Assembly (NCBI RefSeq): GCF_947503125.1
Contig: NZ_CANNCR010000002.1
Span: 186,001-250,000, forward strand
Length of the DNA stretch: 64,000 bases
Origin: an uncultured Metabacillus sp.
GTDB lineage: Bacteria > Bacillota > Bacilli > Bacillales > Bacillaceae
Direction of reading: 5' to 3'
Each line of letters opens with the position of its first letter. The stretch's first letter is position 1. The notes under the pieces are model-generated. The model searched no databases. It had not been told where the DNA came from and saw only the letters and a list, made by a program, of their open reading frames with translations. Shown in pieces: positions 1 to 64,000 of this stretch. A program made the translations under genes and the position numbers.

Positions 1-191
1 TGATCAAAGAATACCAGGAAAACTTGTTGAAGTTTGCAAAGAAATTCACTCCATATGTAAGAACTTATATACTGTGGGATGACTTTGACTTACTCGAACC
101 CAAAGATTCACCTATTGATAAAGGTAAAGAAATTTTAGAGCAGCTAATGAAAACTAAGTATGAGATTAATACTAGTGGGGTGGAAGAATGA
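1..191 (+). CDS. C-terminal fragment, possible phage primase (YorJ-like)
   Basis: The window opens inside a reading frame (codons from position 3) that ends in TGA at 189-191 and overlaps the ATG of the next gene by four bases (ATGA), so the two are translationally coupled. About 62 residues are visible, with an acidic stretch YILWDDFDLLEP followed by a helix, which could be the end of a Toprim-like domain. In SPbeta the gene before the RecJ-like yorK is yorJ, described as primase-like; the assignment here rests on position. Function is uncertain. Confidence 0.5.
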   Translation, partial: IKEYQENLLKFAKKFTPYVRTYILWDDFDLLEPKDSPIDKGKEILEQLMKTKYEINTSGVEE

Positions 192-1897
192 AGTATGAGC
201 TAATTGGAAAGAATGATTATTTCTTAAATCCAATTGAGACAATTTTGAAAAATCGAGGGATTGAAGATATTCAATCCTTTTTAAATATTAGTGAGAAGGA
301 TGTTATTCATTGGAGTTTATTACGAAATATCGTTCGAGCTGCTGAGTGTTTATTAGAACATGTTAAAAAGGGTAGTTACATATTTGTACAGTATGATAGC
401 GATATTGATGGCATATGTTCAAGTACGATGATAATCAAGTATCTTAAGAAAGTCTTTCCTGATATTAAACTGCAATGGAGAATACATAACGGTAAAGAGC
501 ATGGTGTTATTGTAAATGAAGTACCAGATGATGTTGATTTGGTTATTATACCGGATGCAGGGAGTAACCAATACAGAGAGCATAAGCAACTAAAGGATAA
601 AGGTATTGACGTCATTGTACTAGATCACCATGACTGTGAAAAGGAATCAGATTATGCAATTGTAGTTAATAATCAATTATCTCCTGATTATTTAAATAAG
701 AATTTCTCAGGGGCTGGAATTGTGTTTAAATTCCTACAGGCTTTAGATGATAAACTACAAATTAATCATGCTAACCATTATCTTGATTTAGTTGCAGTTG
801 GAAATATTGGAGACATGATGGATAGTAGAGAATTAGAAACTCGTTATTACATGTCTGAAGGATTAAAGAAAATCAACAATAAGTTTTTACAAGCATTGTT
901 TGATAAACAAGAATTCTCAACTAAAGGGGTAGTCAATTTAATTAATACTGCATTTTATATCGCTCCATTGTGTAATGCTGCTATACGAGTTGGTTCACAT
1001 GAAGAGAAGATGCAAATGATTAATGCTTTTTTAGAATCAGACGAAAAAATTTATTACAAGCGAAAAGATATTTATGAGGATATTCAAACTAATACAGCTA
1101 GATTGCTTGCGAATATTCGTGCAAGACAAAATAGATTAAGAGATAAAGGAGTTGAAGCTATTAACGAACGTATTGAAGAAAAGAATCTGCTTCAAAATAA
1201 GATTTTAATTATCAACGTTACTGATTTATTAGATAAAAATCTTACTGGATTAGTAGCGAATCAGCTTTCAAGGCTATATAAAAGACCTGTTTTACTAATA
1301 CGTCAAAAGGATGATTCAACAGTATTTGGTGGCTCAGCAAGGGGGTATGAGAAAGGATTTATCAAGGATTTAAAAGGGTTTTTATTGGATACAGATAAAT
1401 TTATCTTTTGTGAAGGGCATAAATCAGCCTTTGGGATCGAGATAGAAGGTGAAAATTTAATTAATGTTAATGAAATAGTTAACGAAAAGCTAAGTGAAAT
1501 TGATATTAATATGGACATACATGAAGTAGATTTTATAATTCCTGGAAAACAACTAGCAGATTCCATTATTAAAGACATACATGACTTGAGAGATTACTGG
1601 GGTCAGAGAGTCGAAGAACCTCTTTTAGCTTTCAGTGGCATTGAAGTCAATAAAGAAGATTTAATGCTTTTAGGATCTAATAGAGCAACTTTAAAGTTTA
1701 CATTTAGAGGAATTGAATTTATCAAATTTAAATTTAACGAAAATGAATTTAATGATTTATTTAGCAACAATGGAACTTTTGTCATTGATTTAGTTGGAAG
1801 GTGTGGATTGAACATCTGGGAAGGAAAAGAGAAAGCTCAAGTTATAATTGAGGATTTTGAAGTTATAAAAGTTAAAAAGAAACAATGGGTATTTTAG
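188..1897 (+). CDS. yorK: RecJ-like single-strand DNA exonuclease (DHH family, YorK-like)
   Basis: This 569-residue protein has the DHH phosphoesterase motifs in order: YDSDIDG with aspartates at about 70, 72 and 74 (motif I), PDAG at about 122-125 (motif II), LDHHD at about 145-149 (the DHH motif), then SGAG and GNIGDMMD further on. These residues bind the two catalytic metal ions in RecJ. The C-terminal third would carry the DHHA1 and OB-like regions. It sits directly before the phage polymerase, as in SPbeta, so a role in processing single-stranded DNA during phage replication or recombination is likely. The ATG overlaps the preceding stop codon, and the gene looks intact. Confidence 0.9.
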   Translation: MKYELIGKNDYFLNPIETILKNRGIEDIQSFLNISEKDVIHWSLLRNIVRAAECLLEHVKKGSYIFVQYDSDIDGICSSTMIIKYLKKVFPDIKLQWRIHNGKEHGVIVNEVPDDVDLVIIPDAGSNQYREHKQLKDKGIDVIVLDHHDCEKESDYAIVVNNQLSPDYLNKNFSGAGIVFKFLQALDDKLQINHANHYLDLVAVGNIGDMMDSRELETRYYMSEGLKKINNKFLQALFDKQEFSTKGVVNLINTAFYIAPLCNAAIRVGSHEEKMQMINAFLESDEKIYYKRKDIYEDIQTNTARLLANIRARQNRLRDKGVEAINERIEEKNLLQNKILIINVTDLLDKNLTGLVANQLSRLYKRPVLLIRQKDDSTVFGGSARGYEKGFIKDLKGFLLDTDKFIFCEGHKSAFGIEIEGENLINVNEIVNEKLSEIDINMDIHEVDFIIPGKQLADSIIKDIHDLRDYWGQRVEEPLLAFSGIEVNKEDLMLLGSNRATLKFTFRGIEFIKFKFNENEFNDLFSNNGTFVIDLVGRCGLNIWEGKEKAQVIIEDFEVIKVKKKQWVF

Positions 1898-1910
1898 AGG
1901 AGGTAATTGA

Positions 1911-2531
1911 GTGGGTGTACCAAAGCATAGAATGACTGGAACAAGACTTTATAAAATATGGGATGGAATGAAATATAGGTGCTACAAAGAAGATTCTACT
2001 CATTATCATAATTATGGTGGGAGGGGAATCAGTGTATGCGATGAATGGCGTGAAGACTTTATGAATTTCTACAATTGGGCGATGGAAAACGGCTATGAAG
2101 AAGAACTTCAGATTGATCGGATAGATAATGATGGAAATTACGAACCCTCAAACTGTCGTTGGGCTACAAGAAAAGAGCAAGGCAACAATAGAAGAACATG
2201 TGTTTACATAACCATAGACAAAGAGACTAAGACAGCAATTCAATGGGCGGAAGAAAATGATATTCATGTTTCAACATTGCTAAATAGATATCATAATGGC
2301 ATAGAAGGTTTAGCGTTACTTGAAAAACCAAAAGATAAAAATCCAGCAGAAAAACAAGTGCACATTGAGGGACTTACTTGGAGCAAAGATAAGAAGAAAT
2401 GGAGATTGAGACTAAGATTGGAAAAGAATAAGTTGAAACACTTTGGTTACTTTGACAACTTAGAAGATGCTATTGAAGAAAGAGATAAAATAATTAATAA
2501 ATTTAATTTAAAAATGTATTTACATAAGTAA
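1911..2531 (+). CDS. AP2-domain HNH-type putative homing endonuclease
   Basis: This 206-residue protein starts with GTG, 8 bases after a strong GAGGAGGT ribosome binding site. Residues 12-95 have the pattern of small phage nucleases (IWDGMKYRCY, YHNYGGRGI, IDRIDNDGNYEPSNCRWAT), an HNH-like fold with conserved Tyr/Gly/Asp/Asn positions. Residues 150-200 (GLTWSKDKKKWRLRL, HFGYFDNLEDAIEERDKI) look like an AP2/ERF DNA-binding domain, known from homing endonucleases. It separates yorK from yorL, which are adjacent in SPbeta, so it looks like an inserted mobile gene. The -35 of the polymerase promoter lies in its last codons. Confidence 0.75.
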   Translation: MGVPKHRMTGTRLYKIWDGMKYRCYKEDSTHYHNYGGRGISVCDEWREDFMNFYNWAMENGYEEELQIDRIDNDGNYEPSNCRWATRKEQGNNRRTCVYITIDKETKTAIQWAEENDIHVSTLLNRYHNGIEGLALLEKPKDKNPAEKQVHIEGLTWSKDKKKWRLRLRLEKNKLKHFGYFDNLEDAIEERDKIINKFNLKMYLHK

Positions 2532-2547
2532 ATTAATTATATATAAT
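2519..2547 (+). promoter_or_regulatory. Promoter for the phage DNA polymerase gene
   Basis: TTTACA at 2519-2524, a 17-base spacer and TATAAT at 2542-2547 match the sigma-A consensus closely. The -35 lies inside the last codons of the upstream AP2 gene. Transcription would begin near 2554, so the in-frame ATG at 2546 cannot be the translation start of the polymerase. Confidence 0.85.
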
Positions 2548-2578
2548 GAAAATAACAAATAAACAGAGGGGTGATAAA

Positions 2579-3973
2579 TTGATAGGTTGTCACTGTCATA
2601 CAGATAAAAGTAACATAAGGCTACTGGATTCAACTAATCGAGTAGCAGACTTACTAAAAACAGCAGTTGAAATGAACTATGCAGGATTAGCAATAACTGA
2701 TCACGAAGTTCTTTCAGCTCACGTTGAAGCAATTCAAACAGTCAGAAGCATGAAAAAAGAAGGTGAAATGCCTGAAGACTTCAAGCTTATTCTTGGAAAT
2801 GAGGCATACTTAGTAAACTCCATTGAAGAGGTTAAAGATAATTATAAATCAGGAGTAACAAAGTTTCCTCACTTCTTAATGTTAGCGAAGGATGCAGAAG
2901 GACATGAGCAACTTAGAATCTTATCAAGTAAAGCATGGGAAAACTCATTCTACACTGGAACAATGGAACGTGTACCAACAATTAAATCAGATGTTGAAGA
3001 AGTTGTAAAAAGTAATCCAGGTCATTTAATTGCAACAACTGCTTGTTTAGGATCTGAAGTTAACATTAATTTATTGGCCATTAAGGAAGCTGAGTTAGTA
3101 AACAATGAAGATAAAATTATTGAACATAAACAAATTATACATGAATTTATAACTTGGTGCATTGATGTTTTTGGTCAAGAAAACTTCTTTATCGAGCTAC
3201 AACCTGCTTTAAGCGATGAACAAATTTACTGCAATAAAAAACTAGTTGATATTGCAGATGCTTACGGTTTAAAGAGAATAGTATCAACTGATGCACACTT
3301 TTTAAGACCGGAAGACAGAGTTATTCATCAAGCGTTCCTAAATGCCAAAGATGGAGAGAGGGAAGTAGACCTCTTCTATGAAGCTTGTTTCGTTCAAAAT
3401 ATTGATGAGATAAGGGAAAGAATGGACTATCTAGAAAGAGAAATTGTAGATGAAGCAATAAAAAATACATTGCTAATTGGAGAAATGGTTGAAGAATATA
3501 CAATTGAACATGACCCAATTATACCAAAGATGGAACTACCAGACTTTGAATTAAGACATATGTTTAAACCGGCATATGAGAAGTATGAATACATAAATAA
3601 AATGGCATATTCAGAAGATGAGCAAGACAAGTATTTACTAAAATTAATTGAAGATGGATTTGAAGAGAAGTTATTGAAACCTGAGCTAACACAAGATAGC
3701 TTTCATGAAATATTAGAAAGAATCGATGTTGAATTAGGTGAACTTTGGGAAATTAGTCAAAAGTTAAATCAATCAATGTCATCATATTACGTTACTGTAC
3801 GTGAAATTATCAATATCATTTGGGGTGACGAATGTGGAGGGAACTCTTTAGTAGGGGTAGCAAGGGGTTCAGCAGCAGGTTATCTAGTTAACTATTTGAT
3901 TGATATTACACAAATTAACCCTATGACTTACAACTTGCCTCACTGGAGACATATTCACAAATCTAGACCAGAT
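2579..3973 (+). CDS. yorL: Phage DNA polymerase III alpha (YorL-like), exon 1 of 3
   Basis: Exon 1 (465 codons) begins with the PHP domain: CHCHTDKS at residues 4-11, then ITDHE and the later STDAHF. It ends in the start of the polymerase palm, ARGSAAGYLVNYL, RHIHKSRPD. I chose TTG at 2579 because AGGGGTGAT precedes it at good distance, while the longer frame's ATG at 2546 lies inside a -10 box. Joining exons at 3973/5281 and 6378/7517 restores one frame of about 1312 residues, close to the length of SPbeta YorL (about 1305, from memory). The splice falls just before the catalytic PDIDID motif. The gene is the replicative polymerase of the phage. Confidence 0.9.
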
Positions 3974-5280
3974 TATTGTGCTTAATTACTTGTTTTTACT
4001 ACATTAAAAGGAGAAGGAGGTGAAAACTTTGGCAGGAGCTAGAAAATACATTGTTAACGATAATTTTTTTGATGCTATAGATACTGAATCTAAAGCATAT
4101 TGGTTAGGTTTTATTTACGCAGATGGATGTGTGACAACACATAAGAACTCTAATTCGAAAATTCTTGAAATAGGTTTACAACTGTCTGATAAAGATCATT
4201 TGGAGAAGTTTAAACAAGACATTGAAACAAGCTATAGGATTACAGAGAAGAAGAATAGCTGTAGGATATCAATAGTTAGTGAAAAAATATTCAATGATCT
4301 AAATAAATATGGAATAGTAGCAAGAAAATCTAATTCAATTAAGCCACCAAGAAAAGATATGATTCCAGAACACTTAGAACATCACTTTATAAGAGGGATA
4401 TTTGACGGAGATGGAGGATTTACACTTGGTGATAAGTACTTAACTTTTGCTATAAATTTTTGTGGAACTAAAGAAACATGTGAATATATATTGGATTATT
4501 TTAATCTTAATGTAGCTATCAATGGAAAGAAAGGAACTAATGAAAACTTTAGACAACTTCGCATTAAGGGGAATGTACAAAGCTTACAAATTGCAAATAA
4601 GCTATACGAAGATGCCACTGTTTATCTAGATAGAAAATATGACCAATATACACAACTTCAACAGTTAAATGACGTTCAAAATTTAATAGATGAAATTTCA
4701 AAGTTAGAGTTTGATATTAAAAAACTTGAAATGACAAGACTGTTAAAAAGTGGGCTAACTGGAAAGGAAATAGCATCTATCTATGAATGTGGAGAAACAA
4801 ATTTAACAAGGTATACAAAAGAATATCGCAATAAAGAAAGATTAGAAAAGGAAAAGATCGTGCTTGATTTATTTAATAATGGAATTACAAACAAATCAGA
4901 GATTCATAGACAAACTGGGTTTTCTAGGGACTATATTCGTAAGGTATTAAAACAAGTAAACTAAGCATTTTTACAATAGTCGTGCATAGTGGAGACATTG
5001 TGCTTAAAGAGCCTCGAATTGCTGGAAACCCCTTATAGTTACACTGACCACAACGTAATTGGAAACGGTAAGCGTGACGGTTTGAAAACAGTGTAAATTG
5101 GGCAATCAGCAGCCAAGCTCCTGTGAGGAAACTCTGGAGAAGGTTCAACGACCAGTCCAAAGGGACGTAGCTTAATTGCGAAGTGGGGCAGCCCTAACGT
5201 AAAGTCGAGGGTGAAGATATGGTCTACTCCCGATTGACAGTAATGTCATGAGAAATATTCCGAAAGGAAGGGTATTAAGG
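3974..5280 (+). other. Group I intron 1 in the DNA polymerase gene
   Basis: The exon frame stops just after 3973, and the protein resumes at 5281 with PDIDID. The upstream exon ends in T and the intron ends in G, as group I splicing requires. The core after the endonuclease gene (about 5010-5280) holds GCTGGAAACCCC, GGGCAATCAGCAGCC, GGTTCAACGACCAG and GATATGGTCTACTCC, matching the P4-P7 elements of subgroup IA phage introns and shared with the other three introns here. A LAGLIDADG gene lies upstream of the core, so in a P1/P2 loop. I could not settle the P1 pairing by eye. Confidence 0.88.
4029..4964 (+). CDS. Intron-encoded LAGLIDADG homing endonuclease
   Basis: This 311-residue protein has two LAGLIDADG-type motifs, WLGFIYADG near residue 25 and IRGIFDGDGGF near residue 120, each ending in the metal-binding acidic residue, so it should work as a monomer. 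The C-terminal 80 residues hold two helix-turn-helix-like segments (GLTGKEIASIYECGETN and GITNKSEIHRQTGFSRDYI). TTG at 4029 is preferred over GTG at 4020, which overlaps the ribosome binding site AGGAGGTG. The enzyme is predicted to cut intronless polymerase alleles and drive homing of its intron. It is a relative of the endonuclease in intron 2. Confidence 0.88.
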   Translation: MAGARKYIVNDNFFDAIDTESKAYWLGFIYADGCVTTHKNSNSKILEIGLQLSDKDHLEKFKQDIETSYRITEKKNSCRISIVSEKIFNDLNKYGIVARKSNSIKPPRKDMIPEHLEHHFIRGIFDGDGGFTLGDKYLTFAINFCGTKETCEYILDYFNLNVAINGKKGTNENFRQLRIKGNVQSLQIANKLYEDATVYLDRKYDQYTQLQQLNDVQNLIDEISKLEFDIKKLEMTRLLKSGLTGKEIASIYECGETNLTRYTKEYRNKERLEKEKIVLDLFNNGITNKSEIHRQTGFSRDYIRKVLKQVN

Positions 5281-6378
5281 TATCCTGATATAGATATTGA
5301 CACTGAAGGAGCAAAAAGACAACAGATTCTTAAAGCATTAAGAAATAAATTTGGAACACATAGAGTATTACAAATAGCTACATTTGGGACAGAAGGTTCA
5401 AAATCTGCATTGCAAACTGCCTGTAGAGGTTTGGGTATAGACAATGATATTTCACAATATTTAAGTGGAATGATTCCGTTTGAAAGAGGATCTAACTGGT
5501 CTTTATCGGATTGCTTCTTTGGTAACGAAGAGAAGGAGCGTAAGCCAATTAAAGAATTTATCAGGGAAGTTGAACAGTATCCAAATTTAAAGGAAACTGC
5601 TTTGAAAATTGAAGGACTTGTAAATAAACGCTCTAGTCATGCTGCTGGAATAATTATATTCAACGATCATTACACTAAATCTAACGCAATGATGAAAACA
5701 CCTAAAGGGGCTTACATTACACAATTTAACATGGGAGATTCTGAGTCATTAGGGAATGTGAAGTATGATTTACTAACAATTGAAGCCCTTGATAAAATTC
5801 GTGTTACTTTAGATTATCTTATTGAACAAGGAGAAATTGAATGGCAAGGAAATTTAAAGGAAACTTACAACAAATATTTACACCCAGATGTAATTGACTA
5901 TGATAAACCCGAACTTTGGGAAATGGTTGGTAAAGGTGAAATTATGGATCTATTCCAGTTTTCAACTGAAGTAGGTTTTCAGTCTGCATTAAAGGTTAAA
6001 CCTAACAATCTACTTGAAGCAGCAGTTATTAACTCTTTAATGAGGTTAATGTCCGATGGTGAAGAACAGCCGGTAGATACATATATTAAGTTTAAAAATG
6101 ATATCGGCCTATGGTATCAAGAAATGCAAGACTATGGATTAACTGATGAAGAAATAATGATTATGGAGAATTATCTTAAAGATATATATGGAGTTGCTGA
6201 TACTCAAGAAGTGGTAATGATGATGGTTATGGATGAGAAGATTGCTAACTTTAGCATTGCAGAATCAAATAAATTACGTAAGGCCATCGCTAAAAAGAAG
6301 GAAAAAGTGTTAAAGGAAGCACAGGATTTATTCTTTGCAAAAGGTCGAGAAATTGGAACTTCCGACAACTTGTTGGAT
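5281..6378 (+). CDS. yorL: Phage DNA polymerase III alpha, exon 2 of 3
   Basis: Exon 2 (366 codons) opens with YPDIDIDTEG, holding two of the catalytic palm aspartates, and continues through the fingers region (RVLQIATFGTEGSKSALQ, NKRSSHAAGIIIF, GEIMDLFQFSTEVG). It ends with GREIGTSDNLLD at 6378, where the frame hits TAA on entering intron 2. An ATG at 5248 opens a longer unspliced frame, but that start is inside the intron and has no ribosome binding site. Confidence 0.9.
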
Positions 6379-7516
6379 TAAAAAATTGTTGTTTTAAATA
6401 ATAATTAAATTAATTAACTATATAGCAGAGGAGGTGTAGACAATGAGATTTAAAGCAACAGAAGAAATAGAGAAGTTTATTCTGGAACAATATGTAGTAC
6501 ATCGCAAATCAATGAGAGAAATACAGAGATTGGTAGGAGCAAATAGTCCGAATACAATTAAGAATATTTTAAATAAACATCAAGTTGAAGGAAGGTCTCT
6601 TTCAGAATCACGTAAAAAATATAGTTGTAGTTTAGACTTTTTTAAGGAGATTGATTCAGAGGATAAAGCATATTGGCTGGGTTTTATAATGGCAGACGGA
6701 TGTGTAACTAAAAAAACCTATAAAAACTCTAGCATGTTGAAAATAACGCTAAAAGTAAATGACATTAAACATTTAGAAAAATTTAAAAATGCAATAAATG
6801 GAACATATCCTATAAGGAAATATGAGCAACAAACGAATTATGGTTTGGGTAAGTATTGTGAAATAAAAATACAGGATGATATATTTTGCAGCCATTTGAA
6901 TCATAAAGGAGTTGTTCCCAATAAAAGCTTGATTCTTAAATATCCGAACATCTCAAATGAGTACAGTAAAGATTTTATTAGAGGATATTTTGATGGTGAT
7001 GGGTCAATCACACTTACAACAACCAAAGATAGAAATAGTTTTGGATTAAATATTATCGGCACAAAAGACATTTTATTAGGAATTATAAAAAATCTTAACT
7101 TATCAGATAAACATATTTATGAAATAAATAGTTACTACTTAATAAGCATTGGTGGCAATAAACAAGTCTACACTATTCTTAATTATTTGTACGAAGATGC
7201 AAATATTTTCTTAGATAGGAAATACAATAGATATTTATTATTAAAACAACAACAATTATAGTCCCTTATGTTAGTGATAACATAAGCAAACCTAGAATAT
7301 GCTGGAAACCCCTTAGAGCCTTTTGTAGAAATTGATATTAGAAATAATAGCAATACCTAAAAATCAAAAGGATTGGGCAATCAGCAGGGATAGACCTAAG
7401 TTGAATTTCAATATGGTAAGCCCCCAACGACTACCAATAGGCAGCTCATTGAGTTGATGGTATAGTCTACTCCGACTTTATAGTGTTAAAGTATCCTGAA
7501 AAGGACGGTACAAAGG
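6379..7516 (+). other. Group I intron 2 in the DNA polymerase gene
   Basis: The intron begins after GAT at 6378 (exon ends in T) and ends in G at 7516, after which TAC GTG TGG restores the frame. A candidate internal guide GTCC just after the endonuclease stop (about 7262-7265) pairs with exon GGAT, with the expected U.G at the splice site. That places the endonuclease gene in the P1 loop. The core (about 7290-7516) repeats GCTGGAAACCCC, GGGCAATCAGCAG, CCAACGAC and GGTATAGTCTACTCC. It interrupts codons for LLD-YVWN, just before the conserved GYSFSLLHTLAYS segment. Confidence 0.88.
6443..7261 (+). CDS. Intron-encoded LAGLIDADG homing endonuclease
   Basis: This 272-residue protein follows GAGGAGGTG with an ATG start. 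It carries two LAGLIDADG-type motifs, WLGFIMADG near residue 78 and IRGYFDGDGSI near residue 183. The N-terminal 55 residues form a helix-turn-helix-like segment (KSMREIQRLVGANSPNTIKNIL). Motif spacing and phrases such as KAYWLGFI, DGCVTKK and NIFLDRKYNRY show it is related to the intron 1 enzyme (VYLDRKYDQY), but its helix-turn-helix part is at the opposite end. It is predicted to spread intron 2 into intronless polymerase genes. Confidence 0.88.
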   Translation: MRFKATEEIEKFILEQYVVHRKSMREIQRLVGANSPNTIKNILNKHQVEGRSLSESRKKYSCSLDFFKEIDSEDKAYWLGFIMADGCVTKKTYKNSSMLKITLKVNDIKHLEKFKNAINGTYPIRKYEQQTNYGLGKYCEIKIQDDIFCSHLNHKGVVPNKSLILKYPNISNEYSKDFIRGYFDGDGSITLTTTKDRNSFGLNIIGTKDILLGIIKNLNLSDKHIYEINSYYLISIGGNKQVYTILNYLYEDANIFLDRKYNRYLLLKQQQL

Positions 7517-8962
7517 TACGTGTGGAATGTCCAGTTTAAACGACAATTTGGATACAGTTTCAGCTTACTTCATACATTGGCATACTCAGTTATTGCTCTC
7601 CAAGAGTTAAATCTTAATTATCACTACAATCCTTTATACTGGAACACTGCCTGTTTAACCGTTAACAGTGGAGGAATTGAAGATGAGGAAGATTTAGATA
7701 ATGAAGATGAAGAAGAAGACGACAAGAAAAAAACTCGTGCAACCAACTATGGTAAAGTTGCTTCGGCAATAGGAACTATTCGTCAACGTGGAGTTAAAGT
7801 AAATTTACCGGACATCAATAAGGCACAATTTGGATTCACTCCTGATATTCAAAATGATTCAATTGTCTTTGGTTTAAAAGGCCTAAATGGTATTGGGGAT
7901 GAAGTTGTACATTTAATCATGCAACATAGACCATATAATTCATTTGGTGATTTTTTAGATAGAATGTTTGAAACTGGGTTAGTTAAAAAAGGACAGATCA
8001 TACAGTTAATTAAAGCCGGATGCTTTGACTCATTCGAGGATAGAATTGAGATAATGAAGAAGTTCATTAAAATTGTAAGTGAACCTAAAGAAAAACTTAC
8101 AATGCAAAACTTTAACATGTTAATGGTTAATGATTTGATACCTGATAAATTTAATCTTGAAATAAGATTTTTCAAGTATAAAAACTACATATCTAAAAAT
8201 GTTCTGAAGACTATTTCTAAGCCAAAAGATAAACTGCTTATTATTGATGACATTGCATCAAATTTTTATAGTGAGCATTTCAGTGATGATGCAGTTGTTG
8301 ATACACATGAAGGTCAACTTGTTGTTTCTGAGAATAAATTTAAAAAACTGTATGATAAAAAAATGGAAGAAATTAAAGAGTGGATTTCATCAGAAGAAGC
8401 GTTAAATAGCCTAAATCAAAAGTTGTTAGAAAATGAATGGGATAAATACGCAAGTGGATCAATTAGTAAATGGGAAATGGATTCCTTAAGTTATTACTAT
8501 AATGAGCATGAATTAGCACATGTAAATAAAGAAAAGTATGGTATAGCCAACTTTTTCGAATTACCTGAAGAACCAATTAAAGGTAAGCCGTATACCTGGA
8601 GAGGAAGGCAAATGTTTGAATATGAGCTTACCAGATTAGCAGGAACAGTATTAGATAGAAACAAAACTAAACATACAATTTCATTGCTAACTCCCGATGG
8701 TGTTGTAACAGTTAAGATGTATTCTAGTAAATTTTCTTATTATGCAAAACAAATCTCTGAAAAACAAGGGGATAAAAAGGTAGTAATTGAAAAAAGTTGG
8801 TTCACAAGAGGAAATTTATTGATGTTCACTGGATATCGCAGGGGTAACAACTTTGTTGTTAAGACTTACAAAAATTCAATTTATCAAAATAGCGTAAGCC
8901 TTATTAACAAGGTAGATGAAGAAGGAAACCTATATTTAACAACAGAAAGAGTTAATACTTAG
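7517..8962 (+). CDS. yorL: Phage DNA polymerase III alpha, exon 3 of 3
   Basis: Exon 3 (481 codons plus stop) starts YVWNVQFKRQFGYSFSLLHTLAYS, the conserved DnaE segment next to the fingers. It then has a highly acidic linker near residues 55-75 of the exon (EDEEDLDNEDEEED), a helix-hairpin-helix region (FGLKGLNGIGDEVVHLI, IKAGCFDSF) and a C-terminal OB-like part (TRLAGTVLDRNKTKHTIS). The next gene begins 14 bases after its stop, with a shared ribosome binding site. No further interruption is visible. Confidence 0.9.
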   Translation, partial: YVWNVQFKRQFGYSFSLLHTLAYSVIALQELNLNYHYNPLYWNTACLTVNSGGIEDEEDLDNEDEEEDDKKKTRATNYGKVASAIGTIRQRGVKVNLPDINKAQFGFTPDIQNDSIVFGLKGLNGIGDEVVHLIMQHRPYNSFGDFLDRMFETGLVKKGQIIQLIKAGCFDSFEDRIEIMKKFIKIVSEPKEKLTMQNFNMLMVNDLIPDKFNLEIRFFKYKNYISKNVLKTISKPKDKLLIIDDIASNFYSEHFSDDAVVDTHEGQLVVSENKFKKLYDKKMEEIKEWISSEEALNSLNQKLLENEWDKYASGSISKWEMDSLSYYYNEHELAHVNKEKYGIANFFELPEEPIKGKPYTWRGRQMFEYELTRLAGTVLDRNKTKHTISLLTPDGVVTVKMYSSKFSYYAKQISEKQGDKKVVIEKSWFTRGNLLMFTGYRRGNNFVVKTYKNSIYQNSVSLINKVDEEGNLYLTTERVNT

Positions 8963-8975
8963 GAGGTGATTAATA

Positions 8976-10157
8976 TTGACCGATGCTTTCAAAAAGAACA
9001 GAAGACCTAGAGGATACTTTAACAATAAAGAAAATATAATTAAAGAAATAGCAAGAAGATATGAAAATGGTCTAAAGTTAAACAATAAAACAATGAGAAA
9101 TGAAGATAGTGGACTAATGACTGCTGCAATAAAGCATTTCAACAGTTGGGAAAACGCTATTAGGATAGCTGAATGTGACTACAGTGAAATACAGGAATCT
9201 CAAAAATGGACAAAAGATATAGTAGCAGCATCCCTGATTGACAGGCAGTTAAAGGGATTGGCTTTAAACCCTTCTGTTTTAAAGAATAATGATCATTCTT
9301 TATACAAAGCTTGCTTGAATCATTTTGGAAGCATTAAATCTGCAATTGAGTTTTCTGGACTTAATTATGAAGACACTAAACAAAATCACTCTTGGAGTAA
9401 GGAAAAGGTGATAAATAATTTATTAAAACGTTATCAAAATGGGCTGTCAATGAGTGTTAAAAGCATTAGCTTAGAGAATCCGTCTCTCTACAGTGCCAGT
9501 AAAAGGTTTTTTAAATGCTACAAAAACGCATTGTTAAATTGTGGTTTAACTTATGATGATGTAGGAGAAAGGAAAGATTGGAATAAGGATAAAGTTATAA
9601 TTGAATTGAAAAAGCGATTTAAAAGTGGAAAGCCAATGAGTGTTGATATTTTGTCTAGTGAAGATAGTTCATTATTAAATGCTTGCATTAGATACTTTAA
9701 CACATATAAAGAAGCCATTGAAGCATGTGAACTAAACTATGAAGATATAAGAGAAGACACTGAGCTATCTAGAATATATGGTTTTAAATTTGAAGAATTG
9801 TTAAGATCTATTTTACAAGAGTTGAAACTTACTCACACTAAAGGATTTAATAAGGAAATAAGACCAGATATTGTTTTAAAAAATAATCAATGGATGGACG
9901 CAAAACTATCAGAGCATACAATATTCAACTGTAAGACAATCGAGAAATATGAACCCCACTGTTCTTTATTAACTATTGTATATCTTAGAGGTAATAAGAA
10001 TAGAGTTCAAATGTTAACAAATAAAACAAAAATAATGAGTGTTTATAATTTAATTAAACAAATACCAAAAGGGGAAAGACAGTATTACACGCTACTGGCT
10101 GATAATTTGTGGAGTGAAGCAAATAAACACATAGAATTTAAACCCATTTTAAATTAG
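8976..10157 (+). CDS. Tandem-repeat protein with PD-(D/E)XK-like nuclease domain
   Basis: This 393-residue protein starts at TTG six bases after AGGAGGTGAT. Residues 20-265 are four copies of a module of about 63 residues (W.KE.VI..L..R...G......, then L..A...F.S...A...GL.YED). Each looks like a small DNA-binding helix bundle. The C-terminal 125 residues have FEELLRSIL, RPDIVL and WMDAKLS, the E...PD...DxK layout of a PD-(D/E)XK nuclease. Repeated binding modules plus a nuclease, in a neighbourhood full of intron endonucleases, suggest a free-standing homing endonuclease. The assignment is by pattern only. Confidence 0.6.
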   Translation: MTDAFKKNRRPRGYFNNKENIIKEIARRYENGLKLNNKTMRNEDSGLMTAAIKHFNSWENAIRIAECDYSEIQESQKWTKDIVAASLIDRQLKGLALNPSVLKNNDHSLYKACLNHFGSIKSAIEFSGLNYEDTKQNHSWSKEKVINNLLKRYQNGLSMSVKSISLENPSLYSASKRFFKCYKNALLNCGLTYDDVGERKDWNKDKVIIELKKRFKSGKPMSVDILSSEDSSLLNACIRYFNTYKEAIEACELNYEDIREDTELSRIYGFKFEELLRSILQELKLTHTKGFNKEIRPDIVLKNNQWMDAKLSEHTIFNCKTIEKYEPHCSLLTIVYLRGNKNRVQMLTNKTKIMSVYNLIKQIPKGERQYYTLLADNLWSEANKHIEFKPILN

Positions 10158-10222
10158 AAAGATTTCATTAGGCTGAAAATAAAGATAAACTAACGAATAA
10201 ATTATACATACAAAGGCAGGTG

Positions 10223-10248
10223 ATGAAGCCTCACTCGCAAAGAGGCTT
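10223..10248 (+). promoter_or_regulatory. Leader with sequestered ribosome binding site
   Basis: AAGCCTC at 10226-10232 pairs with GAGGCTT at 10242-10248, and the ribosome binding site of the next gene (AGAGG) lies in the 3' arm. A 12-codon frame starting at ATG 10223 runs across the hairpin and ends overlapping the ATG at 10254, so translation of the leader could open the hairpin. Confidence 0.4.
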
Positions 10249-10253
10249 ACATT

Positions 10254-10586
10254 ATGATTAAAAAACCATTAACAACTGGAATTATCGCTGCATTGTTGCT
10301 GTCAAATGGTGTAATTGCATGGGAATATAAAAATGATTACGATCAATTCAGTAAGAAGTTAAAAGTTAAAACTGAGCAGTATGAAGAATTAAAAGTAAAT
10401 TATACGAATAAATTAGAATTGTTAGATGAAAAAGAAAGTGAGAATAAGAATCAAGCTGAAACAATTAATGGATTGAAAGATGAGAATAATAGTTTAAATG
10501 AAACTGTTACTAAGCAAAAAGAAGATATTGTTAAGCTAAAAGAACAGTTGAGTCAGGCTAGAGACAGGGAGGCAACTTCACCCTAG
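10254..10586 (+). CDS. YorM-like protein, N-terminal part (TM plus coiled coil)
   Basis: This 110-residue frame begins with a Lys-rich end and a hydrophobic segment (residues 6-23), so it is a membrane anchor or signal peptide. A long coiled coil fills residues 28-105 (heptads of Leu, Glu, Lys, Asn). It stops at TAG 10584-10586, only a few bases before a 3D-domain frame begins in the next register. Together the two halves give about 230 residues, the size and domain order I recall for SPbeta YorM. See the frameshift finding. Confidence 0.65.
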   Translation: MIKKPLTTGIIAALLLSNGVIAWEYKNDYDQFSKKLKVKTEQYEELKVNYTNKLELLDEKESENKNQAETINGLKDENNSLNETVTKQKEDIVKLKEQLSQARDREATSP

Positions 10587-10593
10587 TCCTCAA

Positions 10594-10938
10594 GTGAGTA
10601 GAGATGATAGCACTGCTTATAAAACTTTAACAATGAATATATCAGCTTATACATCAAGTTGTAAAGGCTGTTCTGGTCAAACAGCGAGTGGTAAGTGGGT
10701 AACCGATACAATTTACCATAATGGATATCGCATTGTAGCAGCAGACACGTCAATACTTCCGATGTACTCATTGTTAGAAATTGAAGTAAACGGTCAGTCT
10801 TTTAAAGCTATTGTACTTGATAGAGGTGGGGCAATCAAAGGTTATAAGCTTGATCTATTAGTTGATACATACAATAACGCTATTCAATTCGGGAGACAGA
10901 GTGCAACAGTTAAAGTTTTAAGAAAGGGGAAAGGATAA
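10594..10938 (+). CDS. 3D-domain (YorM-like) C-terminal part, probably frameshifted
   Basis: The 114 residues form a 3D/double-psi beta-barrel domain: MNISAYTSSCKGCSGQTASG, GYRIVAADTSILPM, LLEIEVNGQSFKAIVLDRGGAIKG, with conserved aspartates (VAADTS, VLDRGG, LDLLV). These domains occur in cell-wall-active enzymes such as lytic transglycosylases. GTG at 10594 has no ribosome binding site at a useful distance. Read upstream in the same register, the frame stays open into the end of the preceding gene, so this is most likely the second half of one interrupted gene. Confidence 0.65.
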   Translation: MSRDDSTAYKTLTMNISAYTSSCKGCSGQTASGKWVTDTIYHNGYRIVAADTSILPMYSLLEIEVNGQSFKAIVLDRGGAIKGYKLDLLVDTYNNAIQFGRQSATVKVLRKGKG

Positions 10939-11145
10939 ATGCCTAAATATTATACATATGAAATTGGTGACAGAGTTATTGTAAACGACCATGCTAAATC
11001 AGGTATGAAATATGATGTAGGCAAAGAAGGGGTAATTCTAGATACATTAGAAGTCTCACAATATGATTACGAAGTGCTGCTTGATTCAGGATATTTAAGT
11101 CGATTCAAAGAAATTGAATTAAATAAACTTAATATACAGGAGTGA
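10939..11145 (+). CDS. Hypothetical small phage protein
   Basis: Unrecognised 68-residue protein whose ATG overlaps the end of the preceding frame (TAAATG), with AAAGGGGAAAGG upstream. The sequence (YEIGDRVIVNDHAKSGMKYDVGKEGVIL, YEVLLDSGYLSRF) looks like a small SH3/KOW-type beta barrel. The next small gene, also of the FEVGEQV type, may be a distant paralogue. Confidence 0.7.
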   Translation: MPKYYTYEIGDRVIVNDHAKSGMKYDVGKEGVILDTLEVSQYDYEVLLDSGYLSRFKEIELNKLNIQE

Positions 11146-11150
11146 TACAC

Positions 11151-11306
11151 TTGTTTGAAGTAGGTGAACAAGTTCAGTTAGTACATACCAAAGAACCAGG
11201 AAAAGTATTAATGATTGATCATCAACATGAGCAAGCAGAATTAGAATTTCAAGACGGTAGTTACTTTGTATATAACTTTAAACAGATTGAGAAGGTGAAT
11301 GGATGA
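11151..11306 (+). CDS. Hypothetical small beta-barrel-like protein
   Basis: A 51-residue protein starting at TTG 11151, 8 bases after AGGAG. It begins LFEVGEQVQLVHTKEPGKVL and has the same kind of GxxV...G..V..I start as its upstream neighbour. Its TGA overlaps the ATG of the dNMP kinase gene (ATGA), which supports it being a real, coupled gene. Function unknown. Confidence 0.65.
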   Translation: MFEVGEQVQLVHTKEPGKVLMIDHQHEQAELEFQDGSYFVYNFKQIEKVNG

Positions 11307-11827
11307 AAATAGCTCTCATAGCAAAAATGAGAAGTGGTAAGGACACTGTGGCGGACTATCTTTGTGAACAATACGGATTTGATAAATATGCTTTTGGTGA
11401 TGAACTAAAAAGATACTATCATGAATTGTTTGGTGAAACTGAAGCAAAGCCAAGAGAAGGTTATCAATGGTTTGGCCAGACGCTTAGACAACGTGATAGA
11501 GACATATGGGTAAGAAAGTGCTTTGAAAACATTGATAAATTTGATCCTATACATATTGTAGTAAGTGATTTAAGGCAACCAAACGAATATAAAAAGTGTA
11601 AAGCAGAAGGATATACAATAGTCAAAATTGAGTGTGATGATGAGCTTAGGGTAAAAAGAATTATGCAAAAGAATGATCAATTTAATATGAGTAACCTCAA
11701 ACATGATACAGAAATGCACATAGATAAATTTAACTATGATTATATGATAAATAATAACGGTAGTTTGGAAGATTTATACAAACAAGTTGATAGTCTAATA
11801 CAATATGTAGTTGAATATGAAAAATAA
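11303..11827 (+). CDS. Phage deoxynucleoside monophosphate kinase
   Basis: This 174-residue protein has a P-loop at residues 7-14 (AKMRSGKDT) followed by VADYLCEQYGF, the start typical of phage dNMP kinases and related guanylate-kinase-like NMP kinases. DLRQPNEY near residue 95 and the basic CDDELRVKRI segment match the substrate and lid regions of that family. It would phosphorylate dNMPs toward dNTPs and fits with the ribonucleotide reductase and thymidylate synthase genes downstream. Substrate preference cannot be read from the sequence. Confidence 0.78.
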   Translation: MKIALIAKMRSGKDTVADYLCEQYGFDKYAFGDELKRYYHELFGETEAKPREGYQWFGQTLRQRDRDIWVRKCFENIDKFDPIHIVVSDLRQPNEYKKCKAEGYTIVKIECDDELRVKRIMQKNDQFNMSNLKHDTEMHIDKFNYDYMINNNGSLEDLYKQVDSLIQYVVEYEK

Positions 11828-11896
11828 ATATCTATATGTAGTATATGAGATTGTATAAAATGATTGATTTATTTAGAATTAGAAAGGAGGAATTCA

Positions 11897-12643
11897 ATGG
11901 CTTTATCACCAGAAGAGAAACAAAAACGAGCTGAGGAACGTAAGTTAAAGAAGTGGAATGATACACACAAATTGATTGATGGTGTAGATCATAAAATTTG
12001 CAACAGATGTAACGAACATTATCCATCAACAAACGAGCACTTTTATAAAAATGATAAGAATGGCATTGATGGATTGTATCCCTATTGTAAAAAATGTGCA
12101 TTGGAACACTCATACGATTGGAGGGAAAACAATCGAGAGGGCTATCTAGAACAAATTAAACGTAGAAATAGTAAGCCTAAAGCAAGGAAACGTATATATG
12201 AAGCCAATAAGAGAAGACAAGAATCTGGAGAATTTAAAAAATGGCAGCAAGATAATAAAGATAAATTATTTCAATATAGGCTGAATAGAGGGAATAAACG
12301 TCATAAAATTAACAAGCAAGAATGGGAACAATGTAAAGCTTACTTTGATAATTCTTGTGCTTACTGTGGAATTACATATGATGATCATAAAGGGAAATTT
12401 AATGAAGACTTACATAAGGAACATGTTAACGATAAAGGTGCTGATGATTTAAGCAACTGCGTTCCTGCATGTAAGAGATGTAACAGTAAAAAACATATTT
12501 ACAGTTTAGAAGAGTGGTATCCGAGTCAAGAGTTTTATAGTGAAGGGAAACATGAAAAAATCAATAATTGGTTATCTAAGGATTATAAATTATACATAAA
12601 GGAAAAGAAGCCTAGAAAACCGTATACGAGAAAGTCTAGATAA
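11897..12643 (+). CDS. Free-standing HNH endonuclease with zinc ribbon
   Basis: ATG 11897 follows AAAGGAGG, giving 248 residues. An N-terminal ribbon (CNRCNEHYPS...YCKKC, about residues 36-65) is followed by a basic helical linker and an HNH domain near residues 155-205: CAYCGI, KEHVNDKGADDLSNCVPACKRCNSKK, with paired cysteines binding structural zinc. The gene sits between dNMP kinase and a small unknown gene and does not interrupt either, so it is probably a free-standing homing-type nuclease of the phage. Confidence 0.8.
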   Translation: MALSPEEKQKRAEERKLKKWNDTHKLIDGVDHKICNRCNEHYPSTNEHFYKNDKNGIDGLYPYCKKCALEHSYDWRENNREGYLEQIKRRNSKPKARKRIYEANKRRQESGEFKKWQQDNKDKLFQYRLNRGNKRHKINKQEWEQCKAYFDNSCAYCGITYDDHKGKFNEDLHKEHVNDKGADDLSNCVPACKRCNSKKHIYSLEEWYPSQEFYSEGKHEKINNWLSKDYKLYIKEKKPRKPYTRKSR

Positions 12644-12681
12644 GTTAATCGATTTATTTAAAAATAGTGGGAGGAATGAGT

Positions 12682-13092
12682 GTGAGTAAGATGATTGATG
12701 TTGGTTATACAGATTATGAAGCAGACATAATCCTAGAAAGAACTAGTGGAAGAATTAACTTAGAAAATGAATATTCAATGCAAGAGTTGGGTGGCATCTA
12801 TAGAAAATACAAGTCTAACAAAATTAAAAATTATGAAGACTATTTTCCGTTTTACTTTTGGATATTAGACTACTTTGATATGTATAGATGGAAACCTGGA
12901 TTAGTTAAATCTAAAGAAGAAGAGGATATGTTAATTAAACAATATCATGAATACAAAAAGAGTCTAAGTGAAAAGGAGAGAGATCTTATAAGAATAAAAT
13001 ATTTAAATTATCGTGATGAAACTCATAATAAAGGAGAATTTCTATATCCTGCATACTATTGGTGTTTAAAGCAAAGAAATTCAAATAAATAA
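12682..13092 (+). CDS. Hypothetical phage protein
   Basis: Unrecognised 136-residue protein. GTG 12682 lies 7 bases after GGAGG; the earlier ATG 12676 is too close to it. The protein is rich in aromatic residues (YFPFYFWILDYFDMYRW, YPAYYWCL) and charged helices, and looks cytoplasmic. No motif was identified. Confidence 0.65.
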   Translation: MSKMIDVGYTDYEADIILERTSGRINLENEYSMQELGGIYRKYKSNKIKNYEDYFPFYFWILDYFDMYRWKPGLVKSKEEEDMLIKQYHEYKKSLSEKERDLIRIKYLNYRDETHNKGEFLYPAYYWCLKQRNSNK

Positions 13093-13150
13093 TACATATA
13101 AGTTTCAATAAAACATGAATTTTATATAAAGTGAGGTGAAAAACGTAAAA

Positions 13151-13309
13151 ATGGAGTATTTTCTTGAAAATTGGGAACGAGACTACTATGAAGGCAAATT
13201 AATCAAAGAATACCCTGAAAAAGCCAATAGTATCAAGGATTTGAACGATGTGGCATTGATGAACATATATGATTCAGATAATTGGGGTGAATACATAAAA
13301 GAACTTTAG
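13151..13309 (+). CDS. Hypothetical small phage protein
   Basis: A 52-residue frame starting MEYFLENWERDYYEG and ending GEYIKEL. GAGGTGA lies about 12 bases upstream, a little far. It is acidic and fills the gap before the cytosine methyltransferase. It has no known motif. Confidence 0.5.
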   Translation: MEYFLENWERDYYEGKLIKEYPEKANSIKDLNDVALMNIYDSDNWGEYIKEL

Positions 13310-13355
13310 ATAAAAGAATCCTTTTACTCAAATAAATAATATTAGGAGAGATTAA

Positions 13356-14309
13356 ATGACAGAACAGTTAAAAGTATTATCATTGTTTAGTGGAATTGGA
13401 GCATTTGAGGAAGCATTAAATAAATTAAACATAAATTATAATTTGAATAACTACTGTGAGTTTGAACCAACTGCAAGTAAAGCATATTCAATAATACATA
13501 ATGTATCAGAAGATTTGAATTTAGGTGATATAACTAAAGTAGATGAAACAAAACTTGAGAACTTCGATTTAATGACATACGGATTCCCATGCCAGGATAT
13601 TTCTGCTCTAGGTGATATGAAAGGATTTACCGATGAAAAAGGAAACTTAACTCGCAGTGGATTATTCTTTGAAGCTATGAGAATAGCAAAATACAAGAAA
13701 CCTAAATATATGGTTGCTGAGAATGTAAGAATGTTAGCTTCAAAGAAATTTAAAAATGACTTATCTGCGATGCTAAAATTACTAGATGATATTGGTTATA
13801 ATTCATATTGGAAAGTTTTAAACTCTAAAGATTATGGAATCCCACATAGTAGAAATCGGATATATATAATTAGCATTAGAAAAGACATAGATGATGGACA
13901 GTTTGAATTTCCAGCCCCAATTGAATTGACAAAGAAAGCAAGTGATTATTATGATTCATTTGCAAGTGAAGATCATTACTTGCGAGAAAGTGATATGAAA
14001 TATTTAAGCGAATTTAGGTTAAAGAAAAAATACAGTTCATTAAACTCTGATGTTATTGTATGTCAAACAACTAAACAAGGCAATTTAGCTAATCCACAAA
14101 ACTTTGTTAAGGATGAAAAAGGTTATCGAGTTATGACATCTAGGGAGTTATTATCTTTACAAGGATTTAAAAAGTCATATGCAGATAAATTATTACAAAA
14201 TGGAATTACCAAAGAACAAATTGGTAAGTTAAGTGGAAACAGTATTACAGTAGATGTACTCGAACATATATTTAAGAATCTTTTACATACAAATTATACA
14301 ATTAAATGA
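13356..14309 (+). CDS. DNA (cytosine-5) methyltransferase
   Basis: A 317-residue C5 methyltransferase with LFSGIGAFE near residue 10 (motif I, AdoMet), GFPCQDIS near 78 (motif IV with the catalytic Cys), AENVRML near 122 (motif VI), SRNRIYIIS near 165 (motif VIII) and RELLSLQGF plus LSGNSIT at the end (motifs IX-X). The target recognition part between VIII and IX is short, so it is a single-specificity enzyme. No restriction gene is next to it; with the adenine methyltransferase downstream it probably protects phage DNA from host restriction. The start is ATG after TTAGGAGAG. Confidence 0.92.
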   Translation: MTEQLKVLSLFSGIGAFEEALNKLNINYNLNNYCEFEPTASKAYSIIHNVSEDLNLGDITKVDETKLENFDLMTYGFPCQDISALGDMKGFTDEKGNLTRSGLFFEAMRIAKYKKPKYMVAENVRMLASKKFKNDLSAMLKLLDDIGYNSYWKVLNSKDYGIPHSRNRIYIISIRKDIDDGQFEFPAPIELTKKASDYYDSFASEDHYLRESDMKYLSEFRLKKKYSSLNSDVIVCQTTKQGNLANPQNFVKDEKGYRVMTSRELLSLQGFKKSYADKLLQNGITKEQIGKLSGNSITVDVLEHIFKNLLHTNYTIK

Positions 14310-14387
14310 AACGAAAACACTACATACGGTGATTTAGGTATCTAATGCATACTACATATAGATTTAAAACTAAATAAAATTTACATT

Positions 14388-14420
14388 TTATCTTAACATA
14401 AATAAATTAAACTAATATGA
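14388..14420 (+). promoter_or_regulatory. Promoter-like copy of the phage intergenic element
   Basis: TTAACATAAATAAATTAAAC followed by TATGAG has the same layout as the strong promoters at 2519 and 29951 (about 17 bases between the boxes), but a weak -10. It lies directly before the adenine methyltransferase ribosome binding site. Confidence 0.4.
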
Positions 14421-14421
14421 G

Positions 14422-15153
14422 GTGATCGATATAAGATACTTTGGAGGAAAGGCTAGAATTGCAAAGCCTATAGTTGAATATTTAAAGTCGATTAGGGAAG
14501 AAGGTCAGCCGTATATAGAACCATTTGTAGGTGGAGGTTGGGTAATGTCGCTTATGGATGGTGAAAGAATTGCTTGTGATAAACATACATACTTAATTGA
14601 AATGTATAAAGCAATGCAAAATGGTTGGATTCCACCTACTAATCTTACAAAGGAAGAATATGAGTATATTAAAAATAATAGAGATGAAAAACCGTATCTT
14701 ACTGGCTTTGTAGGCTTTGGTTGTAGTTTCGCAGGTAAATGGTTTGGTGGATTCGCTTCAAGTAAAGATAGGAATTATTGTTTAAACGCTCATAATTCCA
14801 TAATGAAGAAGATGGAAACAATGAAAGACGTTAAGTTTTATGATTGTGATTATAAGGAGATAAATCCAAAGGGGTTGTTAGTATATTGTGATCCACCTTA
14901 TCAGGGAACTACTCAATATGGCTTAGTGGGAAACTTTGACTCAAATGAATTTTGGGATGTAGTAAGAGAATGGTCAAAAGAAAATATGGTGGTAGTTAGC
15001 GAATATAACGCACCAGAAGATTTTGTTGAAGTTTGGTCTAAAGATGTTAAAACAGATATAAGAAATAAAGATAATAAAAAAGAACAGCGTATTGAAAAAT
15101 TATTCTTACATAAAAGTAATTTAAAACAAATTATACATAATGAAACAGCTTAA
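14422..15153 (+). CDS. DNA adenine-N6 methyltransferase (Dam/D12 class)
   Basis: A 243-residue enzyme with the D12-class order: IRYFGGKARIAKPI and EPFVGGGWV at the start (AdoMet site) and CDPPYQGT near residue 155 (catalytic DPPY). The GGFASSKDRNY region resembles phage Dam proteins. The reported GTG start sits inside the ribosome binding site GAGGTG; the family usually starts at the RYFGGK segment, so initiation at the ATA a few codons on is possible. No cognate restriction enzyme is present, so it is likely an orphan protective methyltransferase. Confidence 0.88.
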   Translation: MIDIRYFGGKARIAKPIVEYLKSIREEGQPYIEPFVGGGWVMSLMDGERIACDKHTYLIEMYKAMQNGWIPPTNLTKEEYEYIKNNRDEKPYLTGFVGFGCSFAGKWFGGFASSKDRNYCLNAHNSIMKKMETMKDVKFYDCDYKEINPKGLLVYCDPPYQGTTQYGLVGNFDSNEFWDVVREWSKENMVVVSEYNAPEDFVEVWSKDVKTDIRNKDNKKEQRIEKLFLHKSNLKQIIHNETA

Positions 15154-15189
15154 AAGCAATATTTTACATAAACAAATTAAATAAAGTGG

Positions 15190-15915
15190 GTGGGTAATAT
15201 TAAAAATCGCACATTGGTTATTAGTGACATTCATGGCTGCTATGATGAATTTAACAAACTATTAGGAATGGTTAATTACAGTTCATCAACAGATCGATTA
15301 ATACTTCTAGGTGATTACATAGATAGAGGCAAGGATAGCTTAAAAGTTTTAGAGTTTGTCAGAGAGTTAAATAATAAATATGGAGCAATTACACTTAGAG
15401 GAAATCATGATCAAATGTTATTAGATTGGCTTAAAAATCCAATTGAAAACTTATACCATTACATGCAAAACGGTGGAATGGAAACAATTAAATCATTTAT
15501 TCCTGGTGCAGAGAATCAAGTATTATGTTGGGATACATATATGGAATGGGCTAATGAAATTAAATTAGGTTATTGGGAAGAATTTGATTTCTTATCTGAT
15601 TTAGATTACTACTATGAAGATGATAAACATATATACGTACATGCAGGAATTAATCCTAATTTAGCTGACTGGAAGAATACTAATAAGGAAGACTTCATTT
15701 GGATTCGTGAGCCGTTTCTAAATCACAAACACTCACATAGTAAAACTGTAATTCATGGTCATACTCCATGTGTTTACCTACATAAGAAACCGGATATTTA
15801 TTTTAGAGAAGATAAGATTGCTATTGATGGCGCATGTGCTTACGGACACCAGTTAAACTGTCTAGAGATAACGGAAGAAGGATATAAGCAATACCATGTA
15901 AGTAAATTAAAATAA
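15190..15915 (+). CDS. PPP-type metallophosphatase (diadenosine tetraphosphatase/Ser-Thr phosphatase-like)
   Basis: The 241-residue protein shows all PPP metal-binding motifs: SDIHGCYDE near residue 13, LGDYIDRGKDS near 45, LRGNHDQML near 78, YVHAGINPN near 155 and VIHGHTPC near 190. Phage members act as protein phosphatases or ApppA-type hydrolases; the sequence does not tell which. GTG 15190 lies within GTGGGTGGGT; the family normally begins M-K-N-R-T-L-V-I-S-D, which would correspond to an ATT start at 15199. Confidence 0.88.
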   Translation: MGNIKNRTLVISDIHGCYDEFNKLLGMVNYSSSTDRLILLGDYIDRGKDSLKVLEFVRELNNKYGAITLRGNHDQMLLDWLKNPIENLYHYMQNGGMETIKSFIPGAENQVLCWDTYMEWANEIKLGYWEEFDFLSDLDYYYEDDKHIYVHAGINPNLADWKNTNKEDFIWIREPFLNHKHSHSKTVIHGHTPCVYLHKKPDIYFREDKIAIDGACAYGHQLNCLEITEEGYKQYHVSKLK

Positions 15916-15931
15916 TAAGGGGATGGATAAC

Positions 15932-16252
15932 ATGAACAAGTTCTCGATTGGCGAAAAGGTTGTGGTAACAGGTAAGAGTAATATCGGTGTAGTTGAACAG
16001 ATTAAGGAAACTAAATACATATACAAAGATGGACGTACAAATTCTACATACGAATATTTGGTTCAAGTCGGACAAAGCACATATAAAGATTGGTATTCTG
16101 AAAGTAGACTAGGAGTTTATCTGGAACTGAAAGATGAAATTGCAGTAAACAAGGTGTTAATCAACTCATTCCTTAACCGAGACTTAGCTTCTGCTAAACA
16201 TTATGCAAGTGAAAATGTTGAATTGGAGGCACAGATTAATGAAACAAATTAG
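15932..16252 (+). CDS. Hypothetical phage protein
   Basis: Unrecognised 106-residue protein. ATG 15932 is preferred over ATG 15923 because AAGGGGAT precedes it at a proper distance. The N-terminal half (FSIGEKVVVTGKSNIGVVEQI, YEYLVQVGQSTYKDWYSESRLGVYLE) looks like a small KOW/SH3-like barrel; the C-terminal half is helical. It overlaps the next gene by 14 bases. Confidence 0.65.
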   Translation: MNKFSIGEKVVVTGKSNIGVVEQIKETKYIYKDGRTNSTYEYLVQVGQSTYKDWYSESRLGVYLELKDEIAVNKVLINSFLNRDLASAKHYASENVELEAQINETN

Positions 16253-16466
16253 TCTAGAAATACAAGATCAGTATGGTGAAACGATCAAGCAAGAAACAAT
16301 AACCATTAATAATGGTGATAAAATTATCATGCAAGCAAAGGAAGACATTCCACTTGATACAGTGAAGCTAATTCATGAAAGTGTAAGGCATGCATTGACT
16401 GATGAGAGTATAGAACTGGTTACACTTGCTAATTCATTCGAAATTAAAGTATTAAAAGTAAAATAA
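16239..16466 (+). CDS. Hypothetical phage protein
   Basis: ATG 16239 follows GGAGG by 9 bases and lies inside the end of the preceding gene, suggesting coupling. The 75 residues (MKQISLEIQDQYGETIKQ, DIPLDTVKLIHESVRHAL) suggest a compact alpha/beta protein. No known family. Confidence 0.6.
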   Translation: MKQISLEIQDQYGETIKQETITINNGDKIIMQAKEDIPLDTVKLIHESVRHALTDESIELVTLANSFEIKVLKVK

Positions 16467-16475
16467 ATTATCATT

Positions 16476-16495
16476 ATACACTACATTTAGTGTAT
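16476..16495. repeat. Perfect 8-bp inverted repeat
   Basis: ATACACTA, four bases, TAGTGTAT. It has no T-run, so it is not an intrinsic terminator; it could be a small operator or RNA hairpin. A related CACTACAT sequence occurs at 14328. Confidence 0.5.
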
Positions 16496-16572
16496 CAGTT
16501 AGTGAAAACCACTACATATAGACATGAAATTAACATAAAACGAGAGTTTTATTAAAAGGAGAACGATATAGT

Positions 16573-16878
16573 ATGAGATTCCCATATTCAGTTCCAAATG
16601 TAACAGTAATTAAGAATAATGAGCCGGTACGTACAATTGAAACGATGCAATATTTAGATGAACAAGATGATCGTGTTTACCTGAGATGTGCTGAAACAGT
16701 TAAGGAATTTGTCAGAGGACTCACTTGCGATTTAAATTGTCATTACTTAACCTTTGACCAAAACAGAGAAAATGAAGAAACTGATTCATTTGATATTAAA
16801 GATTTAGTTTTAGTCCACATCAATAAAACATTTGACATAAATGGAGTACCAGAATTCGAATACGTATTTTTCAAATAG
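16573..16878 (+). CDS. Hypothetical phage protein
   Basis: A 101-residue protein of unknown function after AAAAGGAGAA and an ATG start. It is acidic, with a paired-cysteine segment (CDLNCHYLTF) near residue 52. It is followed after 15 bases by the next small gene. Confidence 0.6.
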   Translation: MRFPYSVPNVTVIKNNEPVRTIETMQYLDEQDDRVYLRCAETVKEFVRGLTCDLNCHYLTFDQNRENEETDSFDIKDLVLVHINKTFDINGVPEFEYVFFK

Positions 16879-16893
16879 AACAGGAGGACATGA

Positions 16894-17124
16894 GTGAAGA
16901 AATATTTCGTAAGATGTTGCTCTCAGCATAACCAGAACATAACACTTAAAATTGAAGCCGAGAGCAAAAACGCAGCAAAGGAGATAGCCTTCAATATACA
17001 TAAAGTTAAGCAAGTATTTAACATTAGCGAGGAAGTAAAGAGTAAGGGATTTGAGTGGAGGAGAGGACATTCTTCTCCGCATGTAATTAATCGTGATGGG
17101 AAATGTATTACAGTATTTTGTTAA
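16894..17124 (+). CDS. Hypothetical phage protein
   Basis: A 76-residue protein starting at GTG after CAGGAGG. It begins KKYFVRCCSQHNQNITLKIEAESKNAAKEIAF, the pattern of small DpnD/PcfM-like beta-alpha folds (a strand followed by AxxAxxIA), but this is only a resemblance. Confidence 0.6.
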   Translation: MKKYFVRCCSQHNQNITLKIEAESKNAAKEIAFNIHKVKQVFNISEEVKSKGFEWRRGHSSPHVINRDGKCITVFC

Positions 17125-17136
17125 GGAGGTGTAATA

Positions 17137-17337
17137 ATGAAACATATATCCGAACACACAAAGGACTCTCTTACTCAGCAAGCCAGTACATCGATTGATC
17201 TTGTTGATGAAATAAGACAGTTGATTGAAGACGATAAAAAGTTATTTCCTGATAAGAAATGGCCAGAATACGATGATTTATTAGGCAAGATACTAGTCAG
17301 ACTTGAGCAATTAAGATCCGAACTAGAAGATGTATAA
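17137..17337 (+). CDS. Hypothetical helical phage protein
   Basis: A 66-residue acidic helical protein after AAGGAGGTG and an ATG start. It contains LVDEIRQLIEDDKKLFPDKKWPEYDDLLGKIL. No family recognised. Confidence 0.6.
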   Translation: MKHISEHTKDSLTQQASTSIDLVDEIRQLIEDDKKLFPDKKWPEYDDLLGKILVRLEQLRSELEDV

Positions 17338-17364
17338 TTTTTATAAATAAATTTAATATACCTA

Positions 17365-17393
17365 TTTACATAAGCAAATTAATCGTGTATAGT
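17365..17393 (+). promoter_or_regulatory. Phage promoter
   Basis: TTTACA at 17365-17370, 17 bases, TATAGT at 17388-17393. The spacer AAATTAATCGTG is nearly identical to that of the promoter at 29951. The transcript would begin near 17400 and carry a hairpin (GAGTGAG at 17434-17440 with CTCACTC at 17449-17455) before the next gene. Confidence 0.75.
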
Positions 17394-17480
17394 AAGAGTA
17401 CAGACAACAACAAACACCACGACAAGTTAACGGGAGTGAGAAACAACGCTCACTCTCAATATAACAAAGGGGATAGTAAA

Positions 17481-17624
17481 ATGTATGAAACGTGGGCGAT
17501 AGTGTTTATGGGGTTAGGAGCAATAAGTTTGTGGGCTTTACTAGTTATGTTTATTATGTCGATTATGATTGCAGCAAGTAAGGCAGATGACGTATTGCTA
17601 AAAGACAGACAATATCATGATTAA
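17481..17624 (+). CDS. Small single-span membrane protein
   Basis: ATG 17481 follows AAAGGGGAT. The 47 residues are one hydrophobic helix (WAIVFMGLGAISLWALLVMF and onward, residues 4-33) followed by a short charged tail (SKADDVLLKDRQYHD). The upstream in-frame ATG at 17385 lies in the promoter and has no ribosome binding site. Function unknown. Confidence 0.6.
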   Translation: MYETWAIVFMGLGAISLWALLVMFIMSIMIAASKADDVLLKDRQYHD

Positions 17625-17628
17625 TTAC

Positions 17629-17657
17629 TTGCAAACATATTATCACCTAGATATAAT
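17629..17657 (+). promoter_or_regulatory. Probable phage promoter
   Basis: TTGCAA at 17629-17634, 17 bases, TATAAT at 17652-17657, located between two small genes. Confidence 0.55.
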
Positions 17658-17689
17658 ATAAAATAAGAACAAACATTCGGGTGATGATA

Positions 17690-17758
17690 ATGAAAGCAAA
17701 CGTTCCAAGTGCATATGAAGATGCTGCTTATGAATACACATATACTAAGTTAATGTAA
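17690..17758 (+). CDS. Possible 22-residue peptide
   Basis: ATG 17690 after GGGTGATGATA opens a 22-codon frame (MKANVPSAYEDAAYEYTYTK plus two residues). It directly follows a good promoter and has a plausible ribosome binding site, but nothing else supports expression. Confidence 0.35.
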   Translation: MKANVPSAYEDAAYEYTYTKLM

Positions 17759-17795
17759 AACATGTTTAATACAGGTAAATTATATATAAAAGGTT

Positions 17796-18023
17796 GTGGT
17801 ATCGATAAACAAAATCTGTATGAAATGCCACTTTTACATAGACGGTACAGTTTGGGGCTGCTTCATTCCAGTATTAAAAACAGATAAGAAACTTGAAGTA
17901 ACTGGATGTGAAGGTTGTATTAAGGAAATAGTTGAGATAGTTAAGAAGAGTAAAAAATTAACGTTAGACGAGACTAAAAGATTATTAGGATTGGAGGTTG
18001 ATAACGATGGAACTGAAACTTGA
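17796..18023 (+). CDS. Small cysteine-rich phage protein
   Basis: A frame of up to 75 residues with CMKCHFYIDG, WGCF and GCEGC near the start, the spacing of a small zinc-binding protein, followed by a helix. GTG 17796 has a poor ribosome binding site; the natural protein start may be at the ATA codon 17805 (reading as M-N-K-I-C-M-K-C). It overlaps the next gene by 17 bases. Function unknown. Confidence 0.5.
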   Translation: MVSINKICMKCHFYIDGTVWGCFIPVLKTDKKLEVTGCEGCIKEIVEIVKKSKKLTLDETKRLLGLEVDNDGTET

Positions 18024-18321
18024 TGCTAGGCATAAGATTGTTAGTGACCGTATGAACTATATATTGCTAAGGTTAGATGATGTAAAAGATAAGAAATCTG
18101 GTGAAGTAATTGATAAGAAGTGGAAAGAAATTGGCCATTATGGATTAAATTTAGGTCTTGCATTGAAGAGATATACCACTGAGAGAATTAGGGAAGAAGA
18201 TAAATTAATCGTTGAAGAGCTAGCTAAAGTGTTAAAAGGATTAGAGCAGCATGTTGAGAAAGTCGTTAAAAAGGAAAATATCGAGTTTGTACATAAGAAG
18301 AATGATGAAGAATTGAATTAA
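18007..18321 (+). CDS. Hypothetical helical phage protein
   Basis: ATG 18007 follows GGAGG by 10 bases. The 104 residues are mainly charged helices (RHKIVSDRMNYILLRLDDVKD, LIVEELAKVLKGLEQHVEKV). No family recognised. Confidence 0.6.
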   Translation: MELKLDARHKIVSDRMNYILLRLDDVKDKKSGEVIDKKWKEIGHYGLNLGLALKRYTTERIREEDKLIVEELAKVLKGLEQHVEKVVKKENIEFVHKKNDEELN

Positions 18322-18345
18322 ATTGCTACATAAGGAGGAACGAAA

Positions 18346-18537
18346 ATGACGGTAATAAAAATACAAGAAAGTGATTATAACGACCTTTTAAAAAAGATTG
18401 AACGTTATGAGTTAGCGTTAGAAGAAATTTCATTAGTCGGGTATTCCGAAAAGTTCGGTGGTGGTTGGACTTATACAGGAGAGTACCACGCTAGATGTAT
18501 GAAAATCGCTATGGAAACATTGAGAAAGCATTACTAA
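18346..18537 (+). CDS. Hypothetical small phage protein
   Basis: A 63-residue protein after AAGGAGGAACG with an ATG start. It begins with an amphipathic helix (DYNDLLKKIERYELALEEI) and ends YHARCMKIAMETLRKHY. No motif recognised. Confidence 0.6.
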   Translation: MTVIKIQESDYNDLLKKIERYELALEEISLVGYSEKFGGGWTYTGEYHARCMKIAMETLRKHY

Positions 18538-18540
18538 TTG

Positions 18541-18671
18541 TGTCGCATTTCGCTTAAACTGTGAAACATTTTGTAATTTTTAAATGTTGCTATAAAAGGT
18601 TTTAGGCGGTATGTTTCACAGCAATTTTTCAATGAAATATTTCTTTTATTTAAATCCAGGAGGTGAAGTAA
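18541..18671. other. Noncoding stretch with long inverted repeat
   Basis: An 11-base perfect inverted repeat, CTGTGAAACAT at 18559-18569 and ATGTTTCACAG at 18611-18621, encloses 41 bases. It could fold into a stable RNA hairpin or be a pair of protein sites. No T-run follows it, so it is not an ordinary terminator. Confidence 0.6.
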
Positions 18672-18740
18672 ATGTACACAGAAAATTTCTCATATCAAGA
18701 TGTTCAAAATGTTATTGAAGTATACATGGAGTCTAAATAA
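18672..18740 (+). CDS. Possible 22-residue peptide
   Basis: ATG 18672 lies after a strong AGGAGGTGA at good spacing and opens a 22-codon frame (MYTENFSYQDVQNVIEVYME plus SK). The ribosome binding site makes translation likely, though it could be a leader peptide for the RNA ligase gene 41 bases downstream. Confidence 0.45.
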   Translation: MYTENFSYQDVQNVIEVYMESK

Positions 18741-18780
18741 GTTTACTATCTAATAAATTATACATATTGGAGGTTATGAA

Positions 18781-19647
18781 ATGAAGAAATATCAAGATAT
18801 TGTGAGACATGGTAAATCTGGTACACATTTAACACTTGAAGGTAATCCTCATATTGTAATCCAAGAAAAGTTAGACGGTGCAAATGCAAGTTTTAAGTTT
18901 GAAGGTGACAGCATTAGATGTTTTAGTCGTAATACTGAATTAGATGAAAGTAATACACTAAGAGGGTTTAGTGTATGGGTAAATGATCATTTTAAAGATC
19001 TAACTTTTCACGAAGGTCTAATTCTATTTGGAGAGTGGTTAGTTAGACATAAATTAGATTATGGTGAAAATGCAAATCAATTTTATCTGTTTGATGTCTA
19101 CGATGAAAAAACTGAGGAGTATTTACCATTCGAATTAGTTAAAGAAACTGCTAAACAATTAAACTTAAATTTAGTTCCGGTTTTCTATGAGGGCGAGTTT
19201 CAATCATTAGAACACATTCAGTCATTTGTTGGTAAATCAATGCTAGGTGAAATTGGCGAAGGAGTAGTTGTTAAAAATACGTCTTATAAAAATAAATATG
19301 GTGTGCAACAATTCACTAAAATTGTATCTGATGCCTTTGCAGAAAAAGCACAAGTTAAGAAACAAACGATTAAACAACCAACGGATCAACTTCAAGAATT
19401 CATTGATTCAACTGTAAATACAGCTAGAGTTTCTAAAATTGTCCATAAATTAGTCGATGAAGGCCTATTGAATGAAGACTATGCAATTGAAGACATGGGG
19501 ACTATTTTAAAGCATGCTGGCAGCAGAGTGTATGAGGATGTTATTAAAGAGGAATTAGATGAATTGTTAAAAGTCTTAAAAGGTAAGATTGGCAAGAAAG
19601 TTCCTGGGATTGTTAAAAGCGTATTAGCTGAAGAGGGTAGAGTCTAA
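18781..19647 (+). CDS. RNA ligase, Rnl2-like
   Basis: A 288-residue nucleotidyltransferase with the ligase motifs EKLDGAN (lysine 30, the adenylylated residue), FSRNTELDE, LFGEWLVRH near residue 80, GEGVVVKN near 160 and FTKIVSDAF near 180. The motif I form and the HLTLEGNPHIVI start fit the Rnl2 RNA ligase/editing ligase group better than DNA ligases. The C-terminal helical part would bind RNA. Phage RNA ligases usually repair tRNA cut by host defence nucleases; no kinase-phosphatase partner is obvious in the window. Confidence 0.82.
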   Translation: MKKYQDIVRHGKSGTHLTLEGNPHIVIQEKLDGANASFKFEGDSIRCFSRNTELDESNTLRGFSVWVNDHFKDLTFHEGLILFGEWLVRHKLDYGENANQFYLFDVYDEKTEEYLPFELVKETAKQLNLNLVPVFYEGEFQSLEHIQSFVGKSMLGEIGEGVVVKNTSYKNKYGVQQFTKIVSDAFAEKAQVKKQTIKQPTDQLQEFIDSTVNTARVSKIVHKLVDEGLLNEDYAIEDMGTILKHAGSRVYEDVIKEELDELLKVLKGKIGKKVPGIVKSVLAEEGRV

Positions 19648-19687
19648 ATATAATTCGATTTTTATATAGAAAAGGAGAGTGAAATTA

Positions 19688-19966
19688 GTGGTAAAGTTAC
19701 ATATTGAATTTGAAGGAGATTATGAAGTACGAGAAAATGTGTATGAAAATAAAATAATGAGCATGGGTAAGATGATTAGCGACTTAGGAGATTCAACCTC
19801 TTACGATCTAATACTTCCTCCGAATCCAAAAGTAAAAGTTAGTATTAAAGATTCAAATGGGGAACTGAAGAGAGAAATAAAAATTGCTAGTTTGATTATC
19901 AGTGATAATAAAGACAAAGAAGTATTAATTAATAATATAGCAGCATTATTACAAAAGTCTCTTTAA
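19688..19966 (+). CDS. Hypothetical phage protein
   Basis: GTG 19688 is preferred to GTG 19679, which overlaps AAAGGAGAG. It encodes 92 residues starting VKLHIEFEGDYEVRENVYEN and containing LPPNPKVKVSIKDSNGELKREIKI, a likely small beta-rich protein. No family recognised. Confidence 0.55.
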   Translation: MVKLHIEFEGDYEVRENVYENKIMSMGKMISDLGDSTSYDLILPPNPKVKVSIKDSNGELKREIKIASLIISDNKDKEVLINNIAALLQKSL

Positions 19967-20002
19967 AAGTTTTAATTTATACAAATAAATTAAATATACA
20001 TA

Positions 20003-20031
20003 TTTACAAAACAACGAACAAGTGTTACTAT
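20003..20031 (+). promoter_or_regulatory. Phage promoter
   Basis: TTTACA at 20003-20008, 17 bases, TACTAT at 20026-20031. A TTTAGT/ACTAAA hairpin follows at about 20056-20078, together with an unused AAAGGAGGTGAG ribosome binding site. Confidence 0.55.
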
Positions 20032-20100
20032 TAAACTATCATTTAAAGGAGGTGAGTTTAGTAGATTTCGGACTAAACTAAATAAGAAGGAGTGAGAAAA

Positions 20101-20427
20101 GTGGGGAGAGTAAAAAGGTACGTTCCTAAAGGTTTTATATTTGATGCTGAAGAGGTTAAAGAAAATGGTGAAGCTGTAAGTCAGTATGGAATAATGCCCA
20201 TATTCGCTGGGGAAATCAAGCTTGTTGATCTTTATAAAAATGAATTGCCTGAAACTAAGGAGCTATTCGAGAGCAAGTACATACAGGTTGAGATTGAGGA
20301 AGATAAACTAGAGATTGACAAAGAAGATATGGCTGCTATGTATGCCAGTTATGGTAGTTGGATGACTAACAATGAGGAAGATGAAAATTACATAAAAGGT
20401 ACGAAAGATATTCATTCGATTGAATGA
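20101..20427 (+). CDS. Hypothetical phage protein
   Basis: GTG 20101 is 8 bases after AAGGAG, better placed than GTG 20092. The 108 residues are acidic (EIEEDKLEIDKEDMAAMYASYGSWM). No family recognised. It is the last gene before the nrd cluster. Confidence 0.6.
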   Translation: MGRVKRYVPKGFIFDAEEVKENGEAVSQYGIMPIFAGEIKLVDLYKNELPETKELFESKYIQVEIEEDKLEIDKEDMAAMYASYGSWMTNNEEDENYIKGTKDIHSIE

Positions 20428-20485
20428 TTTAAAAAATATAATAAAGATAAATTTAATATAAAAAATACAGAAAAGAGTGATTGAT

Positions 20486-20719
20486 ATGGCTAAAGTTACA
20501 GTATATACGAAGAATGGATGCCCACAATGCGATATGACAAAGATGGTTTTAAATGGTGAAGGAATCGAGTTTGAATTGATTAACGTTGATGAAGATTTAG
20601 CAGCAAGAGAATATGTTGTTAATGAATTAAAGTTAACATCAATGCCAGTAGTAGTAGTTGAAGGTCAAGAACCTTTCACAGGTTTCCAACCAGATAAACT
20701 CCAATCTATTGAACAATGA
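20486..20719 (+). CDS. nrdH: Glutaredoxin-like NrdH
   Basis: The 77-residue thioredoxin-fold protein reads MAKVTVYTKNGCPQCDMTK, with redox motif CPQC at residues 12-15, SMPVVVVEG (cis-Pro) and GFQPDKL near the end, all as in NrdH. It would hand electrons to the class Ib reductase encoded by the next genes. ATG 20486 is used since it is the conserved start; its stop overlaps the nrdI ATG (ATGA). Confidence 0.9.
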   Translation: MAKVTVYTKNGCPQCDMTKMVLNGEGIEFELINVDEDLAAREYVVNELKLTSMPVVVVEGQEPFTGFQPDKLQSIEQ

Positions 20720-21096
20720 GAATAGTTTATTTATCACTATCAGGCAACATTAGAAAATTTATAAATGATGGAGGGATTGAAGCTACTGAGATAAGTTATT
20801 CTAATCCCCTCATTGAAATTAACGAAGATTTTGTATTAATTGTCCCTTCATATGATCAAGAAATTACGGATTTAATGAGTGAGTTTATCGAATATGAAAA
20901 TAACGAAGAAAACTTGGTTGCAATTGTAGGAAGTGGAAGTAGAAACTTTAATGATGGGTTCTGCTTTAATGCAAAAGATTTGTCAGAGAAGTACAACAAA
21001 CCACTGATATTTAAGTTTGAATTTAGTGGAACGGAAGACGACATTATAAATTTTAAAAAGGAAGTGGAACTTATTGAAATCACCAGAACTAAGTAA
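20716..21096 (+). CDS. nrdI: NrdI flavodoxin
   Basis: A 126-residue protein: YLSLSGNIRKFI at the start (FMN phosphate loop), PSYDQEITDLM, and GSGSRNFNDGFCFNAKDLSEKY, as in NrdI. It supplies the oxidant that builds the metal/tyrosyl cofactor of NrdF. It overlaps nrdH by 4 bases and nrdE by 23 bases. Confidence 0.88.
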   Translation: MRIVYLSLSGNIRKFINDGGIEATEISYSNPLIEINEDFVLIVPSYDQEITDLMSEFIEYENNEENLVAIVGSGSRNFNDGFCFNAKDLSEKYNKPLIFKFEFSGTEDDIINFKKEVELIEITRTK

Positions 21097-22231
21097 GAAA
21101 GTTAAAGAAGATACGTATTTTACATTAAACAACTTATTAAACATTCCAAAAGATGGTCGTATTCAGTTGGATAAAGATAAAGAAGCTGCAAAGGCATATT
21201 TCTTAGAGCATGTTAATCCTAACACAGTATTCTTTCACACCTTGGATGAAAAATTAGATTACTTAATTGAAAATAACTACATTAAAGAAGACTTCTTGAA
21301 GAAGTACAGCCGTAAGTTTATTAAGAAAGTTTTTCAAAAGATATATAAAAAGAAATTTCGTTTCCGTTCATTTATGGGAGCATACAAGTTCTATAAGCAA
21401 TATGCTTTAACAACGGATGATGGGAAGAGATTCTTAGAAAGATTTGAAGATAGATTAGCTTTTAACGCACTTGCTTTAGCAGATGGAAATGAGCAATTAG
21501 CATTAGACTTAGCAGATGAATTAATTAATCAACGCTATCAACCTGCGACTCCAACATTTTTAAATATCGGTAAACAACGTGCTGGAGAAATGGTTTCTTG
21601 TTTCTTGCTAACAGTATCAGATGATATGAATTCAATTGGTCGTACTGTAAATTCAGCGTTGCAGCTATCAAAAATTTCTGGTGGCGTGGGAATAAATCTA
21701 ACTAACCTTCGTGCAAATAATGATCCTATAAAGGGTGTTTACGGTTTAGCAGATGGTGTTGTACCAGTAATGAAAATATTTGAAGATGCTTTCTCTTACT
21801 CTAATCAAGGTGGGAAAAGAGATGGCGCTGGAGTAGTTTACTTGAATATTTTTCATCCTGATGTAGTTGATTTCTTATCTGTTCGTAAAGAAAACGCAGA
21901 TGAAAAAGTACGAATTAAAACACTATCATTAGGATTAGTTGTACCAGATAAGTTTTATGAACTGATCAAGAAGAATGAGGATATGTATTTATTCTCGCCT
22001 CATGATGTTGAAAAAGAATACGGAACACCATTCTCTTATATTGATATCACTAAAGAATACGACAACATGGTTTCTAATCCCAATATCCGTAAATCTAAGA
22101 TTAAAGCTAGAGAACTAGAAACAGAGATTAGTAACTTACAGAATGAAAGTGGTTATCCATATATTATCAACATTGATCATGCAAATAGAGCTAATCCAGT
22201 AGATGGAAAGATTATAATGTCTAATTTGTGT
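21074..22231 (+). CDS. nrdE: Ribonucleotide reductase alpha NrdE, exon 1 of 3
   Basis: Exon 1 (386 codons) starts at TTG 21074 within nrdI, after AAGGAAGTGG. It holds AGEMVSCFLL (one of the redox cysteines), SKISGGVGINL and GGKRDGAGVVYL, and ends GKIIMSNLC, whose last codon is the thiyl-radical cysteine (equivalent to E. coli NrdA Cys439). Splicing at 22231/22491 and 23093/24479 gives one frame of about 728 residues. Class Ib enzymes reduce NDPs to dNDPs. SPbeta nrdE is also known to carry introns, plus an intein; no intein is seen here. Confidence 0.93.
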
Positions 22232-22490
22232 TAATAACCTAGCACCTTCATACAGTAATGTATGTCGAATAACCCTGTGAATTCGGTGGAAGTCTCAAGT
22301 AGATAATGCCGAGCCAAGTCATATAATTAAATTATATGAAAGGTGTAACGACTAGTCAGATGACGTACGCTCAAGCGAGTGGAAGCGCAGGGAGTCCCAA
22401 TGGGATTATGATATAGTCTGCTCTTACTGGTGACAGTAAGCTGTGGTTAGCCCACGCTCTAGAATTAGCGACTCTAGAGGAACATAAAGG
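22232..22490 (+). other. Compact group I intron in nrdE
   Basis: A 259-base intron without an open frame. The exon ends in T (codon TGT) and the intron in G. The guide GCAC at about 22242-22245 pairs with exon GTGT, with U.G at the splice site. Core elements include GAATTCGGTGGAAGTCTC, AATGCCGAGCCAAGTC, GTGTAACGACTAGTC and GATATAGTCTGCTC. After removal, ACG GAA ATA TTC CAG restores the NLC-TEIFQVQ motif of NrdE. Confidence 0.88.
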
Positions 22491-23093
22491 ACGGAAATAT
22501 TCCAGGTACAACAAGAATCTGTAATTAGCAATGATCAAACCTATGAAGTTCTTGGCAACGACATTAGCTGCAACTTAGGATCTACAAATGTAACAACTCT
22601 AATGGCTTCTCCTGACTTTGGTAAGTCTGTTAGAACAATGTTAAGAGCTTTAACTCATGTAACAAATGCATCCAATATTGATGTTGTTCCATCAGTTAAA
22701 AACGGTAACGATAAATACCATTCAGTAGGCTTAGGGGTTATGAACCTTCATGGGTTCCTAGCAAAAAATAAGATTTACTATGGCTCTCCTGAAGCATTGG
22801 AATTTACTGATATCTACTTTATGCTATTAAACTACTGGACTCTAGTTGAAAGTAATAACATTTCAATTGAGACAGGAAAGAAATTCTTTGAGTTTGAAAA
22901 ATCTAAATATGCAGATGGAACGTACTTTGATTTATATTTAAACGAACCTGACTTTGAATTCAAACATGATAAAGTTAAGTCACTATTCAAAGGAATCTTT
23001 ATTCCTAAGCATGAGGATTGGATCAAGTTAAAAGAGTCAGTAATGGAACATGGTATATATAATGCGTTTAGACTCGCTACCGCACCGACGGGT
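22491..23093 (+). CDS. nrdE: NrdE, exon 2 of 3
   Basis: Exon 2 (201 codons) opens TEIFQVQQESV and holds the conserved glutamate after the radical cysteine (N-L-C-x-E) and DISCNLGSTN with the second redox cysteine. It continues through GLGVMNLHGFLA and ends FRLATAPTG at 23093, where the frame enters intron 2. An ATG at 22602 exists inside but is not a real start. Confidence 0.92.
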
Positions 23094-23315
23094 TATTGAT
23101 TAGCCCCATTATGTAGTGATATGTAATGAAAACTTCTCGAATTGCGGGAAACCCCTAAAGATTCTATTACCAACTAATAATGGTGACATGTATTAGGGCG
23201 TTGCTAACCACAGCGATATGGTAAAAAGATAGAATATGTGACAATGGGCAATCCGCAGCCAAGCTTCCTATGTAAATAGGTAGAAGGTTCAACGACTGAT
23301 GTGGGAAGGATCTCT

Positions 23316-23345
23316 TTTATAAATAAACTTAACTTAATATATAAT
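23316..23345 (+). promoter_or_regulatory. Promoter of the intron-borne HNH gene
   Basis: TTTATA at 23316-23321, 18 bases, TATAAT at 23340-23345. It belongs to the recurrent phage element. It overlaps the ATG at 23344, so translation must begin further downstream. Confidence 0.6.
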
Positions 23346-23361
23346 GAACGGAGGTGAGTAT

Positions 23362-24366
23362 TTGATAAAAGTAAATAAATGTCGTGAGTGTGATATAGAA
23401 TATGAAACGAAATCATTCAAGAGTCTGTTTTGCTCAGATAAGTGTTCACAAAGACATAGGAGAAAAATAGAGAAAAAGAAAAAAGAAAGAGAATTAAAAT
23501 GTCCAAACTGTGATATTGTTTTTACAACATCTAACACTAGAAAGAAATTTTGTACTATTAAGTGTAAAGATGAATATAAAAATAATAAAAAGCTAAAAGG
23601 AACATTGGAGAAAAAATGCGTGATCTGTGAATCTTCCTTTACAGTAGAAGGTAAAGCGAGACAATCGGTTTTTTGCTCAGAAGAATGTAGAAAACAAAGA
23701 TGGAGATTAAAACTGGTTGAAAAACAATGTCCTGTTTGCGAAAAAATGTTTAAAGGTAATCATAATCAAGTCTGTTGTTCCCCTAAATGTGCAAATGAAA
23801 AAAGAAAAGTTAGGATTGAGATCAATTGTCCGACATGTAAAGAAAACTTCTATGTTGAACCAAACAAAGCACATAGAAAATTCTGCTCTAGGAAATGTGC
23901 ATCAAAATCTAGAGAGGTAGATAAAGAAACACCGAATTGCAAGTGTGATAATTGCGAAGAGGAATTTTACAGACCGTTAGCACAACAAAAAGGACATGAA
24001 CATCATTTTTGCTCAAGAAAGTGTAATGGAGAGTTTAATTCCAAGTACGGTTTAGTAGCAGGTAAAAATAATGGCAATTATACAGGTTCTTTTGATAGGC
24101 ATAAGAAATATTACGGTGAGGATTGGCTTCCTCAAAGAAGGAAAGCTAGATTGAGAGATAATTATACTTGTCAACAATGTGGAATCACAGAAGATGAGTA
24201 TGGCATGGAGCTATCTGTCCATCATATTACACCTTTTGTTGCCTTTAAAGATACTAAAGAGGCGAATAAGTTAGATAATCTCTTATGTGTATGTGAACCT
24301 TGCCATCGCAAAATACATAGTGGTGAAAACCATCCTAGAAATTATAAGAAATACATAGACTTATAA
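23362..24366 (+). CDS. Intron-encoded HNH endonuclease with multiple zinc-finger repeats
   Basis: TTG 23362 follows GGAGGTGAG. The 334-residue protein has about seven CxxC...FCSxxC modules in residues 1-235 (CRECDIEYE...FCSDKC; CPNCDIVFT...FCTIKC; CVICESSF...FCSEEC; and so on). An HNH domain follows at residues 265-325: YTCQQCGI, LSVHHITPF, NLLCVCEPCHRKIH. The fingers probably read a long DNA target. It is predicted to cut intronless nrdE and promote intron homing. Confidence 0.88.
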   Translation: MIKVNKCRECDIEYETKSFKSLFCSDKCSQRHRRKIEKKKKERELKCPNCDIVFTTSNTRKKFCTIKCKDEYKNNKKLKGTLEKKCVICESSFTVEGKARQSVFCSEECRKQRWRLKLVEKQCPVCEKMFKGNHNQVCCSPKCANEKRKVRIEINCPTCKENFYVEPNKAHRKFCSRKCASKSREVDKETPNCKCDNCEEEFYRPLAQQKGHEHHFCSRKCNGEFNSKYGLVAGKNNGNYTGSFDRHKKYYGEDWLPQRRKARLRDNYTCQQCGITEDEYGMELSVHHITPFVAFKDTKEANKLDNLLCVCEPCHRKIHSGENHPRNYKKYIDL

Positions 24367-24478
24367 ATAAATTAATTATAAAAGAGATTATGATACAGTC
24401 TGCACTTTAGGGAAACCTAAAGAGATGAGAGGAACAGAAACTACTCATCCCCTTGTAAAACAAGGAGTAACAAAATGG

Positions 24479-24904
24479 AGCATCAGTTACGTAAATGAAG
24501 CAACTGCTTCAATTCATCCAATTACGCAGCGTATTGAGGAAAGAACAGAAGGTAAGCGTGGTAAAGTTTATTATCCAGTTCCATACCTGTCTGATGAAAC
24601 AATCAAATACTATGAATCAGCCTATGATATTGATCAACGAAAAATCATTGATACTTATGCAAAAGCAACAAAACATGTTGATCAAGGGCTTAGTATGACA
24701 TTATTTTTAAGATCAGAACTCCCTGAGGGAATGTACGAGTGGAAAATTGACAGTGAATATCCAACAAAGAAAACAACTAGAGATTTAAATATTCTCCGAA
24801 ATTATGCCTGGAAACAAGGCGTTAAATCAATATATTACATTAGAACATTTACAGATGATGGAGAAGAAGTTGGAGCAAATTACTGTGAGAACTGCTCAAT
24901 TTAA
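24479..24904 (+). CDS. nrdE: NrdE, exon 3 of 3
   Basis: Exon 3 (141 codons plus stop) begins SISYVNEATASIHPI, containing the phosphate-binding loop completed by APTG of exon 2. It ends GANYCENCSI, whose CxxC pair takes electrons from NrdH. nrdF starts 17 bases later behind AAGGGAGG. A TTG/ATG further upstream in the intron opens a longer frame but has no function. Confidence 0.92.
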   Translation, partial: SISYVNEATASIHPITQRIEERTEGKRGKVYYPVPYLSDETIKYYESAYDIDQRKIIDTYAKATKHVDQGLSMTLFLRSELPEGMYEWKIDSEYPTKKTTRDLNILRNYAWKQGVKSIYYIRTFTDDGEEVGANYCENCSI

Positions 24905-24921
24905 GGGAGGAAAATATTAAT

Positions 24922-25872
24922 ATGAAACATTACAAAGCAATGAATTGGAATGTGTTAGAGGATTTCTTTGATAAAAAGACATATGAGAAACTTACCGAGC
25001 AAACGTGGTTTGCAACTCGTATGCCTGTTTCAAAAGATAGAGCAGATTGGAGTAAATTACCCGATATTGAGAAACGTTTAGTTGAAAAAGTATTTGGTGG
25101 GTTGACTTTACTAGACACACTTCAATCAAGAGAAGGGATTTCTTCATTAAAAAAAGGTGCTAGAACTGATATGGAAATTGATGTTCTAAATCAAATTCAA
25201 TGGATGGAAACTGAACACGCAAGAAGTTATTCATCAATATTTAGCACACTAAATACAAATAAAGAAATTCGTGATATTTTCGAGTGGGTTGAAGTTCACG
25301 AAACACTTCAAATAAAAGCTAATATTATTGATGAAATTTATCAAAATGGAACTGATCTACAAAGAAAAGTTGCAAGTGTGCTATTGGAATCTTTCTTATT
25401 CTATTCTGGGTTCTATACTCCTTTGTACTATCTAGGTAAATCCAAGCTTATTAATGTCGCAGAAGTAATTAAAATGATTCTTAAGGACGAATCCCAGCAT
25501 GGAGCATACATAGGGTATAAATTTAAACTAGGGTACAATGAGTTGCCAGCAAAAGAACAAGAAGAAATTAAATCTTGGACATATCAATTACTTTATAAAT
25601 TATACGAGAATGAAGTAAAATACACTGAATATCTTTACAATGAAATTGGTTGGACAAATGATGTTAAAGTATTCTTACGTTACAATGCCAACAAAGCATT
25701 AATGAATTTAGGATTATCACCATTATTCTCTGATACGGCAGACGATGTTAATCCTATAGTATTAAATGGATTGTCTACAGGAACGAATAATCATGATTTC
25801 TTTTCATTAGTAGGTAATGGATATCTAATGTCTGCTGCGGAAGTAATGAAAGACTCTGATTACGATTATTAA
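24922..25872 (+). CDS. nrdF: Ribonucleotide reductase beta NrdF
   Basis: An intact 316-residue class Ib small subunit. Metal ligands are seen in LLDTLQS (Asp), METEHARSY (Glu, His, and the radical Tyr), ESFLFYSGF (Glu) and LKDESQHGAY (Glu, His). The C-terminal acidic tail (KDSDYDY) would dock on NrdE. Unlike nrdE it is not interrupted, whereas SPbeta nrdF is reported to have an intron. A hairpin without T-run (GGGAGACTAACCTCTCCC) follows the stop. Confidence 0.95.
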   Translation: MKHYKAMNWNVLEDFFDKKTYEKLTEQTWFATRMPVSKDRADWSKLPDIEKRLVEKVFGGLTLLDTLQSREGISSLKKGARTDMEIDVLNQIQWMETEHARSYSSIFSTLNTNKEIRDIFEWVEVHETLQIKANIIDEIYQNGTDLQRKVASVLLESFLFYSGFYTPLYYLGKSKLINVAEVIKMILKDESQHGAYIGYKFKLGYNELPAKEQEEIKSWTYQLLYKLYENEVKYTEYLYNEIGWTNDVKVFLRYNANKALMNLGLSPLFSDTADDVNPIVLNGLSTGTNNHDFFSLVGNGYLMSAAEVMKDSDYDY

Positions 25873-25933
25873 TAAACACATGGGAGACTAACCTCTCCCT
25901 TATAAACAAACTTTACATAAAAGGAGATTTTAA

Positions 25934-26548
25934 ATGACTAATAAAATGGATGAACAAATTATCGTAGCTCCACGTACTACAGTATTCAACAATGAACAAT
26001 TAACTTTTCAAGGTGTAAATAGCAAACAATCACAAACTCAACAAATCGTAGCAAATATGGCTTCAAGTTACTCAGTTATGCGTAGAGGAGATGCAGAAGA
26101 AAATCCTGAATATAAGCAGCCTATTCCTTACTGCGTCATTCGTCAAGGTGACAAAGTATTTGGCTACAAACGTTTATCCGGTGGAGGAGAAGCACGATTA
26201 CATAATCAAATTTCATTAGGTGTAGGCGGTCACGTAAACGATATTGAAGGTTTAGACTTTTATGGTGTAATTTCAGAAAGTCTTAAACGTGAATTAGATG
26301 AAGAGTTATATATTGACCAGGATAAATTCACTTTAAGCACAATCGGTCTAATCAACGATGATGAAAACGAGGTAGGCCGAGTACATCTTGGAATGCTAGT
26401 AATTGCCGAGTTAGAAGAGGGTGCCAAGGTATCAGTTAAAGAAACTGATCAATTAGAGGGGTTATGGTTTAGTGTAGATGAGTTAAAACAACCAGAAGTA
26501 TTTGAATCATTGGAAACATGGTCACAATTTGTTGTAGGAATTCTATAA
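25934..26548 (+). CDS. Nudix-like hydrolase
   Basis: A 204-residue protein after AAAAGGAG with an ATG start. A Nudix box is visible near residues 98-126: GVGGHVNDIEG followed by SLKRELDEELYI, matching G-x5-E-x7-RE-x2-EE. Residues 1-50 form an extra N-terminal region. The substrate is unknown; phage Nudix proteins act on nucleotides or NAD-like compounds. It heads a small group with a membrane peptide and an SPFH protein. Confidence 0.8.
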   Translation: MTNKMDEQIIVAPRTTVFNNEQLTFQGVNSKQSQTQQIVANMASSYSVMRRGDAEENPEYKQPIPYCVIRQGDKVFGYKRLSGGGEARLHNQISLGVGGHVNDIEGLDFYGVISESLKRELDEELYIDQDKFTLSTIGLINDDENEVGRVHLGMLVIAELEEGAKVSVKETDQLEGLWFSVDELKQPEVFESLETWSQFVVGIL

Positions 26549-26562
26549 AAGAGGTGAAATAA

Positions 26563-26715
26563 ATGTTTTCAGCCTTTGTACTACTAATTCTATTCGCTTT
26601 GTTTTTAAGTGGAATATGGTTTCTTATTGGTAAGTTAGGATTGTTTAATAAAATCGGCAATAAAACTATTAATCTAAAAAATATGTTTGAAGATAAAGAG
26701 GAGGAAAATAAATAA
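26563..26715 (+). CDS. Small single-span membrane protein
   Basis: 50 residues, ATG 26563 after GAGGTGAAATAA. Residues 2-25 are strongly hydrophobic (FSAFVLLILFALFLSGIWFL); the tail is charged (FEDKEEENK). Its stop overlaps the start of the SPFH gene (TAATG), so the two are coupled and may act together at the membrane. Confidence 0.7.
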   Translation: MFSAFVLLILFALFLSGIWFLIGKLGLFNKIGNKTINLKNMFEDKEEENK

Positions 26716-27557
26716 TGTTTAAAACAACAAAATCAATCGTAGGTGCTGGTGTAGTAGGAGTAGGTTTATTAGTTGGTGGAGTATTAGGAGTTATGTCAAT
26801 TGAAGTTATTGGTCAAGGTCATGCTGGAGTAGTTTATAACCGATCTCATGGAGTTGAAGAGGAAACATTAGGTCAAGGTTGGCATTTTGTAAGTCCATTT
26901 GAAAGAGTAACTGAATATCCTGTTTCAACTGAAACTGTTAAAGTAACTAAATTTAATGTACAGACTAAAGACGGTAAACCTTTATCCGTAGAACTGTCTT
27001 ATGACTATTCAAATGCTTTAGAGAAATTGCCAAGTATCTATAACAAGTTTAAAGGTCAAGATTCTGCAACAATTCAAGAAGGTTGGTTACAAACAAGAAT
27101 TAAAAAAGCAACATTGAACGTATTCGCAAAATACTCTGTATTAGAAGTATTCCAACATCAGGGACAAATCAATGCAGAAATTGAGAAAGAATTCCGTAAA
27201 ATTGTAGAGGAACATGGGTTCATTGTTGATTCTGTAACTTTGGGAGCTCCAACTCCAGATAAGAAAACTGCTCAAGCAATCCAGGCAGTAGTAGATGCTC
27301 AACAAAAATTAGAGCAACTTGAAATTGAAAAAGAACAGGCTAAAGTAGCAGCAGAGAAATCTAAAATTGAAGCACAAGGTAAGGCAGATGCTCAATTAAT
27401 TCAAGCAAAAGCTGAGGCAGAAGCAAATAAAACAATTAACGCTTCTTTAACTGCTCAAATCATTGAATTAAAACGCATAGACAAATGGGATGGAGATAAG
27501 AACGTTCAAACAAAAGTTGTTGGATCTGATGCCAATGTAATTGTTGGTGGAAAATAA
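26715..27557 (+). CDS. SPFH/prohibitin-like membrane protein
   Basis: 280 residues with one N-terminal membrane span (residues 7-30) and a Band 7 domain: IGQGHAGVVYNRSHGVEEETLGQGWHF (broken here by spacing in the real protein), YPVSTETVKV, TKDGKPLSVELSYDY, IVEEHGFIVDSVTL. A long coiled coil (residues 190-250, rich in Glu, Ala, Lys, Gln) follows, as in prohibitins and HflK/C. Such proteins form ring-like membrane scaffolds. In a prophage it may protect the membrane or alter superinfection; this is inference. Confidence 0.85.
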   Translation: MFKTTKSIVGAGVVGVGLLVGGVLGVMSIEVIGQGHAGVVYNRSHGVEEETLGQGWHFVSPFERVTEYPVSTETVKVTKFNVQTKDGKPLSVELSYDYSNALEKLPSIYNKFKGQDSATIQEGWLQTRIKKATLNVFAKYSVLEVFQHQGQINAEIEKEFRKIVEEHGFIVDSVTLGAPTPDKKTAQAIQAVVDAQQKLEQLEIEKEQAKVAAEKSKIEAQGKADAQLIQAKAEAEANKTINASLTAQIIELKRIDKWDGDKNVQTKVVGSDANVIVGGK

Positions 27558-27604
27558 TTTGTAATAATTAAGTATTTTATTAGAATTTGAAAGGAGGTGA
27601 TAAA

Positions 27605-27763
27605 TTGGAACATAAGAAAATTTTAAATGGTGGTTTTGTAGATAGTGAAAAATTAGACGTTCTTCATAAAAGAGAGACTGTTTTAAGTAATAAAGATACC
27701 GAACGTTTACTCAAGGCGATTGATAAAGTCGGTTCTGTCATTGGTGTAGAGAAAGAAGATTAA
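27605..27763 (+). CDS. Small protein resembling a tape-measure C-terminal motif
   Basis: 52 residues starting at TTG 27605, right after AAAGGAGGTGATAAA. The central part, LDVLHKRETVLSNKDTERLL, follows the pattern L-x-V-L-H-x-x-E-x-V-L-x-x-x-D-T that I recall at the C-terminus of many siphophage tape-measure proteins. Here it stands alone. Confidence 0.6.
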   Translation: MEHKKILNGGFVDSEKLDVLHKRETVLSNKDTERLLKAIDKVGSVIGVEKED

Positions 27764-27819
27764 TAAATAAACTTTACACAAAATATAGGGTAGCGACCAA
27801 TCGCTAAAGGAGAATTTAA

Positions 27820-28191
27820 ATGGATACTGTAAAATTTGCTGAGAAAATGCTAAAAAATATTTTTAACAACTTGAGAATTTCAAGAGAAAATTATAAATCG
27901 CATGAATACAAAACACTTGCAAAATCGTCTAGGGAGTACATTAGTTTAATAGACAGAGTAAAAATTGAGGAAATTAATTTTATGAACGATCTAGTTGATT
28001 TTTATAATAGAGAAATTACTTTTTTGGAAATCTGGATTGAAAAAGCTTTGAGCAATCGAAATTTTAAAGATCACTTTATATTATCGAATGTTTATGTAGA
28101 TTTAGTTAGAAATAAAGAGTATTTAGAATCTTTAATTTTGAAGTTTAATCGTAAAATTGTAGAAAGAAAATCTTTACCTCAAAATAAATAA
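27820..28191 (+). CDS. Hypothetical helical phage protein
   Basis: 123 residues after AAAGGAGAATTTAA and ATG. It is basic and helical throughout, with aromatic and hydrophobic heptads (FYNREITFLEIWIEKAL). No family recognised. Confidence 0.6.
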   Translation: MDTVKFAEKMLKNIFNNLRISRENYKSHEYKTLAKSSREYISLIDRVKIEEINFMNDLVDFYNREITFLEIWIEKALSNRNFKDHFILSNVYVDLVRNKEYLESLILKFNRKIVERKSLPQNK

Positions 28192-28216
28192 ATTAAACAA
28201 AAAAGGAGAGATTAAT

Positions 28217-28537
28217 ATGTTCAGAGTGGAAAAACAGTTAGATGAGAATATTACAATTACAGTTACTCCAGAAGCAGCGTTAACATTACACAGTATTCTA
28301 GAATTCTTTACTCGATTTGATAGTATTGAAGATAAAGCAACAGATACTGAAATCAACATGGCCACTATTATATCAGAGGAATTAGAAACTTATATTAAAG
28401 ATGATGTCAGTGAGAAGATTGAAACTGAAGTAATTGACTACATAAACGGTTCCTATAATTTTGATCCTAAAGAAGCAGATAAATTTGTAGAGTTAATGGC
28501 TAAAAGCATAAACAAAAGTGGCAGTGTAAAATTCTAA
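28217..28537 (+). CDS. Hypothetical acidic phage protein
   Basis: 106 residues, ATG after AAAGGAGAG. Very acidic, helical (TVTPEAALTLHSILEFFTRF, ELETYIKDDVSEKIETEV). No family recognised. Confidence 0.6.
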   Translation: MFRVEKQLDENITITVTPEAALTLHSILEFFTRFDSIEDKATDTEINMATIISEELETYIKDDVSEKIETEVIDYINGSYNFDPKEADKFVELMAKSINKSGSVKF

Positions 28538-28558
28538 CATAAATAAACTATACATATC

Positions 28559-28588
28559 GAGAAGGTGTTAACTCGCCTTCTCTTTTAC
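28559..28588 (+). terminator. Hairpin with T-run before thyA
   Basis: GAGAAGGTG pairs with CGCCTTCTC and is followed by TTTTAC. It lies in the leader of thyA and could be a weak terminator or attenuator. Confidence 0.55.
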
Positions 28589-28607
28589 TTACGAGAGGGG
28601 ATAATGA

Positions 28608-29426
28608 ATGAGTAAAAATGAAATGCAGTATTTAAATCTATTAGATAAAGTATATAAACAAGGTAATGACACAGGAGACCGCACAGGTACAGGTATGAGA
28701 AGTTTATTTGGTGAAACAATGGAGTTTGATTTACGTGAAGGTTTTCCATTAATCACAACAAAGAAAATGTTTACTCGTGGAGTATTCGGAGAATTATTAT
28801 GGTTTCTAAGTGGCTCAACATCCAATATTGAATTAGAAGAAAAGTATAATATTAAGTTTTGGAGAGAATGGCAGAATGAAGTTGGTCAATTACCTAACAT
28901 TTACGGGAAGCAATGGGTTAGATGGGAAGATGGAAAAGGTAATATATTTAATCAAATCAAATATGTTATTGATGAGATTAATTCAAATCCAAATAGTAGA
29001 AGAATCTTATTTACCGGATGGAATGCTCCTGAGATGCAATATCCAGACACTGCTTTACCTTGCTGCCATTCTACAACTGTTCAATTTTATGTGACGGGTG
29101 ATGAGCTTCAGATGTATCATTATCAGCGCTCAGGGGATCTATTCTTAGGTGTACCAGTCAATATTGCTTCCTATGCAACCTTAATGACAATGATTGCACA
29201 ACAGTGTGAACTCAAGCCAACAATAATGAAACATACAGTAGGCGTAGCGCATATTTATCACAATCACTTGAAACAAGTTGAAGAGCAGTTGTCTAGAGAT
29301 CCGTATGAATTACCAAGATTAAATATTGGTCGCAAACCAGAATCAATATTCGATTACAAATTAGAGGATTTTGTAGTTAGTGGTTACACTCACCATCCTT
29401 TAATTAAAGGAGATGTAGCTGTTTAA
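28608..29426 (+). CDS. thyA: Thymidylate synthase ThyA
   Basis: 272 residues. DRTGTGMRSLFGETM at the start, FPLITTKKMF, GELLWFLSGSTS, the catalytic cysteine region LPCCHSTTVQFYV, YQRSGDLFLGVPVNIASYATL and VAHIYHNHLKQVEEQL are all ThyA signatures; the length is normal. It converts dUMP to dTMP with methylene-THF, producing dihydrofolate that the overlapping folA gene product reduces. SPbeta-group phages such as phi3T are known to carry thymidylate synthase. Confidence 0.95.
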   Translation: MSKNEMQYLNLLDKVYKQGNDTGDRTGTGMRSLFGETMEFDLREGFPLITTKKMFTRGVFGELLWFLSGSTSNIELEEKYNIKFWREWQNEVGQLPNIYGKQWVRWEDGKGNIFNQIKYVIDEINSNPNSRRILFTGWNAPEMQYPDTALPCCHSTTVQFYVTGDELQMYHYQRSGDLFLGVPVNIASYATLMTMIAQQCELKPTIMKHTVGVAHIYHNHLKQVEEQLSRDPYELPRLNIGRKPESIFDYKLEDFVVSGYTHHPLIKGDVAV

Positions 29427-29926
29427 TGACTATTAACCTTATAGCATGTATTGATAAATCAAGAGGTATCGGTAGCAACGGTTCATTGTTAACTAAACCT
29501 CCATTAGACTTTCCACATTTTAAGAAGTTAACAATGGGGAACATAGTTGTATTTGGTCGATCTACATTTGAAGAAATAGGTCGGCCATTAACAAAGCGAC
29601 ATAACATCGTCCTCAGTAATCAAGATATCAAACTACCCAATGGGGTTTATCATTATAAGTCCGTAAACCAAGTATTAAGAGAGTATTCATCTTATGCAGA
29701 AGAAAATGTAGAGCTTTTTATCTGCGGAGGGGAAAGGCTATATAACGATTTCCTTCCATATTCTAATAAGATATATTTAACAATCGTTGATCATTCTTTC
29801 CAGGAAGCTGACAGACATTTTCCTGAATTCTCACTTGATGAGTGGAAAGTTACGTCAAGTGTTAAAAATGAAGCAACAAATGAATATCCTTATGATTACT
29901 ATTTTGTTGAATACGCAAAGAAATAA
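29426..29926 (+). CDS. folA: Dihydrofolate reductase
   Basis: 166 residues overlapping thyA by one base (TAATG). Family signatures: INLIACIDKSRGIGSNGSLL (substrate side, Met20 loop), NIVVFGRSTFEEIGRPLTKR (NADPH binding), LFICGGERLYNDFLP. It regenerates tetrahydrofolate used up by ThyA. One active-site difference from common DHFRs is the LLTKPPLDFPHFKKLT segment, where the usual W-x-x-P-x-D/E is KPPLDF. Confidence 0.92.
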   Translation: MTINLIACIDKSRGIGSNGSLLTKPPLDFPHFKKLTMGNIVVFGRSTFEEIGRPLTKRHNIVLSNQDIKLPNGVYHYKSVNQVLREYSSYAEENVELFICGGERLYNDFLPYSNKIYLTIVDHSFQEADRHFPEFSLDEWKVTSSVKNEATNEYPYDYYFVEYAKK

Positions 29927-29950
29927 AAGTAAATTAATTATAAAAAGGTA

Positions 29951-29979
29951 TTTACATAAATAAATTAATCGTATATAAT
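29951..29979 (+). promoter_or_regulatory. Strong phage promoter
   Basis: TTTACA at 29951-29956, exactly 17 bases, TATAAT at 29974-29979. It is the best copy of the recurrent element and would drive the genes from 30096 onward. The roughly 110-base leader holds a GTAAAGGAGGATAG sequence without a meaningful frame. Confidence 0.85.
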
Positions 29980-30095
29980 AAGGGTAACTTCAAGGAAACA
30001 ATCTTAGGTTGCTCTTATTTTATTGTAAAGGAGGATAGTTGTTAAGTTAAGAGTTACATAGATAAATATAATATACATATTAGGAGATGAGTGTA

Positions 30096-30275
30096 ATGTT
30101 AGATAAAAAAGTGATGATTCAATTTATAGATAAACGTATTAAAACTTTGGAGCACTTATTAAAATTAGAAAGTATTAATTCACATCAGCATCACCTATTA
30201 CAAGGTCGAATATACGAAGCTGCAAACATTAGAAATGACATAATTGATGGAAAATATGATGCAAAGGTTTGGTGA
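30096..30275 (+). CDS. Hypothetical small phage protein
   Basis: ATG 30096 is 9 bases after TAGGAG; ATG 30087 is too close to it. 59 basic residues in two helices (MIQFIDKRIKTLEHLLKLES, LQGRIYEAANIRNDII). No family recognised. Confidence 0.6.
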   Translation: MLDKKVMIQFIDKRIKTLEHLLKLESINSHQHHLLQGRIYEAANIRNDIIDGKYDAKVW

Positions 30276-30281
30276 TACATA

Positions 30282-30698
30282 ATGACTAAATGGTTAACGA
30301 CAGGACAAATGATTGACAGGTTAAAAGTTGGAGATATTGCGGAAACGGAAGCACGTAAATCAGATGCATTTATAAGTGGAGAGTATGTTAATTATGTAAC
30401 AATTACAGATGAGGGATTAATTTCATTTTGTGATGAAACAGGTAATCACAGGCCTTTTCTTTTATTTAGTTTATCAGATGAGAATAGAAAGCTAATGTGG
30501 AGAATTATACCTAAGTATGTAAGATTCCATGAAGCTATGAGTGCCCATGAATTTGGTAAAACAGTAACATATCATCATGATAAAGAATTAACTTATACAT
30601 TTAAAAAGGAATTGGAAACAGGTCAGTTTGATCAGTTAGCCAATGACAGCATATGTCTCCATGAGTTAATTGAAGGTGCGTGGACTATTGAAGATTAA
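30282..30698 (+). CDS. Hypothetical phage protein
   Basis: 138 residues, 6 bases after the preceding stop. It starts WLTTGQMIDRLKVGDIAE, a form seen at the start of several phage proteins of unknown function, and has alternating strands and helices after that. Function unknown. Confidence 0.6.
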   Translation: MTKWLTTGQMIDRLKVGDIAETEARKSDAFISGEYVNYVTITDEGLISFCDETGNHRPFLLFSLSDENRKLMWRIIPKYVRFHEAMSAHEFGKTVTYHHDKELTYTFKKELETGQFDQLANDSICLHELIEGAWTIED

Positions 30699-30703
30699 AA
30701 GTT

Positions 30704-30770
30704 TGTGAAATTTACAACTGTTCAAAGTGTTGATACATAAGGGTTTCTAAAAACAATTCACAAACTAAAT
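30704..30770. repeat. Inverted repeat in intergenic region
   Basis: GTTTGTGAA near 30702-30710 and TTCACAAAC near 30757-30765 form a 9-base perfect inverted repeat. The GTGAA/TTCAC core is shared with the repeat at 18559-18621. Confidence 0.5.
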
Positions 30771-30816
30771 TAAGATAAAACCTAAATTTTATTTAAAGTT
30801 GAAAGGAGGTTGAATT

Positions 30817-31110
30817 ATGACAATTTACAGTAGTGAAAGAGTTGAGAAATCTAAATTGGAGTCAGGAGCATTTGAAAAAGCAGTCAATCTTATAAAAAAT
30901 AGAAATCAATATACAAAAAGCGAGCTTATTTCTAAATTGAAAGAACAGCAAAGCGAGTTGAAACGTATTGAAGATGAATACGGATCTGATTTGTCTTTGT
31001 TAGCGAGTTCAAATTCATTTAGTTTACAATATGAGAAACTTACATCTGAAATGAAAAAGAGAAAATTCAAAGAATTAGATGAGTATATTGAAAGGTTAAT
31101 AAGCGAATAA
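30817..31110 (+). CDS. Hypothetical helical phage protein
   Basis: 97 residues after GAAAGGAGG with an ATG start. Helical, with a central coiled-coil-like stretch (LISKLKEQQSELKRIEDEYG). No family recognised. Confidence 0.6.
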   Translation: MTIYSSERVEKSKLESGAFEKAVNLIKNRNQYTKSELISKLKEQQSELKRIEDEYGSDLSLLASSNSFSLQYEKLTSEMKKRKFKELDEYIERLISE

Positions 31111-31149
31111 ATTCTGTATTTTATTTAAAATAAAAAGGAGAGATATATT

Positions 31150-31851
31150 ATGAAAGATTTAATGATTGAAATGTTGGAACTATTACAAAAGAATGGGGAG
31201 CAAGTAACACGCTTATTATATAGAGAGAACGGTAAAATTGAGTACGTTGAAAACTTCTCGCCATTTGTGAATGAGAACTATCTGACTAATGGATTAAGAG
31301 AAGCCTTAAGCAACAGTAAAACATTGACATCTAATCAAGAAAATGAACTAAAACATTTCATTATTGAGAAAGCATATAATGGAAACATCTATGAGGCAAT
31401 TGTGAAAATTCAAGAATTGAGAGATCAACTTGATGTTAAAAATGCTGCTAGAGGAAAAGGTATTATAATTTCAGGTGCAGAAGGAGATTGTATCCTTAAT
31501 CATAATGGTATGGATTGTAAATCTGGAAGCATTACGATTTCACAACAAAACAATATAGTATGGTACATTGATTCCATTTTCAATAAAGACGGTAATTATA
31601 AATTCGACATAAGAATTGATGCGCTGGATGTTAACAAAGGTGAGTTTAAGTATATGAAACGATTTATTGATCTTAGAAATTCATCTGAAGTTGCGAGTAA
31701 AATTATTAATTACATTGTCCAAAAAAGACCTAATCAAGTTATTTTTAATACTGTTGGCGTATCTGTAGCAGTTTATGATTCATTTGTTGAAAAGTTAAAA
31801 ACATATGACATTGAAATGAAGGAAAATGGAGTATTAGCTTATTCTAATTAA
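31150..31851 (+). CDS. Hypothetical phage protein
   Basis: 233 residues after AAAAAGGAGAG with an ATG start. The N-terminal half is helical; the C-terminal half (GKGIIISGAEGDCIL, GSITISQQNNIVWYID, RPNQVIFNTVGVSVAVYDSF) is alpha/beta and somewhat like an RNase H-type fold, but I see no catalytic motif. Function unknown. Confidence 0.6.
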   Translation: MKDLMIEMLELLQKNGEQVTRLLYRENGKIEYVENFSPFVNENYLTNGLREALSNSKTLTSNQENELKHFIIEKAYNGNIYEAIVKIQELRDQLDVKNAARGKGIIISGAEGDCILNHNGMDCKSGSITISQQNNIVWYIDSIFNKDGNYKFDIRIDALDVNKGEFKYMKRFIDLRNSSEVASKIINYIVQKRPNQVIFNTVGVSVAVYDSFVEKLKTYDIEMKENGVLAYSN

Positions 31852-31881
31852 TATAAATAAATTATACATACATCTAATATT

Positions 31882-31920
31882 TAGGGAGATGAGCAAGCTT
31901 GCTGCGAACCGTCTCCCTAG
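31882..31920. other. Complex hairpin in noncoding leader
   Basis: TAGGGAGA at 31882-31889 pairs with TCTCCCTA at 31912-31919; the loop contains the palindrome AGCAAGCTTGCT. No T-run follows. It lies between 31852 and the next gene and could be a processing site or regulatory RNA structure. Confidence 0.5.
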
Positions 31921-31979
31921 CAGTTCTTTAAAAGTATTTACATAGGAAATAATTGTTATGCATTAAGGGAGTGAATGTT

Positions 31980-32159
31980 TTGGCACTATTACTAAGTAAA
32001 CGTAAGGAAACATACTACACATACCAGTTGAACAACAATGAGAGAGAATTCTTAATCAATTTATTGTGTGGTATGTGTGGTATGAAAGAGGTTATAAAGG
32101 ATGATGAAACATACTTTGAAAACATTAAAGAATTGTTGGGAGTATTAGCAGAAGAATAA
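31980..32159 (+). CDS. Hypothetical small phage protein
   Basis: TTG 31980 follows AAGGGAGTGA at good spacing, giving 59 residues (LALLLSKRKETYYTYQ, NNEREFLINLLCGMC). The N-terminal extension to TTG 31953 covers the ribosome binding site and is unlikely. No family recognised. Confidence 0.55.
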   Translation: MALLLSKRKETYYTYQLNNNEREFLINLLCGMCGMKEVIKDDETYFENIKELLGVLAEE

Positions 32160-32188
32160 TAAATTAAATATATTTTAGGAGTGGTTAT

Positions 32189-32758
32189 TTGCAACTAAGT
32201 TTAACGTTACCTGTACCAACGAGTCTCAATGAATTATACATAAATGAATATTCCTGGAATCCTAAAAAGAAAATGAGAACACCAACGGGTAGAAGAATAC
32301 TAAGTAAAGATGGAGAAAAGTGTAAAGCCGAGTTAATCAAATTAACGACTGAGCAGCTACAAGATCAACAATGGGATTATGAGTATACATTGGACAATTA
32401 CATATACATGGACACGGTTATTTATTTCTCACGTAAAGGCCGAGACGATAATAATATTTATAAGTTGCTTTGTGATTCATTGGAAAAGCTAGTTTACGAG
32501 AATGATAGCAGAGTATTAATTAGAACACAAAAGATACTTTATGATACAACTAATCCACATATTGAAGTTACGCTTAAGCCGGTTGAATATAAAGGAATAT
32601 TTAATAATGAAATACATATGAACCAGTTTGAAGATAAATGTAAAAAGTGTAAAAGGTATAAGAGGAATTGCTCTATTTTGAATAAGGCCAAAGAAGGGCG
32701 TATCCAGGAAGAAATTAATGAGGAGTTTGTTTGTGCGAAGTACAGTGAGAAGAAGTGA
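32189..32758 (+). CDS. RusA-like Holliday junction resolvase
   Basis: 189 residues starting at TTG after AGGAGTGG. LPVPTSLNELYINEYSWN at the start and KGRDDNNIYKLLCDSLEKL followed by ENDSRV (residues 90-115) are the RusA pattern, with the conserved D-x-D-N and D-S aspartates that bind metal. The C-terminal 45 residues add a cysteine cluster (CKKCKRYKRNC...C), possibly zinc binding and not typical of RusA. It would resolve branched DNA during phage recombination. Confidence 0.8.
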   Translation: MQLSLTLPVPTSLNELYINEYSWNPKKKMRTPTGRRILSKDGEKCKAELIKLTTEQLQDQQWDYEYTLDNYIYMDTVIYFSRKGRDDNNIYKLLCDSLEKLVYENDSRVLIRTQKILYDTTNPHIEVTLKPVEYKGIFNNEIHMNQFEDKCKKCKRYKRNCSILNKAKEGRIQEEINEEFVCAKYSEKK

Positions 32759-32843
32759 ATTTTAAAATCACAACAAAATACATTTTTATTTGTAATAAGA
32801 CAACTTATCAAATACATAACGTACATAATGAGAGGTGGGAAGG

Positions 32844-33008
32844 ATGAATAAAATAACAGACATCAAAGACAAGAAAGTAAAAGTTAAAAGCTATTCATCT
32901 GTTGGTAAAAATGGAATAAAAATTACCGTATCATTTACTGATAATGAAGAGGACGATAAAAACTCTAGAGAAATAATAAAAGATTTTATTGTAAGAGAGA
33001 TTCTATAG
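32844..33008 (+). CDS. Hypothetical small phage protein
   Basis: 54 residues, ATG 32844 after AGAGGTGGGAAGG. Charged and beta-rich (VKVKSYSSVGKNGIKITVSF). Its stop codon lies in the loop of the terminator hairpin. Function unknown. Confidence 0.6.
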   Translation: MNKITDIKDKKVKVKSYSSVGKNGIKITVSFTDNEEDDKNSREIIKDFIVREIL

Positions 33009-33023
33009 GTCTCTCTTATTTTT
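32993..33023 (+). terminator. Rho-independent terminator ending the phage operon
   Basis: AAGAGAGA at 32993-33000 pairs with TCTCTCTT at 33010-33017, followed by ATTTTTG. It separates the long phage transcription unit from the integrase gene. Confidence 0.8.
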
Positions 33024-33028
33024 GTATA

Positions 33029-33037
33029 TGATATAAT
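33029..33037 (+). promoter_or_regulatory. Extended -10 promoter of the integrase gene
   Basis: TGATATAAT at 33029-33037 is a perfect extended -10. No good -35 is seen 17 bases upstream because that position is taken by the terminator. Confidence 0.5.
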
Positions 33038-33082
33038 TGGTAGTGGGAGAATCTTTAACAGGTAAAGGTGGAGAAAACAACG

Positions 33083-34774
33083 ATGAAAAAACGAGTTATT
33101 ACTTTATATCGTGTCTCAACGAAAGGGCAAGTCAACAATGGAGAAGACGATATCCCAATGCAGCGTAAAGCATGTAGAAAATTTATAGATGAACAAAAAG
33201 ACTGGGAGTTAATAAAAGAATATTCTGAGTTAGGCGTATCTGGTTGGAAAAAAGGAACTGATGATCGTGATGCATTGATACAAATCAAACAATTAGCAGA
33301 AAAAGGTGAATTCGACATATTACTTGTATTTCTTTTTGACCGCATTGGTCGAAAGGATGATGAAAGTCCTCTTGTTGTTGATTTCCTTCATAAAAATGGG
33401 GTAGAATGCTGGTCTGTCAAAGAAGGAAAAAGAAGCATGGAGAATCACATTGACAAGTTAATGAACTATATAACTTTTTGGCAATCTTCCGGTGAGTCAC
33501 TGAAAACCTCCGTACGTGTACAGGAAATTATGAGTCAAATGAATGAAGAGGGCTTGTATACGGGAGGTAAACCGCCTATAGGATATGAAGTTTATGAAAC
33601 AACTAAGCGCCATCCTAAAAAAGACAAATTTATAAAAGATATTCGTATCAATGAGGAAGAAAAAGAAATTGTTGAATTAATCTTTAATTTATTCTTAGAG
33701 AAGGGATATGGATCAGGAAGAATAAGTCAATATTTAAATGAACATGGTTATAAAAATAGAGAAGGGAAAGTATGGAGAGATAATACTATCCTTAGAATGC
33801 TTCGAAATCCCATTTATATAGGAAGAAAGAGATATAACTATAAGGATAAAAACGACAAAAATAAGACTAACACAAATGAAGAATGGAAATTGCAACCTAA
33901 AAATGAAGACCTTGTTATTATTGATGAACAAGATTTTTACAAAGTTCAACAGATAATGGATATGAGAAAAAATAAAACCCAATCAAAAAATATAAACATT
34001 CCTACAAAAAGCAAATTACTTCTAACCGGTTTCGCATACTGTGGTTACTGCGGTAGCAAATTATCTGCCGATTATAGTGTCAAAAAATATAAAAGAAAAA
34101 CTGATGGAGAAGTAACTATTACAAAGCAATACAGATATGTTTGTCATCATGCAAAAAGTGTAAAGCATCCTGTAAAATCTTTTGCTTCAAAAAAATACGA
34201 CAATGATATTCAAGATGAAATTATTAGAGTGTTTAGCGAAGAATTTAAATTAGAAGAATTTATTAACGACTATAAAAAGTATAGAGATAAAAATTTAACT
34301 CAGAAGAAAAAAGAATTAAGTCAATTGAAAACATCAATGGAATCCAAACATAAACAATTAGATAAATTGAATGATGAATTAGTTAATGTATTGATGGGTG
34401 AAAGTAAATTTACAGAAGATCAGTTGAGTAGAGCCTTGAAGAAGGTAGAGGGAGAAATTGAAGAGATCCAGTGTAGGATTAATGAGTGTGAAGAGGAAAT
34501 AAGAGGAGTCGAATTAGAAGCTAATGATGCAAAGAATATAATTGATAATTATGATGGTTGGGTTGAAGAGTACCAAAAAGCTGATTTCGACAGAAAAAAG
34601 ATAATGCTGTCTCAAGTAGTTGATAAAGTAATTATCAAGAAAAATGAAGCACATATACAATTTAAGTTTATCATAGAAAGAAATATCAGTGATTTAGGGG
34701 AAAATCTTGATAATATCGAGGTGTATAATACCTCCACTTCCGACCGGTATAGGCGGTCCAGATTACAGTATTAA
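33083..34774 (+). CDS. Large serine recombinase (phage integrase)
   Basis: 563 residues from ATG 33083 (AAAGGTGGAG upstream). YRVSTKGQ with catalytic Ser12, LLVFLFDRIGRKDDE and the E-helix form the resolvase domain. GYGSGRISQYLNEHGYKNR and NPIYIGRKRYN form the recombinase domain, CGYCGSKL with YVCHH the zinc ribbon, and about residues 390-500 a coiled coil (LKTSMESKHKQLDKLNDEL). It integrates and excises the prophage. The last residues (NTSTSDRYRRSRLQY) are encoded across the attachment junction with host DNA. SPbeta uses the related enzyme SprA. Confidence 0.93.
   Translation: MKKRVITLYRVSTKGQVNNGEDDIPMQRKACRKFIDEQKDWELIKEYSELGVSGWKKGTDDRDALIQIKQLAEKGEFDILLVFLFDRIGRKDDESPLVVDFLHKNGVECWSVKEGKRSMENHIDKLMNYITFWQSSGESLKTSVRVQEIMSQMNEEGLYTGGKPPIGYEVYETTKRHPKKDKFIKDIRINEEEKEIVELIFNLFLEKGYGSGRISQYLNEHGYKNREGKVWRDNTILRMLRNPIYIGRKRYNYKDKNDKNKTNTNEEWKLQPKNEDLVIIDEQDFYKVQQIMDMRKNKTQSKNINIPTKSKLLLTGFAYCGYCGSKLSADYSVKKYKRKTDGEVTITKQYRYVCHHAKSVKHPVKSFASKKYDNDIQDEIIRVFSEEFKLEEFINDYKKYRDKNLTQKKKELSQLKTSMESKHKQLDKLNDELVNVLMGESKFTEDQLSRALKKVEGEIEEIQCRINECEEEIRGVELEANDAKNIIDNYDGWVEEYQKADFDRKKIMLSQVVDKVIIKKNEAHIQFKFIIERNISDLGENLDNIEVYNTSTSDRYRRSRLQY
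34714..34756. other. Right prophage attachment junction (att)
   Basis: The phage half contains GAGGTGTATAATACCTC (34718-34734, 5-base arms). Host cyclophilin coding sequence starts at about ACCGGTATAGGCGG (34743). Large serine recombinases cross over at a 2-base core inside imperfect inverted repeats; the exact core cannot be set without the other junction. Confidence 0.7.
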
Positions 34775-35078
34775 AGGAGAATTTACTTCAAATGGCTTTG
34801 AAAACAATTTAAAGCATGAACGAGGCGTCATTTCAATGGCACGCACACAGGAACCTGATTCGGCAGGCTCGCAATTTTTCATTATGGTAGCGGATTCCAG
34901 CCATTTAGATGGGGAATATGCAGCTTTCGGGAAGGTAACAGAAGGTATGGATGTAGTTGATCAAATCGTCAATGTTGAAACAGATCAACAAGACAAGCCG
35001 TTAGAGGAGCAGAAAATCAAACATATAAAAGTTGATACCTTTGGTGTGGATTATCCAGAACCAGAAAAGATAGAGTAG
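34743..35078 (+). pseudogene. Cyclophilin-type peptidyl-prolyl isomerase, 3' remnant cut by the prophage
   Basis: From 34743 the frame reads TGIGGPDYSIKGEF, RGVISMARTQEPDSAGSQFFIM, HLDGEYAAFGKVTEGMDVVDQI, the C-terminal two-thirds of a bacterial cyclophilin. The N-terminal part (FHR...GGDP) is missing and should be at the other prophage end. A TTG at 34707 in phage DNA could start a short hybrid, but it has no ribosome binding site and the fold would be incomplete. Excision should restore the gene. Confidence 0.88.
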
Positions 35079-35510
35079 CTTTATTAATATGTAAATATAT
35101 TTACGGCGAAAGGAATCATTAAACTAAGTCGTACTATTTATTTCGAAAAAATAGAGAGGTTGTCTCAAAAGGGTTTGTGACCTTTGGCTGAGACAGCCTC
35201 TTTTTATTGAGAAAAAAGTCATTTTGACTTTTTTGTTCACTTAAAACCACCTCATCGCTGAAATTCTTTGCAAGATAAATCAAATGAAACATAGTTTTAA
35301 AGGAATAATCCGTTCATAAATTGTTAATAATTTTGTTGAATGCAGTCAGGACATAGCTTCATAGACATTCTGTAAATTTATAAGATTGCAATCTAGCAAA
35401 AAATGAGTTAATATTTATTACTGTTAATTAAATGTAAATTTAAAATCAATTTTATGTAAATTTCAATTGGATAATTGTAAATTTTTTATTCAATTAAAGA
35501 GGTGTTTCAA
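35079..35510. other. Intergenic region after the prophage
   Basis: This 430-base stretch holds the terminator at 35154-35207 and then an AT-rich leader of ltaS. I see no gene in it. Confidence 0.6.
35154..35207 (+). terminator. Terminator of the cyclophilin gene
   Basis: GAGAGGTTGTCTCA pairs with TGAGACAGCCTCT, followed by a T-run. Similar GACAGCC hairpins end several host genes in this window. Confidence 0.85.
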
Positions 35511-37460
35511 ATGAAAACAAAATTAACTTCGTTACTGAATAAACCGATTGCTTTTTTTACACTTGCTGTTGTACTTTTATGGATTAAAACCTATTCTGCT
35601 TATAGAGTAGAGTTTAGCTTAGGTATTGATAATAAGTTGCAGGAGTTTCTTTTATTTATTAACCCTGTAAGCTCGGCTATATTATTTTTAGGTCTTGCCT
35701 TATTTTTTAAAGGGAAAAAATCATATGTATGGATGATTATTATTGATTTACTTCTATCATTCTTGCTATACGCAAATATTGTGTATTACCGCTTTTTCTC
35801 TGATTTTATTACCTTACCAACATTGACACAAACAGGGAATGCCGGTGACTTGGGACAAAGTATTGAAGCGTTGCTAAAACCTTACGATGTTTTGTACTTC
35901 TTAGATACAATTATTTTAGTTGTATTAGTCTTGATGAAGGCCGTCAAACCTGCACCGATTAAAATGAAAAAGCGTGCGTTAGTGATGGTTTTTTCTGCAG
36001 CAGTTGCATTTTTTGCTGTGAATTTAAGTCTAGCTGAAGCAGATCGACCTCAGTTGCTTACAAGAACATTTGATCGTAACTATATTGTGAAATATTTAGG
36101 TATGTATAATTTTACCATTTACGATGCCGTTAAAAGTACAAATGCCTCTGCACAACGTGCGATGGCAGACTCTGATGACATTACTGAAGTGACGAACTAT
36201 ACAAATGCGATTTATGCTGAACCAAATCCTAAATACTTCGGGGTCGCAAAAGATCGAAATGTTATTTATATTCATTTAGAGTCTTTGCAGGAGTTTATCA
36301 TTGATTACAAGTTAAATGGGGAAGAGGTTACACCTTTCCTTAACTCTATGACAAGAGATAAAAATACGTTTTATTTTGATAACTTTTTCCATCAAACGGG
36401 ACAAGGTAAAACTGCGGATGCTGAATTTATGTTAGAAAACTCGTTATTTGGATTGCCGCAAGGATCAGCTTTTTCTACGAAAGGGCGTAACACGTATCAA
36501 GCAGCACCAGCTATTTTAGGACAAAACGGCTACACGTCTGCCGTGTTCCATGGAAATACAAAAACATTCTGGAACCGAAACGAGATCTATAAATCATTAG
36601 GCTTTGATAAGTTCTTTGATTTGAGTTATTATACGGCAAAAGAAGGAGATATTGTGAATTATGGTTTAATGGATAAGCCATTTTTCGAACAATCCATTCC
36701 GATGCTAAAATCATTAAAACAACCGTTCTATACAAAATTTATAACATTAACGAACCATTTTCCTTATCCAATTGATCAGGATTTAGCTACGATTGAGAAG
36801 CATACAACTGGAGACAAATCAGTAGATAACTATTTCCAGACTGCTAGATATTTAGACGAAGCTATTAAACAATTCTTCTCTGATCTTAAAGCATCAGGAT
36901 TATATGAAAACTCAATCATTGTAATGTATGGAGATCATTATGGTATTTCAGATAATCATAATAAGGCGATGTCTACAGTGTTAGGTAAGGAAGTAGGAGA
37001 TTTCGAAAATGCTCAGCTTCAGAGGGTACCACTATTTATTCACATTCCTGGAGTAGAAGGCGGTACAATGCATCAGTATGGCGGACAAATTGATTTAATG
37101 CCGACTCTCCTTCATTTACTAGGAATTGAAACAAAAGGATATGTTCAATTGGGGACAGATCTATTATCAGAAGATCATCAAGAGGTTGTACCATTCCGTA
37201 ACGGTGACTTTGTAACGGAAAATGTAGCAGGAATAAATGGTAAATATTATGATACCCAAACGGGTGAACAGGTTGAAGTAAATGAAGAAATCAAAAAGTA
37301 TGATCAAATCACCCAAATGAAGCTCAAGATATCAGACAAAATTGTCAACCAAGATTTATTGCGTTTTTACACCCCTCAAGGGTTTGACCCAATTGACCCG
37401 TCTGATTATGATTATACGAATCGGATGACGGATGAAAATGCTGAAGTAACTAAAAAGTAA
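35511..37460 (+). CDS. ltaS: Lipoteichoic acid synthase LtaS
   Basis: 649 residues, the length of B. subtilis LtaS. Five N-terminal membrane helices (residues 10-180) are followed by an extracellular sulfatase-like domain: IYIHLESLQEF (metal Glu), GQGKTADAEFMLEN with the catalytic Thr, FHGNTKTFWNRN, NHFPY and VMYGDHYGISD (metal Asp/His). It polymerises glycerol phosphate from phosphatidylglycerol on the outer face of the membrane. ATG 35511 lies 8 bases after AAGAGGTG; the GTG at 35502 overlaps that site. Confidence 0.95.
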   Translation: MKTKLTSLLNKPIAFFTLAVVLLWIKTYSAYRVEFSLGIDNKLQEFLLFINPVSSAILFLGLALFFKGKKSYVWMIIIDLLLSFLLYANIVYYRFFSDFITLPTLTQTGNAGDLGQSIEALLKPYDVLYFLDTIILVVLVLMKAVKPAPIKMKKRALVMVFSAAVAFFAVNLSLAEADRPQLLTRTFDRNYIVKYLGMYNFTIYDAVKSTNASAQRAMADSDDITEVTNYTNAIYAEPNPKYFGVAKDRNVIYIHLESLQEFIIDYKLNGEEVTPFLNSMTRDKNTFYFDNFFHQTGQGKTADAEFMLENSLFGLPQGSAFSTKGRNTYQAAPAILGQNGYTSAVFHGNTKTFWNRNEIYKSLGFDKFFDLSYYTAKEGDIVNYGLMDKPFFEQSIPMLKSLKQPFYTKFITLTNHFPYPIDQDLATIEKHTTGDKSVDNYFQTARYLDEAIKQFFSDLKASGLYENSIIVMYGDHYGISDNHNKAMSTVLGKEVGDFENAQLQRVPLFIHIPGVEGGTMHQYGGQIDLMPTLLHLLGIETKGYVQLGTDLLSEDHQEVVPFRNGDFVTENVAGINGKYYDTQTGEQVEVNEEIKKYDQITQMKLKISDKIVNQDLLRFYTPQGFDPIDPSDYDYTNRMTDENAEVTKK

Positions 37461-37468
37461 AAAATATG

Positions 37469-37503
37469 GCTGTTAAGGGATTTTCTCTTAACAGCTTTTT
37501 TGT
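37469..37503 (+). terminator. ltaS terminator
   Basis: GCTGTTAAG and CTTAACAGC form a perfect 9-base stem followed by seven T. Confidence 0.93.
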
Positions 37504-37643
37504 TTTGAGAATATGTTAATTAATCATTGAAACATAAAATAAATGTCGCAATAAACTTAAGTTTCCGAATAATTCTCAGCTTATTGACCATTGTTACCCT
37601 ATGCTATAAGTTAGTAGAGGACAACAATGATCGGGGGATCTAT

Positions 37644-38270
37644 ATGACTCTTATTAAAAGACTTTTATTTGTACTAGTTGGACTAGTTATTACATCATTC
37701 GGAATAAAACTTTTAGCAGATAATATGTTAACATTCGGAGGAACGGCAGGGATTGCGACGATTCTAGGTTATGCATCAGAGATTTCATGGGGAAGTTTAT
37801 TTTTTATTGTAAACTTGCCGTTTTTTCTTATTTCTATACAGGAGCTTGGAAAATGGTTTACTATATCCAGCTTATTATCGATAACCGGGATCTCTATACT
37901 GCGTGAGTGGTACGATCTCTTCATTCCTGCTTTTCAAATGAATCTTGTTCTTGCTGCAATTCTAGCAGGCTTGCTGATTGGAATTGGTGTCACGTTTGTT
38001 TTGAATAATGGTTCATCATTAGGCGGAATCCACATTTTAGGGCTTTATATTGATAAGAAATTCGGCATTAACAGAGGACTCGTTTTATTCATTTCCGATT
38101 CCTTTATAATTATTCTTACGCTAACAATGGTGGGATGGTTTAAAGCCCTAGTTTCGATAATGTGTATTTTTATTGCCAGCTCCATTATTGGCCGATATAA
38201 AAAGTCACCGATAAAAGAAATGGAACGAGACCAGGAAGAGAAGCTAGCAGATCATCAGATACATTCTTAA
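37644..38270 (+). CDS. YitT-family membrane protein
   Basis: 208 residues from ATG 37644 (GGGGGAT upstream). Five to six membrane helices with the YitT core LLADNMLTFGGTAGIATIL, GSLFFIVNLPFFLI, NNGSSLGGIHILGLYIDKKFGINRG. It lacks the C-terminal DUF2179 domain of full-length YitT proteins. The family has no firmly established function. A longer frame to 37527 starts in the intergenic region without a ribosome binding site. Confidence 0.85.
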   Translation: MTLIKRLLFVLVGLVITSFGIKLLADNMLTFGGTAGIATILGYASEISWGSLFFIVNLPFFLISIQELGKWFTISSLLSITGISILREWYDLFIPAFQMNLVLAAILAGLLIGIGVTFVLNNGSSLGGIHILGLYIDKKFGINRGLVLFISDSFIIILTLTMVGWFKALVSIMCIFIASSIIGRYKKSPIKEMERDQEEKLADHQIHS

Positions 38271-38282
38271 GCTATAGTTAAC

Positions 38283-38320
38283 ACTACCCTTGATTGGAAA
38301 CATTTTAGGGTAGTTTTTTT
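38283..38320 (+). terminator. Terminator
   Basis: CTACCCT pairs with AGGGTAG, followed by seven T. Confidence 0.9.
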
Positions 38321-38363
38321 ATCGAATCTCAACTAATGTAGTTATTAGAGGAGAGGAGATAAA

Positions 38364-38648
38364 GTGAATTATTTAACAGTAAACAAAATTATTGAAAATA
38401 CAGAATCGATTCAGGCGAAAAAATACTTGATGGAATTATGGTATGCAATTGAAGAGGAAAGCTTCCCTTTATCACTCAAATATCATACCTTTAAGCATCA
38501 ATTCATGCATTTAAAGGCAAGTGCTCCAAAGAATTGGAACTTAGATTGGGATGGAAGCCAATTTTCCTTATCCAGACAAATAAAACATCATTGCTACTTT
38601 TCCATTATTGTTCAGCCGAATGGAATGATCACATATAAATTTTCATAA
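38364..38648 (+). CDS. Hypothetical protein
   Basis: 94 residues starting at GTG after GAGGAGAGGAG. It reads as a small alpha/beta protein (KKYLMELWYAIEEESFPLSLKY broken by the limit here to its core WYAIEEESFP; DWDGSQFSLSRQIKHHCYF). Unrecognised, flanked by terminators, so a single-gene unit. Confidence 0.65.
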   Translation: MNYLTVNKIIENTESIQAKKYLMELWYAIEEESFPLSLKYHTFKHQFMHLKASAPKNWNLDWDGSQFSLSRQIKHHCYFSIIVQPNGMITYKFS

Positions 38649-38649
38649 A

Positions 38650-38768
38650 AAGGGTCTGTCTCTAAAAAGGATTCAGCTTCCTAACAATTACAATTAAATG
38701 GACTAGTTTAGTGTCCTATATTGTGGGTTGGGGGCTCATCCTTTGATTTGAGACAGCCCTTTTTTTGT
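38650..38768 (+). terminator. Long-loop terminator
   Basis: AGGGTCTGTCTC at about 38651 pairs with GAGACAGCCCT at about 38750, followed by a T-run; the loop is about 87 bases. Confidence 0.6.
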
Positions 38769-38873
38769 TGAGGAAAATAAGTTTTAACAAGATGATGGTT
38801 TATATGTATAAAACATTTTAGTTAGTGGGATTTTAATTTTGGCATTACAAAATTGTTTCAAGGAGGAATCGTG

Positions 38874-39464
38874 ATGCAAAACCAAATGAACCAAATCAAC
38901 ATTGGCGCACATGAATTGATGGAATGTCATGAGGTTCTTTGCAGTATGATAAATGGAATTAATCATTTCCAACTTTATCAGCAATATTGCCAGGACCAAG
39001 AATTAAAAAACATTCTAAATAATCAACTTTCATTTATGACAAATGAATACAATGCGTTTGTTAATGTGCTTCAACAAAAGTCCAATATCGGACAGTTGCC
39101 AAGTGTGAAATCACAGGTCAATGTGTCACCAACCTATGGAGTAAGCAGCAATGCAGTTCCAGAAGGACCAAATGCTTCAATTAGCCAATTAAATGACCGC
39201 GATATCTCGTCAGCAATGCTTGGCTGTCATAAAGCTGGTGCGGTATTTAAAATGCATGCTTCTTTAGAATGTACAGATCCGCAAATAAGAGAGATGATGA
39301 TTCAAGGAGCAAAAAATTGCGCTGATCAAGCGTATGAAACATGGGGCTATATGAATAAAAAAGGCTATTATCAAGTACCGACATTTGATCAAACAACTAC
39401 TCGTTCGTTAATGAACAGTTATCAGCCAAGCAGTTTATACAGCAATCCGCCGCAACAACAATAA
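38874..39464 (+). CDS. Spore coat protein, CotF-like
   Basis: 196 residues, ATG 38874 after AAGGAGGAA. NIGAHELMECHEVLCSMINGI and, after a linker rich in Ser/Pro/Asn, DRDISSAMLGCHKAGAVFKMH and ADQAYETWGYMNKKGYYQVP are the two halves of the CotF domain (ferritin-like helices). It is expected in the coat of the endospore and shows the host is a spore former. The next Gln-rich gene is probably in the same unit. Confidence 0.88.
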   Translation: MQNQMNQINIGAHELMECHEVLCSMINGINHFQLYQQYCQDQELKNILNNQLSFMTNEYNAFVNVLQQKSNIGQLPSVKSQVNVSPTYGVSSNAVPEGPNASISQLNDRDISSAMLGCHKAGAVFKMHASLECTDPQIREMMIQGAKNCADQAYETWGYMNKKGYYQVPTFDQTTTRSLMNSYQPSSLYSNPPQQQ

Positions 39465-39487
39465 TACTATTTGATGGAGGGACTAAT

Positions 39488-39859
39488 ATGCATACACAAC
39501 AACATGCTTTACAACAAATCAATGAATGTCGTCAACTTGTTCAACAATTAATCCAACAAACAGAACAAGGAAACCAATTGTACAAACAAATGCTCCAACA
39601 AGAGCAGCAAAACGCACAAATGTTACAACAGCTTATGCAACGCGAGCAACAAGCTGTACAAAATATTCAACAAAGCCTTCAAGGTCATCAACAAGCCATC
39701 CAAAAATGTCAGCAAATTTTAAACACTTGTAATCAAATGCAACAGGAAGTTTCTCAGGGTATAGCTTACAATGTTGATTTTCAACGATTTCAACATCAAA
39801 CACAACAGGTTCCAAGCTATCAAAGCTTCCAACAAGGCCGACAATTTATGCCACAATAA
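39488..39859 (+). CDS. Glutamine-rich coiled-coil protein
   Basis: 123 residues after TGGAGGGACTAAT with an ATG start. Nearly a third is Gln; residues 1-75 form a long amphipathic helix (LVQQLIQQTEQGNQLYKQML). It lies 23 bases after the CotF-like gene and is followed by a terminator, so it is likely another spore-associated protein. Function is inferred from position only. Confidence 0.7.
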   Translation: MHTQQHALQQINECRQLVQQLIQQTEQGNQLYKQMLQQEQQNAQMLQQLMQREQQAVQNIQQSLQGHQQAIQKCQQILNTCNQMQQEVSQGIAYNVDFQRFQHQTQQVPSYQSFQQGRQFMPQ

Positions 39860-39873
39860 TTGGACATAATCTT

Positions 39874-39929
39874 TAGGGTCTGACCTTCCATTAAAACACA
39901 GATTAATGTGATGGGGTTAGACCCTTTCA
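39874..39929 (+). terminator. Terminator of the spore coat unit
   Basis: AGGGTCTGACC pairs with GGTTAGACCCT, followed by TTTCATTTTT. Confidence 0.8.
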
Positions 39930-39961
39930 TTTTTATATAAAACCGTACAAGTTCTTATGGG

Positions 39962-40010
39962 TTGACATACATAAACTAATTCATTTATAATTTATCTTGA
40001 ATTCGAGATT
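39962..40010 (+). promoter_or_regulatory. Promoter and MhqR operator of mhqED
   Basis: TTGACA at 39962-39967, 18 bases, TATAAT at 39986-39991. The palindrome TATCTTGAATTCGAGAT (from 39993) overlaps the transcription start and matches the MhqR box (TATCTcgaAtTCgAGATA). MhqR binding here would block transcription until quinones or azo compounds inactivate it. Confidence 0.9.
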
Positions 40011-40050
40011 ATTTCATTTGAGATAACGGTTATGAAGAAAGGAGCTTTTT

Positions 40051-41028
40051 ATGAATAGAAAATCATTAAAAGGTATTCACCATGTCTCAGCTCTTACAGC
40101 AAATGCGAAGGAAAACTATCATTTTTATACAAAGGTTTTAGGTATGAGATTAGTTAAAAAAACAGTTAATCAGGATGATACATCTGTTTACCATTTGTTT
40201 TATGCAGATGAACGTGGAAATCCAGGTACAGATTTAACGTTCTTCGAAATTCCGCATGCGGGAAGAACATATCCGGGAACAAATAGTATAAGTGCAACGT
40301 CTTTACGTGTAAAGGATGATCAAACACTAAAGTTTTGGGAGAATCGCTTTAAAGAATTACAAATTAAACATGATGAAATTAGCTATGAAAGTGGTAGAGC
40401 AAGCCTTGCCTTCCGGGATCATGAAGGTCAACGCTTAATTCTTGTATCTGATCAGGAAAACGGAGGTGTCCCAAGCGGAATTCCATGGAATAAAAGCCCT
40501 GTTCCACAAGAAAAAGGGATTACTGGACTTGGTCCGGTACATTTAACAGTCACTAGACCGGAACGGACGATAAACGTTTTAACAAACTTGATGGGCTTCC
40601 GGGAAAAATCAGGTTATTTGAGAGAGTTCGACCAAAAGAAAGTGCGAGTTTTTGAAACTGGTGAAGGTGGTTCTGGTGCAGAAATCCACATCATTGAAGA
40701 GAAAGAATTGAGTCGTGAACGTCCTGGACGTGGAAGTGTTCACCATGTTGCCTTTCGAGTGGAGGATGTTGAGGAATTAAATAAATGGGTCGATGTGTTA
40801 AACGAAAGTCATTTACCAAATTCAGGATTTGTTGAGCGTTATTATTTCCGTTCTTTATACTTTAGGGAGCCGAACGGTATTTTGTTTGAGCTTGCGACAG
40901 ATGGACCTGGATTTGAAGGTGATGAGGACTTTGAGCATCTTGGTGAAAATCTGGCTCTTCCACCATATTTTGAAGGTAGACGGAAAGAAATAGAAGCAAA
41001 GTTAAAACCGTTAGATACAAAAGAATAA
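40051..41028 (+). CDS. mhqE: Glyoxalase-type ring-cleaving dioxygenase (MhqE/MhqO-like)
   Basis: 325 residues with two vicinal-oxygen-chelate modules: IHHVSALTANAKENYHFY at the start with metal His, and GPVHLTVTRPERTINVL plus SVHHVAFRVEDVEEL in the second half; FREPNGILFELATDGPGF carries the metal Glu. MhqE/O/A proteins are putative thiol-dependent or ring-cleaving dioxygenases for hydroquinones. It is followed after 21 bases by mhqD, the mhqED order of B. subtilis, behind an MhqR operator. Confidence 0.88.
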   Translation: MNRKSLKGIHHVSALTANAKENYHFYTKVLGMRLVKKTVNQDDTSVYHLFYADERGNPGTDLTFFEIPHAGRTYPGTNSISATSLRVKDDQTLKFWENRFKELQIKHDEISYESGRASLAFRDHEGQRLILVSDQENGGVPSGIPWNKSPVPQEKGITGLGPVHLTVTRPERTINVLTNLMGFREKSGYLREFDQKKVRVFETGEGGSGAEIHIIEEKELSRERPGRGSVHHVAFRVEDVEELNKWVDVLNESHLPNSGFVERYYFRSLYFREPNGILFELATDGPGFEGDEDFEHLGENLALPPYFEGRRKEIEAKLKPLDTKE

Positions 41029-41049
41029 GAAGACAAAGGAGTAGACAGA

Positions 41050-41664
41050 ATGAAACATATTTTTATAGAAGGAAAAAATAAAAACGCACCAACTCTTTTA
41101 CTTCTACATGGAACAGGTGGAAATGAGCGGGATTTACTGCCTATTGCTGAAATGATTGACCAAGATGCATCTGTGTTAGGTGTTAGAGGTAATGTATTAG
41201 AAAATGGCATGCCCCGGTTTTTCCGCCGACTAGCGGAAGGAGTGTTTGATGAAGAAGATTTGATTTTCCGCACGGAAGAATTAAACGAGTTTCTTTCAGA
41301 AATGGCGGAACAGCATCAGTTTAACCGTAACAATGTTGTTGCGATCGGTTATTCAAATGGCGCTAATATCGCTGCCAGTCTTATGTATCATTATAAAAAT
41401 GCATTAAATGGGGCAATTTTATTACATGCAATGGTGCCAAGAAGAGGAATTGAAGTTCCGGATTTAGCAAACACGCCAGTTTTCATCGGTGCCGGAACAA
41501 ATGATCCGCTAATTCCCCAAGCAGAAACGAAGGAGTTAACCAATGTGTTGCGACAAGCGAACGCGGCAGTAACAGAGCATTGGGGTAATGCCGGACATCA
41601 GCTTACTAGAGAAGAGATTGAAAAAGCAAAAGAGTGGTATGATCAACATTTTTGGGACAAATAA
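41050..41664 (+). CDS. mhqD: Carboxylesterase/phospholipase-like hydrolase MhqD
   Basis: 204 residues, alpha/beta hydrolase: LLLHGTGGNERDLL (oxyanion side), IGYSNGANIA with the nucleophile Ser in GYSNG, GTNDPLIP (Asp) and GNAGHQLT (His). It shares the mhq transcript and is likely part of detoxification of quinone compounds. The ATG follows AAAGGAGTAGACAG. Confidence 0.9.
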   Translation: MKHIFIEGKNKNAPTLLLLHGTGGNERDLLPIAEMIDQDASVLGVRGNVLENGMPRFFRRLAEGVFDEEDLIFRTEELNEFLSEMAEQHQFNRNNVVAIGYSNGANIAASLMYHYKNALNGAILLHAMVPRRGIEVPDLANTPVFIGAGTNDPLIPQAETKELTNVLRQANAAVTEHWGNAGHQLTREEIEKAKEWYDQHFWDK

Positions 41665-41675
41665 ATAATCAGATA

Positions 41676-41703
41676 GAGAGGCTGTTGGGGCAGCCTCTTC
41701 CTA
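41676..41703. terminator. Terminator between convergent genes
   Basis: AGAGGCTG, TTGGGG, CAGCCTCT followed by TCC; serves mhqED and possibly the convergent SRAP gene. Confidence 0.7.
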
Positions 41704-41716
41704 TTTATGAAGACGA

Positions 41717-42388
41717 TTAAAGGCTGTTTAACGGTTGTATACATTTTGCATTGTCATTACGCGGTGAATTGACAATGTTCGAAACCGGATAAGCATCCAT
41801 CAGATTTGCTTCATATGGGCTAAGAAAGGAATGTAATGTATCAAGGTTTTGGAAGTCCCTATTAAGCCAACGCTCATATGTTTCAGGAGGAAGAATAACA
41901 GGCATGCGATCATGAACATCTTTTGTAAGTTCATTTGCTGTCGTTGTGATAATTGTACATGTGTAAAGCGGTTTTTCATCACCTAAATTTGATTGTTCCC
42001 AAAGTCCTGCAAATGCAAAAGGTCGACGATCCTTCATGGTAAACCGATATGGTTGTTTTTTATTATCCTGTTTTTTCCATTCGAAAAAGCCATCGCATAA
42101 GATTAAACATCTTTTTTTCTTAAAAGCCTGTCTAAAGCTTTGTTTCTGGGCAATCGTTTCCGCCCTTGCATTTATTAGCTTATTCCCAATCTTTAAATCC
42201 TTTGACCATGGAGGGACAAGCCCCCAACGCATCGAAACTCCCACCCGATTTCGCCCATTAGACCCAACGACCAATATATCCTGGGATGGGGCAATATTAA
42301 ATCGGTATTTTATCTCCTCATGTATGATAAATTCAAATTGCTCCTGCAGAATTTCCTGCTCTGTTGCTAACGAAAATCGTCCGCACAT
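41717..42388 (-). CDS. SRAP/HMCES-family DNA-protein crosslink protein (YedK-like)
   Basis: 223 residues from the ATG at 42388, chosen because the mature protein must start Met-Cys (MCGRFS, Cys2 is catalytic). NIAPSQDILVV, WGLVPPWSK, NARAETI, CDGFFEWKK (Glu) and DVHDRMPVIL (His) are the SRAP active-site motifs. These proteins crosslink to abasic sites in single-stranded DNA to shield them. A 22-residue upstream extension has no support. Confidence 0.93.
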   Translation of the reverse strand: MCGRFSLATEQEILQEQFEFIIHEEIKYRFNIAPSQDILVVGSNGRNRVGVSMRWGLVPPWSKDLKIGNKLINARAETIAQKQSFRQAFKKKRCLILCDGFFEWKKQDNKKQPYRFTMKDRRPFAFAGLWEQSNLGDEKPLYTCTIITTTANELTKDVHDRMPVILPPETYERWLNRDFQNLDTLHSFLSPYEANLMDAYPVSNIVNSPRNDNAKCIQPLNSL

Positions 42389-42535
42389 TGATAAACACCG
42401 CCGTTTATTTTCTGATCTTTCTATATAATAAAGCAAAACATAACAGATTTTCAAACATAGTATTAATCAACATAAAATTGATAAACTTTGAAAAGATTAA
42501 TCAGTAGATAACATACTTAGGAGGAACAGTCCAAT

Positions 42536-44008
42536 ATGGCTAAACTGATAATCTGTCTGCTTTTTTGCCTTGTGTCTACACTTTTTTCAACAAGTATCCA
42601 CCATATAAGCGCAAATAACTGGACAACTGATCTTAAAAGCCAATTAAATAAACTGCTGAATTATCATCCAATATTACAAGGAACTCTTGCTGGGGTAAGT
42701 ATTCGTTCATCGTCTAATGGTGAATTACTCTATTCTTATAATGGTGACCTACGTTTAACACCTGCCTCTAACAGGAAGCTGTTTAACGCTGCGGCAGCTT
42801 TAGAAACATTAGGAAAAGATTATCAATTTCATACTGAATTCCTGACAGATGGGTCAATTAATTGGAAGGTGCTTGTTGGAAACCTTTATGTAAGAGGAAA
42901 AGGAGATCCTACTCTTTTACCTGAAGACTTTGATCGGCTGGCGCAAGAATTAAAAAAGAAAGGGGTTAAAATAATACAAGGGGATTTGATTGGGGATGAT
43001 TCTTGGTATGATGATATCCGTTATTCGATTGATGTCCCTTGGAGTGATGAGACTTTTTATTATGGTGCGCAAATCTCTGCTTTAACAATTGCCCCTGATA
43101 AGGAGTATAACCCAGGGACTGTAAATATTGAGATTATCCCTCACAACAAAACGAACAATAAAGCTATGATCAATGTACATCCGCAAACAAGAATAGTCAA
43201 GATTATTAATAAAACAAATACAGTATCGGATAAAGGAGAAAACACCATTAGTATCTGTCGAGAACATGGTTCGAATATAATAACAGTTAAAGGAACAATA
43301 CCAATCAATACGCCAATACAGAAAGAATCAATTGCTGTTTGGGAACCGACTTTGCATGCTGTTCAATGGTTGAAACATTCACTAAAAAAACAAGGAATAA
43401 GGTTGGTTGGCGATGAAAAAGTTGGAGTGACACCTGATAAAGCAAAACTAATCCTTTCTCACCGTTCAATGCCTTTATCAGAATTGCTAATACCGTTTAT
43501 GAAATTAAGCAACAATAGCCATGGAGAGATCTTAATTAAGGAAATGGGAAAGGTATTTAAAAATAATGGCAGCTGGGAAGCTGGTCTGGAGGTTGAACGA
43601 CTTGCCCTTGCTGAATTGGGTGTCAATACAAGTAACATAGAATTTAGGGATGGATCTGGGATCTCACACTTAAATTTGACCTCAGCAAATGAACTTTCGA
43701 ATTTGCTTTATCAAGTGAAAAAACGGGAATGGTTTCCGATCTTTTTAAACTCTTTGCCTATTGCCGGATCCAAGGAAAAAATGATCGGAGGGACATTACG
43801 TAAACGCATGACAAGTCCACCTTTAAATAAACATGTTATAGCAAAAACAGGCACCCTAACAAATGTGACGTCTCTTTGCGGCTATGTGCAAACGAAGAAA
43901 GGTGAAACGGTCATTTTCTCCATACTCATGAATCATCTACATAATGAAGCTGAAGGAAAACTTGTGGAAGAGGAAATTGTAAAGTTGATCGCTAATGGTG
44001 ATTTTTAA
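42536..44008 (+). CDS. dacC: D-Ala-D-Ala carboxypeptidase/endopeptidase, S13 family (PBP4a-like)
   Basis: 490 residues, close to B. subtilis DacC (491). Signal peptide (residues 1-26), then TPASNRKLF (S-x-x-K with the active Ser near residue 78), LSNNSHGE (S-x-N) and AKTGTLT (K-T-G). The long insert between the first two motifs is typical of S13 enzymes. It trims or cuts peptidoglycan cross-links outside the membrane. AGGAGGAACAGTCCAAT precedes the ATG. Confidence 0.92.
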   Translation: MAKLIICLLFCLVSTLFSTSIHHISANNWTTDLKSQLNKLLNYHPILQGTLAGVSIRSSSNGELLYSYNGDLRLTPASNRKLFNAAAALETLGKDYQFHTEFLTDGSINWKVLVGNLYVRGKGDPTLLPEDFDRLAQELKKKGVKIIQGDLIGDDSWYDDIRYSIDVPWSDETFYYGAQISALTIAPDKEYNPGTVNIEIIPHNKTNNKAMINVHPQTRIVKIINKTNTVSDKGENTISICREHGSNIITVKGTIPINTPIQKESIAVWEPTLHAVQWLKHSLKKQGIRLVGDEKVGVTPDKAKLILSHRSMPLSELLIPFMKLSNNSHGEILIKEMGKVFKNNGSWEAGLEVERLALAELGVNTSNIEFRDGSGISHLNLTSANELSNLLYQVKKREWFPIFLNSLPIAGSKEKMIGGTLRKRMTSPPLNKHVIAKTGTLTNVTSLCGYVQTKKGETVIFSILMNHLHNEAEGKLVEEEIVKLIANGDF

Positions 44009-44099
44009 TTAAAAAAGCAGACTTTTTGAATCGTATCTTTTTCTTTGAAATAATAGAAATGACGTGCATTATATTACTAATGGGAGGAGCAAGGATTTT

Positions 44100-44744
44100 A
44101 TGAAGGTATTTGTAGTTGGTGCTAATGGGCAAATAGGTAAACAGCTTGCTCAAATCTTAAAAGAAAGTGGAGAACACACTGTTCGGGCAATGGTACGAAA
44201 AGATGAACAAATGAGGATGTTTTCGGAAAATGGAATTGAGGCAGTAATAGCAGATTTAGAAGGTAGTGTAGATGAAATCGCAAAAGCTGCCAGCGGCTGT
44301 GACACCATTGTTTTCACTGCAGGTTCCGGCGGACATACTGGGGCAGATAAAACACTATTAATTGATCTTGATGGGGCTGTAAAAACAATTGAAGCAGCAG
44401 AAAAAGCTGGTATTAATCGGTTTATCATGGTAAGTGCACTTCAAGCCCACAATAGAGAGAATTGGAATGAAAAAATAAAGCCTTATTATGTTGCGAAACA
44501 TTATGCTGATAAAATGCTCATGAAATCTGATTTAAATTATACAATTATCCGGCCTGGAGGATTACTAAATGAACCAGGTAAAGGTAAAATATCTGTTGGA
44601 GAAAATTTAATGAGAACGACAATTCCTCGTGAAGACGTAGCACGAACAATTATGGCCAGCTTAAATGAGGAGCATACTTATCATCGTTCATTTGACCTTG
44701 TTACTGGAGAAGAATCAATTTCAGATGCCTTGAAAAAGGTTTAA
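44100..44744 (+). CDS. yhfK: Atypical SDR, NAD(P)-binding reductase (YhfK-like)
   Basis: 214 residues, as in B. subtilis YhfK. GANGQIGKQL at residues 8-17 (dinucleotide site), VSALQAHNRENW, YYVAKHYADKMLMKS (Y-x-x-x-K) and YTIIRPGGLLNEPG are atypical SDR features. Substrate unknown. ATG 44100 is supported by GGGAGGAGC upstream. Confidence 0.85.
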   Translation: MKVFVVGANGQIGKQLAQILKESGEHTVRAMVRKDEQMRMFSENGIEAVIADLEGSVDEIAKAASGCDTIVFTAGSGGHTGADKTLLIDLDGAVKTIEAAEKAGINRFIMVSALQAHNRENWNEKIKPYYVAKHYADKMLMKSDLNYTIIRPGGLLNEPGKGKISVGENLMRTTIPREDVARTIMASLNEEHTYHRSFDLVTGEESISDALKKV

Positions 44745-44760
44745 GTTAAAGAAGTATTTA

Positions 44761-44802
44761 AACCCTTTTTACAGAGAGTTCTTTCTGTAAAAGGGTTTTT
44801 TA
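44761..44802 (+). terminator. Terminator
   Basis: AACCCTTTTTACAGA pairs with TCTGTAAAAGGGTT, followed by TTTT. Confidence 0.92.
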
Positions 44803-45138
44803 CGTTCTTTTAAACTTGCCGGTTAATTTAATCAGTATAAACTAGAGAGTTTTTAAAAGAAACACTGTTTTTTATAAATAGTAGACTGATTTTTTTATGT
44901 AAGTGTAAAATTTATTCCCCTATAATTAAATTGAATTCTCAATTTTCTGCTTTTTAAAAATGTAAGTGCTTTCAATACCTGGTTTTTATGTTTAATTACA
45001 GGAGGTGATTAATCAGTCCTAAAAAAGCAGATTTTTTTGAATTTAATGATGAATTTAACCGCTAGAACTTATTATAATTTGCGTCATTTACTTATTTAGT
45101 AAGCTTTAAATTTTAACGGAAAGGTGATGAACAAGAAC
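44803..45138. other. Upstream region of the rhamnogalacturonan lyase gene
   Basis: An AT-rich stretch of about 330 bases. It contains the candidate cre site at 44961-44974 and an isolated AGGAGGTGATTAATC ribosome-binding-like sequence at 45000 without a frame. No gene seen. Confidence 0.5.
44961..44974 (+). promoter_or_regulatory. Candidate catabolite-responsive element (cre)
   Basis: TGTAAGTGCTTTCA matches the CcpA cre consensus TGWAARCGYTWNCA at all but one position (T for the central C). Catabolite control is expected for a polysaccharide lyase. Confidence 0.5.
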
Positions 45139-47688
45139 GTGAAAAAACAATCACTAACCAAAAAGGTTTTAGCAGCATCCCTAGCAGTTCCTCTATTAAT
45201 GTCAGGTTTTCAAAGCAATGCATCAGCTAAAACGGATAACCCAATTAAGGGGAATGGAATCCAATTAGAATATCTTGATAGGGGTCTCGTTGCAGCTTCT
45301 ACATCTGAAGGTAATTTTTTAAGCTGGAGGCTGTTAGCCGATGAGGTTACCAGACAATCAGATACCGGTTTAACTGGGGTAAACTTTCATCTTTATCGTA
45401 ACGGTGAAAAAATTGCCACGATAAAAGATAGTACAAACTATTTAGATGCAAATGGATCGCCAACGTCAACTTACTATGTAAAGGCAGTTAAAAATGGTAA
45501 AGAAATCGATCAAAGCAGTAAAACAACATCTTGGGAACATACATATTACGATTTAAGATTAAAAAAGCCGGCAGATGGTGTCACTCCAAGTGGTGAAGCA
45601 TATTCTTACACGGCAAATGATATGAGTATAGGGGATGTTGACGGTGATGGTCAATATGAATTCTTTGTAAAGTGGGATCCTACAAACTCAAAGGATGTAT
45701 CACAAAAAGGCTATACAGGAAAAACGTATATTGATTGTTACACATTCGATGGCACATTGTTATATCGAATAGATCATGGGGTCAATATCCGCTCTGGAGC
45801 ACATTATACGCAATTTTTAGTCTATGATTTCGATGGAGATGGTAAATCCGAATTAATGTTTAAAACAGCACCAGGAACAAAAGTAATTAGATATGATAAG
45901 CAAGGTAATATCAAATCCGAGGACTATATTACTATGCCAAAAGAGGATCGAAAAGCAGGCTACAGTCATCAAGATGATTACCGCATGAGCAGTAAAGATT
46001 ATTATCAACATATAGTAGATATGTTTATGAACTGGCATAACCATGAGGAAGTGATCAATGGAAATTGGCCGTCAACACTAGAAGAAAGCTTTGGTATTGA
46101 AAAGCAATACCAATATCCATTATCAAGAGAGGATGCTGAAAGCTTAGCCGATTATTTTATTGATGAATATGCACCAAGCAGAAGCTCGCGCAATGATCTA
46201 AGAAGTTTTGAAGGATTTATCCTTACTGGCCCTGAGTATTTATCAGTATTTGAAGGTGAAACAGGTAAAGAATTAGAAACAATTCATTATAAGTATGGTC
46301 GTCATGATGATGGATTAATGTGGGGAGACTACGCAATGTCAAGAATCGAGCCGGGCAATCGTGTTGATCGATTCCTTGCAGGTGTAGCCTATTTGGACGG
46401 GAAAAAGCCATACGCTGTTTTCTCACGAGGTTACTATACAAGAACAACAATGGTGACGTATAGCTGGGACGGGGAGCATCTCAAGGAAAACTGGTCAGTT
46501 GATAGTGGATGGACACCAATGAGCAATCCTTTCAATGATAGTCCTCATGGTAAATTTGGAACTAGTGAGGAATTTGGTTCTCTTACAACTCAAGGTGCGC
46601 ATTCATTGAGTACCGCAGATGTTGACGGGGATGGAAAGCAAGAAATCATTTATGGGTCTGCTACAATTGATCATAATGGTGCATTGCTCTATAGTTCCAC
46701 TGATGTCATGCCGCCGGAAAGTGCAACACCTGGTGTAACAGCTGGTTTAGGTCATGGAGATGCCTTGCATGTCACAGATATTGATCCGGAACGCGAGGGC
46801 TTAGAAATTTTTATGGTTCACGAAGGCGGAAGATATGCACCATACGGATATGCACTAAGGGATGCGAAAACCGGAGAGGTGATATACGGCGGATACACTG
46901 GTAAGGATACAGGCCGAGGTATGATCGGTGATGTTGAACCAGACACTAAAGGGTTGGAGACTTGGGCAGTTGGATTATGGTCAGCAAATGGTACTAAACT
47001 CAGCGACCAGGCACCAGGTACAAATATGAATATTAAGTGGTCTCCTGATATGACAACACAGATTGTCAGTGGATCAATCGATAGTACACCAACAATTAAT
47101 AATTGGAAAAAAGGAACGGTTTTAACAGCAGAAAATACACGAACAAATAATCATACGAAAGGGAATCCTTCATTAGTAGCTGATGTTTTTGGTGATTGGC
47201 GTGAAGAGCTGCTTGTTCGTACTGCTGACAGTCAAGCAATCCGAATTTTCCTAAGCACAGAGGTAACAGATCGGAAATTATATACATTAATGCACGATCC
47301 ACAATACAGAACCGGTATTGCATGGCAAAATGTTGGCTATAACCAACCAGCATACACAAGCTTTTATTTCGCATCAGATACAGATTGGGGAGAGGTTCCT
47401 GTACCTGACATAGAAATACCAAGTAAATTGAGTGTTTTAAAAAATATCCTTTCTACAATTATAGAAAATAAAGAAATCGAAGCACCGCTTTCTTCACAAC
47501 TAGCCAATACTTTAAAACAAGCTCAACTCCATGAAAGAAAAGGTAACAAAAAACAAATGATTTCATTTGTTGAAAGATTCATTGATCAGGTAAAGGACGC
47601 TTCTGTGAAAAATAATGTTTCAGAAGATGCAAGAGAACTTCTGGTAAACCAGTCAGAACATATAATGAACGATTTAAATAATGAATAA
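45139..47688 (+). CDS. Secreted rhamnogalacturonan lyase, PL11 family
   Basis: 849 residues with a signal peptide (SLTKKVLAASLAVPLLMSGF, cut after NASA). A PL11 beta-propeller follows: IGDVDGDGQYEFFVKWDPTNSKD (shortened: DVDGDG), VYDFDGDGKSELMFKTAPG, SHQDDYRMSS, GDYAMSRIEPGNRVDRFLAG, LSTADVDGDGKQEI, repeated D-x-D-x-D-G calcium sites. The last 80 residues are an extra helical domain (LERKGNKKQMISF type) common at the ends of secreted enzymes. It degrades pectin rhamnogalacturonan I. GTG 45139 has the best spacing to AAAGGTGAT; GTG/ATG at 45124/45127 overlap that site. Confidence 0.9.
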   Translation: MKKQSLTKKVLAASLAVPLLMSGFQSNASAKTDNPIKGNGIQLEYLDRGLVAASTSEGNFLSWRLLADEVTRQSDTGLTGVNFHLYRNGEKIATIKDSTNYLDANGSPTSTYYVKAVKNGKEIDQSSKTTSWEHTYYDLRLKKPADGVTPSGEAYSYTANDMSIGDVDGDGQYEFFVKWDPTNSKDVSQKGYTGKTYIDCYTFDGTLLYRIDHGVNIRSGAHYTQFLVYDFDGDGKSELMFKTAPGTKVIRYDKQGNIKSEDYITMPKEDRKAGYSHQDDYRMSSKDYYQHIVDMFMNWHNHEEVINGNWPSTLEESFGIEKQYQYPLSREDAESLADYFIDEYAPSRSSRNDLRSFEGFILTGPEYLSVFEGETGKELETIHYKYGRHDDGLMWGDYAMSRIEPGNRVDRFLAGVAYLDGKKPYAVFSRGYYTRTTMVTYSWDGEHLKENWSVDSGWTPMSNPFNDSPHGKFGTSEEFGSLTTQGAHSLSTADVDGDGKQEIIYGSATIDHNGALLYSSTDVMPPESATPGVTAGLGHGDALHVTDIDPEREGLEIFMVHEGGRYAPYGYALRDAKTGEVIYGGYTGKDTGRGMIGDVEPDTKGLETWAVGLWSANGTKLSDQAPGTNMNIKWSPDMTTQIVSGSIDSTPTINNWKKGTVLTAENTRTNNHTKGNPSLVADVFGDWREELLVRTADSQAIRIFLSTEVTDRKLYTLMHDPQYRTGIAWQNVGYNQPAYTSFYFASDTDWGEVPVPDIEIPSKLSVLKNILSTIIENKEIEAPLSSQLANTLKQAQLHERKGNKKQMISFVERFIDQVKDASVKNNVSEDARELLVNQSEHIMNDLNNE

Positions 47689-47698
47689 TTGAAATTGT

Positions 47699-47730
47699 CG
47701 TCTCCCAATCTCAAGGGAGGCGATTTTCAG
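47699..47730 (+). terminator. Terminator
   Basis: CGTCTCCC pairs with GGGAGGCG, followed by ATTTTC. Confidence 0.7.
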
Positions 47731-47847
47731 TTTAAAAGGATTTCCTCTTATACTGATTTCTTTTTCCAGAAACGGGTAAGATATATATGACTTGTAAAGA
47801 TTCGGAAAATAGTACAGGTGAAAAAATCCATACAAGGGGGAAGAATC

Positions 47848-48651
47848 ATGCTAATTCCAGAGCAGCGAATACAGCTACACGGATTTAATAACTTAACAAA
47901 ATCACTAAGTTTTAATATGTACGATATTTGCTTTACAAAAACGAGGGAAGAACGGGAGGCATATATTGAATATATTGATGAACAATATAATGCTGAACGA
48001 TTAACAAATATCTTAAAAAATGTAACAGATATTATTGGTGCTCATGTACTTAATATCGCAAAACAAGATTATGTACCTCAAGGAGCAAGTGTGACGATCT
48101 TGGTATCAGAAGGACCGATCGTAGAGGTCCCAACAGAATCCTATGATGAATCACCGGGTCCGCTGCCAGAAGCAGTTGCTCTCAGTTTAGATAAAAGTCA
48201 TATTACCGTTCATACCTATCCTGAATTCCATCCGAATGAAGGGATCAGTACCTTTCGGGCAGATATCGATGTTTCGACATGCGGAGAAATTTCCCCATTA
48301 AAAGCACTTAATTATTTAATTCATTCATTCGATACCGATATCATGACAATGGATTATCGTGTTCGCGGCTTTACAAGAGATATAAATGGAGATAAATTAT
48401 TTATCGATCATGATATAAGCTCAATCCAAAATTACATCCCTGATGAAGTGAAGGAACAGTATGATATGATTGATGTAAATATTTATCAAGAGAATATCTT
48501 TCATACAAAATGTAAGCTGAAAAAATTTGATTTAAATAATTATCTGTTTGGTTATACAAAGGAAAAACTAAGCAGAAAGGAACAAGATGAAATAACGGAT
48601 CGTTTAACAAGAGAGATGGATGAAATTTTTTATGGAAAAAATATTAATTAG
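47848..48651 (+). CDS. speD: S-adenosylmethionine decarboxylase proenzyme
   Basis: 267 residues, the long SpeD (E. coli-type) form. [16 protein letters not shown] holds the self-cleavage Ser that becomes the pyruvoyl group, followed by [20 protein letters not shown] with the active-site Cys. It makes decarboxylated AdoMet for spermidine synthesis. ATG 47848 follows AAGGGGGAAG; the earlier frame start at 47818 is unsupported. Confidence 0.93.
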
Positions 48652-48660
48652 GTTAATTTC

Positions 48661-48694
48661 AAAAAGGGGAGAGATGTCAATCTCTTCCCCTTTT
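48661..48694 (+). terminator. speD terminator
   Basis: AAAAAGGGGAGAGAT pairs with ATCTCTTCCCCTTTT. Confidence 0.85.
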
Positions 48695-48728
48695 GAAATT
48701 TAAACTTCTTTTGTTTAAAGATGGTATG

Positions 48729-48971
48729 TTATTTCAAAATATTTTTTTCGAAAAGTGAAGTGATTTTTTTGTTGCGAACTTCTCTTTCCTCCTCTGAGGC
48801 CAAATCATACTTTTTTAAGTGATGGAACAGCTCATTTAGGTCATTTTGGCTTCGTGGGACGGTTAAAAAGTTAGCGCATTTCTCCGCTAATTCCGATAAA
48901 AGAAAAGGGGATTGTTCCTCAAGCTTTTTCTTCACATCTTCTACTGAATGGTCAATGTTACAAGGGCTCAC
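48729..48971 (-). CDS. Hypothetical protein downstream of moaA
   Basis: 80 residues from the GTG at 48971, which follows AGGAGGAATC on the minus strand. Sequence SPCNIDHSVEDVKKKLEEQSP at the start is followed by helices, and the protein is charged. It lies 13 bases after moaA, in the same operon with fdhD, which suggests a link to molybdoenzyme maturation. Longer versions run into moaA in another frame and are not supported. Confidence 0.65.
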   Translation of the reverse strand: MSPCNIDHSVEDVKKKLEEQSPFLLSELAEKCANFLTVPRSQNDLNELFHHLKKYDLASEEEREVRNKKITSLFEKNILK

Positions 48972-48984
48972 GTTTTGATTCCTC

Positions 48985-50004
48985 CTAACCTCCGATATGG
49001 GACATTTCAATTTTTTTTCGTTTTGTGGATGCTTCACTGCGCTCAAGTGAATATCGATCTTTTCTGCCATGCCAAATATTTTTAAGAAGCTCAGCCAGTT
49101 CTATATCAGATAGACCAGATCTTATCGGTTCACGTAAATCATGGCCCATGGAAGCAAATAGACAAGTATACAACATTCCGTTTGCAGAAAGACGGGCACG
49201 GTTACATGTTGAACAAAAAGCATCAGATACTGAGGAGATAACACCAATCTCATCATTGGATCCGATATAGCGATACCGTGTAGCCACTTCACCTGTGTAA
49301 TTTGGTTCGATTGCTTCAAGCGGCATGACCTGATGGATATCTTCAATAATTTGCTTTTTAGGGTACACATCTTGAAGGTTCCATTGATTGGTATTGCCAA
49401 CATCCATAAATTCAATAAAGCGTAGAATATGGCCTTTTTTGCGAAAAAATTTAGCCATAGGAATAATTTCATGCTCATTCAGCCCGCGTTTTACAACCAT
49501 ATTGATTTTTACTTTTAAACCGGCATCTGCCGCGGCATCTATTCCCTCAATAACTGTCTGAACAGGAATATTGCGTCCATTTATTTTACCGAACAATTCG
49601 TCATGTAAAGAATCAAGACTAATGGATACCCGTTTTAAGCCGGCTTCTTTTAACTTTTTGGCATATTTAGGAAGAAGGTAGCCGTTTGTCGTCATTGCAA
49701 TATCTTCTACGCCATTAATGCAGCTTATGTTTTCAATGAGTATCGGCAAATCCTTTCTCATTAAAGGTTCGCCGCCGGTAATTCTTATCTTCTGCACTCC
49801 TAAGGATTGAACAAAAAGGTTCGTCAACCGTACAATTTCTTCATAAGATAGAAGTTCATCTCTTTTTAAAAACGGATAATCTGGTCCAAATATTTCTGCA
49901 GGCATACAATACGTACAGCGAAAATTACATTTATCGGTAACAGAAATTCTTAAATCACGAAGCGGGCGGTTAAGATGATCATAAACCGAGTTATTTGCTT
50001 TCAA
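48985..50004 (-). CDS. moaA: GTP 3',8-cyclase MoaA
   Basis: 339 residues. [17 protein letters not shown] with C26, C30 and C33 binds the radical-SAM cluster; [19 protein letters not shown] and SISLDSL follow; [18 protein letters not shown] holds the second cluster; and it ends in HIGG, the essential C-terminal Gly-Gly. It makes the first intermediate of molybdenum cofactor. It is downstream of fdhD and divergent from a molybdopterin oxidoreductase gene. Confidence 0.96.
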
Positions 50005-50064
50005 TATAGATTCCTCCCACTATAGTTTATCCATTTATAACCTTTCCACAAATAAGTTTTTGCT

Positions 50065-50856
50065 TTATCCGTTGATGATTCTCTCAGGATGTGAATAAAT
50101 ATTGAATGATTGCCCGCGGATAAACCCAACTGTAGTTATATTTAAGTCATCTGCAAGATTTATGGCAAGATCAGTTGGTGCGGATTTAGAAAGGACAATT
50201 CCAACTCCGATTTTTGCTGCTTTTACGAGCACTTCTGACGAGATTCTGCCACTAAAGACAATGATTTTATCACGAACAGAAAGTTGATTCATCATACTAT
50301 ATCCATATAATTTATCTAAAGCGTTATGTCTGCCAATGTCTGTCCGAGTGACAACGATCTTTTCAGGGGTACACAATGCTGCATTATGAGCACCGCCGGT
50401 TTCCTGAAAAACAGTACTTCTTTTTTGCATATCATTCATTAGCTTTATACATTGGTCAGGATTAATAGATAGGTTAGTCGTTGCAGTTTTAGCTGTTCGG
50501 GCATCATTATGAAAATAAAACTGTCTGCTCTTACCACAGCAAGAACCAATAAATCGTTTTGAATAATATTGCTGGCTCGTTGTCACATCCGCATGCAATG
50601 TCACATGGGCATAACCGGCATTTTCGTCAATCGTTAAGGCTTTAATATCATCTAGAAATCGAATCACACCTTCTGATGCCAAAAAACCGAAGACCATTTC
50701 TTCAAAATGGGCAGGAGTGCAGACCATAGTAGCAAATTCTTGATTATTAATAAAGATCGTTAATGGAAATTCTGTAACGATATCATCTACAGTATCAAAT
50801 AATTGACCGTTTGTATATTTCCTTATTTTCTGCTCTACACTTATCTTTTTTATCAT
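50065..50856 (-). CDS. fdhD: Formate dehydrogenase accessory sulfurtransferase FdhD
   Basis: 263 residues from ATG 50856 (CAGGTGAATC upstream). FGFLASEGVIRFLDDI, FIGSCCGKSRQFYF with the cysteines that carry sulfur, GGAHNAALCTPEKIVVTRTDIGRHNALDKLYG and FSGRISSEVLVKAAKIGVG are FdhD signatures. It sulfurates the molybdenum cofactor for the formate dehydrogenase-like enzyme encoded divergently at 51092. Confidence 0.94.
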   Translation of the reverse strand: MIKKISVEQKIRKYTNGQLFDTVDDIVTEFPLTIFINNQEFATMVCTPAHFEEMVFGFLASEGVIRFLDDIKALTIDENAGYAHVTLHADVTTSQQYYSKRFIGSCCGKSRQFYFHNDARTAKTATTNLSINPDQCIKLMNDMQKRSTVFQETGGAHNAALCTPEKIVVTRTDIGRHNALDKLYGYSMMNQLSVRDKIIVFSGRISSEVLVKAAKIGVGIVLSKSAPTDLAINLADDLNITTVGFIRGQSFNIYSHPERIING

Positions 50857-51091
50857 ACGATTCACCTGATTTTTAAGATTAATAAAGTATAAACATATTC
50901 TAATTTATTTAACAAGTATAATATCTAGAGAGTTTTATACTTATTTAAAACATAATTAATGAGTTTAACATTTCCTAGGGTTTGGATGATATTTGCTATA
51001 AAGGACAAGGATTATGGAGGATTTTACAGAATTAATTAAGTGAAACAAATAATCATTCTGACTTTCTTTCTATAGATTAGGAGTGAACAAA

Positions 51092-53452
51092 ATGGGAGAG
51101 ACAAAGCATCAAGGACCTATAAAAGCGACGAAAATACCACAACCAAAACATTGGGTTAGTCCAATTCCCTTCGGCTTAGGAAAAGTAAAACCTCAGCATT
51201 TTCGCGATACAATGAAAATTGCCTGGGACAATCGAGATAACATAGGCTATGCGACACGGATTTTAACACAGGGGGTTTGTGATGGTTGTGCATTAGGGGT
51301 TTCAGGTCTATATGACCAGACACTTAAAGGACCGCATGTTTGTACAACACGTCTTAATGTCCTTCGCTTAAATACAATGCCGGCAGTAAAAGAAGACATT
51401 CTTCATTCTGACATTGATAAATTGCGGAAATATAGTAGTACTGAATTACGAAAATTAGGCCGTATTCCATATCCGCTTATCCGCCGTAAGGGTGAAAAAA
51501 GATTTTCGAGGATTACCTGGGACGAGGCAATGGATCTCATTGCAAAAAAAATGAAGAAATTGGACCCGAAACAATATGCGTTTTATTTAACTGCAAGAGG
51601 AATTACCAATGAATCTTATTATGTTGCTGGAAAAGTAGCTCGGTTTTTAGGAACAAATAATATAGATAATGCTTCACGAATTTGTCACTCGCCAAGTAAA
51701 ACGGCACTAAAGCGTTCAATCGGTGTAGGGGCATCGACTGCGAATTATCAGGATTGGTTCGGGACTGATGTTCTAATATTTTGGGGTAGTATTGCTTCCA
51801 ATTCTTCACCTGTTTCAACAAAATATATGCTTGAAGCTAAAAAAAGAGGAACAAAGATTATTGTGATTAATCCATATAAAGAACCAGCAATGGAGCAATA
51901 TTGGATTCCCTCAAATATGGAATCAGCATTATTTGGGACAAAAATAGCCGATGACTTCTACCAGGTGAATATCGGCGGTGATATTGCGTTCATGTACGGA
52001 ATTATGAAGCATTGGTTCGAAATGGAAGAAGCGGAATATGGTTCGGCCATTAACCATCAATTTGTTCAGGAGCATGTAAATGGATACGAGGAACTTAAGG
52101 CAAAGGTTCAAGAACAGTCATGGGATGAAATTATAAAATCCTCAGGGGTTACAAAAGAAAGAATGATTGAATTATCCAAGCTGTTAGCCAGGAGTGAAAA
52201 TGCTGTATTTGCTTGGGCATTAGGCTTAACGATGCACTCTTTTGCTACAGATAATATTTCACAAGTAGCGAATCTTGCTTTTTTACGAGGCTTCTTAGGA
52301 AGAAAGAATAATGGCTTAATGCCTTTTAGAGGCCACTCCTCTGTGCAAGGCTCAGGTGAAATGGGTGCAGATCCCTTTGTTTTGCCAGGAAGCGGATTCG
52401 ATGCCGAGAATATTAAGCGGATGGAACAGATATGGGGATTTGAGATTCCGCAATGGCAAGGTGATATTGTCGGTGTAACCTTAGATAACATCTTGCTTCC
52501 AGACACGCATGAGCGTAAGATAAAGCTCTATTATTTATCAGGAGGAAATTTTCTGGAAACAATGCCTGACCCTGATTTTGTAAAAAAAGCCTTATCTGAA
52601 CTCGATATTCGTGTACACCAAGATATTATTCTAAACTCTTCCACTTTAGTTGATGCAAAGGAAGCAGTTCTTGTTCTACCCGCGAAAACACGCTACGAAC
52701 AAGAAGGGGGAGGAACATCCACTTCAACTGAACGAATGGTTTATTTTTCTCCAGAAATTAAAGGAAATAAAAATAAAATTTTGGAGGCTCGAGCAGAATG
52801 GAAGATCTATATTGACCTTGCCAAACGAGTAAAACCTGAGACAGCCCACTTAGTTGACTTTAAAACTGGTCAAGAAATTCGCAATGAAATTGCTATTGCG
52901 AATCGCGATTATGATGGAATACAACATCTTAAGAAACAAGGTGATGTATTCCAATGGGGTGGAGCATGGTTATGTGAAGGCGGAATTTGTCCGACACCTG
53001 ATGGAAAAGCGACTTTAATCCAGGTTGAGATTCCTGACTTAGGGAAGAAGGAAGGGCAATTTATTGTAACTTCACGTCGTGGAAAACAATTTAATTCGAT
53101 GGTTTATAAAGAAACGGATCCCTTTAATGGAGCAAGCCGTTATGATGTTTTAATGAATAAGCAGGATGCGCTTGAGCTAAATATTACAGAGGGTGAAGGA
53201 ATTGTCGTATATAATGGATTTGGAGTTTTTCAAGGCAAAGCAATGTTTGTTGATATAGCAAGAGGAAACATAGAGGTACACTTTCCAGAAGGGAATTTCT
53301 TATTGCCAAGAGGCAGATATGAAAAATACGCCGGCATTCCGGATTACAATATTACCGCTAAAGTAGAAAAGGCAGATCGTTTTAATGCGAGGAAGGATGT
53401 GCAATATTTAGAGAAACGTATTGAAGAGTTGGAAATTGATGCACCTGTTTAG
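51092..53452 (+). CDS. FdhF/YdeP-like molybdopterin oxidoreductase
   Basis: 786 residues, formate dehydrogenase alpha-like family. QGVCDGCALGVSG near residue 65, ITWDEAMDLIAKKM, FYLTARGITNESYYVAGKVAR, ASRICHSPSKTALK (the residue that would ligate Mo in formate dehydrogenases is in this region), GHSSVQGSGEMG and SRRGKQFNSMVYKETDPFNGA (core QFNSMVYKE) are typical. The iron-sulfur Cys set is incomplete, as in the YdeP group, so the true substrate may not be formate. ATG 51092 follows TTAGGAG. Confidence 0.85.
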   Translation: MGETKHQGPIKATKIPQPKHWVSPIPFGLGKVKPQHFRDTMKIAWDNRDNIGYATRILTQGVCDGCALGVSGLYDQTLKGPHVCTTRLNVLRLNTMPAVKEDILHSDIDKLRKYSSTELRKLGRIPYPLIRRKGEKRFSRITWDEAMDLIAKKMKKLDPKQYAFYLTARGITNESYYVAGKVARFLGTNNIDNASRICHSPSKTALKRSIGVGASTANYQDWFGTDVLIFWGSIASNSSPVSTKYMLEAKKRGTKIIVINPYKEPAMEQYWIPSNMESALFGTKIADDFYQVNIGGDIAFMYGIMKHWFEMEEAEYGSAINHQFVQEHVNGYEELKAKVQEQSWDEIIKSSGVTKERMIELSKLLARSENAVFAWALGLTMHSFATDNISQVANLAFLRGFLGRKNNGLMPFRGHSSVQGSGEMGADPFVLPGSGFDAENIKRMEQIWGFEIPQWQGDIVGVTLDNILLPDTHERKIKLYYLSGGNFLETMPDPDFVKKALSELDIRVHQDIILNSSTLVDAKEAVLVLPAKTRYEQEGGGTSTSTERMVYFSPEIKGNKNKILEARAEWKIYIDLAKRVKPETAHLVDFKTGQEIRNEIAIANRDYDGIQHLKKQGDVFQWGGAWLCEGGICPTPDGKATLIQVEIPDLGKKEGQFIVTSRRGKQFNSMVYKETDPFNGASRYDVLMNKQDALELNITEGEGIVVYNGFGVFQGKAMFVDIARGNIEVHFPEGNFLLPRGRYEKYAGIPDYNITAKVEKADRFNARKDVQYLEKRIEELEIDAPV

Positions 53453-53502
53453 GAATTAATTCGCCATATCAAAAGGCTGAGTATAAAAGCATTGATAGAA
53501 TA

Positions 53503-53540
53503 CGGGGCTGGTTGTTATAGAGTCAGCCCCCTGTTTATTT
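53503..53540 (+). terminator. Terminator
   Basis: GGGGCTG pairs with CAGCCCC, followed by CTGTTTATTT. Confidence 0.75.
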
Positions 53541-53585
53541 ATCGCAATCTAAACGTCCAGTAACCTCAATAGAAGGAAGTCTTAC

Positions 53586-53702
53586 TTATTCTTCATCATT
53601 GATTTCACCATCACCAATTTCATCTTCCCCTGGTGCATCATCACAAGCAACAACAGATGTAGCCAAGATACCCGCAAGTAAAAGTACTAATAGCTTTTTC
53701 AT
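53586..53702 (-). CDS. Small acidic lipoprotein
   Basis: 38 residues on the minus strand: KKLLVLLLAGILATSVVACDD, with lipobox VVAC, then an acidic tail (APGEDEIGDGEINDEE). GGTGGTGATG lies just upstream. After processing it would leave a lipid-anchored acidic peptide of about 19 residues. Function unknown. Confidence 0.6.
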   Translation of the reverse strand: MKKLLVLLLAGILATSVVACDDAPGEDEIGDGEINDEE

Positions 53703-53907
53703 TGCCTTCATCACCACCTTTTTTAAAAATAAGTGTGTATGTAGGTTGTGTTATTATTGTATGAAATATGTAGTAAGCTACGAAAAATAAAGATGCAACA
53801 GTTATTGGAAATTAATTATATTTGTAATATTTTGAAAAAAAATGCTTTAACACCCATGAAAACGTGATAAAATAGAAAAGCTCTTATTTAAAATTTGGGG
53901 GTTAAGA

Positions 53908-54024
53908 ATGGACAAGAAAGCAAAGCGGTATATTGAATTATATGTGCATTTTTCACAAAACTTAGGAAGGTTTTTAACAAAATCAGAACAAGAATTTTTG
54001 AAGTGGCTTGTGATCAAAGAATAA
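53908..54024 (+). CDS. Hypothetical 38-residue protein
   Basis: ATG 53908 after TTGGGGGTTAAG opens 38 codons: MDKKAKRYIELYVHFSQNLG, then RFLTKSEQEFLKWLVIKE. The compact helical pattern, ribosome binding site and following terminator suggest a real small gene. Unrecognised. Confidence 0.55.
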   Translation: MDKKAKRYIELYVHFSQNLGRFLTKSEQEFLKWLVIKE

Positions 54025-54042
54025 TTTATACATACTTTTTTT

Positions 54043-54092
54043 GAGGCTGTCTTATAAAGGTCTAACCTTTGCTTTTAGGCAGCTCTTTTTTT
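54043..54092 (+). terminator. Terminator
   Basis: GAGGCTGTCTTA pairs with TTAGGCAGCTC, followed by eight T. Confidence 0.85.
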
Positions 54093-54204
54093 ATAAGAAG
54101 GCTATGCAAGAATTCTTGAGAATAAAATCATTATTAAAAATTTGAAACTTTTCTAATAGTAATCCGTATATTTGATATAACCAATTACAAGAGGTGATTA
54201 ATAG

Positions 54205-54642
54205 GTGAAAAAATTACGATCGGTTGCTGCTATTTTGTTAGTGATGATGTTAAGTGCCTGTTCTTTTTTAGAAGATGTGAACAATTCCGTTGATTATGTA
54301 AATGAAGCACAAGATTATCTTAATTCATTAAGTGATTTCGCTCAGGAAGCACCGCAACTAGTTCAAGATGCGGCAGTTGATTCAGAGGCAAAACAGAACC
54401 TTGAAGAGCAACTAAATACAGTAGTTGAAGAAATAAATACGTTTAATGAATTAGAGGCTCCTGCTATTGCAGAGGATATTCATCAAGATATTGTAAACAA
54501 TAATGAAAAATTATTAGAAGAAATTAATACAGCAATGCAAAACGGAGAATTAGTTATTGAAGAACTAGAGGATTCGGAAATTATGAATACAGTGAATGAG
54601 ATAACCTCATTGATGGATTCAATAGAGAACTTAGAATTTTAA
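54205..54642 (+). CDS. Lipoprotein (DUF6376-like)
   Basis: 145 residues starting at GTG after GAGGTGATTA. Lipobox LSAC near residue 19, then a helical acidic protein (VNNSVDYVNEAQDYLNSLSDF). It resembles small Bacillus lipoproteins of the DUF6376 type. Function unknown. Confidence 0.75.
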   Translation: MKKLRSVAAILLVMMLSACSFLEDVNNSVDYVNEAQDYLNSLSDFAQEAPQLVQDAAVDSEAKQNLEEQLNTVVEEINTFNELEAPAIAEDIHQDIVNNNEKLLEEINTAMQNGELVIEELEDSEIMNTVNEITSLMDSIENLEF

Positions 54643-54800
54643 ATGTGCTCACTGTGTGTGAGACTTTTTTTTTATAAAAAATTAGTATAGAATATACTTT
54701 ACTACTAAGACCAAGTAACAACTATATTCAAATACTATTTTTATGATCATCAATTGATAAAATACTAGAATAAAGATAGAGTTGAAGGGGAGAAACAAAA

Positions 54801-56036
54801 ATGAAAAAACGAGTCGTTGTTACCGGCATCGGAGCTGTTACGCCTGTTGGCAATGATGCATTTTCTTCTTGGGATCAGATAAAAAATGGGATATCCGGTA
54901 TTGCGCCATTAACCCGAATTGATACTGAAAAATTCAATGTTAAAGTAGCTGGTGAAGTGAAAAACTTTGTTCCAGAGGAATTTATTGATCATAAGGAAGC
55001 TAGAAGGATGGGAAGATATATTCATCTTGCTGTTGCAGCAAGTAAGATGGCGATTTCTGATGCTGGTGTTCGTATTGGAGAGGATGTCGATCCTGAGCGA
55101 ATAGGAGTATGGATTGGATCAGGTATTGGCGGACTTGATGAGTTTGAAGAACAGCATAAGAGGTATTTAGCAAAGGGTCCTAAGCGGGTAAGTCCGTTTA
55201 TTATTCCAATGTTTATACCGGATATGGCCGCAGGGAGAGTTTCAATTGAACTTGGAGCAAAAGGAATTAATAACTGTTCAGTCACTGCTTGTGCTTCTGG
55301 GGCAAATTCTATAGGAGATGCCTTTCGTGTCATACAAAATGGCCATGTAGATATGATGGTTACAGGTGGAACAGAGGCAGCTATTACAGAAATGACAGTC
55401 GCAGGTTTTACAAACATGACAGCTTTGTCTACAAATCCAGACCCGGGTACAGCTAGCCGTCCTTTTGATAAAAATCGTGATGGATTTGTCATTGCTGAGG
55501 GTTCAGGTATTTTAGTATTAGAAGAGCTTGAGCATGCGTTAGCACGTGGTGCAAAAATTTATGGTGAAATTGTTGGATATGGAGCAACTGGTGATGCTTA
55601 TCATATCACAACACCTGCACCTGAGGGAGAAGGCGGTCAACGTGCAATAAAACTTGCATTAAATGATGCAAATCTTAGACCAGAGAATGTGGATTATATT
55701 AATGCTCATGGAACAAGCACGTATTATAATGATCTTTATGAAACACAGGCGGTTAAAGAGGTTTTCGGGAAGCATGCATATGAACTCGCGATTAGCTCAA
55801 CCAAATCGATGACAGGGCATTTACTAGGAGCTGCGGGTGCCATTGAAGCGATTTTCTCAATTATGGCAATTCAGGACGGAATCATCCCTCCAACCATTAA
55901 CTATGAAACTCCAGATGACGAGCTAGATTTGAATTATGTACCAAATCTAGCGAAAAGAGCGGAAGTAAATGTAGTCTTATCCAACTCTTTTGGGTTTGGC
56001 GGTCATAATGCAACATTAGTCTTCAAAAAATATTAA
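54801..56036 (+). CDS. fabF: Beta-ketoacyl-ACP synthase II FabF
   Basis: 411 residues, normal FabF length. [20 protein letters not shown] at the start, [14 protein letters not shown] with the nucleophile Cys, [13 protein letters not shown] and [17 protein letters not shown] with the two catalytic His, and [14 protein letters not shown] at the end. It elongates acyl-ACP in fatty acid synthesis. No fabH is next to it, so it may be a second copy. Confidence 0.93.
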
Positions 56037-56051
56037 AAAATGAATGAAAGA

Positions 56052-56090
56052 AAAGGGCTATCTCAAAGTGTTGAGACAGTCCTTTTTTAG
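56052..56090 (+). terminator. fabF terminator
   Basis: AAGGGCTATCTCA pairs with TGAGACAGTCCTT, followed by TTTT. Confidence 0.88.
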
Positions 56091-56193
56091 CAGGGTCTTG
56101 AATAAAATCTGACAAACGAATGAAAAAATAGGCATTCACCCTTGTGAGATAATCTACATATGTTAGGAGAAAAGGCGGGAAAGGGTGATACAA

Positions 56194-57291
56194 ATGAGTG
56201 CAAAAGTTCGCCATTATTATGCTGGCGGGAATACAGCGAAGGGGTTTTATAGTCTTTATGATTCGGTATTAGAGGATGTAGAACGATTGTATATATTAAA
56301 AGGGGGTCCTGGTACGGGGAAATCCTCGCTCATGAAAAGAATTGGCGAGTACATGGAAGGGAAAGGGTTTGATATTGAATACCTGCATTGTGCATCGGAT
56401 AATCATTCAATTGATGGGGTCCTGCTACCGGCATATAAGGTTGGAATAGTCGATGGCACTGCACCACATATTATTGAACCGAAAGCACCTGGTGTCATTG
56501 AAGAGTATGTAAATTTGGGGGTTGCTTGGGACTCGCAAAAGCTTTCACTTAATAAAGAAGCGATTCTTCAATTGAACGAAGAGATTTCAAGTAAGTTTTC
56601 TATGGCTTATAAAACATTTGCTGAAGCGTTGCGTGCACATGATGATATTGAAGAAATTTATATATCTAATATGGATTTTGCCGAAGCAAATAAGCTTTCA
56701 CAAGAATTAATTTCTCTTTTTTATGGTGATGACCAACTAGAAAAAAAACCAAGCATTAAGCATCGATTTTTAGGTGCTGCAACTCCATTAGGAGCAGTTG
56801 ATTTTATTCAAAATTTAACGGAAGATATTGAAAAACGTTACTTTGTTAAAGGGAGAGCAGGGTCTGGTAAATCAACTATGCTTAAGAAAATTGTTGCCGC
56901 GGGTGAAGAAAAAGGCTTTGATGTCGAAGTCTATCATTGCGGCTTTGATCCTAATAGTCTTGATATGGTCATTTTGAGGGAAAAAAGTATTGCCATCTTT
57001 GACAGTACAGCCCCGCATGAGTATTTTCCAGATCGAGAATCAGATGAAATCATCGATATGTACGAAAGATGCATGACACCAGGGACAGACGAAAAATATG
57101 CAGAAGACATTGCAAGAACAACAAAAGCATATAAAGATAAAATGAAGGAAGCTATTTCCTACTTGGCAGAAGCAAAAGAGCTTCGAGATAAGCTAGAGGA
57201 TTATTATATTGAAGCTATGGATTTTGCCAAGGTAGAAGAGATTCAACAAGGCATCTTAAAGGAGATTAATGCGTTTATTGACCAGAAATAA
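56194..57291 (+). CDS. ATPase with two P-loop domains (PRK06851-like)
   Basis: 365 residues from ATG 56194 (AAAGGGTGAT upstream). Two Walker A motifs, GGPGTGKSSLMKRI near residue 38 and GRAGSGKSTMLKKI near residue 220, each begin a homologous half: compare EYLHCASDNHSIDGVLLP with VYHCGFDPNSLDMVIL. The tandem architecture defines this family; function is unknown. Confidence 0.85.
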   Translation: MSAKVRHYYAGGNTAKGFYSLYDSVLEDVERLYILKGGPGTGKSSLMKRIGEYMEGKGFDIEYLHCASDNHSIDGVLLPAYKVGIVDGTAPHIIEPKAPGVIEEYVNLGVAWDSQKLSLNKEAILQLNEEISSKFSMAYKTFAEALRAHDDIEEIYISNMDFAEANKLSQELISLFYGDDQLEKKPSIKHRFLGAATPLGAVDFIQNLTEDIEKRYFVKGRAGSGKSTMLKKIVAAGEEKGFDVEVYHCGFDPNSLDMVILREKSIAIFDSTAPHEYFPDRESDEIIDMYERCMTPGTDEKYAEDIARTTKAYKDKMKEAISYLAEAKELRDKLEDYYIEAMDFAKVEEIQQGILKEINAFIDQK

Positions 57292-57300
57292 TATAGTTGA

Positions 57301-57327
57301 GGCGGTCAGATCATTTGACCGCCTTTC
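57301..57327. terminator. Terminator between convergent genes
   Basis: GGCGGTCA pairs with TGACCGCC around eight... seven loop bases, followed by TTTC; usable from both sides. Confidence 0.85.
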
Positions 57328-57330
57328 ATA

Positions 57331-58014
57331 CTAATACTCAAAAACAGTCGATACATTAGCCTCTATTTCAATTTCTCTCCTTTGTATAGGAGGAGGTGCT
57401 TGAAAGGATGCTTCTGCTGCAATAGATAAACTTAATTCCTTTGGTTTAATAACAGAAGGAGCTTCCGTTATTTTTACTGGAGGCTGTTGGATTGTAACAC
57501 CAATTTGTTCTCCAAGCTTTACTGCTTTATCAGTGGCATTTTTCATTGCAAGCTGTAACGCTTTTTGGTAGTATGACTGTTCATTCGTGACTTCAAACCG
57601 CAAGCTTCCTGCCATATTTGCTCCAGCGGAAACGGCTGTTTTATAAATGACCCCAGCTTTTTGAAGATCACGAACAGTTAGTTCGAAAACATGCTGAATT
57701 TGGTAGCCTCTTAAGATTGATTTACCTTCGACAAAGTCATAGACTGGGTGGATGGTATATGATAATGTTTGAATATCATCATCAGTCATGCCAATTTTCT
57801 TAAGTGCCTCAATCACTTGTTGGGATCGTTTGGAATTTTCATTTTGTGCAGCCTCAACATCTTTATTTTCCGTCATTACCCCGATATGAATGATTGCTTT
57901 ATCAGGCATAACCGTTAAACGTCCAGTACCCTCAACTATCATTTTACCTTGTGCCTGTCTAACAGATCTTACTGATGAACGATGAAATATATATGGTGTT
58001 TGAAAATAGTTCAT
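57331..58014 (-). CDS. SIMPL-domain protein (DUF541)
   Basis: 227 residues. MIVEGTGRLTVMPDKAIIHIGV near residue 25, QTLSYTIHPVYDF, GYQIQHVFELTVRDL, KALQLAMKNATDKAVKLGEQ (core AMKNATDKAVKLGEQ) are SIMPL features. No signal peptide is visible in the N-terminal 20 residues, so it is probably cytoplasmic. Function unknown. Confidence 0.85.
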   Translation of the reverse strand: MNYFQTPYIFHRSSVRSVRQAQGKMIVEGTGRLTVMPDKAIIHIGVMTENKDVEAAQNENSKRSQQVIEALKKIGMTDDDIQTLSYTIHPVYDFVEGKSILRGYQIQHVFELTVRDLQKAGVIYKTAVSAGANMAGSLRFEVTNEQSYYQKALQLAMKNATDKAVKLGEQIGVTIQQPPVKITEAPSVIKPKELSLSIAAEASFQAPPPIQRREIEIEANVSTVFEY

Positions 58015-58178
58015 GAAAATGACATCCTCTCTTTTTAATTTCCGAATTCCTATTTGAAAAGGATAAATGATCTATATAAACGTATGCTGCTAGACAATTT
58101 ATGAATACAAGATTTCGAAGTGGAAAAACTAAATAAGGTATTTTTTGAAGCAGAATGTCTAGAAAGGATTGATTTTCC

Positions 58179-58448
58179 ATGGATAAAATCGAAATAGGAG
58201 AAGTTTTTACAATTACAGATGAAAACGATCGGGAAAACGAAGTCGAAGTTTTAGCAGCGATAAATGTAGAAGGTACTGATTATGTTGCTGTTGGGTTTGT
58301 TGAGGATTTACAAGAAGAATCAGAAGAAGATATTGATGTCTTTTTTTTGATGGTAGATGAGGAAGGGGATTTCTCGTCTATTGAAAGTGATGAGGATTTT
58401 GCGAAGGTTTCAGCTGCATTTGAAGAATTGATGGATGAAGAGGAATAG
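58179..58448 (+). CDS. DUF1292 protein (YrzB-like)
   Basis: 89 very acidic residues: FTITDENDRENEVEVLAAI, TDYVAVGFVEDLQEE, IDVFFLMVDEEG, pattern of DUF1292 proteins (YrzB in B. subtilis, usually next to yrrK). Here it stands alone. The ATG follows AAAGGATTGA. Confidence 0.82.
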   Translation: MDKIEIGEVFTITDENDRENEVEVLAAINVEGTDYVAVGFVEDLQEESEEDIDVFFLMVDEEGDFSSIESDEDFAKVSAAFEELMDEEE

Positions 58449-58470
58449 AGAGGGAATTCCCTCTCTAGTT
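58446..58470. terminator. Perfect palindrome, terminator-like
   Basis: A 22-base perfect palindrome whose arms are TAGAGAGGGAA and TTCCCTCTCTA. It lies between convergent genes with only a weak T-rich tail. Confidence 0.65.
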
Positions 58471-58479
58471 ATTGTATTT

Positions 58480-59103
58480 CTAAGATATTCGGAATAAGAC
58501 ATGGTCATTAAGTGATACTAGAGGTTTCAGATCTTTAAGCAATCCTTCGCTTTTTCCATTGTAAGCAAGATGGATGAGCCATTTAGTGAAAGGAGCAACA
58601 TTCATTGATTCGGTCTCCTCTATACTGTAAAAACCTGCTTCATCTGCTTCCACCCCATCTGGAATAGGTGTTCCATCAAGATAATCCATAGCAAAAGCGA
58701 TATAAAGGTTATGTACACTTCGCGGAAGGTCACGAATAGCCACAATACTTCTTATCTTAGCTTTAATTCCCGCCTCTTCTTCAACTTCCCGTACAATTGT
58801 ATCCTCAATTGATTCTAATTGCTCAATATAACCACCAGGGTTCGTCCAATAGCCTTTTCCAGGATTTTGTGCTCTTTTAACCAGTAGAAATTTATCGTCT
58901 TTTATTACTAAAGCTCCGACGCCAATACTATAATCTCCCCAAAAGATAAAATCACAGTTCGGGCAGGCCTTTCTAATTGTTCCATCAATGTCCCGATTCT
59001 CCAATGCAATTCCACATTTTAAACAGAAATTTGCTGACAAATCTAACATCCTCTCTATATCAAAAAAATAAATGTAGTAGTCAAATTCGACATCCTGAAT
59101 CAT
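58480..59103 (-). CDS. Nudix hydrolase with N-terminal zinc ribbon
   Basis: Up to 207 residues. CLKCGIALENRDIDGTIRKAC followed by NC forms a zinc ribbon, as in NADH pyrophosphatase-like Nudix proteins. The Nudix box GGYIEQLESIEDTIVREVEE plus EAG is complete. ATG 59103 is too close to AAAGGAGA; the true start may be ATG or TTG near 59049-59040, directly before the zinc ribbon. Substrate unknown. Confidence 0.85.
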   Translation of the reverse strand: MIQDVEFDYYIYFFDIERMLDLSANFCLKCGIALENRDIDGTIRKACPNCDFIFWGDYSIGVGALVIKDDKFLLVKRAQNPGKGYWTNPGGYIEQLESIEDTIVREVEEEAGIKAKIRSIVAIRDLPRSVHNLYIAFAMDYLDGTPIPDGVEADEAGFYSIEETESMNVAPFTKWLIHLAYNGKSEGLLKDLKPLVSLNDHVLFRIS

Positions 59104-59214
59104 TCTCCTTTTCCTAATTCATTTTAAATTGAAAAAAGCTTATTTATCCTAGTCTTTTGTCATCTGCTGAAAAAAATGGTAAATTTAAAAGAGATTTAAG
59201 TAGAAAAAGGAAGA

Positions 59215-60372
59215 ATGATGATGAAAAAGCGATTATTTTGTTGGATGCTAGCGCCTCTTCTTATTATCGTTTCGATTTATACTTTTGTTCAATACAAATC
59301 GATTCAAAATGAGAATGCTGATTCAAAAAAGAAACAGTTTATCGAAGAAATGGAACGGCCAGCTAAGCTGTCAGAAACGCCAATTGCAGCCTCTACAGTA
59401 ACTCTTTCTGCTATTGGAGATGTGCTTATTCATGATCGGGTATACAATCCTCAACATCTAGGAAATGACAAGTATGATTTTATGCCATTGCTTGCACCTG
59501 TTAAATCCTCTATCGGAACAGCAGATATAACGGTTGCGAATCAAGAGTCAATGATTGGCGGAGCAGGAATTGGCCTTTCGACATATCCTTCGTTCAACAG
59601 TCCGCATGAGGTGGGGAATGCATTAAAAGAAAGCGGTGTAGATATTGTTACGATGGCGAATAACCATACTTTAGATCGAGGTGAAAAGGCCATTCAGAAT
59701 GCGATTGCCCATTGGAATAAGATCGGAATGCTTTATACTGGTTCATTTGTTTCTGCTAAGGATCAAACGAACATTCGAACAATCGAGAAGAATGGGATTA
59801 TGTTCTCTTTTTTAGCGTATACATATGGGACAAATGGGATTCCTGTACCAGAGGGCAAGCCATATCTTGTTAACTTAATAGATGCGGAGAAAATAGAAAA
59901 AGAGATTGCCCTTGCTAAAAAGGTATCTGATGTTGTAGTGGTCAGTCTTCATTTTGGAAAGGAATATGAAAGGCTGCCAAATAATGAGCAAAAGAATATA
60001 GCTCGTCAAACCGCAAATGCTGGTGCTGATATTATCATCGGTCATCATCCACATGTACTGCAGCCGATGGAATGGATCACAAGAGAAGATGGCAAACGGA
60101 CCTTTGTCGCTTATTCACTTGGCAATTTCTTAACAGGTCAAACAGGAGATTATAAAGACCTTGGCGGAATCATGCAAATTAAGGTCGAAAAGGTGGATGT
60201 GGATGGAAAAATGTCAATAACATTAAAGGATCCTGCATTCTTTCCAACTTTTGTAAACGAAAAATATGTAGTTTCACCTCTGAATCAAATAAAAAGCAAA
60301 AAAGCTGATTATGAAAAAATCAAAAAGCATATGTCACAATGGATGCCAGAGCTGACATTTTCACTGAAATAA
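59215..60372 (+). CDS. CapA/PgsA-family metallophosphatase-like protein
   Basis: 385 residues with an N-terminal membrane anchor (residues 6-26). VTLSAIGDVLIHDRV, ITVANQESMIGG, VDIVTMANNHTLDRGEKAI, VSLHFGKEYERLPN, DIIIGHHPHVLQPMEW, AYSLGNFLTGQ are CapA-family motifs with metal-binding Asp/Asn/His. Relatives act in polyglutamate capsule export; without capB/C genes here its role is open. Three ATG codons (59215, 59218, 59221) follow AAAAAGGAAG. Confidence 0.88.
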   Translation: MMMKKRLFCWMLAPLLIIVSIYTFVQYKSIQNENADSKKKQFIEEMERPAKLSETPIAASTVTLSAIGDVLIHDRVYNPQHLGNDKYDFMPLLAPVKSSIGTADITVANQESMIGGAGIGLSTYPSFNSPHEVGNALKESGVDIVTMANNHTLDRGEKAIQNAIAHWNKIGMLYTGSFVSAKDQTNIRTIEKNGIMFSFLAYTYGTNGIPVPEGKPYLVNLIDAEKIEKEIALAKKVSDVVVVSLHFGKEYERLPNNEQKNIARQTANAGADIIIGHHPHVLQPMEWITREDGKRTFVAYSLGNFLTGQTGDYKDLGGIMQIKVEKVDVDGKMSITLKDPAFFPTFVNEKYVVSPLNQIKSKKADYEKIKKHMSQWMPELTFSLK

Positions 60373-60693
60373 GCAAAGCAATTTAAGTTGGTTTTCCTCC
60401 ATACCTTTCATTAGATTAAAAATAAAGAAAAGGGGAGAACCAACTCTAATAAATTTATATAGTAAAGCGAAAAATAAATTGACAATAATCTTGTTATGTA
60501 AACTATAAATACATTCTATGTAATATAATAACAAATTACCTCAACAGTAGTATATTTCACAATCACACTATGATGAACGCACCTCAATAATCAAAAAATT
60601 CTAAAAATAGATTGACTTCGTCTTTTCTCATATGATATAAATCAAATAGCTAGTAAATTATACAGAAGATACCAAGGATATGTGGTGATAAAC
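60373..60693. other. Intergenic region before the LacI-family regulator
   Basis: About 320 AT-rich bases. AGTTGGTTTTCC near 60387 pairs with GGAGAACCAACT near 60436 (a long-loop hairpin without T-run), and a promoter lies at 60612-60641. No gene seen. Confidence 0.55.
60612..60641 (+). promoter_or_regulatory. Promoter of the LacI-family regulator
   Basis: TTGACT at 60612-60617, 18 bases, TATAAA at 60636-60641. Confidence 0.6.
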
Positions 60694-61728
60694 ATGAAAA
60701 TTACGGCTAAAACAATTGCTGAGCAGCTAGGGTTATCCATTGCCACTGTCGATCGGGCACTAAACAATAGGGGAAAGGTTAGTCCTAAAACATTGAAAAA
60801 AGTGTTGGAGAAAGCAGAGGAATTAAACTATAAACCGAATATGTCAGCAAGCTTGCTTTCTCGAAAGAAAAACATTCTTATTGCGATTGTTTTTCCCGTT
60901 TATCCTGAATACTTTTGGAAGGAAATCGAAATAGGAATCATGAAAGCATATAAGGATTTACGTGACTTTGGATTTGAGATTGAGATTATACGAACGAAAA
61001 AATTTGATATTCAGGAACAAGTAAAGGTCGTGCAAGACATTATTCATTCTGGGAAGTACAATGGACTTGTTCTTTCAGCAAATGATGCAGCCCCATTAAT
61101 GCAAGTTATAAATACGGGAATTGAAAAAGGTTTCCCTATCTACACATTCAATAATGACTCTCCTTCAAGCAAAAGATTATCGTATGTTGGTGCAAATTAT
61201 CAAGATTCAGGCCGTTTAGCTGGTGAGTTATTGTATCGATTTACACACACCTCAAAGAAATTCGCATTAATCACCGACAAAATAAATACATTTCAAATGC
61301 AACAAAAAGTAATAGGGTTTATTGACTACATAACACAATGCGATCAAATCGAATCAATTCGGCCGTTAAAGATCAGCAATTCGGATTTATCCAATTCAAT
61401 CTTGGAATTAAAGAAAGATCTAGAACAAGTAGACGGAATTTATGTCGCCACTGGTGCTCTTGCAGAAGTAGCTAAGGAAATAGAAAAAATGAAGCTTTCA
61501 AAAAAACCAATCTTAATTGGGCATGATATGAATAAAGAAATTCATCATTATCTATTGAATGATATGATTACAGCTACGATCTGCCAGGACCCGGTTTATC
61601 AAGGTTCTTTAGCAGTAAGGAAGGCTTTTGATCATTTAATGCTGGAGGAGCCAATTAAGGTGGTAGAGGATATCGTAAAGCTTGAAATTGTAACAAAGGG
61701 GAATGTGAAATATTATATACATGATTGA
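60694..61728 (+). CDS. LacI-family transcriptional regulator
   Basis: 344 residues. Helix-turn-helix TIAEQLGLSIATVDRALNN with hinge NYKPNMSASLLSRKKN, then a periplasmic-binding-protein-like sensor (IAIVFPVYPEYFWKEIEIGI, VGANYQDSGRLAGELL, VDGIYVATGAL, ICQDPVYQGSLAVRKAF). It likely controls the dehydrogenase and transporter genes that follow. ATG 60694 fits GTGGTGAT upstream. Confidence 0.9.
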   Translation: MKITAKTIAEQLGLSIATVDRALNNRGKVSPKTLKKVLEKAEELNYKPNMSASLLSRKKNILIAIVFPVYPEYFWKEIEIGIMKAYKDLRDFGFEIEIIRTKKFDIQEQVKVVQDIIHSGKYNGLVLSANDAAPLMQVINTGIEKGFPIYTFNNDSPSSKRLSYVGANYQDSGRLAGELLYRFTHTSKKFALITDKINTFQMQQKVIGFIDYITQCDQIESIRPLKISNSDLSNSILELKKDLEQVDGIYVATGALAEVAKEIEKMKLSKKPILIGHDMNKEIHHYLLNDMITATICQDPVYQGSLAVRKAFDHLMLEEPIKVVEDIVKLEIVTKGNVKYYIHD

Positions 61729-61783
61729 TGATCGTACCTTATTATTGGAAGCGTTTTAGATTGGTTGCTGATCTTTTTAAATG

Positions 61784-61814
61784 GATAACAAAAGGATTAT
61801 CCTTTTGTTTATTC
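61784..61814 (+). terminator. Terminator
   Basis: AACAAAAGGAT pairs with ATCCTTTTGTT, followed by TATTC. Confidence 0.8.
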
Positions 61815-61925
61815 AAAAATGAGGTACGATAATCAAACATACTTGAAAGGATGTGGTGTTTGGAAAAATTTTTGATGAGATTAATTGATTTATAGATTCA
61901 CAAACATTAGGAGGATGATTGATGC

Positions 61926-62939
61926 ATGAATAAGCTAAAAGTGATTCAAATTGGAGTTGGCGGCTTTGGTCAATCCTGGCTGACTATTTTAAAAGAATTC
62001 GCCGAAATCGAACTCGTTGCCATAGTCGATGTTGATACGATAAATATTCAGAATGCTAAAAATGTATTAAACGATAAATCTGTCCAGACATTTCAAAATC
62101 ATTTAGATGCTTTTGAGCAGGTTCCTGCAGATATTGCCATTATCATTACACCTCCGCAAACCCATAAACAATTGGCTCTAGATGCATTAGAAGCAGGAAT
62201 GTATGTGTTCATGGAGAAACCCATTACCCACACCTTTGAAGAAGCAATTGAGCTAGCAAATCAAGCAAAACAATATGAGAAATTTATTATGATCAGCCAA
62301 AATTATCGTTGGAGACCAGAAATTGAAGCAATTAAAAATTGCATTCAAGAAGGAACGATAGGCGTTGTCGAATATGGGGAATGGAATTTTAGAAGGGCAA
62401 CAAAATTTGGCGGCTGGCGTGATCAATATAGTGAGATTTTAATAGAGGATATGAGCATTCATCACTTTGATTTATTAAGGCATATTTTAGGGAAGGAGCC
62501 ATCATCTATTTTTGCGAAAAGCATGAAGCCTTCTTGGAGTTGGTTCGGCGGGAATGGAGTTGCAAGCGCAATCATTAATTTTGATAATACACTTATCAAT
62601 TATTTTGGCAGCTGGGTTACTCGTGGAAAAGAAACTTCTTGGAACGGAGAGGTTCGTCTTGTCGGCAGCAAAGGAATTGTTGAATTAATCGATGATGTGC
62701 CAATGATTACACTTGAAGATGGCATAACAACAGAGCTGGAGCTGCCAAACATGCGCTATACAGATCGGGAATTTTCCATTTACGAGATGATTCAGGCAAT
62801 AAAGGAAAATCGAAAACCGATCACACATCTTGAAGATAATCTTAAGAGCTTTGCAATTGTCGGTGGAGCATTACAATCGATTAAAAAAGGGGAAGAAGTG
62901 ACGATTTTTGAAAGTATAACCACTGAAGCAACTAAATAA
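61926..62939 (+). CDS. Gfo/Idh/MocA-family sugar dehydrogenase
   Basis: 337 residues. VIQIGVGGFGQSWL (NAD site), VDVDTIN, IITPPQTHKQLALDALEAG, FMEKPITHTFEEA with the family E-K-P, and EDMSIHHFDLLRHI with the catalytic His. It would oxidise a sugar or inositol-type substrate. It stands between a LacI regulator and a sugar-binding lipoprotein, so the three likely form a carbohydrate-use locus. The substrate is not evident. Confidence 0.9.
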   Translation: MNKLKVIQIGVGGFGQSWLTILKEFAEIELVAIVDVDTINIQNAKNVLNDKSVQTFQNHLDAFEQVPADIAIIITPPQTHKQLALDALEAGMYVFMEKPITHTFEEAIELANQAKQYEKFIMISQNYRWRPEIEAIKNCIQEGTIGVVEYGEWNFRRATKFGGWRDQYSEILIEDMSIHHFDLLRHILGKEPSSIFAKSMKPSWSWFGGNGVASAIINFDNTLINYFGSWVTRGKETSWNGEVRLVGSKGIVELIDDVPMITLEDGITTELELPNMRYTDREFSIYEMIQAIKENRKPITHLEDNLKSFAIVGGALQSIKKGEEVTIFESITTEATK

Positions 62940-62953
62940 AGGGGGCATTGTTA

Positions 62954-64000
62954 ATGAAGTTGCAATGGAAGCTGTTATGCGGGCTTTTATTATTAATGGT
63001 CATTGCACTTGTTGGATGCAGCGATGGGGCAAGTAATGAAAGCAGAAATGATGGAGTGATAACATTAAAGGTTTGGGATTATTTGAGTCCGGATTCCCCA
63101 TCGGAAAAAGAACAGTTAGAATTACTTCGTAAATACGAAGAAAGCCACCCAAATATAAAGTTTGAGCGAACGTACTTTCCATTTGCGGATTTAAAAACAA
63201 AGCTTCTACAAGGGATTGCCGGTGGTGAGCTGCCTGATATCGTGCTCATCGACAATCCTGATCATCAAGCATTCGCAGCAGCAGGGGTATTTGCAGATAT
63301 TACGAAGGAAGTGGAAGAATGGGGAGAGGCTGATCAATATTTTGAAGGTCCAAGAGCCTCAACGATGCTTGATGGAAAGTATTACGGCATTCCTAATAAC
63401 AGTAATGCACTTGCCCTTTTTTACAATAAAGATATGTTTAAAGAAGCAGGTATTACAGAACCGCCGAAAACATGGAGTGAATTGGAAGAAGCAGCGAAAA
63501 AATTAACGACAAATGACAGGAAAGGTTTAGCCATTGCGGCCACTAAAAGTGAGGAAGGCACATTTCAATTTCTTCCTTTTTTATGGCAGGCTGGCGCGGA
63601 TTTAGATTCCTTTGGCAGTCCGGAAGCAATCTCGGCGATGAAATTTATTCAGAATATGGTGAAGGAAGGTTCGATGTCAGAAAATATTGTGAACTGGAAT
63701 CAGCAAGATGTACTTGTCCAATTTCAAACTGGTAAAGCAGCCATGATGGTAAACGGCCCTTGGCAATTACCCACTCTTAGAGAAGAATCGAAAGATTTAA
63801 ACTGGGATGTTACCCTTATGCCGGAAGGAAAACAATCTGCTTCAATTCTAGGAGGAGAAAATTGGGCAATTTCTGCTACTACAGAGCATAGACAAGAGGC
63901 GTTTGATTTTATCACTTGGTCTCAACAGCCTGACATTTTAGGGCCAATGCATGAACTTGGCGGTCGTTTGCCTAATCGAGAAGATGTTGCTGACGATAAG
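62954..64000 (+). CDS. ABC transporter sugar-binding lipoprotein (3' end outside window)
   Basis: ATG 62954 after AAAGGGGGCATTG opens a frame of 349 codons still open at the window end. Lipobox LVGC near residue 20, then an extracellular solute-binding protein of the carbohydrate class: WDYLSPDSPSEKEQL, LLQGIAGGELPDIVLID, LDGKYYGIPNNSNALALFYN (core YGIPNNSNALALFYNKDMF is longer in the protein), FQTGKAAMMVNGPW. It would feed sugar to an ABC permease probably encoded just beyond. The end is truncated by the window, not by mutation. Confidence 0.9.
   Translation, partial: MKLQWKLLCGLLLLMVIALVGCSDGASNESRNDGVITLKVWDYLSPDSPSEKEQLELLRKYEESHPNIKFERTYFPFADLKTKLLQGIAGGELPDIVLIDNPDHQAFAAAGVFADITKEVEEWGEADQYFEGPRASTMLDGKYYGIPNNSNALALFYNKDMFKEAGITEPPKTWSELEEAAKKLTTNDRKGLAIAATKSEEGTFQFLPFLWQAGADLDSFGSPEAISAMKFIQNMVKEGSMSENIVNWNQQDVLVQFQTGKAAMMVNGPWQLPTLREESKDLNWDVTLMPEGKQSASILGGENWAISATTEHRQEAFDFITWSQQPDILGPMHELGGRLPNREDVADDK

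Follow-up and report, generated by a model that had tools for sequence, protein, structure and literature searches.

Two very probable mobile group I introns in the family C replicative polymerase gene of an SPbeta-like prophage

In the 64,000-nucleotide stretch of DNA analysed here (the window), a polymerase gene lies in three open pieces on the forward strand, and each of the two insertions that separate them encloses a predicted homing endonuclease gene (HEG):

2579–3973, + strand: polymerase exon 1, with the PHP domain and the first part of the DNA_pol3_alpha domain, ending ...HKSRPD
3974–5280, + strand: putative group I intron 1, between RPD and (Y)PDIDID
4020–4964, + strand: HEG1, a predicted two-motif LAGLIDADG homing endonuclease, in the P1 loop of intron 1
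5281–6378, + strand: polymerase exon 2, with the PDIDID motif and the finger domain, ending ...SDNLLD
6379–7516, + strand: putative group I intron 2, between LLD and YVWN
6443–7261, + strand: HEG2, a predicted two-motif LAGLIDADG homing endonuclease, in the P1 loop of intron 2
7517–8962, + strand: polymerase exon 3, with GYSF...LHTLAYS and HHH_6, ending at the stop codon

The exons measure 1395, 1098 and 1446 nt and the introns 1307 and 1138 nt. As the original prediction held, the exons join into one frame of about 1312 codons: counted from TTG 2579 there are 1313 codons including the stop, and counted from ATG 2546 the frame spans 3972 nt with a single, terminal stop. Of the two, TTG 2579, preceded by AGAGGGGTGA, is the more probable start of the polymerase, since this is also the residue at which the listed ORFs of loci L022, L024 and L008 start. 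Both 5' exons terminate in T and both introns in G, likewise as predicted. When the exon frames are read on without splicing (translation table 11), TAA is encountered as codon 4 of intron 1, after three sense codons, and immediately, as codon 1, in intron 2. Inteins, excised after translation, would have a precedent in SPbeta nrdE, which contains one according to a passage of PMC3653736, and a passage of PMC2814812 describes conserved sites as favoured by inteins too; the early TAA in the exon frame of both introns nevertheless excludes in-frame inteins, so that this explanation is vanishingly improbable.

Aligned with SPbeta YorL, as had been proposed along with the prediction, the joined protein is 74.7% identical to the uninterrupted SPBc2 YorL over 99% of the query. 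Full-length collinear similarity and the presence of the PHP, pol3_alpha, finger and HHH domains place it among the YorL-type polymerases of family C. Of the distinct homologous loci that span junction 1, 45 of 51 show no gap within 15 residues of it, and at junction 2 all 54 are gap-free by the same measure, the window's own loci (L004 and L060) being left out of both counts. Intron 1 cuts directly before PDIDID, a catalytic motif in this polymerase family, and intron 2, at the junction LLD/YVWN, lies just before the GYSF segment; both positions had been predicted. Relative to SPbeta yorL, pN is 0.129, 0.135 and 0.233 and pS is 0.805, 0.683 and 0.757 for exons 1, 2 and 3, respectively, and judging from these values all three exons are constrained.

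A covariance-model search with Rfam RF00028 (curated cut-off 50 bits), suggested originally as a check on the group I assignment, matched intron 1 at 4912–5242 with 64.7 bits, above the cut-off, and intron 2 at 7247–7489 with 41.4 bits, below it (E 1.9e-9 in 321 bases, from a scan of those bases at E 10). Neither intron was reported by a 64-kb scan at the gathering threshold, and a 3.7-kb scan at E 1 reported intron 1 alone and missed intron 2. The elements of the putative ribozymes are located as follows:

3971–3979, + strand: 5' strand of intron 1 P1, exon GAU plus intron UAUUGU
4973–4981, + strand: 3' strand of intron 1 P1 and internal guide sequence ACAAUAGUC, with G 4979 opposite exon U 3973
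4984–5280, + strand: putative ribozyme core of intron 1, with P2, P3, P4, P7, P8, P9 and the terminal G
6376–6393, + strand: 5' strand of intron 2 P1, exon GAU plus intron UA (6376–6380) and AAUUGUUGUU (6384–6393)
7248–7263, + strand: 3' strand of intron 2 P1 and internal guide sequence, overlapping the end of HEG2, with G 7261 opposite exon U 6378
7265–7516, + strand: putative ribozyme core of intron 2, with P2, P4, P7, the 3' end and the terminal G

In intron 1, P1 pairs at all nine positions (3971–3979 with 4973–4981), which was equalled by 3 of 960 control 9-mers, and P7 is formed by GACCA 5150–5154 and UGGUC 5220–5224 (5/5 pairs). P1 of intron 2 consists of exon GAU and intron UA paired with UAGUC, plus a 10-bp extension that was noticed afterwards, without a control; the short P1 scores 7/9, matched or exceeded by 213 of 1079 control 9-mers and so by itself at chance level. 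P7 of intron 2 again shows 5/5 pairs (GACUA 7429–7433 with UAGUC 7463–7467), and the U.G pair of P1 sits exactly at the 5' splice site in both introns. Intron 2 P8 pairs in one of two registers tried, two attempts by hand found no placement for P6, and MFE folding of intron 1 did not yield the full canonical fold (z -2.13). The RF00028 scores, the U.G pair of P1 and the P7 pairing support the predicted presence of two group I introns in a YorL/DnaE-type polymerase gene, and on sequence evidence the originally given coordinates and splice points are exact to the nucleotide.

A split enzyme made as three separate polypeptides, with the gaps as intergenic regions holding free-standing endonuclease genes, would fit the open frame of every piece, an intronic ATG at 5248 in frame with exon 2 (L022 also has one) and records of Staphylococcus and Enterococcus phages, in which pieces of this kind are annotated as individual genes. 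Against this, the exon ends meet exactly at conserved residues, without a gap in any of the 54 homologs at junction 2, the ribozyme core and P1 are located at precisely those points, and the first cut falls directly before the catalytic PDIDID motif; we consider a split enzyme very improbable. Very probably, two mobile group I introns interrupt the replicative polymerase gene (family C, DnaE/YorL-type) of an SPbeta-like prophage.

Both endonuclease genes are intact and carry the motifs KAYWLGFIxADG and FIRGxFDGDG. Pfam LAGLIDADG_3 matches HEG1 with 29.6 bits and HEG2 with 33.5 bits (cut-off 22.5), and phrog_4645 matches them with E 5e-53 and 4e-54, respectively. By eye, the distance to the ribosome site makes TTG 4029 the likelier start of HEG1. 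The C-terminus of HEG1 contains an HTH_28-like region (21 bits, below the Pfam cut-off of 25), and HEG2 has an N-terminal extension that is HTH-like by eye only. HEG1 is predicted to adopt the LAGLIDADG endonuclease fold: its modelled structure (pLDDT 84.2) matches I-GzeII (E 3e-8, TM-score 0.44 by query length) and I-AniI (E 5e-8, TM-score 0.49 by query length). With HEG1 as the query, a search of viral contigs returned no relatives; this search is insensitive, as the polymerase search had already retrieved three. Relatives of HEG2 were found at 12 viral-contig loci; the nine whose flanks were viewed are mostly free-standing by eye, L070 being perhaps intron-borne, and an Rfam scan of seven HEG2-relative loci gave no matches. 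Introns that no longer splice, in a dead polymerase gene of a decaying prophage, would accord with the score of intron 2 below the Rfam cut-off but not with three open and constrained exons or with two intact HEGs, each with both motifs, and are very improbable.

For the mobile introns favoured here, we infer from the sequence that both are spliced. Upon induction the transcript would be made and each intron would fold, the guide sequence (...AUAGUC) pairing in P1 with the exon end GAU and placing the U.G wobble at the 5' splice site. Attack at this site by a bound guanosine would be followed by attack of the freed exon after the terminal G, and ligation of the exons would yield the mRNA for a 1312-residue polymerase. 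The LAGLIDADG endonuclease of each intron would be translated from unspliced RNA; in a co-infecting relative it would cleave the allele that lacks the intron, around the insertion site, and repair of the cut allele would copy the intron in. HEG1 and HEG2 are thus presumed to be produced and to cut DNA, and the introns to have been placed by homing. As an endonuclease gene of 0.8–0.9 kb lies inside each P1 loop, P1 would close only once ribosomes have cleared. In intron 2 the HEG2 stop UAG (7259–7261) is itself part of P1, where it faces the exon-frame stop UAA (6379–6381), and it contributes its G to the U.G pair at the splice site. A built-in switch is conceivable but unlikely: as long as the HEG is translated to its end, P1 would stay open and splicing would wait, and once the ribosomes stop, P1 would form and the polymerase would be produced.

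Three SPbeta-like IMG/VR loci (L022, L040 and L043) possess an intron at the identical site before (L)PDIDID. As in intron 1, the core is alignable and a HEG, 59% identical to HEG1, lies in the P1 loop, but each of these genes has a single insertion and the exon joins to leucine instead of the tyrosine seen in the window. Compared with L022, L040 has 3 base differences and L043 has 2; the L022 intron scores 60.9 bits with RF00028, and its P1 is altered yet still paired (exon GAU plus intron UGUC with GAUAGUC). Insertions 6 or 9 nt from the PDIDID site of the window were found in the family C polymerases of KT429160 (Staphylococcus SPbeta-like), SEP9, Lactobacillus phage Maenad, Enterococcus EF1 and Enterocloster CB457P1, CB457P2 and CB473P3. 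Unlike the LAGLIDADG introns of the window, these contain either no ORF of at least 90 aa or ORFs of which some are annotated as HNH or I-HmuI, and their P1, where placeable, is a short hairpin. Among 47 IMG/VR polymerase loci, 10 carry one insertion.

No insertion was placed at the site of intron 2 among 64 other polymerase loci examined. EF1, CB457P1, CB457P2 and CB473P3 have a second insertion near GYSF, at residue ~854–855 compared with 842 in the window; for the three Enterocloster phages this position is approximate, as the second-site rows yield just 5 bp of P1 and the alignment is interrupted somewhere from residue 843 to residue 856. In five IMG/VR loci with an SPbeta-like polymerase (L008, L020, L032, L047 and L051) the insertion is also near this site, 37 nt downstream, between GGGT and AT of GYSF; in the two inspected, L008 and L020, an ORF that is HNH-like by eye follows P1 and the P7 5' strand. 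Rfam at E 0.01 on whole loci gave matches in two of six (L022 and L058) and none in L001, L008, L024 and L056. On short stretches it gave 21.1 and 17.1 bits for L024, 24.0 and 15.8 bits for L008 and nothing for L001, so that L001, L008 and L024 are group I candidates only by P1 and P7-like motifs located by hand. Of 18 listed sites, 13 have a P1-like hairpin of 7 bp or more, compared with 176 of 1702 control T positions, the rows not being independent. The polymerase of S-CoN_Ph16 (L056) also contains an insertion, and Bacillus phage PJN02 has a split helicase gene with a HEG.

The novelty hinted at in the original prediction has to be trimmed: the double interruption is not unique, since polymerases of this type are also interrupted twice in EF1 and the Enterocloster phages, and single insertions occur at PDIDID in a Staphylococcus SPbeta-like phage and in the 10 IMG/VR loci. 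The putative introns of the window are a good further case of a familiar genetic parasite, and similar elements have invaded this gene more than once in other phages. Introns appear to have landed repeatedly at the PDIDID codons in phage polymerases of family C: the insertions occupy one base and the positions 6 nt and 9 nt beyond it, differ in their endonuclease ORFs or lack one, and come from SPbeta-like loci as well as from Staphylococcus, Lactobacillus, Enterococcus and Enterocloster phages. Annotators thus have a concrete reason to merge polymerase pieces currently entered as separate genes, and the pair of introns with endonucleases in their P1 loops offers test material for competition between translation and splicing.

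In the open-licence PMC literature we recognised no description of introns in a phage family C polymerase. The phrog_17 DNA polymerase of Bastillevirinae belongs to family A. According to PMC11878797, its genes can be split by as many as two or three HEG-bearing group I introns, and splicing has been demonstrated for some of these; the endonucleases are mostly HNH, in contrast to LAGLIDADG in the window. One passage, in PMC7685451, names the DNA polymerase III alpha subunit and calls the homing endonucleases of that phage free-standing; another, in PMC6507118, reports group I introns in morphogenesis and DNA replication proteins of Staphylococcus phages, with the gene unnamed there. Group I introns and an intein also occur in SPbeta bnrdE/bnrdF, as described in PMC3653736; the phage group is the same and the genes are likewise linked to replication, but they encode ribonucleotide reductase and not polymerase. 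The myxomycete S1389 introns, in the portion of PMC8395846 that treats them, have a HEG in P1 as in the window, but they occupy nuclear rRNA and encode His-Cys endonucleases.

The polymerase gene lies in a bacterial assembly of 5.44 Mb (244 contigs). Because its upstream neighbour (188-1897) shares 52% identity with SPbeta YorK and the joined polymerase is 74.7% identical to SPBc2 YorL across 99% of its length, the region is regarded as an SPbeta-like replication region. The original prediction was of a polymerase gene split by two group I introns into three exons of one frame; joining the exons confirmed that frame, the likeliest start of which is the TTG at 2579. The features, all on the forward strand, are as follows.

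2579-3973, polymerase exon 1
3974-5280, intron 1
4020-4964, HEG1, homing endonuclease gene in intron 1
5281-6378, polymerase exon 2
6379-7516, intron 2
6443-7261, HEG2, homing endonuclease gene in intron 2
7517-8962, polymerase exon 3

Left unspliced, the exon frame runs into a stop early in both introns, at codon 4 of intron 1 and codon 1 of intron 2. Compared with SPbeta yorL, exons 1, 2 and 3 have pN values of 0.129, 0.135 and 0.233 and pS values of 0.805, 0.683 and 0.757; the exons are under constraint, synonymous change being close to or at saturation. An HNH endonuclease gene (phrog_3377, 1911-2531) directly precedes the polymerase, a protein with an HNH_repeat match below the Pfam cut-off (8976-10157) directly follows it, and a third endonuclease-like ORF (11864-12643) appears HNH-like by eye only.

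Junction counts leave out the window's own loci and include many near-duplicates. On this basis, junction 1 had no gap within 15 residues in 45 of 51 spanning homologous loci, and junction 2 was ungapped in all 54. The exons join after HKSRPD at junction 1 (...HKSRPD/YPDIDIDTEG; commonest homolog, ...HKSRPDLPDIDIDTEG), and junction 2 reads ...SDNLLD, then YVWNVQFKRQFGYSF. The small gaps in the six other loci lie upstream of junction 1 (L044, L053, L054) or, one gap each, a few residues from it (L050, L057, L059).

With the Rfam group I model, the check that the original prediction had proposed, intron 1 scored 64.7 bits and intron 2 scored 41.4 bits, below the cut-off of 50. A default scan of the whole window reported neither, and a 3.7-kb scan reported intron 1 but not intron 2, so such introns are easily overlooked. 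In P1 of intron 1, drawn by hand, exon GAU and intron UAUUGU pair with ACAAUAGUC close 3' of HEG1, forming 9 of 9 pairs with a U.G pair at the splice site; only 3 of 960 control 9-mers pair equally well. The homologous locus L022 differs in P1 sequence but keeps the pairing (GAU/UGUC with GAUAGUC, splice after GAU), and both strands of its P9 differ from those of intron 1. In intron 2, GAU/UA pairs with UAGUC, again with the splice after GAU; on its own this short part does not exceed chance (213 of 1079 control 9-mers pair as well or better), and past a small internal loop it continues into a helix of ten pairs (6384-6393/7248-7257). Both introns have a complete P7, which differs between them at its fourth pair (C-G against U-A). 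The intron alignment covered four rows, two of them near-identical. The original prediction is correct, and the group I interpretation is upheld.

Whole-genome searches found the polymerase in 1 of 21 genomes of the genus (E 1e-60), which is the window's own, in 5 of 80 family members and in 2 of 397 genomes sampled from the order (E 1e-80). Each count includes the window's own genome; the five other copies are uninterrupted. Among 47 polymerase loci on viral contigs, 10 carry an insertion of >200 nt, five before or in PDIDID (L022, L024, L025, L040, L043) and five near GYSF (L008, L020, L032, L047, L051); none of the 47 carries two, although L046 spans residues 552-1320 only. At E 1e-60, 136 GenBank phage records match, and among the 60 matches listed 12 are in more than one piece, seven of them in three. 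Of the GenBank phages inspected, four are interrupted twice, at PDIDID and near GYSF: Enterococcus EF1 and Enterocloster CB457P1, CB457P2 and CB473P3. SEP9, whose polymerase is annotated as a joined gene, has a single insertion. In L001 and L078-L081 the pieces are annotated separately (dnaE_1/dnaE_2, DNA polymerase III alpha subunit, 'hypothetical protein') and are probably exons of one gene. In Staphylococcus phage S-CoN_Ph16 (L056) the PHP domain is interrupted by ~1.2 kb (about 1980-3104) around residue 167-189, a place unlike that of all other insertions.

Outside the window's own genome, 64 polymerase loci were compared in total, and 18 of them carry insertions. Those at PDIDID fall at three points: the window's own site (also L022, L040, L043), 6 nt on (L001, L078) and 9 nt on (L024, L025, L058, L082, with L079-L081 at the corresponding PD codon). 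None of the 64 has an insertion placed at residue 842, the window's second site; the Enterocloster second breaks fall between residues 843 and 856, and are assigned to about residue 855, the point to which the upstream piece aligns.

Other candidate introns were noted. An nrdE-like ribonucleotide reductase gene (21074-24904) is seemingly also split by two group I introns, with RF00028 matches of 76.4 bits (22222-22440) and 52.4 bits (23085-23364); the second holds a 340-aa ORF (23344-24366), HNH-like by eye. Elsewhere in the same genome, contig C27:6212-6491 (minus strand) has a group I-like match of 42.6 bits, below the cut-off. The RecD-like helicase gene of Bacillus phage PJN02 (1239-4678) is split around a related endonuclease, which lies close 3' of the gene's 5' part; this is perhaps another intron with an endonuclease gene at its 5' end.

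HEG1 and HEG2 (~40% identity) each encode two LAGLIDADG motifs, pass the LAGLIDADG_3 Pfam cut-off and match phrog_4645. The predicted structure of HEG1 (pLDDT 84.2) matches solved LAGLIDADG endonucleases; against its L022 counterpart, pN is 0.296 and pS 0.671. Each gene sits within the P1 loop of its intron. ORFs of at least 90 aa occur in 9 of 15 polymerase introns compared outside the window, and eight of these begin 138 nt or more from the intron's 5' end, past the hairpin P1 placed there (a weak placement at the second Enterocloster site); only that of L022 starts early, at intron nt 24, in the P1-loop design.

The new content is modest: within the sets examined, the sole SPbeta-like polymerase seen to be interrupted twice and an intron 2 site placed nowhere else, together with two introns whose P1 loop holds the endonuclease gene, the stop codon of one such gene falling within the guide sequence. 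No phage intron with an endonuclease gene in P1 was recognised in the literature searched, which is weak evidence; such genes are reported in P1 of myxomycete nuclear introns (PMC8395846). Group I introns and homing endonucleases are described as preferring conserved codons (PMC3984707, PMC3943268, PMC2814812), a preference consistent with the repeated invasion of such codons in family C phage polymerases.
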